The position numbers were made by a program, and so were the translations under genes. A DNA stretch of 40,884 bases from Myxococcales bacterium (GTDB lineage: Bacteria; Myxococcota_A; Polyangia; Polyangiales; Houyiibacteriaceae), in assembly GCA_029862185.1 (NCBI GenBank), contig JAOTXX010000037.1, forward strand, positions 1 through 40,884. Direction: 5' to 3'. Each line of letters begins with the position of its first letter. Position 1 is the first letter of the stretch. Of this stretch, positions 1 through 40,884 are shown in pieces. Below the pieces are notes generated by a model. That model was not told the DNA's origin. It saw nothing but the letters and a program-made list of their open reading frames with translations, and made no database searches.

Positions 1-1
1 G

Positions 2-340
2 CCGCCAACCGTTCAGCTCATGGAGGTCAGGCTCAGCGCGGGAAGAACCTATGTGGTTGATCTGCGTACACGGGTGAACGCGAAGAGCCCGGTCGCAATC
101 AAGGTGCTCAGGCGCGCCGACCAACCCCTCGAGGCTTTTCCTCCCGCCATCCGTGACCGCGTCCCCACCAAGCCCGACCTGCGCAGGTGCACCGAGTGGG
201 TTTCCTGGAAGCGCGGGAAGATCGAATCCCGGGCACGGCGGGTCAAGGTCGACTGGGACAAGGCGAGCGACGAGCACCGGGCGGCCCACACCGTGCATCG
301 CAACGACGGCTGGACAGCGGCCGCAATTCATGGGCGTTAG
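2..340 (+). CDS. DUF2846-like protein, C-terminal part (cut by window start)
   Basis: The frame is open from base 2 to a TAG at 338-340, so this is probably the C-terminal 112 residues of a longer gene; an ATG at 20 exists but falls inside the conserved region. The sequence SAGRTYVVDLRTRVN aligns with GAGRTYIILTRVRMG of the complete protein at 7642-8253, and similarity continues through a Trp-containing middle part to the Ser/Asp-Glu-x-Arg-Ala-x-His tail. The paralogue has a signal peptide and resembles DUF2846 proteins, which are exported and have no known reaction, so this one is likely exported too. Confidence is good that it is coding and related to the 7.6 kb gene, low for any function. 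Confidence 0.7.
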   Translation, partial: PPTVQLMEVRLSAGRTYVVDLRTRVNAKSPVAIKVLRRADQPLEAFPPAIRDRVPTKPDLRRCTEWVSWKRGKIESRARRVKVDWDKASDEHRAAHTVHRNDGWTAAAIHGR

Positions 341-564
341 CCGCAAAGCTCCGAAAGTATGAATGAATTCACCCCATCGGCTCTCTCGCGCAGGGGCTAA
401 CCCTTGCAGCACCAGAGCGGACTGAGCTATGGAGTTGGCGCGTTGGTCACTCACGATCGACTCAACCTGGGATTAGGGCAAGCGGGGTCAGGGTGCTGGA
501 ACGACACGGATGTCGTCCGACTGACCTGGGGCTGCGCGTGAGTGACGCGAAAATGGAGGAACCT
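341..564. other. intergenic stretch without recognised feature
   Basis: About 220 bases between the DUF2846-like fragment and the next lipoprotein. One frame is open from 493 into the next gene, but the residues before the GTG at 565 do not look like a signal peptide and lack a Shine-Dalgarno sequence, so I treat them as leader. No convincing promoter hexamers, hairpin or RNA gene were found. Confidence 0.5.
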
Positions 565-1167
565 GTGAAATCTAAGCAATGGATAGTGGCCGTCATGGCC
601 GCGCTCGTGGTCGTGACCGGAGTGCTCGGCTGCACGAAGGACGACACTGCGGTCAAGGCACTGCAGGAATTAACCAATCAGCAACTCGAAGCGGCAAAGG
701 CGAGCAACGAAGAGCTCACCAAGATCGCCGGCGAAATCGAGGACTGCCAGGCCGAGGTCGCCAAGACCAAGGGCGAGCCTGCGGTGATCAAATCGAAGGA
801 CGTCGCCGTCGAGACGCCCGAGCTGGTCGGCGAGGCGACTGTCGAATCACTCGAAGCCCTGAAGGCGGCCGTCGCCGAGACGACGAAGAAGCAGGCTACG
901 GCGCTGAGCGAGCTCAAGGCCGCTCAGGAAGCCTGTGCTGCGGACTTGGCTGAAGCCAAGGAAGCCGCCGAAGCTGCGCTGGCCGAAGCCGATGCCGCTG
1001 CTGAAGCGGAGGCTGCTGCGGCAGCGGAAGCCGAAGCTGCCGCAAAGGACGCAGCTGCAAAGAAGAAGGCCGCCGCGGCTCGCCGCGCGAAAGCGAAAAA
1101 GCCAAGGGCCGTCAAAGAGGCCGAAGCTGAGGGTAAACCAACCACCGGCGTGCGTAGCCGTTACTGA
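565..1167 (+). CDS. Ala/Glu/Lys-rich lipoprotein with long helical tail
   Basis: A 200-residue predicted lipoprotein. The GTG at 565 is chosen because GGAGG lies at 555-559, five bases upstream, and because translation from there begins with two Lys, a hydrophobic core and a lipobox VLGC with Cys23; an in-frame ATG at 493 would bury this signal. After the Cys there is a short acidic region with one further Cys, then from about residue 110 an almost uninterrupted Ala/Glu/Lys run expected to form a long helix or coiled coil, and a basic C-terminus. This resembles the low-complexity helical spacers of periplasmic linkers such as TolA, but no domain is recognised. The next lipoprotein gene begins 29 bases downstream and may be co-transcribed. 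Role unknown; an envelope spacer is a guess. Confidence 0.75.
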   Translation: MKSKQWIVAVMAALVVVTGVLGCTKDDTAVKALQELTNQQLEAAKASNEELTKIAGEIEDCQAEVAKTKGEPAVIKSKDVAVETPELVGEATVESLEALKAAVAETTKKQATALSELKAAQEACAADLAEAKEAAEAALAEADAAAEAEAAAAAEAEAAAKDAAAKKKAAAARRAKAKKPRAVKEAEAEGKPTTGVRSRY

Positions 1168-1196
1168 TGTCGTTCGATCAAAAGAGGGGTAGACAA

Positions 1197-1739
1197 ATGA
1201 CGAGAATTTTCTTGACGATTGCAATGGCGGCTGCGGTCGCGATGGGCTGTGACTCGACAGACACCCTGGGTGGTGGCGGCAACGGTGGCGCAGGTGGAAT
1301 GGGTGGAGGCGGCATCGGTCCGCTCACGTGGGTCGGGTCCGAAATCACAATCGTAGGTACCGACGAGTGCATGTTCTTCAACGAGAGCGAGGCGCTAACC
1401 TTCGAGATGACCATCGACGGAACCACGCTCACGCTGATGGATACGGACACCTCGCTCACGGTCTCGACCGACAACTACTTCGACACGGCCGACGAAGTGA
1501 CGCTCACGGGGAGCACCGAGAACGCGAATTTCGACCCCTGCGTCGTCATGCTCGACGATGCCATGCAGCTCGGCCTCGACAATACCGAGGTCAGCATCGA
1601 CCAGAACACCACGCTCTCGGTCACTTGGGATCACGTGGAAGAAGAGCTGAGCACCGACGAGTGCCTAGGCGTATGGTTCAACGACCTACCTTGTGCGGGT
1701 GAGGTCACCATGACGCTGACGCAGTCGCCCGCACCCTGA
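1197..1739 (+). CDS. small secreted lipoprotein with Gly-rich linker
   Basis: A 180-residue predicted lipoprotein of unknown function. The ATG at 1197 is preferred over the in-frame ATG at 1167 because GAGGGG sits at 1185-1190 and the signal peptide then starts cleanly with Met-Thr-Arg; lipobox AMGC, Cys18. A Gly/Met-rich linker (about residues 25-42) follows, then an acidic Thr-rich domain that looks all-beta, with three further Cys pairs or singles. Gly-rich linkers after the lipid-modified Cys are common in myxobacterial surface lipoproteins. It follows the previous lipoprotein on the same strand and ends 13 bases before the stop of the convergent LEA14-like gene. Confidence 0.75.
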   Translation: MTRIFLTIAMAAAVAMGCDSTDTLGGGGNGGAGGMGGGGIGPLTWVGSEITIVGTDECMFFNESEALTFEMTIDGTTLTLMDTDTSLTVSTDNYFDTADEVTLTGSTENANFDPCVVMLDDAMQLGLDNTEVSIDQNTTLSVTWDHVEEELSTDECLGVWFNDLPCAGEVTMTLTQSPAP

Positions 1740-1752
1740 GGGTTCGGCACCA

Positions 1753-2529
1753 CTAGCGCTGAAGCCGCCATTGTCCCGCGGCGGGCCCAAAGCCCGTCGC
1801 GAGGCGGCCCAGCGACTCGACCGACACCCAGGCCGTCCCTTCGATTTCGTATGGGATGTTGAACTCTGGAATCTGGCCTTTTTTGATTCGCTCCAGCTCG
1901 CCTTGGCCGAGCTGGCGAATCAGGCCGACCATCTGAAGGGGATCGAGCCCCAGGCGGACGACCATTTTCATCTCGTCGTTGGGCGGGACGGTGCGGACGC
2001 GCAGGTCGCTGAACTTGCGCTCGCCGAGCGCGGTCGAAATCAAGAACCCCGTCGCCGCGTTGGCGAAGTCGCGAATGTCGCGAATCTCGGGCTCGTCCGA
2101 CCGGCACGCATTTGCATCCTGCCTGCAGTTGTCGGGGTCTTCGCAGAAGCTCAGGCAGACGGTGCCGAGGTTTTGGGCGTCTTGGGCCTCCGGGAAAGCG
2201 GTGAACGCAAACAGCGTCTGCACCAACGGCAGCGGCACCGTGCTGGAATTCGCGAGCGCGAGCTCCACATCGAAGGCGAACTCGATGTCCGAGGTCTTCG
2301 GCACCGGCCCGAATGCTCGGCAGATGAGCGGGCCGAGGTACTGCGCGCAGTAGTAGCTCGCGAGGTCGCGATTGGACGGCATATTGGCCATGCTCACCGA
2401 AGCAATGGTGACCTTCGGGGGCTTCACATTGGGAATCTTCGACCCGCTGCCAGAGAGGCCGAGCGCTGCGCAGCCGAAGAGGGGCGCGAGGAGGAGCGCC
2501 AAAAGGACGTGTGCTGTGCGGTGCTTCAT
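1753..2529 (-). CDS. LEA14/WHy-like lipoprotein
   Basis: A 258-residue predicted lipoprotein. The ATG at 2529 gives Met-Lys-His-Arg, a hydrophobic core and the lipobox LFGC (Cys20). The mature part opens with a strand typical of LEA type 2/WHy domains (PPKVTIASVSMANMP), then a segment describing a variable in normal-type phrasing (FAFDVELALANSSTVPLPL), and ends with a Val/Trp-rich strand. Four Cys in the middle may form disulfides. WHy domains occur in plant desiccation proteins and in bacterial envelope lipoproteins. The start codon overlaps the stop of the upstream AraC-type gene in an ATGA, so the two are co-translated. Family assignment is by pattern only. Confidence 0.7.
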   Translation of the reverse strand: MKHRTAHVLLALLLAPLFGCAALGLSGSGSKIPNVKPPKVTIASVSMANMPSNRDLASYYCAQYLGPLICRAFGPVPKTSDIEFAFDVELALANSSTVPLPLVQTLFAFTAFPEAQDAQNLGTVCLSFCEDPDNCRQDANACRSDEPEIRDIRDFANAATGFLISTALGERKFSDLRVRTVPPNDEMKMVVRLGLDPLQMVGLIRQLGQGELERIKKGQIPEFNIPYEIEGTAWVSVESLGRLATGFGPAAGQWRLQR

Positions 2530-3554
2530 GGTTGGTCCGGCAGGTTCCAGCGCTTCATAGCACGTCGGAAGCTGCGGACATTCGTGTAGCCGGCATGACG
2601 CATGATTTCGTCGGGGGCCTGATTGCGCTCGACGCAACCGACGAGAATGGACTTGCGGGTGGCGTCCATCAACGCACGGAAGCTCGTGTCCGAATCCTGA
2701 AGGCGCCGCTGCAAGGTTCGGGGCGTCGTGTGCAGCGCGACGGCCACCGCCTCGATGCTCGACTGGCCTCGCGGGAGCAGCAGCTTGATGCGATCGCGAA
2801 CGACATCGATGAAAGGATGGGACTCGAGAGCCGCGTGCAGCCCCGAGGCGACGCCACGAAGCTCCCCGTGGAGCGCCTCATTGCGGTGCGCCAACGGCAA
2901 GCTCCAGGCCTCGTCGTCGACTAGGATGGCCGACTTCTCCTGGCCGAACAGCACGGAGCAGCCCAGTGCGTGCGTGTACTTCTGAATGTTCCCGCGATAC
3001 GGGTGCTCGAAGTGAACCTCACGCGGGGCGAACTTCCCGGCGGTAGCGAAGCGCAACACCTTCATCACGATGACCGCGAGGAACTCGACCTCATGCACCG
3101 TGACCGGGAGCTCGTGCTCGATCTTATGCATCTGCAGCATGTGATAGCTGGGGTGCTCGCTGAGGCTGAGCACGCGGCCGTGGGACAGCAATTCTTGATA
3201 TTGCAGGCTCGCCTCGAGGCCTGCGCCAACGGTCTCTGCGCTCGTCAGCAGCAAAATGACCAAGTGATCGGCGCGCGCTCGCCAGACTTCGCCGGCGCTG
3301 AGGCCAAGGTGCCGGTCCCCGGTTTCGGCCAAGGCGGCGCGCCAAAACCGGCCGAGGGCATCGCGCGGCGGCCTGCCCGAGGTATCGGTGAAGATCGCGA
3401 GATCGACGCCAATTTCATCGCAGAGCGCCTCGACATCCAGCCCGAGGGCCTCGAACGCATTCACGACACCACGGGCCCACGCGCCGGACACCCTCAGTCC
3501 CGAATGGGTCCTGGCATTTTCCGGTGAATCGCCCACTGGGCGCGATCGATCCAC
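2526..3554 (-). CDS. AraC-family transcriptional regulator
   Basis: A 342-residue regulator. Residues about 20-210 match the arabinose-binding-like domain of the OruR/ArgR-type AraC subfamily (Trp-Arg, LGLSAGE, LSHGRVLSLSEHP). Residues about 240-340 hold the double helix-turn-helix, with TTPRTLQRRLQDSDTSFRAL as the first recognition region and AGYTNVRSFRRAMKRWN as the second. The start is a GTG at 3554; no strong Shine-Dalgarno was found, so it could be a few codons off. The last codons overlap the ATG of the LEA14-like lipoprotein (2526-2529), suggesting the regulator and lipoprotein are made together. The inducer is unknown; related members respond to fatty acids, amino acids or other small metabolites. 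Confidence 0.88.
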   Translation of the reverse strand: MDRSRPVGDSPENARTHSGLRVSGAWARGVVNAFEALGLDVEALCDEIGVDLAIFTDTSGRPPRDALGRFWRAALAETGDRHLGLSAGEVWRARADHLVILLLTSAETVGAGLEASLQYQELLSHGRVLSLSEHPSYHMLQMHKIEHELPVTVHEVEFLAVIVMKVLRFATAGKFAPREVHFEHPYRGNIQKYTHALGCSVLFGQEKSAILVDDEAWSLPLAHRNEALHGELRGVASGLHAALESHPFIDVVRDRIKLLLPRGQSSIEAVAVALHTTPRTLQRRLQDSDTSFRALMDATRKSILVGCVERNQAPDEIMRHAGYTNVRSFRRAMKRWNLPDQP

Positions 3555-3806
3555 AAGGCTTCGTGAATTACAAGCCTGATGGGTGAACTTTTACAAAGTC
3601 TGGCGCGATCGGTACCCGCTTTTGTCGCCGGCGGTACGGACAGGTCCGCTAGCTTCCCAAATGTCACTCGGTGCGAGGCGGGCATCGGTGGCACGAAACG
3701 TAAGGCAACGGATGAGCCCACCATCCCATCCAGAGTCAGGCGAAAATGCGTTCCGATGAGACGGTGCCCGCCTTGACCTCCCCCCACTCTGTGGAGCCCG
3801 TTGATA

Positions 3807-3842
3807 GAAGCCGGCTAGCGTCTGACCACGTTAGCCGGCTTC
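3807..3842 (-). terminator. 14-bp stem hairpin at the 3' end of a lipoprotein gene
   Basis: GAAGCCGGCTAGCG (3807-3820) pairs with CGTTAGCCGGCTTC (3829-3842) with one G-T wobble and an eight-base loop. The stem includes the stop codon of the leftward lipoprotein gene. No T tract follows in the leftward direction; the TTATTT is on the other side. It may still stop or protect the leftward transcript, or act on rightward antisense transcription. Confidence 0.45.
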
Positions 3843-4444
3843 GCCTTATTTCTCGGCAGGCCCCGGAACTGGGTTCGTTCGAGCCATTCGAGAGCTTTGA
3901 TCTCCAATGTTCGCGTGGGGGCATCGGGGTCGAAGCGGTACGCGAAGTAGCCGAGGTGCGTGTCGCCTCCCACGTCGAATCGCGGATGGATGCTCCGTAC
4001 CGGTATGCCGTCCTCGGTCACGCCGACCACGTCGACCTCGACCCAGGTTCCGGGGCGGAGCTCGTCTTCGGTGGGCTGAAGGAGCTCGATGCCGACGATC
4101 TCGTCTTCGGAAACCGCTTCGAACGCGACGACGATGGGTTCGTCCTCGTCGCCGCCACCCAATTCCAGCAGCTGAGGGCCGGGAGATAGATCCAGCCGCA
4201 GCAAGCGATCCTTCCGGTCGTTGCGCCCCTGCGCATCTGAACTCGAGAGAAGGATGTGTTGCTCTCCGGCGAGAATTCGCTGTTCGTCCAGGACGCCGAC
4301 CGCGATCCCGTTCGACTCGCTGAGCAAGACCGCGCGCGAATCGGGCTGAAGAACCTCGACGCCCGATTCTGGAGAGCCATCGCAGGCCGGAACCGCTGCG
4401 AAGGCAAAGACAATCGCAAGAAAAACCAACGCAACTCGAAGCAT
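3815..4444 (-). CDS. lipoprotein of unknown function
   Basis: A 209-residue predicted lipoprotein. The ATG at 4444 follows AAAGG by eight bases. The signal peptide is hydrophobic with lipobox VPAC, Cys21. The mature part is acidic, mostly beta, with no further Cys; it contains an RSIHPRFDVGGDTHLGYFAYRF stretch (motif around residues 150-172) and a basic C-terminal tail. No known domain is recognised. It stands alone on the minus strand, divergent from the VOC gene at 4596, with 151 bases between them that should carry both promoters. Confidence 0.7.
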   Translation of the reverse strand: MLRVALVFLAIVFAFAAVPACDGSPESGVEVLQPDSRAVLLSESNGIAVGVLDEQRILAGEQHILLSSSDAQGRNDRKDRLLRLDLSPGPQLLELGGGDEDEPIVVAFEAVSEDEIVGIELLQPTEDELRPGTWVEVDVVGVTEDGIPVRSIHPRFDVGGDTHLGYFAYRFDPDAPTRTLEIKALEWLERTQFRGLPRNKAKPANVVRR

Positions 4445-4508
4445 GACGATACCTTTCGACGCCCGGGCCGAATCAAACTTTGCAACGCTCGTGCCAATGC
4501 GGGGACCC

Positions 4509-4520
4509 TACAATATACTC
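4509..4520. promoter_or_regulatory. AT-rich core of divergent promoter region
   Basis: The stretch TACAATATACTC is the only AT-rich block between the divergent lipoprotein (start 4444) and VOC (start 4596) genes. It contains TACAAT and TATACT reading rightward and TATATT reading leftward, all good -10 hexamers, but no matching -35 hexamer at 16-18 bases was found. A 6-bp inverted repeat GCTGCG-TCTGT-CGCAGC at 4540-4556 lies just rightward and could be an operator or a leader hairpin. Confidence 0.3.
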
Positions 4521-4595
4521 TGCGCGAAGCGCTCGACGCGCTGCGTCTGTCGCAGCAACCGCACGCAGGCGTGAAGCTCAGTCACAGGACCAAAC

Positions 4596-5009
4596 ATGGA
4601 AAACGAGAATCCCAGCATCCTCTCTCACGTGTCGATCGGGACCAACGACATGCCTCGCGCCGTCGCGTTCTATGACGCGGTGCTGCCCGTACTCGGCTGC
4701 AAAAAGCTCATGGAGTTTTCATTCGGGGTGGCCTACGGAAAGCAGTTCCCGGAGTTCTGGGTGCAGAGTCCGATCGACGGTGAGCCCGCGACCGTCGGCA
4801 ACGGGACGCACATTTGCTTCCTGGCGGAGAGCAAGGAGGCAGTGCATGCCTTTCACCAAGCCGCAATGGCCGCGGGGGCGACAGACGATGGGCCGCCAGG
4901 GCCCCGGCCTCAGTACAGCCGGGGTTACTATGGAGCGTTTGCGCGCGATCCGGACGGACACAAGGTCGAAGCCGCCTATTTCGATGCCTCGCTTGGCGAG
5001 CACACGTGA
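4596..5009 (+). CDS. VOC (glyoxalase-like) family protein
   Basis: A 137-residue protein of the vicinal oxygen chelate superfamily, which includes glyoxalase I and extradiol dioxygenases. It begins with the typical first strand ILSHVSIGTNDMPRAVAFYD (His12 as likely metal ligand), has GNGTHICFLA in the middle (second His), and ends with the fourth-strand motif FARDPDGHKVEAAYF, where the Glu is the usual last metal ligand. One polypeptide holds one pair of beta-alpha-beta-beta-beta modules, so it probably dimerises. Its stop overlaps the GTG of the helicase gene (GTGA at 5006-5009), so the two are co-translated. The substrate cannot be told from sequence. Confidence 0.85.
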   Translation: MENENPSILSHVSIGTNDMPRAVAFYDAVLPVLGCKKLMEFSFGVAYGKQFPEFWVQSPIDGEPATVGNGTHICFLAESKEAVHAFHQAAMAAGATDDGPPGPRPQYSRGYYGAFARDPDGHKVEAAYFDASLGEHT

Positions 5010-7519
5010 GCGCACTCGATCGCTACCTCGACGACCTCGGCGAGCATGTCGACGGCGACACGCTGCTCACGCGATTCCTGGACTACGCGACCGACCAGGG
5101 CCTCGAGCTTTACCCGGCGCAAGAAGAAGCCATCATGGAGCTCTTCGTCGGGAACAACGTGGTCCTCAACACGCCGACCGGATCCGGGAAGTCGCTCGTC
5201 GCGTTGGCGGCTCATTTTCGATCGGTCGCGCTCGGGGAGCGTTCGTTTTACACGGCGCCCATCAAGGCGCTGGTGAGCGAGAAGTTCTTTGATTTGTGCA
5301 GGGTGCTCGGGCCGGAGCGCGTGGGCATGATGACCGGGGACGCCACGGTGAATCGCGATGCGCCTGTGATCTGCTGCACGGCAGAGATTTTGGCCAACCT
5401 TGCGCTTCGTGAAGGTGACCGAGCCGACGTCGACGGGGTCGTGATGGACGAGTTTCACTACTACGCCGATCGCGACCGCGGCGTGGCCTGGCAAATCCCC
5501 TTGCTCGCCCTACCCCACGCACGCTTCCTGGTCATGAGCGCGACGCTCGGTGAGACGCGCCAGTTCGAAGAGGCAATCACCGAGCTTACCGGCGTCACGA
5601 CGACCCTGGTGAAGAGCACCGACCGCCCCGTGCCGCTCGACTTCACCTACAGCGAGGAGACGCTGCAGAACACGGTGGTCGAGCTGCTCGAAGAGGGCAA
5701 GGGCCCGATTTACGTGGTGCACTTCGCGCAGCGGGCTGCGACCGAGCAGGCGCAGAGCTTCATGAGCATCGACTTCCTATCGAAGGACGAGAAGCGCGCC
5801 ATCAAAGAGGACCTCAGCGGCACGCGCTTCGACACGCCGTTTGGCAAAGAGCTCAAGAAGTTCCTGCATCACGGGGTTGGCGTGCACCACGCCGGCATGC
5901 TTCCGCGCTACCGGCGCCTGGTCGAGCGGCTTGCCCAGGAAGGCAAGCTTCGAATCATCTGCGGGACCGACACGCTCGGGGTCGGCGTCAACGTGCCCAT
6001 CCGAACGGTGCTCTTTACCAAGCTCTGCAAGTACGATGGCGAAAAGACCAAGGTGCTGAGCGTTCGCGACTTCAAGCAGATCGCGGGGCGCGCCGGGCGA
6101 AGAGGCTTCGACACGCTTGGGAGCGTCGTGGCACAGGCGCCCGAGCACGCGATTGAAAACAAGAAGCTCCGCGCGAAGGCCGGCGGCGATGCGAAGAAGG
6201 TGCGCAAGCTCAAGATGAGGCAGCCACCGGAGCGTGGATACGCACACTGGGACGCCGACACCTTCACCCGCCTTCAAGAATCACCGCCCGAGCCGCTTCG
6301 CTCTCGGTTCCGGGTGAGCACCGCAATGATCCTCAACCTGTTCGAGCGCGAAGACAACGGCTGCTTGGCGCTCCGCCAGCTGATTCGCAGCAGTCACGAA
6401 GGGCCGAAGTCCAAGTACAACCATGGGCGGCACGCGATCGCCTTGATTCGATCGCTGCGCGACGCCGGTGTCATCGAGCTCAACGGAGAAGGGCCGCGGG
6501 TCCATGAAGATTTCCAGTCCGATTTCTCCCTGAACCAGGCGCTCTCGCTTTACGTCGTCGAAGCCGTCGACGTCCTCGACAAGGATGACGGGCTCTACCC
6601 GCTCGACGTGCTCACCTTGGTCGAGGCCACCCTCGAAGATCCCTGGGCCGTGCTCTACCGGCAAACCGACACGCTCAAGGGGCGGGCACTCGCGGCCATG
6701 AAAGCCGACGGCATGGAGTACGACGCGCGCATGGCCGAGCTCGACAAAATCGAGTCCCCAAAACCGAGAGCCGATCTCCTCTATGCGACCTACGAAGTTT
6801 TCGCCGAGCATCATCGCTGGGTCGGGAGCGATGTGCTGCGGCCGAAATCGATCGCGCGCGACATGTACGAGCTCGGCATGAGCTTCGTCGAGTACGTCAA
6901 AGAGTACGGCCTACAGCGTTCTGAGGGCGTCCTGCTCCGATACCTGACCGACGCGTACAAGGGCTTCGTCCAAACCGTGCCCGAATCGGCCAAGACCGAC
7001 GCGCTCTACGACGTGTCCGACTGGCTTGGCCTCACCGTTCGCTCAGTCGATGCGAGCCTGCTCGACGAATGGGAGCAGCTTCAGGTCCCGGGCGATGCCG
7101 TGGTGATGCCGGTCGAGCGGGACGAAGACGAAGCCTTCGACATCACCAAGGACGAGCGTGGCTTCACCACCATGGTGCGCAACGCGGTCTGGAAGATCGT
7201 CCGCTTCCTCGCGTTCACGCAATACGAGCGTGCAGCCGAAGGCCTCGACGAAGCCTCGGAGAAGAACGACTGGACCGCCGACCGCTTCGCCGAAGCCCTC
7301 GCCCCTTACTGGGCCGAATACGACGCGATCCAAATCGGCCCCGACGCCCGCAGCAGCGCCCAAGTCCAAATCGAACGCCGCGAAACCGATTGGCTGCTCA
7401 CGCAGATCCTGCTCGACCCGGACGAGCACCGAAGCTGGCATCTGCGCTTTCGCATCGACCTCGACGCAAGCCGCGAAGCCGGAGCACCGGCGCTGGTCCT
7501 CGTGTCGCTGGGCGAGTAG
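5006..7519 (+). CDS. DEAD/DEAH-box (Ski2-like) helicase with DUF3516 C-terminus
   Basis: An 837-residue superfamily 2 helicase. The GTG at 5006 is chosen because it overlaps the VOC stop and puts the conserved N-terminal helix and the Q-like motif (LYPAQEEAI, about residue 35) at the right distance. Motifs: Walker A TPTGSGKS (56-63), motif Ia TAPIKALVSEKFF, DEFH box (148-151), SAT (178-180), GVGVNVPIRTV, and motif VI QIAGRAGRRG (about 357-366). The rest matches the DUF3516 region known from actinobacterial and myxobacterial helicases, with DAYKGFVQTVPESAKTD as a landmark. Such proteins unwind nucleic acid with ATP; by likeness to Ski2/Mtr4 an RNA substrate is plausible but unproven. Strong, complete gene. 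Confidence 0.92.
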   Translation: MSALDRYLDDLGEHVDGDTLLTRFLDYATDQGLELYPAQEEAIMELFVGNNVVLNTPTGSGKSLVALAAHFRSVALGERSFYTAPIKALVSEKFFDLCRVLGPERVGMMTGDATVNRDAPVICCTAEILANLALREGDRADVDGVVMDEFHYYADRDRGVAWQIPLLALPHARFLVMSATLGETRQFEEAITELTGVTTTLVKSTDRPVPLDFTYSEETLQNTVVELLEEGKGPIYVVHFAQRAATEQAQSFMSIDFLSKDEKRAIKEDLSGTRFDTPFGKELKKFLHHGVGVHHAGMLPRYRRLVERLAQEGKLRIICGTDTLGVGVNVPIRTVLFTKLCKYDGEKTKVLSVRDFKQIAGRAGRRGFDTLGSVVAQAPEHAIENKKLRAKAGGDAKKVRKLKMRQPPERGYAHWDADTFTRLQESPPEPLRSRFRVSTAMILNLFEREDNGCLALRQLIRSSHEGPKSKYNHGRHAIALIRSLRDAGVIELNGEGPRVHEDFQSDFSLNQALSLYVVEAVDVLDKDDGLYPLDVLTLVEATLEDPWAVLYRQTDTLKGRALAAMKADGMEYDARMAELDKIESPKPRADLLYATYEVFAEHHRWVGSDVLRPKSIARDMYELGMSFVEYVKEYGLQRSEGVLLRYLTDAYKGFVQTVPESAKTDALYDVSDWLGLTVRSVDASLLDEWEQLQVPGDAVVMPVERDEDEAFDITKDERGFTTMVRNAVWKIVRFLAFTQYERAAEGLDEASEKNDWTADRFAEALAPYWAEYDAIQIGPDARSSAQVQIERRETDWLLTQILLDPDEHRSWHLRFRIDLDASREAGAPALVLVSLGE

Positions 7520-7641
7520 CAACGAGGCGTTCGCAAGAAATTTGTGGACCTTTCGGGCCTTCCAAGGGTAGGGATGAAAACGGCGCTCGGCAGAGACCAC
7601 GAAGGCTGGGCCCGACACGCCAACGAACGAGGGAGTTTCCA

Positions 7642-8253
7642 ATGACGATGCGTTCCATGATCCAGTTGATCGCCTTGTGCCTTGCGTTTCTAAGCGTTGC
7701 CAGCTCCGGCGAGGCAAAGAGATCAAAGGCGCCCGCCGAGTCCTTCGTCGCCCCGAGCGACAAGGCGCTCCTCGTCTTCGTGCGGACTTCGAAGATGGGC
7801 AAAGCGGTAAAGTTTTCGGTCGTCGACGACAAGCTGCGAGGGCTCGCCCGGTTGAAGGGCAACCAGCACGCCGTCGCCACCGTCGAGCCGGGCAAGCACA
7901 AGATCTATGTCAGCGCTGAGAATACCGATCCCATCCAGGTCGAGGTGGGCGCCGGCCGCACCTACATCATTCTCACCAGAGTCCGAATGGGCTTTGGCAA
8001 AGCCCGGGTCACCGCCACACCAATCCAACGAAACCATCCGGATTTCGCCGATTCCGTGAAATGGGTTCGCGACACGAGCCCATCAACGATGATGGAAGGG
8101 CTGCAAGACTGGGTGGAGGCCAACAAGCCAAGCCTCCAAGGCCGCATCGGGAAGGCGGACTCGGCCTGGGCGGAGCAAAGCGACGAGTGGCGCGCCCAAC
8201 ATTCGATGAGTGCCGAAGACGGACGCACCGCCGAGGAAGCCGGGAAGATCTAA
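7642..8253 (+). CDS. DUF2846-like exported protein
   Basis: A 203-residue protein with a cleavable signal peptide (about residues 1-25, ending in Ser-Gly-Glu-Ala). The ATG at 7642 follows GAGGGAG by six bases. The next 95 residues follow the DUF2846 pattern: an opening strand ALLVFVRTSKMG, a short Lys-rich turn, HAVATVEPGKHKIYV and GAGRTYIIL. The C-terminal third is polar with conserved Trp residues and is shared with the fragment at 2-340, showing that these are paralogues. DUF2846 proteins are usually small envelope proteins of unknown job. It is followed by a hairpin and then the convergent hydrolase gene. Confidence 0.8.
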   Translation: MTMRSMIQLIALCLAFLSVASSGEAKRSKAPAESFVAPSDKALLVFVRTSKMGKAVKFSVVDDKLRGLARLKGNQHAVATVEPGKHKIYVSAENTDPIQVEVGAGRTYIILTRVRMGFGKARVTATPIQRNHPDFADSVKWVRDTSPSTMMEGLQDWVEANKPSLQGRIGKADSAWAEQSDEWRAQHSMSAEDGRTAEEAGKI

Positions 8254-8276
8254 GCCCGCTGGACCGATAGCGGGCT
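8253..8276. terminator. hairpin between convergent genes
   Basis: AGCCCGCT (8253-8260) and AGCGGGCT (8269-8276) form a perfect 8-bp stem with an eight-base loop, filling the gap between the DUF2846-like gene and the convergent hydrolase. There is only CTTA rightward and TTAG leftward, so the T tract is weak, but position and stability suit a two-way terminator. Confidence 0.55.
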
Positions 8277-8277
8277 C

Positions 8278-9417
8278 TTACAAAGACTCTTCGTAGGTGA
8301 ACACGGCCTCTGGCAGGTCGTCTTCGGCACTCTGCGAAAGCCCAATCGGGTCCTCGTCGAAGCCAAAGGCCCAGCGGAGTTGCGCCGTCACGAAGTGGTT
8401 GATCACCAGCCAACCGTCCGGCGGCGGGAGCGCGCTTTCTTGGCAACCGTCGGTACCAAGTCGGACGAGATTCGGCGGAATGGGCAGGCCCTGATCGAGC
8501 GCAATCTGAATGACCCCGCCCCCGTTCTCACCGATCGCGCAGATGTCGCTTGGGCCGAGGTGCCCCATAGCTTCGATCACGACGTGGCGCGCAGGCGGGT
8601 TGGCCGCGGCGAAGGCATTGGCCGTCCGCTCCGGCTCGACGATCGCGTCAATGTCGCCGGCGATCCACAGCGAAGGCCTGTCGGGAAGCGCCAGCATGCT
8701 GTCGCTCGAGATGCCGGCCGACAGCGGAATGTACGTAATCACATCCGGCTCCTCGCCGAATCGAATCGCAGTCCCGCCGCCCGCGGAATGCCCGGTGATG
8801 GCGATCTGGTCCGTCGACACGCGCCCCTGCAACAGGCTGCCGTCCCGGCTGTTCTCGTCCGCGAGCAGCATCACCACCATGCGAGTCAGGACGACGTCGT
8901 CGAGCTCCGGATCGGGCGTCAGGCTTCCGTCCAGGTCGATCTGGCGTCGGAGGCCGCGCTCCAAGTAGTCGACTGAAGCCACGACGAAGCCCCATGACGC
9001 CAAGTGCGTCGTCATGAACGTCGACTGATTGCGGTAGCTCGATGAGCCATGCGCGAAAATGACGAGCGGAAACGGCCCGTCGCTCGAGCGTGCATCTCGG
9101 TAGGCCGCAGTCGCAAACGGAGGGTTCACGTCGTCAGGCAAAAGAGACTCTAGTTCCTCGGACAGCTCGTCCCGAATGAAATACGGAACCGGGTCGAGCC
9201 CGGCCGTCGCGGCGCTGTCCACCGGATACCAAACCTCCACCATCCGGTCATTCAAGGTGAGCGTCGTCACGCCAGCCTCGAAAGGACCGACGTCGCGATA
9301 GGTCCCGCTGAGGGGCGCGGGCGGTACGGCCGCCACGGAAGAGGTCGTGTCGGTCGAACAAGCCGCAAGGCCGAGGGCCAGAATCAAAACAAAGAAGGAA
9401 AGAAAGCGTGCGTGCAT
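8278..9417 (-). CDS. secreted alpha/beta-hydrolase lipoprotein (PAF-acetylhydrolase/chlorophyllase-like)
   Basis: A 379-residue predicted lipoprotein. The ATG at 9417 is preceded by GGAG at a nine-base distance and gives a signal peptide with lipobox LAAC (Cys20). The catalytic domain has the strand VIFAHGSSSYRNQ (oxyanion-hole region), nucleophile elbow GHSAGG around residue 210, a likely acid in AGDIDAIVEPE and the His in AMGHLG near residue 283. The early VEVWYP segment and overall layout resemble platelet-activating-factor acetylhydrolase II and chlorophyllase-like enzymes, which cleave esters. An insertion with paired Cys (DICAIG, GTDGCQ) lies after the His. It lies downstream of rmuC on the same strand with a 69-base gap, so it may have its own promoter. 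The ester substrate is not known. Confidence 0.87.
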   Translation of the reverse strand: MHARFLSFFVLILALGLAACSTDTTSSVAAVPPAPLSGTYRDVGPFEAGVTTLTLNDRMVEVWYPVDSAATAGLDPVPYFIRDELSEELESLLPDDVNPPFATAAYRDARSSDGPFPLVIFAHGSSSYRNQSTFMTTHLASWGFVVASVDYLERGLRRQIDLDGSLTPDPELDDVVLTRMVVMLLADENSRDGSLLQGRVSTDQIAITGHSAGGGTAIRFGEEPDVITYIPLSAGISSDSMLALPDRPSLWIAGDIDAIVEPERTANAFAAANPPARHVVIEAMGHLGPSDICAIGENGGGVIQIALDQGLPIPPNLVRLGTDGCQESALPPPDGWLVINHFVTAQLRWAFGFDEDPIGLSQSAEDDLPEAVFTYEESL

Positions 9418-9486
9418 CGTGAAAACTCCAGGCCGGAGCTTGTAGCACAGCAAACGGTGATCCCAAAAAGGGCCTGATTGGGCCAC

Positions 9487-10836
9487 TTAGGCCGCCCCGT
9501 CTTCCTTCGCTTCCAGCAAATCCACCGGCGCTTCCTCGGCGAGGTCGAGCATCGCGGTGGCCGTGTCCGACGGGAGCTCTTCGACATTGCGGAGCTTTTT
9601 CTCCATCGCCCGGGTGCGTCGGCCGGTTTCGTCGATGGTGCGGCCGGCGGTCTCGAGCTGCCGCTTCACTTTGTCGAGCACATCCCCGAACTTGCCGAAC
9701 TCGTGCTTCACGGCGCCGAGCACCTTCCACACCTCGCTCGAGCGCTGCTCGATGGCCAGCGTGCGAAACCCGATGCGGAGACTGTTGAGCACGGCCGCCA
9801 AAGTGGTCGGCCCGGCCACGACGATGCGATGCTCGCGCTGCAGCCGTTCGACCAAGCCCGGGTGACGAAGCACCTCGGAGTAGAGACCTTCGGTCGGCAA
9901 AAAGAGAATCGCGAAGTCCGTCGTCTGCGGTGGGTTCAAGTACTTGGTGCCCACGTCCTTCGCCGAATCCTGAACCGAGCGCACGAGAGCGTTCTGTGCC
10001 TGCAGAACGGCCGCCGCGTCGCCGTTCTCGCTTGCCTCCACCAGCCGCAAGTAATCCTCCTGCGGGAACTTCGAGTCGATCGGAAGCCAGACGCACTGGC
10101 TGGGGTCCTCGCTCGGCCCCGGCAGCCGAATTGCAAACTCGACGATGTCGCGCGAGTCCGGTCGCGTCTTCACGTTTCGGTCGAACTGCTCGGGCGTCAG
10201 GATCTGATCGAGCAGCGCACCGAGCTGCACTTCGCCCCAAGTCCCGCGCGTTTTGACGTTGGTGAGCACCTTCTTGAGGTCCCCCACACCGCTCGCCAGG
10301 CTTCGCATCTCACCGAGCCCCTTCTGCACCGCTTCCAGCCGGTCGCCGACGAGCTTGAACGATTCGCCGAGCCGTTTCTCGAGCGTGCTTTGCAGCTTCT
10401 CGTCGACGACTTCTCGCATCTGGTCGAGCTTGCGTTCATTGCTGCTCCGAAGCTCTTGAAGACGGCCGTCGACCGTCTCCTGCAAATGCTTGAGGCCGCC
10501 CTGATTCGATTCGGTCAGGGTCTTGAGCTGCACCGTGAAGGCTTGGAACTTGGTCGTCTGCGACTCGCCGATCTGCGAGATCGTCTTGACCAAGGCTTCG
10601 GTGCTCGCCTGATGCGTGCCGGAAACCTCCCGCCGAAGCTCGCTCGCCGCCGCAGACGACTCCTCGCGCGACGCCCGAAGCTCCTCACGCAACAGGCGCG
10701 CGGTTTCGGCACGGTCCTCCGCTTCGGCCAGCGCAATCGCGGCCGAGTCGCCCGCCCGCCTCTTGAGGAGCACGAGCGTGACGATGAGGTTGATGACCAG
10801 CAAGATCATCACAGCCACCAAAAGTGGATCTACCAT
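9487..10836 (-). CDS. rmuC: DNA recombination protein RmuC
   Basis: A 449-residue RmuC homologue. The ATG at 10836 is chosen because GGGGG lies six bases upstream and the N-terminal transmembrane anchor (about residues 4-25) then begins at once, as usual in RmuC. A coiled-coil region (about 35-180) precedes the nuclease-like RmuC domain, which shows TRGTWGEVQLGALLDQIL, LPIDSKFPQEDYLRL (the Asp and Lys expected of the PD-(D/E)xK-like core) and AGPTTLAAVLNSLRIGF. RmuC limits inversions at short inverted repeats in E. coli and is thought to process DNA near the membrane. It is divergent from the PH-domain gene at 10921. Confidence 0.93.
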   Translation of the reverse strand: MVDPLLVAVMILLVINLIVTLVLLKRRAGDSAAIALAEAEDRAETARLLREELRASREESSAAASELRREVSGTHQASTEALVKTISQIGESQTTKFQAFTVQLKTLTESNQGGLKHLQETVDGRLQELRSSNERKLDQMREVVDEKLQSTLEKRLGESFKLVGDRLEAVQKGLGEMRSLASGVGDLKKVLTNVKTRGTWGEVQLGALLDQILTPEQFDRNVKTRPDSRDIVEFAIRLPGPSEDPSQCVWLPIDSKFPQEDYLRLVEASENGDAAAVLQAQNALVRSVQDSAKDVGTKYLNPPQTTDFAILFLPTEGLYSEVLRHPGLVERLQREHRIVVAGPTTLAAVLNSLRIGFRTLAIEQRSSEVWKVLGAVKHEFGKFGDVLDKVKRQLETAGRTIDETGRRTRAMEKKLRNVEELPSDTATAMLDLAEEAPVDLLEAKEDGAA

Positions 10837-10920
10837 CAAGAATCCCCCGAAAATCGAGCTAGCCGCGATACTAGCACCATCGGGACGGCCTGAGCAGCGC
10901 TGAATGAGGGCCACGCGCCC

Positions 10921-11838
10921 ATGCTAGAGTGCGCGATGCTCATGCCGAGGGGGGGTCAGCCAGAAGAAGAGCTCAAAGCGCTTCTGCCCGCGACGATCGC
11001 GGTTCGGTTCGAAGAGATGTTTCCGGACATCCGCAATGGCCGAATGAAAAGGCGCGATCGCAAGCGCGCCGAGATGCTCCGCAAAGCCGAGCCCGTTCTG
11101 CAGCGAGCGATGAACCCGACGGAGGTCGTTCGCTTCGCCACCAACGGCGTACGGCAGCTCAGCTGGTGGCTGCTGACCGCGGGCTCGATGAACCCTTTCG
11201 CCAACCGCACCACCCTGGTGCTCACCGATCGACGCATCCTGCTGATCCACACAGACTCGAAGCAACGCCCGCGCATGTTCGCGAGCCAACTCCCGCTTGA
11301 CCGCATCCGCGCCACCTCGGGCCGCAACAGTTACATCTTCATTCGCACGGGCCACGAGCAGCTGATGTTCCATGGCGTGAAGCGCTCTGAAGCCCGCCAG
11401 CTCAAGGGCTTGCTCGAATCGACCGCCAGCAAGAAAGGCGGCTGGCAAAACCTCTGCCCCCGCTGCTTCACCGCGACCGACGACGCGCCGCTCGCGTGCA
11501 AGAAGTGTGGCGAAGAGTTCAAGAACCCCAAGAAGGCGGCGCTCCGCTCGCTGTTCTTGCCCGGCTTGGGCGACTTCTACCTCGGCTACCACAAGTACGG
11601 TTTGCTCCAGATCATGGGCGTCACCCTACTCTGGGCGCTTTTCTTGAGCACCCTCATCCCGGCGACCCTCAGAAGAGGCTTCGAGGGTGTCGCGGTTGCC
11701 GGGCCCATCTTCGCCTTGCTCGCGCTGATCCACATCGGCGATGCCTTGCTCACGCGTGCGAAAGCAAGAAACGGCCTCCACTCCAAAGACGGGGCACTGC
11801 CCACCGGAAATGTTGGGAGCCTCGATCCCAATTTGTGA
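10921..11838 (+). CDS. PH-domain, zinc-ribbon membrane protein
   Basis: A 305-residue protein, apparently three parts. Residues about 60-170 look like a bacterial PH domain (TTLVLTDRRILLIHTD, then LPLDRIRATSGRN and a closing helix). A zinc ribbon with CPRC and CKKC follows at about 179-197. The C-terminal third has TM2-like membrane segments (FLPGLGDFYLGYHKYGLLQIM and two more hydrophobic stretches). The start is uncertain: ATGs at 10921, 10936 and 10942 are all in frame and none has a clear Shine-Dalgarno. Function unknown; the layout suggests a membrane protein with cytosolic PH and zinc modules. It is divergent from rmuC. Confidence 0.75.
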   Translation: MLECAMLMPRGGQPEEELKALLPATIAVRFEEMFPDIRNGRMKRRDRKRAEMLRKAEPVLQRAMNPTEVVRFATNGVRQLSWWLLTAGSMNPFANRTTLVLTDRRILLIHTDSKQRPRMFASQLPLDRIRATSGRNSYIFIRTGHEQLMFHGVKRSEARQLKGLLESTASKKGGWQNLCPRCFTATDDAPLACKKCGEEFKNPKKAALRSLFLPGLGDFYLGYHKYGLLQIMGVTLLWALFLSTLIPATLRRGFEGVAVAGPIFALLALIHIGDALLTRAKARNGLHSKDGALPTGNVGSLDPNL

Positions 11839-11958
11839 CAATGGGAACCTGCCCAACTGCACGTTCTTCTTCGCCACCGAAGACGCGTAGCCTTTTCTCG
11901 GTTGCATTTTCGGGGCCTCCGGTTGTAAGGATTGGACTTCCATCGAAGGAGGCGGTCC

Positions 11959-12993
11959 ATGCGCGAAGAAGAGCTCGATCCTAGCCACATCATGCAAGTC
12001 GGCATGGGTTTCTTCGGATCCCGCACGCTGCTCACGGCCGTCGAGCTCGGCTTATTCACCGAGCTCGCGACCGGCAAGATGAGCGGCGCACAGATCGCCG
12101 AGCGACTGGGTCTGCACCCGCGTTCGATCCCAGACTTCCCTGACGCGCTGGTCGCCCTGGGTTTGCTGCGCCGAGACGGCGATGGGCCCAACGCGCTCTA
12201 CGGCAACACGGCCGAGACGGCGGTGTTCCTCGACAAGGAGGGCGCGAATTACATCGGCGGCATTCTCGAGATGTCGAGCAGCCGTCTCTACGGTTTCTGG
12301 AACAACCTCACCGAAGCGCTCAAGACAGGCGAACCTCAAAACGAAATCAAAGAAACCGGCGAACCCATGTTCGCCAAGCTCTACGCGGTGCCGGAGCGAA
12401 TCGAGCAGTTCATGACCGCAATGGCGGGTGTGTCGGCCGGCAACTTCAGAGCGCTTGCGAAGAAGTTTGATTTCTCGAAATACAAGACGCTCTGCGACGC
12501 GGGCGGCGCAACCGGCCAGCTTTCCTGCATGGTGGCGTCGGAGAACCCGCATATGCACTGCGTCAGCGCGGATCTGCCCCAAGTCGAGCCGATCGCCAAG
12601 AAGTACATCGAAGCAGCCGGACTGCCACATCGGGTCTCGACCGCCGTCGTCGACTTCTTCAAGGATCCGCTCCCGAAGGCCGATGTCATCACGATGGGCA
12701 TGATCCTCCACGACTGGAACCTCGAAAAGAAGAAGCACCTCATCAAGCTAGCGTACGACGCGCTGCCACCCGGGGGCGCATTCATCGTCGTCGAAGCGCT
12801 CATCGACGACGCACGGCGGGAAAACGCCTTCGGCTTGTTGATGTCGCTCAACATGCTGATCGAGTTCGGTGACGCCTTCGATTATTCGGGCGCGGATTTC
12901 AAGGAATGGTGCACCGAAGCCGGCTTCGACCGCTTCGAGGTCATTCCCTTGGCCGGCCCGTCGTCCGCGGCCGTCGCGTACAAGCCCGGCTAG
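11959..12993 (+). CDS. SAM-dependent O-methyltransferase (family 2 type)
   Basis: A 344-residue methyltransferase of the plant-type/hydroxyneurosporene O-methyltransferase family. The ATG at 11959 follows GAAGGAGG by six bases. An N-terminal winged-helix dimerisation domain (residues about 15-90, LGLFTELATGKMSGAQIAERLGLHPR) precedes the Rossmann domain with the SAM loop DAGGATG (180-186), the acidic end of strand 2 (SADLPQVEP, about 204-211) and the HDW motif (251-253), whose His is the usual general base. These enzymes methylate hydroxyl groups of small aromatic or isoprenoid products. No biosynthetic partner is adjacent, so the substrate is open. Confidence 0.9.
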   Translation: MREEELDPSHIMQVGMGFFGSRTLLTAVELGLFTELATGKMSGAQIAERLGLHPRSIPDFPDALVALGLLRRDGDGPNALYGNTAETAVFLDKEGANYIGGILEMSSSRLYGFWNNLTEALKTGEPQNEIKETGEPMFAKLYAVPERIEQFMTAMAGVSAGNFRALAKKFDFSKYKTLCDAGGATGQLSCMVASENPHMHCVSADLPQVEPIAKKYIEAAGLPHRVSTAVVDFFKDPLPKADVITMGMILHDWNLEKKKHLIKLAYDALPPGGAFIVVEALIDDARRENAFGLLMSLNMLIEFGDAFDYSGADFKEWCTEAGFDRFEVIPLAGPSSAAVAYKPG

Positions 12994-13059
12994 CAGTGCA
13001 GTCAAGGCAGGGCTCTAGCGCCCTTGTGCATCGGCAGCGTCCGGTCTATTGAGACTCCG

Positions 13060-13566
13060 ATGATCTTTGGCGGCAAAGACAAGCCCAACGAAGTGACGCC
13101 CGAAGCACGTGACCGCTTGGCAGAAATCGTCGAACGCTACCTCGCAGGCGCCGACGACGCGACGCGCCGCATCGTGACCGCCGTCGCTGGTTTGCTCGCG
13201 AAAGTCGCCTACGCCGATGGGCACTATTCGGTACAGGAAGAGGCGACCATCCAGAAGGAGCTGAGCCGCGTCCACGGCCTGAGCCAGGCCGGCGTCGATG
13301 CGATCTGCGGGCTCCTCGCCGATCAAATCAGTCACGTAGCGCTTCTCGGCGACCACGACTGGACGCGCGATCTGCGAGAGCTTGCCGATCGAGAGCTGCG
13401 TCTCGAAGTGCTCGAAGTCTTGATCGAGATGGCAGTCGCCGACCACGTGCTCAAGCATGAAGAGCAAACCCAGCTACGCCGCCTCGCCAAATCGCTGAGC
13501 CTTACCCAGGACGAGTACAACGCGCTCCAAGCCAAGCACCGAGACAAGCTCTCGACGCTGCGCTAG
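13060..13566 (+). CDS. TerB-like protein
   Basis: A 168-residue all-helical protein of the TerB/DjlA-N family. Two Asp/Glu-bearing helical pairs are visible: KVAYADGHYSVQEEATI near residue 55 and EMAVADHVLKHEEQTQLRRLA near residue 127, the internal repeat typical of the family whose acidic residues bind metal. The ATG at 13060 gives MIFGGKD, a common N-terminus in this family; an ATG at 13024 is also in frame and neither has a clear Shine-Dalgarno. Stand-alone TerB proteins are linked to membrane-associated stress or phage-response complexes, but no other ter gene is present. It converges with the NTF2-like gene with 11 bases between. Confidence 0.85.
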   Translation: MIFGGKDKPNEVTPEARDRLAEIVERYLAGADDATRRIVTAVAGLLAKVAYADGHYSVQEEATIQKELSRVHGLSQAGVDAICGLLADQISHVALLGDHDWTRDLRELADRELRLEVLEVLIEMAVADHVLKHEEQTQLRRLAKSLSLTQDEYNALQAKHRDKLSTLR

Positions 13567-13577
13567 CGGCGCGCCGG

Positions 13578-13967
13578 CTACCCCATCTGCCCGAGCATCT
13601 GCTTCATCAAGCCGTGAAGCAGGTTCACCGCCTTGAGCGGGCGAATCATCACCTTGAAGTCGTCGATTTTACCGTCTTCGTTCCAATGCACCATGTCGAC
13701 ACCGTTGATGATGATCCCATCGAGCTCGGCGGTGAACTCGAGGACGGCATCGGACTCGCCGATGACTTCCCGCACGTATTCGAACTTGCTCCCACCGAGT
13801 ACCATGATGGCCGCGCTCAGGTAGAGCTTGGTGAGCGCCTTGCCCCGCTGCGGGGTGTGCACGACGGGGGAGTGAAACACGGCGTCATCGGCCAAGATGT
13901 CGTCCAGGCCGGCAGCGTTCCGGTCCTCGATGAGTTTGTGCCACGTGTCGATCGCAGGTGTGCTCAT
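13578..13967 (-). CDS. NTF2/SnoaL-like protein
   Basis: A 129-residue protein with the SnoaL/NTF2 fold pattern: opening helix (WHKLIEDRNAAGLDDILADDAVFHSP), a strand-rich middle (EYVREVIGESDAVLEFTAEL) and the typical VDMVHWNEDGKIDDFKVMIRP end. Members are small-molecule isomerases, hydrolases or non-enzymatic pocket proteins. It lies 21 bases downstream of the WS/DGAT gene and is probably the last gene of the leftward lipid operon, so a lipophilic ligand is a reasonable guess. Confidence 0.85.
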   Translation of the reverse strand: MSTPAIDTWHKLIEDRNAAGLDDILADDAVFHSPVVHTPQRGKALTKLYLSAAIMVLGGSKFEYVREVIGESDAVLEFTAELDGIIINGVDMVHWNEDGKIDDFKVMIRPLKAVNLLHGLMKQMLGQMG

Positions 13968-13988
13968 GGGCGGATTCTACCTTTCTTT

Positions 13989-15389
13989 TCACAGGGTGGC
14001 TCGGATCAGGTCGTCGAGAGCCGGACGCATGGCGTTGGTGATGCAGTGTGGGTCAGGAATCGCGCCTGCGTCTGCAATGAGCGCGAACGCGACGTCGCCG
14101 CAGTAACTCCAGCCCGTGATGTTGAGCCCAATGCCTTCGACTGCGGGGCCGACCGAGTAGATCGTGCGAAGCCGCGCCCCCGCCACGAACAGCGGATGAT
14201 CCGGACCGCGAACGTTCGAGACGATGAGGTTCGCCGCTGGCGGCAGGACATCGGACAAGCCCGACTGAGTGAAGGCCCCGAGAGCCCAGCGGTAGGCGAC
14301 AGCCGGCGCCGCCTCGGACCAATCGAGCATGGTCTCGATTCCAAGCTGCCGCTGCACTTCTTTGGACTGCTTCGTGACCGCATGGATCTTGTGCAGGCGT
14401 TCGAGCGGGTCGCGGACATCGTTGCACAGAGACGTGAATAGATTGGCCACGCGATTCCCCGCTTCGCGCGGCGCTTCCTCCGGCGATGCGATGGCTATTG
14501 GCACACTTGCGATCAGTGGCTTTGATAGCGTCTCACCGCGGGATTCGAAGAAACGATCGAGCGCCCCCGCGACCGTGGCGAGAACAACGTCGTTGAGCGT
14601 CACCTGGGCGGCGTTCTTGACGGCTTTGAGCTCGGCGACGGGCAGCGAAGTCGTCGCAAATGAGCGTTGGGGCGAAAGCGAGCGATTGAACACGGTGCGC
14701 GGCGTCACGAAAGGGTACGGCACATCGATCGCACGGTGCTTGAGGTTCTTGAGGACGCTCAGACTGCCTTTGACCGTCCTCTGCATGAGTGGGCCGATCA
14801 TGCCGAGCTGCACGCGTTGGTCCCGGATAGCGTCGACCAGGAGCTTGCGACGGGAGGGAATGGCCTCGGGAACCCAGGCAGGATTGGGTGCGTTGAGGTC
14901 GTTCTGATCCGGTTCGAGCGTCATCACCTTGGCCAGCATGTTGGCCGAGGCGACCCCGTCCGCCAGGCTGTGGTGGATCTTGGTCACCAACACGACGCCG
15001 CCGTCGGCCAAGCCCTCGAGCAACCAGGTCTCCCAAAGCGGACGGTCGCGCGGAAGCTGAATGCTGGCGATCTCTGCGATCGCCTGGTCCATCTCGCGCT
15101 GCCCGCCGGGCGATGCGATCTTCGATCGATAGAGATGACGGCCAATGTTGAAGTGCGGGTCCTTCACCCAGAGCGGATGGTGCAACCCGCCCGGGACCTC
15201 GACCGGGCGCAGGCGAAGGCGCGGCACCAGGTGCAGCTTGCTCTCCATCGACACGCGCACGAGGTCGAACACATCGGCGTAGGGAATCTGCGCCGGCAAA
15301 TCGATGACCGCGACCTTGAGCGTGTGCATGTGCACGCTCGGGGTCTCCATGTAGAGAAACGAAGCGTCTTGCCCGGAAAAACGCTCCAT
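13989..15389 (-). CDS. WS/DGAT-type wax ester/triacylglycerol synthase
   Basis: A 466-residue acyltransferase of the wax ester synthase/diacylglycerol acyltransferase family, which joins acyl-CoA to fatty alcohols or diacylglycerol to make storage lipids at the membrane face. It starts with the family opening RFSGQDASFLYMETP, has PLWE (117-120), the catalytic motif HHSLADG (139-145) and later the second-domain signatures NDVVLATVAGAL and the NVRGPD segment. The ATG at 15389 is preceded by GAGG at about six bases. Only seven bases separate it from the stop of the hydrolase gene upstream, so they are an operon. Length and motifs are those of functional enzymes. Confidence 0.93.
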   Translation of the reverse strand: MERFSGQDASFLYMETPSVHMHTLKVAVIDLPAQIPYADVFDLVRVSMESKLHLVPRLRLRPVEVPGGLHHPLWVKDPHFNIGRHLYRSKIASPGGQREMDQAIAEIASIQLPRDRPLWETWLLEGLADGGVVLVTKIHHSLADGVASANMLAKVMTLEPDQNDLNAPNPAWVPEAIPSRRKLLVDAIRDQRVQLGMIGPLMQRTVKGSLSVLKNLKHRAIDVPYPFVTPRTVFNRSLSPQRSFATTSLPVAELKAVKNAAQVTLNDVVLATVAGALDRFFESRGETLSKPLIASVPIAIASPEEAPREAGNRVANLFTSLCNDVRDPLERLHKIHAVTKQSKEVQRQLGIETMLDWSEAAPAVAYRWALGAFTQSGLSDVLPPAANLIVSNVRGPDHPLFVAGARLRTIYSVGPAVEGIGLNITGWSYCGDVAFALIADAGAIPDPHCITNAMRPALDDLIRATL

Positions 15390-15396
15390 GCTCGCC

Positions 15397-16611
15397 TCAG
15401 TGATCCAAGACGGCGAAGCCGGACTTGTGAAGCCGATGGTCGACGAAGGGCGCCACTTCCGACGACCAGAAAAAGCTCACGTGCCCGCCCGCGAACCAGC
15501 GGATGCCCGGCTGGCCCCAGTGCTCCCACAGGCGCTCGGCCTGCTCGGGTGTCGAAACCTTGTCGTCGCTGCCCGCAAAGATGAAACGATTCTCGAGCGT
15601 CGTTTGCGGCAAAACCGACAAAGGTGAAACGAGCTCGAAGAGCTCGCGGGTCTGCACGCCGAGCACCCCGTTGTCTTCGGCTTCTTGACGTTGGTCGACC
15701 GGCGCATGATGCACGAACAAGTCCGGGATGTCGCAGACGGGAATGCCGGCAATCACCGTGTCGACGTTGTCGAGGCCGGCGAGCAAGGCCGAGACGTAAG
15801 ACCCCATCGACAACCCGTAGAGACCGATCTTCGTGGCGCCTTGCGCCCGCGCCCATTGAATCAAGCGGCGCGTGTCCCAGACGGCCTGGGACACGCCGTG
15901 AAACGCGTCGAGAAGATCAAACGACAGAAGCGAGGCGATCGGCAACGCGGCGGGCTTTCGCGGGCCGTGCAGCGGTAGCACGGGCATCACGAGGTTGAGG
16001 CCGAGCTCGTGGTGCAGCTTCTCGGCGCGGAAGCCAGCGAAATCCGCGTAGGGCCCGCCGGTCCCGAGGCCGTGTAGGCAGATCAGCCAAGGCCGCTCCG
16101 GGCCGCTGTGGCGAGCAACCCATGCGTGGGCGACGTGATTGCGGTCGTAGTTGTTCCAGCGGTCGGCCGCCGGGTCCTCCGAAGGCGCCTGGTAGCCGCT
16201 TTCAAACGAAAGCCATTCGAAGCGCATCGAAGGGTGCCAGGCCGGCTCGATGGAAATCTCATCGATGGCCGGTGGGGTCGCATGAAACGCGCTCGGCGCC
16301 ACAGGCCGGCCAGCGCGGTACAAGCGGTGCGCGGCGGTGATCTCTTCGCCGACGCGCGCCAGGTCGCCTGCGTCGGGGTAGCGGTGCGGCCGGCTCATGC
16401 CCGCGAGGAAGAGGCGATCGATCGACCGCCCCGCGAAGCGCGCAACCCCGGTGTAGGCATTGCTGCGGGCAAGCCGGATGCTCGCACCCGCCGGCTGCCG
16501 GCCCCGGCGGGCACGCTTACGCTTGGCAGGATGCGCGGACTCGCGCGAAACCGGTGCGCGCCACGGAAACAAGCTGTTAAGCAGACTCGACCACATGCGC
16601 GCAGAACCCAT
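15397..16611 (-). CDS. alpha/beta hydrolase (lipid-module hydrolase)
   Basis: A 404-residue alpha/beta hydrolase. ATG 16611 is chosen: GGAG lies about nine bases upstream and the palindromic operator would otherwise be inside the coding region. After a basic N-terminal part rich in Arg/Ala, the hydrolase core begins with WLICLHGLGTGGPYADF (oxyanion region), followed by the nucleophile elbow GLSMGS, a likely acid in AGSDDKVSTPEQ, and the His in GGHVSFFWS. No signal peptide or lipobox. First gene of the leftward run with WS/DGAT and the NTF2-like gene. It likely cleaves an ester or acylglycerol; whether it opposes the synthase is inference. Confidence 0.85.
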   Translation of the reverse strand: MGSARMWSSLLNSLFPWRAPVSRESAHPAKRKRARRGRQPAGASIRLARSNAYTGVARFAGRSIDRLFLAGMSRPHRYPDAGDLARVGEEITAAHRLYRAGRPVAPSAFHATPPAIDEISIEPAWHPSMRFEWLSFESGYQAPSEDPAADRWNNYDRNHVAHAWVARHSGPERPWLICLHGLGTGGPYADFAGFRAEKLHHELGLNLVMPVLPLHGPRKPAALPIASLLSFDLLDAFHGVSQAVWDTRRLIQWARAQGATKIGLYGLSMGSYVSALLAGLDNVDTVIAGIPVCDIPDLFVHHAPVDQRQEAEDNGVLGVQTRELFELVSPLSVLPQTTLENRFIFAGSDDKVSTPEQAERLWEHWGQPGIRWFAGGHVSFFWSSEVAPFVDHRLHKSGFAVLDH

Positions 16612-16629
16612 CCATTTCTCCAGTCGATC

Positions 16630-16653
16630 GAAAATAGAACATGTACTATTTTC
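16630..16653. promoter_or_regulatory. 24-bp near-perfect palindrome in divergent lipid promoter
   Basis: GAAAATAG and CTATTTTC are perfect 8-bp arms around AACATGTA, itself palindromic but for one A-A pair, so 11 of 12 base pairs match. It sits in the middle of the 52 bases between the hydrolase start (16611) and the acyltransferase start (16664) and would cover both promoters. The core TAGAACATGTACTA differs by one base from the TnnAACnnGTTnnA type bound by KstR-like TetR repressors of lipid catabolism. Operator role is inference; no TetR gene lies in the window. Confidence 0.6.
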
Positions 16654-16663
16654 GAGCAAGCCG

Positions 16664-17599
16664 ATGCCCGACGAACCAAACAACCCGGAGCAGAAACTGC
16701 CACCGCGTGTAGTGAAGATTCTTCAGCGCTTCATGGAGCGCGGCTTCTGGAGCAAATGGGCCGCAGCGACCGAAACCCAGCTGCAGGTGCCCGCGCAGCA
16801 ATTCGATCCCGAGTTCATGCGCAAGCTCGTGCCGAAGATGGAAACGTTCACGAGCTACTTCGGCGCCGAAGTTCGTGGCATGGATCGGGTGCCGCAAAGC
16901 CCGGTCCTTTTGATCGGCAACCACTCGGGCGGCATCATCACCCCCGACACGAGCGCGGTCTATGCGGCCTGGTACCGGACGCGCGGTTTCGAAGACCCTC
17001 TGATGGGTCTGGCGTTCGACGGCATCTACGCGGTGCCAGGTTGGCGAGAGCTGATGCGAAAGATCGGGCAGATGCCGGCGAGCATGGACAACGCGCAGGC
17101 CGCCCTCAGCACTGGATGCTCGGTTCTCCTCTATCCGGGTGGCACCTACGAGGTGTTCCGGCCGTGGAAGGACCGCAACCGCATCACATTCAAGGGTCGC
17201 AAAGGCTTCGTGCGACTGGCCCTCCAAGCCGGTGTTCCCGTCGTGCCGGTCGTCGGCCATGGCGGACACGAAACGACCATCGTCCTTACACGCGGGGAGC
17301 GCTTGGCGAAGCTCCTGAGCTTGGACAAGGTACGGATGGACGGGGCGCCGCTGCTGTTTCAGGTGCCCTGGGGGATTTCGAGCCCGGCGCTTCCGGGCAT
17401 GCCCCTTCCGGCAAAGATCACTGTCCAAGTCTGCGAGCCGCTCGACTGGAGGCGCTTCGGTCCCGAAGGCGCCGATGATCCAGAAGTGCTCGATGGCTGT
17501 TACGAAGAGATCACGTCGATCATGCAGGCCACCCTCGACCGGCTCGCTATCGAGAATCCGAAACCCCTCCTCAGCCGTTTCGTTCGGCGGAGAGCGTAG
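16664..17599 (+). CDS. lysophospholipid/glycerolipid acyltransferase (PlsC-like)
   Basis: A 311-residue acyltransferase. ATG 16664 gives MPDEPNN and leaves the operator outside the gene; the Shine-Dalgarno is weak. Motif I appears as LIGNHSGGIITPDTSAVYA around residue 85, where the Asp is seven residues after the His, not the four of classical PlsC enzymes. Motif III is the YPGGTYEVFRPW region, and the motif IV-like QAGVPVVPVVGHGG follows. These enzymes move an acyl group onto lysophosphatidate or related acceptors. No membrane helix is obvious. The esterase gene begins 13 bases downstream in the same direction. Confidence 0.85.
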   Translation: MPDEPNNPEQKLPPRVVKILQRFMERGFWSKWAAATETQLQVPAQQFDPEFMRKLVPKMETFTSYFGAEVRGMDRVPQSPVLLIGNHSGGIITPDTSAVYAAWYRTRGFEDPLMGLAFDGIYAVPGWRELMRKIGQMPASMDNAQAALSTGCSVLLYPGGTYEVFRPWKDRNRITFKGRKGFVRLALQAGVPVVPVVGHGGHETTIVLTRGERLAKLLSLDKVRMDGAPLLFQVPWGISSPALPGMPLPAKITVQVCEPLDWRRFGPEGADDPEVLDGCYEEITSIMQATLDRLAIENPKPLLSRFVRRRA

Positions 17600-17611
17600 A
17601 GCGTCCGGGCG

Positions 17612-18892
17612 ATGCTCCTCGGCGTACCGACGATCGCTTGGGCCTTCTTGGCGGTCAGTCTGGTCGGTGCGTTGTTCACGGCAAACGCGTTCGTCCCGGT
17701 GCGCCGCGTTCCCGCCCTCTTCATGCCGAGCTTCTTTGGCTCCTGGTTGACTGCCGAGCTCGCGATGCATCACGTCTTGTGGCAAGCGATCGCCTCTCTG
17801 CTGTTCGTCGAGCTCGGTGCGCTAGCCGCCTGGCCAGGCTGGCTCGCGCTGATCATCACGTTCGGTTCTTGGCTCGGCCTCCTGGTTCTCTTCGCGGACG
17901 GCAACCGGGCAAGAAAGACCTTCGACGCCGCCCTCGCAGGCGTGGAGCCGGTGCGCGAAACCAAGCCCGTGCCACGCCGAAACATCGTCCTGCCGTTCTC
18001 GAAGAAGCGACGCGGCATCCGGGTCACGCGCGACATCGTCTACCGGCGCGTGGCTGGCATGGTCTTGAAGCTCGATGTGGTGGCGCCCGCCGACGACGGC
18101 GCTCACCGACCCGCGATCCTGCAAATCCACGGCGGCTCTTGGGTGATGGGCGACAAGCGAGAACAGGGTTGGCCGCTCTTGTCTCACCTCGCGGCCAACG
18201 GCTGGGTCTGTTTCAATCTCAACTACCGCCTGAGCCCGGGCGCGACGTTCCCCGAACATCTGATCGACCTCAAGGCAGGCCTGGCCTGGATTCGCGAGCA
18301 CGCCGAGCAATGGGGGATCGACCCCGATTTCATCGCAGTGACCGGCGGCTCTGCCGGCGGTCACCTCGCAGCCCTCATGGGATTGACGGCCAACGACCCC
18401 GAGTACCAACCGGGCTTCGAAGAGGCCGACACCCGCGTGCAAGCCGCCGTGCCGATCTACGGCGTGTACGACTTCACGAGCCGGCTCGGCACGAACCGAC
18501 TCCCGTTCTGGTATCGGCGGCTCGAACGGCAGATCATGAAAGCGTTCCGGGATGAAGAGCCCGAAAAGTTCCGTCGAGCCTCGCCGATCGAACGCATCCA
18601 CCCGGACGCGCCGCCCTTCTTCGTGATTCACGGAGACCGCGACACCCTCGCGCCGGTCGAAGAGGCCCGCCAGTTCGCTGATGCGCTCCGCGAGGTTTCG
18701 AAATCGCCTGTCGTGTACGCCGAGCTGGGCGGCGCGCAGCACGCGTTCGACATCTTCTGCTCCCCTCGGACCGCACACATGCTCGCTGCCGTCTTGAAGT
18801 TCCTCGACGCCACCCACGCGGTCACGCGCGCCGAATCGACGAAGCCGTCACTCGATGACGGAGTTGCGTACCTGGGGGTCGCCGTTCGCTAG
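17612..18892 (+). CDS. membrane-anchored HSL/BD-FAE-type esterase
   Basis: A 426-residue alpha/beta hydrolase with three or four N-terminal hydrophobic segments (about residues 5-25, 38-55, 57-73, 78-95) followed by a hormone-sensitive-lipase-like domain. Oxyanion motif ILQIHGGSW near residue 170, nucleophile elbow GGSAGGH near residue 250, acid in HGDRDTLAP near 340 and His in AQHAFD near 375. Similar layouts are seen among the mycobacterial Lip enzymes. The last 15 codons (about 18848-18892) run antisense into the remains of the beta-helix pseudogene, so the C-terminal tail is probably not ancestral. It follows the acyltransferase by 12 bases and is likely its operon partner. Confidence 0.87.
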   Translation: MLLGVPTIAWAFLAVSLVGALFTANAFVPVRRVPALFMPSFFGSWLTAELAMHHVLWQAIASLLFVELGALAAWPGWLALIITFGSWLGLLVLFADGNRARKTFDAALAGVEPVRETKPVPRRNIVLPFSKKRRGIRVTRDIVYRRVAGMVLKLDVVAPADDGAHRPAILQIHGGSWVMGDKREQGWPLLSHLAANGWVCFNLNYRLSPGATFPEHLIDLKAGLAWIREHAEQWGIDPDFIAVTGGSAGGHLAALMGLTANDPEYQPGFEEADTRVQAAVPIYGVYDFTSRLGTNRLPFWYRRLERQIMKAFRDEEPEKFRRASPIERIHPDAPPFFVIHGDRDTLAPVEEARQFADALREVSKSPVVYAELGGAQHAFDIFCSPRTAHMLAAVLKFLDATHAVTRAESTKPSLDDGVAYLGVAVR

Positions 18893-19352
18893 AACGAAGA
18901 TGCCCGGATAGCCTTGAGTTTCGAAGCCGTCGCTGGGATTGTTTCGCAAAACCGAATCCTCGACCACCAGGCTCCCGCTCCGGTCGTTGCTCACGAAGAA
19001 GATCGCCCCGCCGCCTTCGTTGGCCGTGTTGTTCTCCATCACGGTGCCGCAGACGGTGAGCGTGAACGTATTGCCATCGTTATAGATGGCGCCGCCGCTC
19101 AGCGTGACCTTGCCGCCACCGTCGATGACGACATCCGGATTCTGGTCATTGAAAACCTTCGCGGTCCTGTCGAGGGTGATGATGATCGGCTCGGGGCTGT
19201 GCCTCGCCAGGCACGCTACAGCTGCCATCCCCATTGCCCGTCGGCGGTCCGTCGTTCGGATTGGTCCGTGGGTTCACCGGCGCCGACTCGCCACAGCCCA
19301 GCGCTCCGAGCACCAGCAAGACCGCAACGCGCGGCCGGTAGCGTCCTGACAT
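18848..19352 (-). pseudogene. decayed secreted beta-helix (choice-of-anchor Q-like) protein, two internal deletions
   Basis: The ATG at 19352 with GGGGGA upstream opens a lipoprotein-like signal (VLLVLGALGC) and a Pro/Gly/Asn linker leading to CSVPGEAQP. At this point the family sequence jumps out of frame: after EAQP the reading frame shifts to continue as EPIIITLDRTAKVFNDQNPD and VVIDGGGKVTLSGG. A second, in-frame gap joins LSGG directly to GAIYNDGNTFTL, then the protein runs to the end (SAIFFVSNDRSGSL-like segment and RNNPSDGF). Intact relatives have about 40 residues at the first gap and about 150 at the second, by my memory of the family. Only about 168 codons remain of some 400. Not expected to make a working protein. 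Confidence 0.72.
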
Positions 19353-19510
19353 TCCCGGTTTCCCCCAGCTCCAAGATAGCGAGTCAGGGCAGTGCTGCCA
19401 AAAGCGCACGGCCAAACCTGCATTGGGCATGCAGCACACCGGCTGCGACTGGCAGCCTCGCCCTGGATCTGCCAAGACGCGGCCTCACGCGAAGGCGTGG
19501 GGGTTTACGC

Positions 19511-21325
19511 GTGCAGAACAAGATTCGAAATGTGGCGATTATCGCTCACGTCGACCATGGCAAGACCACGCTGGTCGACGCGATGTTGCATCAGACCGGC
19601 GTCTTCCGGGCAAACGAGGCCGTTCGCGAGCGCGTGATGGACTCGAACGACCTCGAGCGCGAGCGCGGCATCACTATTTTGGCCAAGCACGCGTCGATCC
19701 GCTGGAAAGACTACAAGATCAATCTAATCGACACGCCGGGACACGCAGACTTTGGCGGCGAGGTCGAGCGGACGCTCCGGATGGCCGACGGCGCGCTGCT
19801 CCTAGTCGACGCCGCCGAAGGCGCCCTCCCCCAGACACGTTTTGTTCTTTCCAAGTGCATCGAGCTCGACCTTCCCGTCGTCACGGTCGTCAACAAGATC
19901 GACCGAAGCGACGCGCGACCCGACGAGGCCCTCCACGAGGTCTTCGATCTGTTTTGCGACCTCGGCGCCACCGACGAGCAGGCCGACTTCGCGCACATTT
20001 ACGCAATCGGCAAAGACGGGATCGCAAAGCGCGAGCTCGAAGACGAATCGAGCGACCTCACGCCGCTCTTCGAAACGCTCATCGAACGGCTCCCCGCGCC
20101 CGAAGGCGACCCGGACGCGCCTTTGCAGCTCCTGGTGCACAACACGATTCACGACGAGTACGTCGGCCGCATCGCGATCGGCCGCATCCGGAACGGGAGG
20201 ATCAAGCCCCAAGAGATGGTTGCGATCATCGGCAAAGAAGACGTGGTCGAACGGAAGGTTGGCGCGCTCTGGGGCTTCGAGAGCCTCGAACGCGTCCGCA
20301 TCACCGAAGCGTCTGCCGGCGACATCGTGGCGATCTCGGGGATCGAAGACGTGCACATCGGGGACACGATTACGCCGCCAAGCCACCCGAACCCGCTCGA
20401 GCGAATCAGCGTCGAGCAACCGACCATCAAGATTCGCTTCATGGTCAACACCTCGCCCTTCGCAGGCCTGGCGGGCGACTATGTGACTTCTCGGCAGGTG
20501 CGCGAGCGGCTTCTCAAAGAAGCGCAGCGAAACATCGCCATGCGCGTGGAAGAAGGGGACGAAGCCGATTCGTTCATGGTATACGGCCGCGGCGAGCTGG
20601 TGCTGGCGATTTTGGCGGAGACGATGCGGCGGGAAGGCTACGAGTTCGCCCTCGGCATGCCCGAAGTCGTCGTTCGGGAAATCGACGGGAAGAAATTCGA
20701 ACCTGTCGAAACCGTCGTCGTCGACGTCCCCCAGCACCACGTCGGCACCGTGACCCAGCTCCTCGGCGACCGGCGCGGCGTGATGGTCAAGATGAGCCCC
20801 CTCGGGACCAACCGCTCCCGCATCGAGTATCGCGTTCCGTCGCGAGGCCTGATCGGCTTCCGATCCTTGTTCATGACCGAAACGCGTGGCGAAGGGCTCC
20901 TCAACACGATGTTCGAGGGCTGGGACCCTTACGCCGGGCCCTTGCTTCGTCGGAAGAACGGCGCGATCGTTTCCGATCGGAAGGGCGTCACCACGCCGTA
21001 TGCGCTCTTCAATCTGCAGCCGCGAGGCAAGCTCTTCGTCGAGACGGCAACGAAGGTGTACGAAGGCATGATCGTGGGCGAGCACAACCGGCCGAGCGAC
21101 CTCGACGTGAACTGCACCCGCGAAAAGAAGCTCACCAACATTCGGGCCGCGGGGAAAGACGAGAATGTCGTCCTGACGCCGCCCAAGGAGCTCACGATCG
21201 AAACCGCACTCGATTGGATCGATCAGGACGAGCTGGTGGAAGTCACCCCAGATTCCGTCCGCATCCGCAAGGCGATCCTCCAGTGCAACCTCAGGCCGAA
21301 GCGCGAAGCCCCCAATAAGGGCTAG
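19511..21325 (+). CDS. typA: translational GTPase TypA/BipA
   Basis: A 604-residue ribosome-binding GTPase, the usual length. The GTG at 19511 is preceded by a GTGGGGG stretch and gives MQNKIRNVAIIAHVDHGKTTL. G1 AHVDHGKT (12-19), switch I RGIT (52-55), G3 DTPGH (74-78), G4 NKID (128-131). Domain II, the EF-G-like domains III and V, and the TypA C-terminal domain (RGKLFVETATKVYEGMIVGE, CTREKKLTNIRAAGKDE) are complete. BipA helps 50S subunit assembly at low temperature and under stress. A small inverted repeat CACGC-GAAG-GCGTG lies just before the Shine-Dalgarno region and could affect initiation. Its stop codon overlaps that of the convergent gene. Confidence 0.96.
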   Translation: MQNKIRNVAIIAHVDHGKTTLVDAMLHQTGVFRANEAVRERVMDSNDLERERGITILAKHASIRWKDYKINLIDTPGHADFGGEVERTLRMADGALLLVDAAEGALPQTRFVLSKCIELDLPVVTVVNKIDRSDARPDEALHEVFDLFCDLGATDEQADFAHIYAIGKDGIAKRELEDESSDLTPLFETLIERLPAPEGDPDAPLQLLVHNTIHDEYVGRIAIGRIRNGRIKPQEMVAIIGKEDVVERKVGALWGFESLERVRITEASAGDIVAISGIEDVHIGDTITPPSHPNPLERISVEQPTIKIRFMVNTSPFAGLAGDYVTSRQVRERLLKEAQRNIAMRVEEGDEADSFMVYGRGELVLAILAETMRREGYEFALGMPEVVVREIDGKKFEPVETVVVDVPQHHVGTVTQLLGDRRGVMVKMSPLGTNRSRIEYRVPSRGLIGFRSLFMTETRGEGLLNTMFEGWDPYAGPLLRRKNGAIVSDRKGVTTPYALFNLQPRGKLFVETATKVYEGMIVGEHNRPSDLDVNCTREKKLTNIRAAGKDENVVLTPPKELTIETALDWIDQDELVEVTPDSVRIRKAILQCNLRPKREAPNKG

Positions 21326-22227
21326 GCTTTCGGGACCTGGACCGTCTTGGGAAGCGAGCCGGTCAGGCTCAACACCGCACGCATGCACCGATGCGCAACG
21401 TCGACCGGCCCAAGGTGCATCATCGGACAGCCGCCGGGGATGACGGTGGCCCCGTACGCCTCGCAAAACGCCGCCGCCTCAGGGGAGAACGAGCCCCCGT
21501 CGATCGAACGGTGAAACCAAATCCGCCGAACGCCAGCCGCCCTACACTGCCGCGCGATCTCCATCGCTTGGTCGGGATGCGTGGCGATCATCACTGCATC
21601 TGGCGGCTCGGGAAGATCGGCGAGCGATGCGTAGCACCGTTCGCCTTCGACCGATTCGGCATTGGGGTTGATCGCGTAGACCTCTCGTCCGCTGGCTCTT
21701 AGTTTCTTGAAGATGAGGTTTGCGGGTGCGTTTCCAGAGCGCGATACGCCCGCCACGGCAAAGCGCTTCTGAGCGAGGAACTCCGCAGCACCCTCTGCAA
21801 GGGGCACCGAGTCGCTCGAAATGGCCTCCATGGCTGCGGCTCGACTCGCGCGCAGGTAGCTGTAGAGGAACAGAGCCGCCAACACGCCCTGCATGACCCA
21901 GGTCGGAATCATGCGCGGCAAGGGAATGAGCCCCGAGCTGACGGCGGAGGCGCCGGCCCAGGCCAGCCCGGCAACGACAAACACGGTGATCGGCAAAACA
22001 CCGCGTCGCGCCAGCGGGTCCCGATCGGCCCAAAGGAGGAGAACGCTCCAACCGAGCATCAATGAAGCACCGAGCCCCATGGCGTATCGGTAGTCGGCGC
22101 CGGGCTGGAACTCCGAGATGCCGTAGACCAGTCGTCCGAGGTCCGGAAAAAGCATGGCCGCGGCGGCCAAGGCGTCGATGGCGGCGCCCAACCAGTACGA
22201 AATTCTCAGCCAGCGGATCTCAGGCAT
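21322..22227 (-). CDS. membrane protein fused to CoA-binding (CoA_binding_2) domain
   Basis: A 301-residue protein. Four hydrophobic segments fill about residues 8-135 (SYWLGAAIDALAAAAMLFP, YAMGLGASLMLGWSVLLLW, VLPITVFVVAGLAWAGASAV, WVMQGVLAALFLYSYL). Residues about 150-290 match the small CoA-binding Rossmann domain: FAVAGVSRSGNAPANLIFKKL, EVYAINPNAESVEGERCYASLADLP, DAVMIATHPDQAMEIARQC and the GGCPMMHL end. Free-standing versions of this domain are common; the membrane domain at the front is unusual. It has its own start and is convergent with typA, the two stops sharing CTAG at 21322-21325. The N-terminal region resembles small four-helix DUF-type membrane proteins; function unknown. Confidence 0.82.
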   Translation of the reverse strand: MPEIRWLRISYWLGAAIDALAAAAMLFPDLGRLVYGISEFQPGADYRYAMGLGASLMLGWSVLLLWADRDPLARRGVLPITVFVVAGLAWAGASAVSSGLIPLPRMIPTWVMQGVLAALFLYSYLRASRAAAMEAISSDSVPLAEGAAEFLAQKRFAVAGVSRSGNAPANLIFKKLRASGREVYAINPNAESVEGERCYASLADLPEPPDAVMIATHPDQAMEIARQCRAAGVRRIWFHRSIDGGSFSPEAAAFCEAYGATVIPGGCPMMHLGPVDVAHRCMRAVLSLTGSLPKTVQVPKA

Positions 22228-22566
22228 GGCTCAACCACAACGAAGGAGGTCAGTCGCACGGCACGGGGTAGGCCCCAGCGTCATGGCCGGCGTTGGCGGC
22301 TGATCGTGCGCAGCGAGAGATCCGCCGCAGACTCCCGCGCGCGGAGGAGAATCGAGCCGCCTCGGCTCGACCGACACACCATCCCGTTGCCGGCGACTGA
22401 CGTCCATCACCCCCCGAGTCTGCAATGGCTGTGCCACCATCGGTGCCCCAAAAGCCCTGGAGATCCGCACGCTGAGCTGGAATGGCGCGAAGAATCTTCG
22501 CATCGGCCGCGATGGCCGCATCGGTTGCGCAAATTGCCGACGGGGTCGCCTTGAGGTCATGATGGC
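22228..22566. other. 339-base gap without a convincing gene
   Basis: This gap separates the leftward CoA-binding gene and the rightward Smr gene, so it should carry both promoters. Frames open here on both strands are short, rich in Arg/Pro/Ala and unlike known families. One rightward frame has CNGC and CANC (about 22415-22540) but no start and no zinc-ribbon context. The only clear element is GAGGT at 22553-22557, taken as the Smr ribosome-binding site. Confidence 0.45.
22553..22557 (+). promoter_or_regulatory. ribosome-binding site favouring a TTG start
   Basis: GAGGT is followed nine bases later by TTG at 22567, which is in frame with the Smr gene. The only nearby in-frame ATG (22573) would be 15 bases away. 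This spacing is why the TTG is preferred. Confidence 0.4.
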
Positions 22567-23160
22567 TTGGCGATGGCCAGGTCAAGGGGCAAAGGCGGGA
22601 AAGGCGGAGACCGAAAAGGCCCGGTCGGGGGGCGCTCGGAAGCGGATCTGGCAGCGCTCGAACGCGCCCTATCCGATGTGAAGCCCTTGAACCCGGCTTC
22701 AAAGAAGCGCGTGATGCCCGCGCCAGGGAGCGGCTCCGCGGCGCGACCCTCTTCGCGGGGCACGCCGATTCGACCGACCGAGTCACTGATTCTCGAACGC
22801 GAAGCGAACGGCATCATCCTCGGCAAGCGCAGCTCGACCCACCCGAGCATCCTCGACGCCCTGGAAGATCCAAAGCTCGAAGTCCAAGCCGAGTGCGACC
22901 TGCACGGCCAAACCGCACGGGAGGCCGAACGCCAAGTGCTCCGCTTCGTCCGCGAAGCTCAGCGGAGCGGTAGGCGCTGGGTCCTGATCATCGTCGGCAA
23001 GGGTCTCCACAGCCCAGGCGGAAAGGCCACGCTCAAATCGAGTGTCGCCGAAGCCCTCAGCAAGCGCGCCCCCGCTCGCTTCGTCCTCGCGTTCCGAACG
23101 GCCCCACGCCACCTGGGCGGAACCGGCGCCCTCGTCGCCCGCCTCGTCGATCGGCTCTGA
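22567..23160 (+). CDS. Smr domain protein
   Basis: A 197-residue protein from a TTG start (195 residues from the ATG at 22573). A basic, Gly-rich N-terminus and a linker precede the C-terminal Smr domain: CDLHGQTAREAERQVLRF near residue 111, VLIIVGKGLHSPGG near residue 139 (TGKG-like motif) and the closing FRTAPRHLGGTGALVARL. Smr domains of this DLHG type occur in MutS2 and in stand-alone proteins, and several are nucleases acting on branched DNA or on mRNA of stalled ribosomes. Which applies here is unknown. It ends eight bases before the stop of the convergent TM2 gene. Confidence 0.88.
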   Translation: MAMARSRGKGGKGGDRKGPVGGRSEADLAALERALSDVKPLNPASKKRVMPAPGSGSAARPSSRGTPIRPTESLILEREANGIILGKRSSTHPSILDALEDPKLEVQAECDLHGQTAREAERQVLRFVREAQRSGRRWVLIIVGKGLHSPGGKATLKSSVAEALSKRAPARFVLAFRTAPRHLGGTGALVARLVDRL

Positions 23161-23167
23161 ACCAGGC

Positions 23168-23566
23168 TTAGCGCCCGCCAGCGTTCGCTTCGCTGACCTG
23201 CTCGTTGAGCGTCCAGTAGTCGTAGAGGATGCCGATGCCGGCCAGGCCCGCGGTCAGGAAGTAGAGGAGGCCTGTCAGGTACTTGCCCATGTAAAACCGG
23301 TGGATCCCAAAGATGCCCAGAAAGGTGAGCAGAATCCAGGTCACATTGTGGTCGACGGGACCCGCGTCATATCGAAGCTCGGCCGAGCGATCGAGCGAGG
23401 GCATCAAAAACAAATCGACGAGCCAGCCGATGCCCAGCAAGCCCAAGGTCAGAAACCAGATCGTCCCGCTAACCGGGCGCCCGTAGTAAAAACGATGCGC
23501 GCCCATGAATCCGAAGATCCATAGCAAGTAGCCCATCCCCAAATTGTGCGTATCGCCCTGCGCCAT
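23168..23566 (-). CDS. TM2-domain protein, two TM2 units
   Basis: A 132-residue membrane protein with two TM2 units, each two helices. Unit one: IFGFMGAHRFYYGRPVSGTI then FLTLGLLGIGWLVDLFLMP; unit two: FLGIFGIHRFYMGKYLTGLL then FLTAGLAGIGILYDYWTL. The HRFYxG motif occurs in both at the expected turn. The role of bacterial TM2 proteins is unknown. It lies 49 bases downstream of rpmG on the same strand and may be read through from it. Confidence 0.9.
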   Translation of the reverse strand: MAQGDTHNLGMGYLLWIFGFMGAHRFYYGRPVSGTIWFLTLGLLGIGWLVDLFLMPSLDRSAELRYDAGPVDHNVTWILLTFLGIFGIHRFYMGKYLTGLLYFLTAGLAGIGILYDYWTLNEQVSEANAGGR

Positions 23567-23615
23567 GGGGGGATCTCTAGGCGGAAGTCACCAGAGGGCA
23601 AGCGGGCGGACCCTT

Positions 23616-23777
23616 CTAGCCCTTGCTGATCTTGCCTTCTTTGTGGGGCTGGTGGCTGCGGCACTTGGAGCAGAATTTCTTGATGTGGAATTTCTCCGGC
23701 ATCGTGCGCTTGTTCTTGTCCGTCGTGTAGTTGTCTTTGCCGCAGGTTTCGCAGCTGAGCTTGATGAGATCACGCAT
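23616..23777 (-). CDS. rpmG: 50S ribosomal protein L33
   Basis: A 53-residue bL33. Zinc-binding Cys are present in pairs, SCETCG (Cys9 and Cys12) and KFCSKC, making this the zinc-bound C+ form rather than the zinc-free form. The first part (KLSCETCGKDNYTT) and the conserved basic FHIKKFC segment are normal. The ATG at 23777 is the only reasonable start; AAGG lies nine bases upstream. No rpmB or tRNA neighbour is present. Confidence 0.93.
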   Translation of the reverse strand: MRDLIKLSCETCGKDNYTTDKNKRTMPEKFHIKKFCSKCRSHQPHKEGKISKG

Positions 23778-23893
23778 AGGAGTGCCTTGCCTTTTGGGCT
23801 GGAAGGGGCGGAGTGTAGCGGGGCCTGCCGACCGGTCAAATCTGGGCTCGTGCCCCTGGATCCGAACCCTAGATTGGGTGTAAACCCTCGAAG

Positions 23894-25834
23894 ATGTTCG
23901 AGACTGACCGCAGCAGCGGCACCCCAGCGGAATACATCGCACGGCGGAGCAGAACCGTCGGCGAAATGTTCCTCAAGCGCGTGGAGCGTGATGGCGACAA
24001 GCCCGCCTTCCACTTCAAGGATGGCGGCGACTGGCAGCCGGTCAGCTGGAACATCTTCTCTGCGCGAGCAGGCGCGATCGCGTCTTACCTCCTGGGGCTC
24101 GGCCTTCAGGTGCAGGACAAGGTGTGCATGGTGGGGAGCACCGGCCCGGCCTGGTGTTACTGCGACGTCGGAGGGCTGCTCGCCGGCGCCGTAACGCTTG
24201 GCGCCTACCCCACGCTCACCCCCAAGCAGCTCGCCTACATCCTCGACCATGCGGACACGAAAGTCGCATTCGTCGAAGGCGTCGAAGAGATCAACAAGAT
24301 CCTCGCCCGGCGAGACGAGCTCACGAAACTCGAGAAAGTGATCGTATGGAACAGCACGGGCGCCGAGTCGCTCATGGAAGCGCACGACTGGCTCGTCCCC
24401 TTCGAGCGTGTCCTTCAAACGCCGGTCGACCGCGCCGCCATCGAAGCGCGCGTCGCTGCCGTCGACCCCATGAGCACCGCGATCATCGTCTACACGAGCG
24501 GCACTACCGGCCCGCCCAAAGGCGCGATGATCTCTCACGACAACATCATGACAGTCATGAAAGATCAGGACGAAGCGTTCGCGATCAACGAGGACGACGT
24601 GGGCCTGAGCTTTCTCCCAATGGCTCACGTGGCCGAGCGCATTCTTGCCTTCTACGGACGCATCAACACCGGGATGGGCACCTACTTTGCGTCGAGCATC
24701 GCGAAAGTGCTCGAAGAGGTGGTCGAGGTGAAGCCGACGATCTTTGGCAGCGTGCCGCGGATTTTCGAGAAGGCCTACGCGAAGATCATGAGCACCGTCG
24801 AGCAAGCGCCTCCGACCCGGCAGCGCATTTTCCGCTGGGCCGAGAGAGCCGGCCGAGAGGCGGTGCAGCTCTGGCAGGCAGGGAAGCCTATCCCTTTTGG
24901 CCTGAAGCTCAAGTATGGCCTCGCCGATCGTCTGGTGTTTTCCAAGCTGCGCGCGGTGTTCGGCGGGCGCGTGCGGTACTTCATCACGGGCGCCGCACCG
25001 ATCGCGCCCGAAATCCTCGAGTTCTTCTGGGCTGCGGGGTTTCCGATCTACGAGATGTACGGGATGACCGAGTCGACAGTCATCACCCACGCCAACGTCC
25101 CGGGGAAAGTGAAGCTCGGCTCGGTCGGCCGCGCCCTGAGCATCGTCGAAGACCGCATCGCTGACGACGGAGAGATCCTCGTGCGCGGTAAATGCGTGTT
25201 TCAGGGCTATTACAAGAACCCGCAAGCGACTGCTGAAACCGTCATCGACGGTTGGCTCTACACCGGCGATGTCGGCAAAAAGGACGAAGACGGCTGTGTC
25301 CACATCCTCGATCGAAAGAAGCACATCATCATCACGGCGGGCGGGAAAAACCTCACGCCCGCCAACATCGAAAACGAAATCAAAGCTTCCGACCCGATGA
25401 TCAGCCAAGCCCACGCGCACGGCGACAAGCGAAAGTACCTGGTCGCTTTGGTCACGATCGGCGCCGGTGAAGCCGTCGACTGGGCCCGGCAACAGGGCAC
25501 CATCGACGGCGCCACCGCCGACAAGCACATCAAGGCCCTGACCGAGAACCCGCTCGGCCGCTCCAAAGAGCTCCAGGCGCTGCTTGCTCAGGTCGCGCAA
25601 GATTCTGAAATCCAACGACGCATCGTCGCCTCGGTGAAGAGGGCGAACGAAACCTTGTCGCGGGTCGAGACGATCAAAAAGGTCTTTGTGCTCGACCGCG
25701 AGTTCAGCGTCGAGGAAGACGAGCTCACTCCGACGCTCAAGCTCAAGCGCAAAAACGTCGAGGCAAAGTTTCAGCAAACCTTCGATCGGCTCTACGAGGA
25801 CGAGGCGTTTGGCTTGGTGGTCGTGTCGGCCTAA
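23894..25834 (+). CDS. long-chain fatty acyl-CoA synthetase (FadD15-like)
   Basis: A 646-residue AMP-forming ligase of the ANL superfamily, which activates long-chain fatty acids to acyl-CoA with ATP. Motifs: YTSGTTGPPKGAMISH (phosphate loop, about 198-213), the N-terminal partner VCMVGSTGPAW, YGMTES (about 391-396), WLYTGDVG (about 453-460), and the hinge/linker DRKKHIIITAGGKNLTP (about 471-487). The catalytic C-terminal Lys lies in LTPTLKLKRKNVEAKF. Length and motifs match the FadD15 type. It opens a rightward run with the next gene only 12 bases on. A GTG or TTG start further upstream was not needed. Confidence 0.93.
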   Translation: MFETDRSSGTPAEYIARRSRTVGEMFLKRVERDGDKPAFHFKDGGDWQPVSWNIFSARAGAIASYLLGLGLQVQDKVCMVGSTGPAWCYCDVGGLLAGAVTLGAYPTLTPKQLAYILDHADTKVAFVEGVEEINKILARRDELTKLEKVIVWNSTGAESLMEAHDWLVPFERVLQTPVDRAAIEARVAAVDPMSTAIIVYTSGTTGPPKGAMISHDNIMTVMKDQDEAFAINEDDVGLSFLPMAHVAERILAFYGRINTGMGTYFASSIAKVLEEVVEVKPTIFGSVPRIFEKAYAKIMSTVEQAPPTRQRIFRWAERAGREAVQLWQAGKPIPFGLKLKYGLADRLVFSKLRAVFGGRVRYFITGAAPIAPEILEFFWAAGFPIYEMYGMTESTVITHANVPGKVKLGSVGRALSIVEDRIADDGEILVRGKCVFQGYYKNPQATAETVIDGWLYTGDVGKKDEDGCVHILDRKKHIIITAGGKNLTPANIENEIKASDPMISQAHAHGDKRKYLVALVTIGAGEAVDWARQQGTIDGATADKHIKALTENPLGRSKELQALLAQVAQDSEIQRRIVASVKRANETLSRVETIKKVFVLDREFSVEEDELTPTLKLKRKNVEAKFQQTFDRLYEDEAFGLVVVSA

Positions 25835-25846
25835 GCTTGGGCTTCG

Positions 25847-26539
25847 ATGCGTCTTACTCTTAGCTGCCTGGTCGTGATGCTCGTTGCGTCACCTGCGCTC
25901 GCGTTCGAGGGCGTGATGGAAGCCAGCCTTTCGAGCGAGCAAGGCGTCGCTGCCCGAGTCCGCGCCCGCTACTCGAAGCAAGGCGATGTCCGCATGGACA
26001 TTCATTCGGTCGACGAGGACGGCGAGCCGGTGCGGGCCACGACCCTGATGCCGTCCACGGGCGAAAACTACTTCTCGATCGACCATGGGCAGAGAGTCAT
26101 CGTGGAGATGCCGTACTCGACGCTCGCCACGACCAGCAAGCAGGTCACGGGCTCCGGCGACAACGCCAACCTCGCGATCAAAAAGCTAGGCAAGGCGACG
26201 GTCAGCGGCGTAGAGACCCGGCACATCCGGGTGATCGACAAAGACAACCGCACCGTCATCGACCTCTGGCTCACACAGAAATACCCGGCCGACCTGTGGA
26301 CGCGCGCGTTTCGGGGCCGGAATCTGGGGCTCGAGCTTTCCGACGACGAGCGCAGCAAAGCGATGAAGAAGTACGGGGTCAAGCCCGGCTTTTCGATGAA
26401 GATGCGCGTAGAGCAGGCTGGCGGCGTCCCCGTGGTCTTCCTGGTGAAGAAGGTCCAGCGTGCGCCTGTGCCGCCAGAGGTCTTTGCGCTTCCGGAGGGG
26501 TACCAGCGCATCGATGGCCCTTCCGCGCCACAGCCTTGA
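25847..26539 (+). CDS. DUF4412-like exported protein
   Basis: A 230-residue protein with a signal peptide ending in ALAF (cleavage about residue 19). The mature chain follows the DUF4412 pattern: FEGVMEASLSSEQG, then RARYSKQGDVRMDI, a GENYFSID strand, and the VIDLWLTQKYPADLW region. DUF4412 domains are related to the LolA/LolB fold, which binds lipid acyl chains. It lies 12 bases after the acyl-CoA synthetase and is followed by a lipoprotein, so a lipid-handling job in the envelope is a reasonable inference; nothing here proves it. Confidence 0.75.
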   Translation: MRLTLSCLVVMLVASPALAFEGVMEASLSSEQGVAARVRARYSKQGDVRMDIHSVDEDGEPVRATTLMPSTGENYFSIDHGQRVIVEMPYSTLATTSKQVTGSGDNANLAIKKLGKATVSGVETRHIRVIDKDNRTVIDLWLTQKYPADLWTRAFRGRNLGLELSDDERSKAMKKYGVKPGFSMKMRVEQAGGVPVVFLVKKVQRAPVPPEVFALPEGYQRIDGPSAPQP

Positions 26540-26608
26540 CGGTTCGGGGCGGCCTTGCGATATAGAGCGCGATTATACGGCGGTGCAGGGGCGCCGAGAG
26601 GAGATTCT

Positions 26609-27625
26609 ATGACCAAGCAAGTGCTATCGCGCGCATTGATTCTGGTGTCCGCGCTGCTCGTTTTAAACGGATGCAAGTCCGACACCGCAAACGATGCGAA
26701 AAGCGGGGATCCGGTTCTCGTGCTCGACGCCGGTGCTGAGCCGCGGGAGACGCTTCGCTACAAGATCGAGCACGGGACTTCCACGACGGCGACCATGGAC
26801 TTCGGGCTTGCCTCGATGGCCACCTCGCGCCGCGGCTCTGCGCTTTCGGTCACCCCGGGCGTGAGGCTCTACATCGTTTCGGGCCCGTCGATGCAAGGGA
26901 AGCGGGGCAGCACCCGATTCGACGTTCGCATCGTCAAGGCCGAAGCCATCGTCCCGGCCGGAATCGATCCTGCGCTCGCGAAGGACCTCAACAAGAGCGC
27001 CTCGGTGCTCAATAACGTCGGCGGCTGGGTCGAGGTCGATGACCGAGGCATCATCCAGCGAACCGAGCTCAACGACGCCGCCAGACGCTCCGACGTTCCC
27101 GTACGGCTGCTGGTGATGATCATCAACGCCCGCACCTCGCTCGCTCGCGTACTGCTTCCAGCGGAGCCTGTCGGTGCTGGCGCTCGCTGGGAAGCCCGCA
27201 AGGACCTTGTGCTCTACGGCTTCAAAGTCGACCAGGTCGACACCTACACGCTGGCCGAAAAGGTGGGCGACGAGCTGAAGCTGAACGTGCAGGTTCAGCA
27301 ATCCGCCGCTCCGCAGACCATCACTTTCGAAGAAGAAGGTGTCGAGCTCACCGTCAAGTCGTTCAAGATGAACGCGACCGGCGAAGTCATCGCCAACCTG
27401 AATGCACTCGAAGCCAATGCCTCGGCGAAAGGAGACTCGACCGGGATGTTGAGCGTGAAGACCGTGGACGACACCGAAGAAATCGAAATCGATCGCGCTT
27501 TCCAGGTTCGGATGACCGTGAAGTACGATCTCGCCACGGCCCAGGCAGACACAGCGGTCGAAAAGGCTAATGGCGCCGAAAAGGCCGCAGAGAAAGCCGG
27601 CGAGAAGCTCGAAGCTCAGGAATAG
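26609..27625 (+). CDS. lipoprotein of unknown function
   Basis: A 338-residue predicted lipoprotein. ATG 26609 is preceded by GAGAGGAG, and translation gives a signal with lipobox LNGC (Cys22). The mature region is all-beta in appearance (DFGLASMATSRR, TRFDVRIVKAEAIV) and resembles DUF6263-type proteins, but I am not sure of that. It ends in an Ala/Glu/Lys-rich helical tail. It is the third gene of the acyl-CoA synthetase run; its last 10 bases overlap the end of the convergent phospholipase D gene. Confidence 0.78.
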   Translation: MTKQVLSRALILVSALLVLNGCKSDTANDAKSGDPVLVLDAGAEPRETLRYKIEHGTSTTATMDFGLASMATSRRGSALSVTPGVRLYIVSGPSMQGKRGSTRFDVRIVKAEAIVPAGIDPALAKDLNKSASVLNNVGGWVEVDDRGIIQRTELNDAARRSDVPVRLLVMIINARTSLARVLLPAEPVGAGARWEARKDLVLYGFKVDQVDTYTLAEKVGDELKLNVQVQQSAAPQTITFEEEGVELTVKSFKMNATGEVIANLNALEANASAKGDSTGMLSVKTVDDTEEIEIDRAFQVRMTVKYDLATAQADTAVEKANGAEKAAEKAGEKLEAQE

Positions 27626-29820
27626 AGCGAACCAGGCCAGAGCGTAGCCACGACGGCACGTTGAGCTCGCTCTCGCTTCCAGTATTCGGATTCGGGGTCG
27701 AGCGCGACGCTGCCGTCAATGAATGTTTGGAGCGTGGCCTCGACGCCGCGGGCAAACTTGGCGTCCTGCACGACGATGTTGGCCTCGCTCTCCCAGAAGC
27801 TCGCGGTCGCATCGAGGTTTGCCGAGCCGATACTGGTCACCAGGCCATCGACGGAGACGAGCTTGGCGTGGACGTACGGCCGGATGCGGCCTCCGCGCGC
27901 AACGATCATCGGTGACGGCGGCGGCACGAACTCGTACACCTCGACACCCGCCTGAAGCAGGGGCTCGAGCTTTGCCTTCACCATGTACTCGAACAGTGTG
28001 CGGTGCATCGGCGCCGGGAAGAACGTCCCATCATCGCGGCGTGTGGCCGCGTTGCCCGTGAGAAGCTTCACGGTGACCTCTTTGGCCAAGAGCCGATAGA
28101 TCGCGCGCTCGAGCGCCGGGACGATCGGGTAGTCGTTGACGATGTACACGTGGTCTTCGGCGACGTCGAACATCGCCTCGTACATCGCGAGTCCGTTGGT
28201 TTCCGCAAGACCGCGGTGCACCACCAAACGCCCCGAGGCAGAGCCGGTGGGCTCGAGGTCAGGCATCGCGTTGCGATCGTTCGGAATCGGGGTGCCGCCT
28301 TGCCGATGCCAGGTGCCCATGAAGGTCTCCTGAACCGTTCGCACCAAGGGCCCGATCACTTCGACATGCGCGTCGAGCCAAGGAATGCGCTCGTGCCGAG
28401 TGTTGTCGTGCACCGGAACCTCGCTGAACCCCATGTAGTACTCGTTGCTGGCGTTCCGGCCAGACACGAAGGCCCGGCGTCCGTCGACGATGACGAGCTT
28501 GCGGTGATCTCGCTTCTTGAGCCGCGAAACGTCCACGTGCTTGCGAGATACGATCGGATTGACCGCCAGAACCTCGATGTTTTCTTCTTCCTTCAGAGAC
28601 AAAATCGACGGGTTGAGGCGCCCGAGAACCTCCTCGTCGGAGTAGAGCGCATCGACCATGAACCGAACCTTCACACCAGCGCGTGCACGCTGGATCAGCC
28701 GGACGATCATGTGCTCGGTGAAATCGCTCGGTTGGACCATGTAGAACTGAATGTGAATCGTCGATTGGGCCTCATCGAACGCGGTCAGTAAGCGCCGCCT
28801 CGCCTCGCCATTGTCGAGCTCGGCGTGGAACGAGTTACCTGGAACCAGCTTGGAGTCGGTGGTCTGATCGAGACGCCAGTCGAGCGGATTGCTGTTTGCC
28901 CTGTCGTTGAGCAGCTTGGCTGCCCGTTCGATCTCGACCGCAAACACACCCGCGAGCGCTCGGCTCAGTGCCGTCGCCGGCGTCATGACGCTCACCTGCT
29001 CGGCGAGGCTTTCATCGGGGTGCTCATCCCGCTCGGTCAAGATCGTGGTCACCGGAACACCCTTTGCGCGCAGCCTGCGAATCGCGGTCGACGCGAACAT
29101 CTCGACGAAATCGATGCCAAGGCTTCGGAGCTCCTGCTCTTCCGCCGAATAGACCAGGATTGCGCCGGGCGGTAGCCGCTGGGTGACCAACGCCGCGTGG
29201 ATCGCGGGATCCCGGTTCTTCACGTGAATGTCGAAGTAGACGAGCTCGAAGCCCTCATCGATGAGCGCGCGAAGCGCTTCGATGGGCGAAACCGACGGGA
29301 TCGGCTGGTCCGCAACCCCAGGGAGCACGAGCGCCGCGTCCACCAGCACGACCGGCCGGCCGCTGACGACCTGTAGCAAGCGGTGGCCAGACAGGTCGGT
29401 GACGACCTCGCCCCGGTCATTGCAAATGGCAACACTGACGCGATGAAGGCCGGGCCCTGGCGCATCGATGACCGCACGCACCTCGGCGCCGATACCGATC
29501 GGAACCTCTGCAGCGACCGCGCTATCGACATAAAATCTCGCGACGGTGCCGAGCTTCGCAGCGACACCCAAAGTCGCCGAAAGCTCGACTGACTCTCCTG
29601 GGCTCGTGACCTCGTCGCGCTGCACCCCACCGAGGATCCGCCGAAGCCCGGGGTTCCTACCCCATCGTTCCATCGTCGTGCCGAGCGAAGAGGCCGCCGC
29701 CTCGAGCATGGAAGGCGACTGTTCGCTGGCGATGAAGCGCTTGTCGACCTCTTCGGCAATCGTCGTCGCGATGCGCCGTATCCGCTCGGTCAGATCGTCG
29801 GGTGGCTTTGGGTCGCTCAC
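27616..29820 (-). CDS. phospholipase D-type protein with degenerate HAD/LNS2-like N-terminus
   Basis: A 734-residue protein. GTG 29820 lies 19 bases after the hpt stop; the frame is open further upstream but only inside hpt. Two HKD motifs mark the PLD superfamily: HRKLVIVD (439-446) and HAKLVSVD (651-658), each followed by the usual SGRNASNEYY or GSANLDATA. Cardiolipin synthases and bacterial phospholipases have this arrangement. Ahead of it, residues about 75-150 look like a beta-sandwich and about 155-290 like an App1/LNS2-type HAD domain, but the catalytic DxDGT is VDAALV here, so it is probably dead. Enzyme class is secure, substrate is not. No signal peptide or TM helix. Confidence 0.85.
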   Translation of the reverse strand: MSDPKPPDDLTERIRRIATTIAEEVDKRFIASEQSPSMLEAAASSLGTTMERWGRNPGLRRILGGVQRDEVTSPGESVELSATLGVAAKLGTVARFYVDSAVAAEVPIGIGAEVRAVIDAPGPGLHRVSVAICNDRGEVVTDLSGHRLLQVVSGRPVVLVDAALVLPGVADQPIPSVSPIEALRALIDEGFELVYFDIHVKNRDPAIHAALVTQRLPPGAILVYSAEEQELRSLGIDFVEMFASTAIRRLRAKGVPVTTILTERDEHPDESLAEQVSVMTPATALSRALAGVFAVEIERAAKLLNDRANSNPLDWRLDQTTDSKLVPGNSFHAELDNGEARRRLLTAFDEAQSTIHIQFYMVQPSDFTEHMIVRLIQRARAGVKVRFMVDALYSDEEVLGRLNPSILSLKEEENIEVLAVNPIVSRKHVDVSRLKKRDHRKLVIVDGRRAFVSGRNASNEYYMGFSEVPVHDNTRHERIPWLDAHVEVIGPLVRTVQETFMGTWHRQGGTPIPNDRNAMPDLEPTGSASGRLVVHRGLAETNGLAMYEAMFDVAEDHVYIVNDYPIVPALERAIYRLLAKEVTVKLLTGNAATRRDDGTFFPAPMHRTLFEYMVKAKLEPLLQAGVEVYEFVPPPSPMIVARGGRIRPYVHAKLVSVDGLVTSIGSANLDATASFWESEANIVVQDAKFARGVEATLQTFIDGSVALDPESEYWKRERAQRAVVATLWPGSLYS

Positions 29821-29839
29821 GGCGACCAGTATAGGCTGC

Positions 29840-30364
29840 TTAGGCCTCGTCGTCGGTGACCACGGCCAGGTAGGGCAGATTCCTGAACTTCTGAGCGAAG
29901 TCGAGGCCATAGCCGACGATGAACACGTCATCGACCGTGAAGCCGAGGTAGTCGATCCGGACGGGCACGCGGGTGCGCGAAGGTTTGTGAAGCAGCGACG
30001 CAACCTTGAGTGACGCCGGCTGGCGGGTAGCCAGGTTCTGATGGAGATAGGCAACGGTGAGCCCGGTGTCGACGATGTCCTCTACCAGGATCACGTGTTT
30101 GCCCTCGATCGAGTGGCTCAAGTCAGTGGTGATCTGCACCACGCCGCTGCTCTCCTGTTGATTGCCGTAGCTGCGGACGCCGAGGAAGTCGATTGCGACA
30201 TCCAGGTCGATGTGGCGCACCAAGTCCGCGGCGAACATGTAGCTGCCTTTGAGCACGGGGACGACGACCAAGGCTTGGCCCGGGTAGTCCTCGGTGATCG
30301 CCCGGCCCAGCTCCGCAACACGCCGGGCAATCGTCCCAGCGTCGATCAGTGGCTTCGTGGGCAT
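29840..30364 (-). CDS. hpt: hypoxanthine phosphoribosyltransferase
   Basis: A 174-residue purine salvage enzyme joining hypoxanthine or guanine to PRPP. PRPP loop [13 protein letters not shown] (91-103), the flexible loop [10 protein letters not shown] (65-74), the [10 protein letters not shown] segment (39-48) and the purine-site [18 protein letters not shown] are all present. The ATG at 30364 follows AGG at six bases. It sits 10 bases downstream of the GltJ-like gene and 19 upstream of the PLD gene in one leftward run. Confidence 0.95.
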
Positions 30365-30374
30365 TGGAACCTAC

Positions 30375-32240
30375 TCAGTTCGCAGAGAACACGATCGGGA
30401 ATTTCGCCGGCCCGCCTTCGGAAGATGCCGGGAAACGCCAACGTCGAACGGAGGCCTCAATGCACTCGGCGAGCCCACCGGGGCCATTCCCATCGGCGCT
30501 CACCTCTTTGACTCTACCGGAGGCCGCAACCGTCACGCTCACGTCCAGGCGAACCGACTGCGGTGACTGCTGACCACGAATCGCGCGCTCGTAGCAGCGC
30601 TGCAGGCGCGGCTTGTTGGTCGTCACGGTGGCCCGAACCCCGTTGCCGTCGAGTGGTGGCTTCGCGCTTTGACTGCTGGCGGACTCCTTCACCTCAATTT
30701 TCGCGGGCGCGGCATCGGCGCCGGAACCGAAGTCATCGAGAATCTTCTGCTCCGCCGCGCTCAAGGAACCTTCTTCCGATGTCTCTTCGACCGGCTGCAC
30801 ACGGGCCCTGCGGCGCTTCTTGGGCTTGGGGTTCGGCGCAGGCGCCATCGTCGGCCCGTCGTTCGCCGGGTTCGGCGGTTCGAACACGAGCTTGGCTTGC
30901 GACGTCGCCTTGGCTGCCGCTGGCTCAGTCACGCGCTCCGCGGGTGCGGCATTCGCACCTTCGGTGGCTGCCACCTCGGTCGGCTCCTTGCTAACCGCTG
31001 TGGTGGGCTCGGCCGCCTCGACTGGTTTGGCATCGGCGCCGACGCCTGTCTCTGCTGACGCTCCGTCCGCGGGCTTCTCCACGACGTCGGAAACCGTTCT
31101 CTTTGCTTGCACCTCGGACTTCGCAGCACGCGGCCTAGGCTCTGCGGGTGCGGCGTCGCGATTGCCGAGCCACTCGGTCAGCACCGAATCCCCAAAACGC
31201 TCATAGGCCAGAAACGCGGAGACCCCCGCGAGCACGATCACGGCAAAAATCAGCGCCAGCACGCCGAGCGAAAGACCGCGGCGCGGCTCCGCACTTGCCG
31301 CGGCAGCCGCCGGCGGCACCGAAGGCACCGAAACCCCTTCGCCTTTGGCGGCCGGAAGCCCGGAAAACGAGCCCAAACGCGCCGATGACTCGAAAATCCC
31401 GGGCGGCCCAATCGGCGCAGGTGGCTGCGACATCTCCCTAAGACCGCTGGACGCGTCTTCTTCAGGAGCGAGTGAATCGGCTAGCGGAACGAAATCGTGG
31501 GGCACGCCCGCCGCGTCGAAGCCGGCCATGGGCGCCGACACCACGGTGCGCTGCGATGGCGCGGTGATCGACGTCCGCGAGTCGACGAAGGGCGGCATCG
31601 ACGAAAACGAAGTTCGCGACGGAGGACCCGAATGGCGGCGCTCATGCAACACGGCCATGAGCTCCGGAACGGTTGCAAGCGGTCGCCACTCGTCGAGGCC
31701 TTCCCGCCAAACCAGCGAGTACTCACTCACGGCGCCGGCGTCGATCTTGTGACCAAGCTCCTCGAGTCGAACCGGCCCGACCGGAACGTCATTGATCGAG
31801 ACGTGCCAGTGCGGCACCTCGCCCCTCACGGCAATGGGCGGACCTGCAGGTGCGGTCGGCAGCGCGGGCGCCAAGCCAGGATGTTGACCGACGAGCGCGC
31901 TGCTTGCAGCAGCTGGAATCGAAGAGACCCTGCGTGCAGCCGCAGACGGACGGCGCGGCGGAACCGATGAAGAACGCCGGCGAACCGGCGACGACGGACG
32001 ACGCGCGCGCGCGGTAGGTGCTTCGTGCTTGAATGGCGCCGTCGGCTCTGGCCTGCTTCGCCTGACCTCTTCAAAACCGTACGCGGACCCTGCCGGAACC
32101 GTCACGTCCGGATCGCCCTCGCGACCATCGACCAAGATCTTGTGATCGCACCTGCGACACGGAAAACGAACCACACGACCGCGAACCTTTCGGTCGGCGA
32201 TCTTGTACTTGGCGTGGCACCTATCGCACTCGAATCTCAT
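30375..32240 (-). CDS. GltJ/AgmX-like protein: zinc ribbon, GYF, TM, TonB-like tail
   Basis: A 621-residue protein. MRFECDRCHAKY begins an MJ0042-type zinc ribbon with Cys5, Cys8, Cys28 and Cys31. A Ser/Arg/Pro linker follows, then a GYF_2 domain (about 144-200, WHVSINDVPVGPVRLEELG, WREGLDEWRPL), one TM helix (about 320-346, GVLALIFAVIVLAGVSAFLA), a Pro/Glu/Ala-rich periplasmic spacer, and an AgmX/PglI-type TonB-like tail (about 530-621, NKPRLQRCYERAI, RWRFPAS). This order is that of Myxococcus GltJ, a component of the gliding machinery that binds MglA through its cytosolic part. No other glt gene is in the window, so gliding is only inferred. First gene of a leftward run with hpt and PLD. 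Confidence 0.83.
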   Translation of the reverse strand: MRFECDRCHAKYKIADRKVRGRVVRFPCRRCDHKILVDGREGDPDVTVPAGSAYGFEEVRRSRPEPTAPFKHEAPTARARRPSSPVRRRSSSVPPRRPSAAARRVSSIPAAASSALVGQHPGLAPALPTAPAGPPIAVRGEVPHWHVSINDVPVGPVRLEELGHKIDAGAVSEYSLVWREGLDEWRPLATVPELMAVLHERRHSGPPSRTSFSSMPPFVDSRTSITAPSQRTVVSAPMAGFDAAGVPHDFVPLADSLAPEEDASSGLREMSQPPAPIGPPGIFESSARLGSFSGLPAAKGEGVSVPSVPPAAAAASAEPRRGLSLGVLALIFAVIVLAGVSAFLAYERFGDSVLTEWLGNRDAAPAEPRPRAAKSEVQAKRTVSDVVEKPADGASAETGVGADAKPVEAAEPTTAVSKEPTEVAATEGANAAPAERVTEPAAAKATSQAKLVFEPPNPANDGPTMAPAPNPKPKKRRRARVQPVEETSEEGSLSAAEQKILDDFGSGADAAPAKIEVKESASSQSAKPPLDGNGVRATVTTNKPRLQRCYERAIRGQQSPQSVRLDVSVTVAASGRVKEVSADGNGPGGLAECIEASVRRWRFPASSEGGPAKFPIVFSAN

Positions 32241-32302
32241 CTGTCTCGTCGTCTGTGGGCGGGCACACTCAGTTGCACCCATTCCAGGGTGTCATCGAGA
32301 GA

Positions 32303-32331
32303 ATCGTAGCGCGAATTGCGCCATGTTCCAA
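32303..32331 (-). promoter_or_regulatory. possible promoter for the GltJ-like/hpt/PLD run
   Basis: On the minus strand TTGGAA and TACGAT are separated by 17 bases, each matching four of six sigma-70 consensus bases, and the -10 hexamer ends 62 bases before the ATG at 32240. The 106-base gap after the NTF2-like lipoprotein is otherwise empty. Proposed by pattern only. Confidence 0.33.
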
Positions 32332-32346
32332 TAGGGACGCAAAAAT

Positions 32347-32829
32347 TTACATGCCTGAAAGCACGTAATATCGGGCCTGAATGTCGTCGTAGAGCAGGAC
32401 CAGCCGGTTTTCACCGATTCGACGCGACCAGCGCTGATCCTCTTCATCGTAGGCGATTCGAAAGCTCGCACTGTAGCGGTAGGCGATCAGCACGCGGTCC
32501 ATTTCCCTAGCGATTGTGCGGTACTTGATTTCGTATCGAACGTCGGTGACCCGCTCCCGCCAGCGGCTGAGCTTCTTTTGGAGGGCGCGGTAATCGAGGT
32601 CGTCGTCACCCGTAGGGGTGCCGTTGTCGTCCAAGTACTGCGTGTGTGCCATGGCCAGGAGGGCCCCGACGTCGCGGGCTTCGACCGCATGTCGGTAGTC
32701 CTCCATGAAATCGATGACGGCCCGGTTCTCCGGCGTGTCCTTCACGGTGGTGTTCGGGATGTTCTTCGTGCAGCCCACGGCCGCGAAAAGCGCCGCACAA
32801 AACGCTACGGCGGTTAAGGGTCTACGCAT
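32347..32829 (-). CDS. NTF2/SnoaL-like lipoprotein
   Basis: A 160-residue predicted lipoprotein; lipobox AVGC with Cys20. ATG 32829 gives MRRPLTAV; an ATG at 32838 is also in frame, and the GAGGAG near 32850 cannot settle it. The mature part has the helix of an NTF2-like fold (ENRAVIDFMEDYRHAVEARDVGALLAMAH), an acidic Asp-rich loop and the strands VRYEIKYRTIAREMDRVLIAYRYSASF and ENRLVLLYDDIQARYYVLSGM. It probably follows the response-regulator gene in one transcript (61 bases apart). Role unknown. Confidence 0.78.
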   Translation of the reverse strand: MRRPLTAVAFCAALFAAVGCTKNIPNTTVKDTPENRAVIDFMEDYRHAVEARDVGALLAMAHTQYLDDNGTPTGDDDLDYRALQKKLSRWRERVTDVRYEIKYRTIAREMDRVLIAYRYSASFRIAYDEEDQRWSRRIGENRLVLLYDDIQARYYVLSGM

Positions 32830-32890
32830 ACAGCACATCACAGGATCAACGCTCCTCTTCTCCACGACATTCCCGATTATCCATCGACCG

Positions 32891-34249
32891 CTACTGAATC
32901 CCATAATCTTTGATTTTGTAAAGCAGAGCGCGGTGGCTGATCTCGAGCAGCTTGGCGGCCGCAGTGCGGTTGCCGCCGGTCTTTTCGAGAGCCCTCCGAA
33001 TCAGCGTTTCCTCCATGAATCGCGCGGTTTTCTTGATCGAGAGCTCGCCGTTGGCGAGGCTTGCCGCGACCGGATCGGCCGGCTCGCGCATTCTCTCCGG
33101 GAGGTCGGCCACCGTGAGCGTGTCCCCGTCCGCGAGAACGACCGCCCGCTCGATGGTGTTCTCCAGCTCACGGACGTTGCCGGGCCAGGGGTAGTCCATC
33201 AGCAGCTTGCGCGATCGCTGGTCGAGATCGCGGATCTGGGTGCCAAGCCGGCGGTTGTTGCGCTCGATGAAGTGCTCGACCAGCAGCATGATGTCGTCTC
33301 GACGCTCGCGCAGTGGCGGCACGTTGATCTGCAAGACGTTCAGGCGGTAGTAGAGGTCCTCGCGAAAGCGCCCCTCTTGGACTTCGCGTTGGAGGTCGCG
33401 CACCGTCGCCGCAATCACTCGAACGTCCACCTCTTGGTCACGCGTCGCGCCGAGCGGTCGCACGCAGCCCTCCTGCAACACGCGAAGCAACTTCACCTGC
33501 AGGCTGAGCGGCAGCTCGCCGATTTCATCGAGGAACAGCGTGCCTTGATGGGCCTCCGCAAACAGCCCCTTCTTGTCGGCATGCGCGTCGGTGAACGCAC
33601 CTTTTCTGTGGCCGAACAGCTCGCTCTCGAGAAGCGTTTCGGGAATTGCCCCGCAATTGAGCGGGATAAACGCTTTGTTCTTTCGCGAGCTGCCATCGTG
33701 GAGCGCACGCGCGACGAGCTCCTTACCCGTGCCGCTCTCTCCTTGAATCAAAACCGTCGTCTTGTACTCCGCGACTTTTCCGATGGTCGAAAAGACTTTG
33801 CCGATCGCCTCGCTCTTGCCGAGGATCCCGTGGACAGTCTGCGCCTTGCGCATCGCCTCTTTGAGAGCGCGGTTTTCGCGTCGCAGCGATTCACGCTCTT
33901 CGGCTTTGGTGAGCGCGAGCAGGACTTCATCTTGCTTGAAGGGCTTCGAGATGTAGTCGTACGCACCGGCCTTCATCGCTTCGATCGCGAGGTCGACGGA
34001 GCCGTAGGCGCTCATCAAAATGACCGTCGCGAGCGACGAGCGAGCCTTCAGCTCGGTGCAGAGCTCGATCCCGGTCATCCCGCTCATGCGAACGTCGGCA
34101 AGCACGAAGTCGGGGTCGAAGCGCTCCAGCTGCTCCAAGGCGACCTCGGCGCTTTCGGCCGTCTCGACTTGATAGTCGTTCTTCTTCAGCAGCGTGCGGA
34201 GCACGAGCCGGATGTTTTCTTCATCGTCGACGACCAGGACGCGGCGCAT
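32891..34249 (-). CDS. NtrC-family sigma-54 response regulator
   Basis: A 452-residue activator. ATG 34249 starts exactly at the receiver domain ([12 protein letters not shown]); AGGG lies about nine bases upstream. Receiver: Asp8/Asp9, phospho-acceptor Asp52, Ser80, Lys102. AAA+ domain: Walker A GESGTGKE (170-177), sigma-54 contact loop GAFTDA (217-222, canonical GAFTGA), [10 protein letters not shown] (Walker B) and the arginine-finger region. C-terminal Fis-type helix-turn-helix, [27 protein letters not shown] (helix region about 425-450). It works with sigma-54 promoters through a partner kinase not seen here. It is divergent from the vWA lipoprotein. Confidence 0.94.
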
Positions 34250-34266
34250 GGATTTAACCCTATACT

Positions 34267-34281
34267 TTCTGCATAGCAGAA
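34267..34281. promoter_or_regulatory. inverted repeat ahead of the response-regulator gene
   Basis: TTCTGC and GCAGAA are perfect 6-bp arms around ATA, 18 bases upstream of the regulator start. The position suits autoregulation or binding by another regulator between the divergent genes. Pattern only. Confidence 0.4.
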
Positions 34282-34351
34282 TGCGAGTCATGGAAAAAAT
34301 TTCATAATTCTCCGTGTATGGGGCGAGGCCTGCTGTAAAGTTCCCGCTCGA

Positions 34352-34381
34352 TTGGCTTCGAAGCGCCCAAGTGGGTATGAT
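34352..34381 (+). promoter_or_regulatory. likely sigma-70-type promoter of the vWA lipoprotein
   Basis: TTGGCT (34352-34357) and TATGAT (34376-34381) are 18 bases apart; the -10 matches five of six consensus bases. It ends 26 bases before the ATG at 34408, which is preceded by AGGGGG. A good fit for an ordinary promoter. Confidence 0.5.
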
Positions 34382-34407
34382 TTCCGTGTCGGGTAGGGGG
34401 ACAAGAC

Positions 34408-36273
34408 ATGAAGATCCGCTTTGCTTTTTTACTTCTGATCGTGGGGTCGGTAGCGACCGCTAGCAGTTGCACGCGACGGCCCTTGGCCAATCTCAATCCG
34501 TGCACGATCAACGGCGTCGTCCAAAACGTGCCGGTCAATCCGCAGCGCGCGTTGGACTTGCTCATTCTGATCGACGATTCGCCTTCGATGCGCGATGAGC
34601 AGGACAAGCTTGCCGAGCAGGTCCCGCGCCTCGTGAACCTCTTGCTGACCGGTGGTCTTGATACGGATGGCGTGTCGATGCCGGTTGGTGATTTCCCGGC
34701 GGTCGAAAGCCTTCACGTCGCGGTGATCACGCCAGACCTCGGCTACTCGACCGAGCCGGATACCAGCTACGAGGCGGGCGTCGACTTCAACCCGACAAAC
34801 GCCTGCACGAGCACGGGCAAGGCAGGCTTCATGCAGGTGACGGGCGTGAACCCGGAATGTCCCGTGCAAACTCCGCCCGAGGGTACGCTCTATCTCAACT
34901 TCCCCGAGCCCCCATTCAGCCAGGCTGACTTCATCAGCGACGTCACCTGCGTGACTGGACAGGCCGACGGCTGCGGCTTTGAACAGCAGCTCGAGGCGGT
35001 TCTTGCATCCGATCGCAACACTGCGAATGGCGGCTTCAGCCGCGAAGACGCCTTGTTGGCGGTCATCATGATCACCGATGAGGACGACTGCTCGACGACC
35101 GACCCTCGCATTTTCGACGTCGAAGCGCGTCCGGGCAATCCGTATCAAGGCCCCTTCGCGGACCCGCCCACGAATTCGCTCGTGCAGTTCAACCTGCGAT
35201 GCTGGGAGCACAAGCAAGCCCTCCAGCAGATTCAGCGATACGTGGACGGAATTGCGAATCTCAAAGCCGACCCCAGTCAAGTGGTGTTCGCAGCGATTAC
35301 CGGGATTCCCGAGGACAGCGCGCTCGACCCCGAAAATTTCAACACCGACGCGGATCGATACGCTGCGATTCTTGCCCATCCGGGCATGGTGGAAGTCCCC
35401 GATCCTTTGGCTGAGGGTGAGGGAGACCAGGCGCTCACCCCGGCATGCATCGCCGGCGACGGATCGGGCGCAGCGGCGCCGGGGGTCCGTATCGTCGAAA
35501 CGGTTAACGGCCTCGCCGGAAGCAACACCGGCGTCGGCACGGTCGTCGAGTCGATCTGTGCATCGGACTACGCGCCTGCGCTCAACGCGATCGTCGACCG
35601 CATCGCGGCCGCGCTTCGCCAGCTTTGTCTGCCGCGGCCACTCAACCGCAACGCGCAGAACCTTGTCGGCTGTGAGGTGCGCGAGGTGCAACCCGAGGGC
35701 GAGACCTGTGCAACCGCGGGCCGCGGACGCGAGGAAGTCGCCGTGACGACCGAAGATGGACGCGACGTTTGCAGGGTCACGCAGCTCGCGAGCGATCCCG
35801 CAGGCGGCGTACCGCAGGGCCTCGGCTGGTTCTACGATGACTTCACGGCAGAGACGGCTTCCGCATGCTCGTTCAATCCGGAGCAGCAGCGCGTGAGCTT
35901 CACCGAGGGTGCTGCGCCCCTCACCGGCGCGCGCGTTCGCTTCGAATGCTTGCAGACCGCACCTCCGCAGACCGAGGACGTGGGTTGGCCCTGCACCAGC
36001 AACGCGCTTTGCGATCCCAACCCGGACAACTGCCTCGAAGGCGAGGTGGTCACCACGGCCGAGTGCGAGGCCGACCCGACGAACTGCTGCGAGACGCGCC
36101 TCCTCAAGGAACGCTACGACCGCGACAACCTCGAGCTCGTCTGCGACACCGAGACGAACACCTGTCAGCTGACCTGCGAAAGCAACGTGCAGTGCCCCGG
36201 CGGCTTCGCCTGCTTCGACGAAAACGAAGACGGCACCAGCTACTGCGTCAACCCAACCTGCACGCTGAACTAG
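34408..36273 (+). CDS. vWA-domain lipoprotein
   Basis: A 621-residue exported protein. ATG 34408 with AGGGGG upstream gives a signal peptide with ASSC (Cys21). The von Willebrand A domain has MIDAS residues DDSPS (Asp56, Ser58, Ser60) in LLILIDDSPSM, and a MITDEDDCS stretch at the metal site. The second half is rich in Cys with several Cys pairs, typical of disulfide-bonded surface modules, and ends with CxxxxxC patterns. Such vWA lipoproteins are frequent in Myxococcota; their ligands are unknown. Followed by a LuxR-type stub on the other strand. Confidence 0.87.
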   Translation: MKIRFAFLLLIVGSVATASSCTRRPLANLNPCTINGVVQNVPVNPQRALDLLILIDDSPSMRDEQDKLAEQVPRLVNLLLTGGLDTDGVSMPVGDFPAVESLHVAVITPDLGYSTEPDTSYEAGVDFNPTNACTSTGKAGFMQVTGVNPECPVQTPPEGTLYLNFPEPPFSQADFISDVTCVTGQADGCGFEQQLEAVLASDRNTANGGFSREDALLAVIMITDEDDCSTTDPRIFDVEARPGNPYQGPFADPPTNSLVQFNLRCWEHKQALQQIQRYVDGIANLKADPSQVVFAAITGIPEDSALDPENFNTDADRYAAILAHPGMVEVPDPLAEGEGDQALTPACIAGDGSGAAAPGVRIVETVNGLAGSNTGVGTVVESICASDYAPALNAIVDRIAAALRQLCLPRPLNRNAQNLVGCEVREVQPEGETCATAGRGREEVAVTTEDGRDVCRVTQLASDPAGGVPQGLGWFYDDFTAETASACSFNPEQQRVSFTEGAAPLTGARVRFECLQTAPPQTEDVGWPCTSNALCDPNPDNCLEGEVVTTAECEADPTNCCETRLLKERYDRDNLELVCDTETNTCQLTCESNVQCPGGFACFDENEDGTSYCVNPTCTLN

Positions 36274-36297
36274 CGCGCTCGGGGAGGTTTTCCGACG

Positions 36298-36450
36298 TCA
36301 CTCCTTGAGGAGCGTCACGCCTTCCCGGATCGCGAACTTCGTGAGGCCGGCCAGGCTGCGAGTGTCGAGCTTCTGCATGAGGTGCTCTCGGTGGGTGCCG
36401 ACCGTCTTCACGTTCAGTTTCAGTCGCGATGCGATGTCCACATCGGGATG
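36298..36450 (-). pseudogene. LuxR/NarL-type helix-turn-helix stub (C-terminal 50 residues)
   Basis: On the minus strand the codons from 36450 down to TGA at 36298-36300 read HPDVDIASRLKLNVKTVGTH and then REHLMQKLDTRSLAGLTKFA before a short end. This is the recognition half and last helix of a NarL/FixJ-type DNA-binding domain. Upstream of 36450 in this frame no family sequence is seen and there is no start, so only the C-terminal part of a response regulator remains. The break lies three bases from a 25-bp repeat (36453-36477). Confidence 0.72.
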
Positions 36451-36452
36451 AC

Positions 36453-36477
36453 GCTCCGTACGGAGCGAAAAATCCGA
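36453..36477 (+). repeat. 25-bp repeat, copy A
   Basis: The copy opens with the perfect 14-bp palindrome GCTCCGTACGGAGC and continues GAAAAATCCGA. Copy B (39137-39161) matches at 24 of 25 bases in the same orientation. It lies between the LuxR stub and the cysteine-rich gene. Confidence 0.7.
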
Positions 36478-36618
36478 GCGATGGCGGAATCTCGTATAGT
36501 TAGGTTGGTTGCCTGTGGCGTAATTCCCTTGCGCATCGTTCGGCGAGAGCGCCTCCTTGAGGCTCGGCTCGGGATCGCTCGACGTTCGATGCGCCCGTGT
36601 GCGGGAAGGAGAATGGTC

Positions 36619-39117
36619 ATGAGCGCTGCACGACGAGTGATTGAGTTCCGGAGTTGCGCCCTGGCCTTTGCGGTGGTGCTCTCACCGGTGTTTCTTCAAG
36701 TCCAGTGCGACCGGTCCGGCAATCCTAATCTCTCTTCGCTCGAGATCGAGGCGGCTGGTCTCAATCGCATCGTCGGTTTCAGCCCGAGCGTTGTCACCTA
36801 CGACATGTGGACGACCGCCGGCGTCGACACCATCATCGTTCGAGCGACCAGCGCGGTCCCGACTGCGCGCGTCAACTACCGGCTGGTCACAGGCACGATT
36901 GAAACGGGCCTCGTCGGCTTCGGCGGCGGCGAGGTGACGCTCACGATTCCGGTCGGGACGCCCATTCAGCTGGCGCTGGATATAAGCGACGGCGGCGCCA
37001 TCCGATCTTACAACGTCAGCATCAATCCGACATGCAGCGCCGGTGAATGCGACGACGCGAACTCCTGCACCGGCGACGCTTGCGTCGCCTCGACATGTGA
37101 CTTCACCACGTTGCCTGATGGCACGTCCTGCAATGGCGGCACCGGAACGTGCGGCGCCGGCGTCTGTGGGCTCCTGGTCCCCTGTACCGGCACCCCTGGC
37201 TCGGGCCTGCCAGATGACCCGGATCTCTGCAGGAAGGCGATTACAGTGGCGTTTAGCAACAATGTCACCAATGACATCTTCATCCTCCCGTACACCTTGG
37301 AAGTCCTTCCGACATCCCCGATCAGCGCGAGCCAGCCGTTCACCGCGGATCTCGGCGGCACGGCGGAGCTCACGGAGGAGTTCCTCGATTTCTGGCAGTC
37401 GGTCGTTCCCGGCGGCGTGGACAGCATCGTCGTCGAGGACTTCAAAGCGACCGCGCAGACCCGCGGCGATGGCGCCACCGGCCCGGATGTGCCGCTAGCA
37501 CTGGATGTTGCGGCTCTCGTCCCGGGGCCGACACAGTTTTGCGCGTTCCCGCCGGAGCAGGTCTGCACCATGGACAGCGACTGCATCGTCCCGCCGTGCA
37601 ACCCTCCGATGACCGTCGTTGATTTCCCGACCAGCGTCGACTGTGCGCCAGCCGGACTCTGTGACTCGCTTGGCAAGGCTCAGCAATGTACCGACAACGG
37701 GTTCTGCGTCACGAGCAACCTGCTGCTTCCGCTCGACCCCGTCCTGGGGGCTGGCTTCATCGCGGGGGACGGCGTCAGCCCGGGCCAGACCGAGGCGCTC
37801 TTCGGCTGGGTCGATAACCCGCCACCGGTCACGGCCGTGGGTGTTCCCCCGATCGACGGAGACGGCACCTGGAACATGATTATTCCAACCTACGGAGCGG
37901 GCGTCGCAGGGGACCTCGGAATCCGGCTCATCGTAGACAATGATGTAGTTACTCTTTTTCTCCCCTTGGAGGGCGTCATGGGCGTCGACAGCGACGGCCC
38001 AGACGGAGTCGGCGTGCCCGACGACGCCAGCCCAACGCCAGACTCGGCACTTCTGTCGTTCCCGGTCCTCTGTCCCTTTGTCTGCGGCGACGGAACCACG
38101 GACGTGTGCGAGGAATGCGACGACGGCAACAACGTCGACGGCGACGGATGTGACGCGGATTGCACGTTGACCCCAGCCACGTGCAACTTCGACCAGACGG
38201 GCAGCGATGCGACTCCGCAAACGCAAACGGTCAACGTGGGTTGTGCCTGGAACGTCACTCCCAGCCAGTTCAGCTTCCCCTGGGAGTTGAGCGTGAGTGT
38301 ACCTACAGTCGTCACCGGGGGCGGCATGTTCACGGCCGATTTCGATGGCAAGGCCGCGTTCAGTGAGTTCTCCCTGGATGTGTTGCAGGCGGTGATTCCC
38401 GGAGGTGCCGTGACAATGGAGATCGTAGATCTCGCCGCGACCGTGCAGGTCCGTTCCGGTGCCACCGGACCGGACGTGGTGCTCGGAATCGATCCCGCGG
38501 CGGTCGTCCCAGGTCTGACCTCGTTCTGCACTTTCCCCGTCGACCAGACCTGCACCGTGGACGGCGACTGCATCGTTCCGCCGTGTCTGCCGCCGGTTCT
38601 CCTCGTCGATGTGCCGAACAGCACCGACTGCTCCCCGGGCGGTGTGTGTGACACGCTTGGGAAGAACGCCACGCAGTGCCTTCCGAACGGATTCTGTGTG
38701 TTGTCAGGAGACCTTTTCCTGCCGTTGGTGGCTGACAGCGGTACCTTCACCGCCGACGCCGGCGGAGAAGTCCTCTTCGGTTGGGCCGACCAGGGCGTAC
38801 CCGACCTGACGCTCTGCCCGGCACCGGCACCGAACTGCACCGACTTGTGGATGCCCGACGGCAGCTACGACCTGCCCGCTGCTGTCTTCTCCAACCCCAC
38901 GGGCCCGATCGGCATCCGAACCGACGTTGGGGGTGGCCTGTTCCTGGCCTACCAGTGCGCGATGGGCGAGCCAGGGGGTATCTGCTCGGCGACGGTTCAG
39001 GGCTGCCTTAGCGATGCGGACTGCCCCGCTGGTGAGGCCTGCATCGGTCTTGGTACGGATAACGGCGTCATCATCCCCATGCCGGACGCGAATCTCATTT
39101 CGTGTCCGATCAACTGA
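36619..39117 (+). CDS. internally duplicated cysteine-rich exported protein
   Basis: An 832-residue protein. ATG 36619 has AAGGAG seven bases upstream; an ATG at 36613 is too close to it. The N-terminus has a hydrophobic signal-like segment ending at FLQVQC, which is not a good lipobox. Residues about 35-135 look like a cadherin-like beta-sandwich domain (NLSSLEIEAAGLNRIVGFSP), then a Cys-rich patch. Two homologous modules follow (about 204-483 and 536-832), each with the phrase DCIVPPC, a VCDxLGK stretch, NGFCV and LFGW. Between them is a Myxococcus-type cysteine-rich repeat (CGDGTTDVCEECDDGNNVDGDG). Probably a surface adhesin or matrix protein; no enzyme motif. Confidence 0.85.
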   Translation: MSAARRVIEFRSCALAFAVVLSPVFLQVQCDRSGNPNLSSLEIEAAGLNRIVGFSPSVVTYDMWTTAGVDTIIVRATSAVPTARVNYRLVTGTIETGLVGFGGGEVTLTIPVGTPIQLALDISDGGAIRSYNVSINPTCSAGECDDANSCTGDACVASTCDFTTLPDGTSCNGGTGTCGAGVCGLLVPCTGTPGSGLPDDPDLCRKAITVAFSNNVTNDIFILPYTLEVLPTSPISASQPFTADLGGTAELTEEFLDFWQSVVPGGVDSIVVEDFKATAQTRGDGATGPDVPLALDVAALVPGPTQFCAFPPEQVCTMDSDCIVPPCNPPMTVVDFPTSVDCAPAGLCDSLGKAQQCTDNGFCVTSNLLLPLDPVLGAGFIAGDGVSPGQTEALFGWVDNPPPVTAVGVPPIDGDGTWNMIIPTYGAGVAGDLGIRLIVDNDVVTLFLPLEGVMGVDSDGPDGVGVPDDASPTPDSALLSFPVLCPFVCGDGTTDVCEECDDGNNVDGDGCDADCTLTPATCNFDQTGSDATPQTQTVNVGCAWNVTPSQFSFPWELSVSVPTVVTGGGMFTADFDGKAAFSEFSLDVLQAVIPGGAVTMEIVDLAATVQVRSGATGPDVVLGIDPAAVVPGLTSFCTFPVDQTCTVDGDCIVPPCLPPVLLVDVPNSTDCSPGGVCDTLGKNATQCLPNGFCVLSGDLFLPLVADSGTFTADAGGEVLFGWADQGVPDLTLCPAPAPNCTDLWMPDGSYDLPAAVFSNPTGPIGIRTDVGGGLFLAYQCAMGEPGGICSATVQGCLSDADCPAGEACIGLGTDNGVIIPMPDANLISCPIN
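37230..38067 (+). repeat. internal protein repeat, module 1
   Basis: First of two homologous coding modules of the cysteine-rich gene. Landmarks are VPGGVDSIVVEDFKATAQTR, ATGPDVPLALD, DSDCIVPPC, LCDSLGK and ALFGW. Boundaries are approximate. Confidence 0.65.
38225..39114 (+). repeat. internal protein repeat, module 2
   Basis: Second module; IPGGAVTMEIVDLAATVQVR, ATGPDVVLGID, DGDCIVPPC, VCDTLGK and VLFGW match module 1 in order. It ends in SCPIN, aligning with LSFPV at the end of module 1. Boundaries are approximate. Confidence 0.65.
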
Positions 39118-39136
39118 GGAAGCACTCGTCAGAGAA

Positions 39137-39161
39137 GCTCCGTACAGAGCGAAAAATCCGA
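39137..39161 (+). repeat. 25-bp repeat, copy B
   Basis: Differs from copy A by one base (GTACAG for GTACGG), so the palindrome here is imperfect. It starts 20 bases after the stop of the cysteine-rich gene and 107 bases before the next start. Confidence 0.7.
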
Positions 39162-39243
39162 ACTTCCGCTTGGGTTTCTAGTTCCGGAGCCGCCGTCAGC
39201 GGATGAGCGGGGCATAATTCCGTGTCATTGTTGCGGCTGCCCG

Positions 39244-39897
39244 ATGCCCACCCCTCCCCCATTCGACGCTCGGCAGGCGCTGAGGTTCGTGACACATGCG
39301 CTCGGCGGCCGAGTCGCGATTCCTTTGAGCGCGATCCGCAGTCGCCTCGGTCCGCTGTTCGAGAAGGTCTCGCTCACGATCGAAGCGGTGAGCCCGGGCT
39401 TTCGTCTCGAGGGCAAGGCCCACGCGCTCGGCGCGCCGATCCAGTTCTCGGTCCGCATCGATGCAGAGGGTGTGCGCGTCGAGGGCGAGCAACGAACGGT
39501 GCGGATCCGGCTGAGCGAGGTCGCGCTCTCCACGACCGACGACGCGCCGGGACCTCTAGCCGACGCGATTCGCACCGGAATGATCGACACCAAGCACCCG
39601 GCGACCCTGATCGGCAACATGGTCTCGCTCCCCGACATGGTGGTCGCGGCCGAAGGCCAGGACGTGGTCATCGACTTGATGAAGGTTCCCGCGATCGAGC
39701 GCGATGAGATGCTGAAAGCGACCCTTGCGGCGGCGACGAGCTACCTCGGCGTCACGGGGATTCGCGCTTCCGATGATGCGCTCGAGCTCCAGCTCGGGCT
39801 CTTGCCGGGCGGCGTGAAGGAAGCGGCGCTCAGCACGGCACGCGCGGCGCTCACCCCCGCGGTGCGGTTTCTGTGGCCGGAGCGAAACCACCAATGA
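39244..39897 (+). CDS. unknown protein coupled to a sulfotransferase
   Basis: A 217-residue protein with no signal peptide or TM helix. It looks alpha/beta with an amphipathic, Val/Leu-rich middle (FEKVSLTIEAVSPGFRLEG, PIQFSVRIDAEGVRVEGEQR) and a C-terminal helix pair; no Cys. I do not recognise the family. The TGA overlaps the ATG of the sulfotransferase (ATGA, 39894-39897), so they are translated together and the partner may share a pathway. A CATAAT hexamer at 39213-39218 is a possible -10. The ATG at 39244 lacks a clear Shine-Dalgarno. Confidence 0.75.
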   Translation: MPTPPPFDARQALRFVTHALGGRVAIPLSAIRSRLGPLFEKVSLTIEAVSPGFRLEGKAHALGAPIQFSVRIDAEGVRVEGEQRTVRIRLSEVALSTTDDAPGPLADAIRTGMIDTKHPATLIGNMVSLPDMVVAAEGQDVVIDLMKVPAIERDEMLKATLAAATSYLGVTGIRASDDALELQLGLLPGGVKEAALSTARAALTPAVRFLWPERNHQ

Positions 39898-40884
39898 GCG
39901 GGCTCGGCAACTTCAATCCCTTGAGCCACGCATCGTTCGCCTCGCGCGAGCAGGAGTTTCACGAGATCGCGATTCGCGGGGTCGACGGCTACGACGAGTT
40001 CGGGGACCCGAGCTACCTCGAAGGGCTTCGGCGTCTGCTCTATTCGTATGACCACGAGGCGCGCCTTCACACGACGGGGAAAATGACCGCCGTCTACCAG
40101 ACCGTCGGCTTGCTTGCCGCCCGCTTGCACACCGAGCGATGGTTCGAGATGCGGCCCGACTCGGCCCACGTCGCGATCGAGCGGCCGATCATCATTACGG
40201 GCATGGTGCGCACCGGAAGCACGGCCCTCCACTACTTGATGGGCGCCAACCCGGACATGCAGTGCCTTCAGTACTGGCTCGCGCTCCACCCGCAGCCTCG
40301 CCCTCCCCGCGCCTACTGGGAGGCGGCGACCGATTTTCAGCACGCGCGCATCGAGCTCGACATGATGTACCAGGCCGGCAAGAGCATGCTCGAATCGATT
40401 CACTTCATGATGCCCGACGGCCCCGATGAATCGGGTCGCATCCTGGGTCAGAGCTTCAGCGACGATCGCTTCGAGGTCGTCTCGACGGTGCCGACTTATT
40501 CGGACTGGTACATGAACACCGTGCACCGCGAGACCTACCAGCGGCACAAGCGCATCATGCAGCTCATCGGGTCGTATGAACCGGACAAGCGCTGGCTCCT
40601 CAAGTACCCGGTGCACATGCGCAACCTGGACGCGCTCCTCGAGGCCTACCCGGACGCGTGCATCATCTGGACCCACCGCGACCCCGCGGATGTCTTGTCG
40701 TCCTACGTGAGCCTCTGCGCGCACTTTCGGTCGCTTTTCGAGATGGACGTGGATCGGCCGCGGATCGCGCTCGAGCAAAAAGAAGCCTGGGCGCGGGCGG
40801 TCGAAAACGGAATGCGCCTTCGCAAAGGCCGCGAGCATCAGTTCCACGACATCTACTTCGACGACTTCATGGCGGACCCGATCG
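39894..40884 (+). CDS. sulfotransferase family protein (cut by window end)
   Basis: The first 330 residues of a PAPS-dependent sulfotransferase, open to the window end. The 5'-phosphosulfate loop is IITGMVRTGSTALHYLM (about residue 100-116), with the usual Arg-Thr-Gly-Ser-Thr, and the 3'-phosphate motif is WTHRDPADVLSSYVSL (about 259-274). These fit the Sulfotransfer_3-like cytosolic enzymes common in Actinobacteria and Myxococcota that sulfate small molecules or lipids. The start overlaps the stop of the 217-residue gene. The end and any C-terminal extension are not visible. Confidence 0.9.
   Translation, partial: MSGLGNFNPLSHASFASREQEFHEIAIRGVDGYDEFGDPSYLEGLRRLLYSYDHEARLHTTGKMTAVYQTVGLLAARLHTERWFEMRPDSAHVAIERPIIITGMVRTGSTALHYLMGANPDMQCLQYWLALHPQPRPPRAYWEAATDFQHARIELDMMYQAGKSMLESIHFMMPDGPDESGRILGQSFSDDRFEVVSTVPTYSDWYMNTVHRETYQRHKRIMQLIGSYEPDKRWLLKYPVHMRNLDALLEAYPDACIIWTHRDPADVLSSYVSLCAHFRSLFEMDVDRPRIALEQKEAWARAVENGMRLRKGREHQFHDIYFDDFMADPI

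Follow-up and report, generated by a model that had tools for sequence, protein, structure and literature searches.

Sequence comparisons make it very probable that a 24-bp palindrome between two divergently transcribed lipid operons of an uncultured Myxococcales bacterium is bound by a KstR-like, cholesterol-sensing repressor. We consider it likely that the palindrome serves as a KstR-type operator of a steroid-catabolism regulon, and that it would keep both lipid operons repressed until a sterol-derived CoA ester appears. The operator type, the regulator family and the targets are already known from Actinobacteria; the new aspect is a storage-lipid cluster, an unusual target, in a KstR-type regulon of Myxococcota, which we did not find in the literature searched. 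The palindrome lies in a 40,884-nucleotide stretch (‘the window’) from a genus that is known here from metagenome-assembled genomes, and the features of the locus are as follows.

13578..13967, minus strand: left operon, possible gene 3, which may end the operon: SnoaL-like protein (PF12680, 2.2e-8; gene call)
13989..15389, minus strand: left operon, gene 2: WS/DGAT wax ester synthase / acyl-CoA:diacylglycerol acyltransferase (PF03007, 3.5e-67; TIGR02946, 426.5 bits, above cut-off)
15397..16611, minus strand: left operon, gene 1: alpha/beta hydrolase (ABHD18-like) (Pfam PF09752, 3.5e-9; kept beside the site in seven genomes)
16612..16663, no strand: 52-bp divergent intergenic region, delimited by the gene boundaries
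16630..16653, no strand: 24-bp palindrome GAAAATAGAACATGTACTATTTTC, with 11 of the 12 pairs matched and no mismatch in the 8-bp arms
16635..16648, plus strand: putative operator core of 14 bp, TAGAACATGTACTA, which differs at one base from TAGAAC(N2)GTTCTA (KstR motif)
16664..17599, plus strand: right operon, gene 1: DAGAT/PlsC-like acyltransferase (PF03982, 1.3e-12; PF01553, 5.5e-12)
17612..18892, plus strand: right operon, gene 2: LipQ-like esterase (PF20434, 1e-47; NCBIfam EstLipQMycob, 290.7 bits, below the cut-off of 700)

The initial annotation of this DNA had described the palindrome, with its arms, pairing and place in the 52-bp gap, as the only symmetric AT-rich element of its kind, and both descriptions are accurate. 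The gap is bounded by a minus-strand start at 16611 and a plus-strand ATG at 16664, and GAAAATAGAACATGTACTATTTTC, 75% AT where the window is about 63% GC, is the sole 24-mer of the window in which 11 or more of the 12 pairs match. Its one mispair is A/A (A16638 versus A16645), and together with its flanks it reads TCGAAAATAGAACATGTACTATTTTCGA, with 13 of 14 pairs. Since a first-order Markov model fitted to the window predicts 0.42 24-mers of such symmetry per window, the symmetry of GAAAATAGAACATGTACTATTTTC alone is not significant; its position and conservation are. The 14-bp core is placed close to both presumed regulated starts, 15 bp from the right and 23 bp from the left start codon, and a scan of the gap recognised no sigma-70-like promoter. 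The acyltransferase ATG is missing at the same place in two other genomes (G011 and G008; L005 and L008), which makes the start codon of this gene uncertain. The expected number of 0.42 would suit a palindrome that arose by chance in a short, AT-rich promoter and was kept solely through overlap with two core promoters, and the position of the element does force overlap with both promoters. We regard such an origin as very unlikely: the core fits a 14-bp motif that was identified at steroid genes independently, and exactly that core plus one arm is held by the 18 invariant columns described below.

To follow the element through evolution, we compared seven promoters, from the window genome and six other genomes of the same genus that carry the cluster. 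The six have acyltransferase orthologues (75–85%) and the hydrolase across the gap, with WS/DGAT and the esterase next wherever the contig or the fetched stretch extends; five of these loci come from records named Myxococcales bacterium, Deltaproteobacteria bacterium or uncultured bacterium. All seven promoters share an identical TAGAACATGTACTATTTT, that is, 18 consecutive invariant columns comprising the 14-bp core and one arm, while the next longest invariant run is five. The outer pair is altered on both sides in G004 (CC...GG, G-C to C-G), and G008 has lost the left arm while retaining the core. It follows from this comparison that the core and the right arm, rather than the full 24-mer, are under selection. 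Neither of the two outcomes that were to refute the initial reading was observed: the element is kept in seven of seven orthologous divergent promoters, and matches to its core precede steroid and lipid genes far above chance. The 24-mer itself, in the suggested genome scan, matches itself alone (up to three mismatches allowed). Given that the 24-mer is unique and its left arm lost in G008, we take the recognised unit to be the 14-bp core TAGAAC-N2-GTTCTA and not the 24-bp palindrome.

The same comparison bears on the idea that the palindrome works at the RNA level, as a hairpin close to the start codon in one or the other transcript. While the element is self-complementary on both strands and the exchange of its outer pair in G004 would suit a stem, the would-be loop ACATGT is conserved as strongly as the arms, the same core occurs at other promoters with different arms, and G008 keeps the core without the left arm. 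On these grounds we rejected the hairpin, to which we give next to no weight.

The initial annotation had likened the palindrome to the sites of KstR-type repressors, and the likeness holds for the core, which is one base off TAGAACRYGTTCTA: the left half is exact, and the right half departs, with GTA instead of GTT. In M. tuberculosis the kstR promoter has the motif TAGAAC(N2)GTTCTA and the KstR regulon the consensus TnnAACnnGTTnnA (PMC1995591). This consensus has AAC and GTT in both half-sites, from which the window site differs by one base; because of this departure we call it KstR-type and not an exact KstR consensus site. A genus-wide search with the core, allowing up to three mismatches, yielded 2–7 sites per genome as compared to 0–1 in the reversed control, and their consensus, TAGAACATGTTCTA, equals the M. 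tuberculosis kstR-promoter motif. The genome has 18 matches to the strict pattern TRRAACRYGTTYYA, where base composition predicts 0.27 and the reversed control has 0; in every genome of the genus there are 10–20. All 18 strict sites are located at gene starts, 16 of them intergenic and two overlapping the called start, with gene positions taken from a simple gene caller made for this analysis. Nine places, the window site included, are within one mismatch of TAGAACRYGTTCTA (0.7 expected), and eight of the nine are positioned as promoter elements. Discrimination is confined to the strict pattern or a tolerance of one mismatch: with up to two mismatches the count is 40 versus 41 in the control. 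A further palindrome, AAATAGGACATGTCCTGCTT at C107:39660, with a similar form in several species, was dropped as it lies inside a called gene.

The genes behind the strict sites belong mostly to steroid catabolism, with names that are to be read at family level since NCBIfam equivalog cut-offs were mostly missed. They encode KshA-like Rieske oxygenases, a KshB-like reductase, two FAD enzymes, one of them KstD-like, and HsaA-, HsaB- and HsaD-like proteins, an HsaC-like gene being located upstream of the HsaD-like one. The site of the HsaA-like gene is at C82:10048. Further targets are a thiolase, acyl-CoA dehydrogenases, a GMC oxidoreductase, an aldehyde dehydrogenase with an esterase, SCP2/ChsH2-like proteins with thiolases, an AMP ligase and KshA, and an ECH with a CoA transferase. 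A few are not obviously steroid-related: PdxJ/PaaX-like, NMO and the peptide-deformylase side of a divergent pair. The initial reading of a lipid or sterol regulator is supported in part, with the correction that the regulon is specifically one of steroid catabolism. One strict site (L154:3022; G000:C75:9621) precedes an ECH / CoA-transferase operon resembling mycobacterial KstR2 targets, and a single regulator may govern the two halves of steroid degradation in this organism.

Motif richness goes together with KshA across relatives. Among 57 relatives, the 23 genomes with at least 10 strict sites are exactly those with a best KshA match of 2.6e-38 or better, and the remaining 34 have 0–4 strict sites (Fisher p about 2e-16, with phylogeny ignored; 19 of the 23 belong to one genus). 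In a second genus, g4 (G021, G029), two WS/DGAT genes have strict sites 28–32 bp upstream (L190:2077, L195:563). The g4 proteins are only 27–32% identical to the WS/DGAT of the window, and these sites are independent support for WS/DGAT belonging to such regulons. We also considered lipQ as a site target in G021 and G026; it was discarded, as the nearby KstR-type sites precede the following genes. The 4.3-Mb genome G000 encodes nine WS/DGAT homologues, and that of the window is the only one, among those fetched, to adjoin a KstR-type site.

A TetR-type repressor encoded elsewhere in the genome had been postulated, and a gene for a KstR-like TetR protein is indeed present on another contig. Out of about 30 TetR-family genes, C82:6243-6821 matches KstR best: its top PDB match is Mtb KstR (5e-21), and in the reverse search of Mtb KstR against 29 TetR proteins of this genome it comes first (2e-24; next 6e-14). 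It is thus the reciprocal best match to M. tuberculosis KstR, at about 28% identity; its score in the NCBIfam KstR model, 122.5 bits, is far below the cut-off of 280, which weighs against the KstR reading. Its recognition region, VALGTVYKRFASK, is nearly identical to VAVGTLYRYFPSK of Mtb KstR. Of the 19 genomes in the genus, 14 encode the homologue at 79% identity or more, and completeness is 66–81% in the other five. The homologue takes seventh place in a run of same-strand genes, a putative operon, that starts 41 bp behind site C82:88, an arrangement in which the regulator might control its own expression. A check of the TetR genes of the genome for a site directly upstream found none, and so the KstR homologue was located by its sequence. 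Seven members of the family (L140–L143; G022, G028, G032) have a KstR homologue of 51–56% identity and only 0–4 strict sites, with KshA weak or absent; the recognition region is the same in the four that were read. These site-poor family members likewise weigh against the KstR reading, and their homologue may serve another role.

The GTA variant of the right half-site is fixed in all seven orthologous promoters, and elsewhere in the genus it has only three isolated matches. KstR sites almost always have GTT here, and the change could weaken binding or could fit another protein. Such a protein might be a different TetR factor tuned to the asymmetric TAGAAC/TAGTAC, for example the KstR-like paralogue C161:66478 (L102) or another of the about 30, in which case the lipid operons would follow a different signal. 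In favour of such a factor, the variant is the same in all orthologues and peculiar to this promoter, and L102 is the second-best KstR match in the genome; however, one half-site and the spacing are the same as in the strict sites, and WS/DGAT genes of another genus have fully canonical sites. We consider a different TetR factor rather unlikely. One could speculate that GTA was favoured for a better -10 hexamer (TACTAT over TTCTAT), which stays speculation since the promoter scan gave no convincing sigma-70 promoter.

Returning to the KstR-like repressor as the preferred regulator, we infer binding, repression, ligand and physiological purpose as follows. The KstR-like protein from the other contig (G000:C82:6243-6821) would bind the 14-bp core as a dimer and, since the core sits so close to both starts, block both promoters; simple steric repression is the most economical reading. 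The ligands of KstR are steroid-side-chain CoA thioesters. Degradation of sterols would generate such a thioester, which would release the repressor; this candidate inducer is taken from what is known of KstR, structures of which are the top PDB matches. The proposal of the initial annotation that the repressor reads an acyl-CoA and switches storage and turnover together would likewise follow from the KstR precedent. The hydrolase–WS/DGAT and acyltransferase–esterase operons would then be expressed along with the sterol pathway, possibly so that acyl chains or sterol carbon are remodelled, or stored as wax ester or triacylglycerol, or so that sterol esters are handled. More tentatively, a complete KstR-type sterol regulon might operate in Myxococcota, beyond the Actinobacteria, and have recruited lipid storage and turnover (WS/DGAT, acyltransferase, esterases), with the fixed asymmetric operator setting a repression threshold different from that of the catabolic genes.

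One switch would in this way tie neutral-lipid storage to sterol degradation, and the analysis predicts that uncultured Myxococcota degrade sterols, with a KstR-like regulator. In the searched text of two genome and metagenome surveys (PMC4810484, PMC5790920), the complete steroid-degradation pathway is assigned only to Actinobacteria and Proteobacteria, and myxobacteria are not mentioned. Our search of the open-access literature found no report of KstR in Myxococcota or myxobacteria, and no match for KstR with wax ester synthase. The regulon provides a list of candidate sterol genes for a lineage without known tested ones, as far as we could find. Set beside its mycobacterial counterpart, it also indicates which components of the KstR circuit are transferable.

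Among known systems, the gene content of the cluster is similar to M. tuberculosis Rv2482c–Rv2485c (PMC3503283), where WS/DGAT (Rv2484c), acyltransferase-like proteins and the esterase LipQ are found together; unlike here, no divergent layout around an operator is described in that source, and a search of PMC1995591 found no mention of Rv2482c–Rv2485c as a KstR target. The KstR2 regulon (Kendall 2010, PMC3068626) likewise combines a TetR repressor, a 14-bp palindrome and divergent operons, with most sites 22–82 bp from starts, similar to the distances of the window core. The KstR2 motif, however, is AnCAAGnnCTTGnT, while the KstR2-target-like ECH / CoA-transferase operon here has a KstR-type site. 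The closest parallel is the KstR regulon of M. tuberculosis and M. smegmatis (Kendall 2007, PMC1995591), with its 14-bp palindrome, many sites between divergent genes, short distances to starts, steroid-catabolism targets and a TetR repressor of the same sequence family. Unlike in mycobacteria, the host belongs to Myxococcota, its repressor is distant in sequence, the kstR homologue lies inside a gene run and does not adjoin its own site, and sites are found at the WS/DGAT–acyltransferase–esterase cluster and at the ECH / CoA-transferase genes. Both regulons have paired sites in one promoter: in M. tuberculosis in the Rv3570c/Rv3571 region, and here on contig C102 of G000, where two KstR-type sites (L073:3002 and L073:3017) lie ahead of tandem KshA-like genes.
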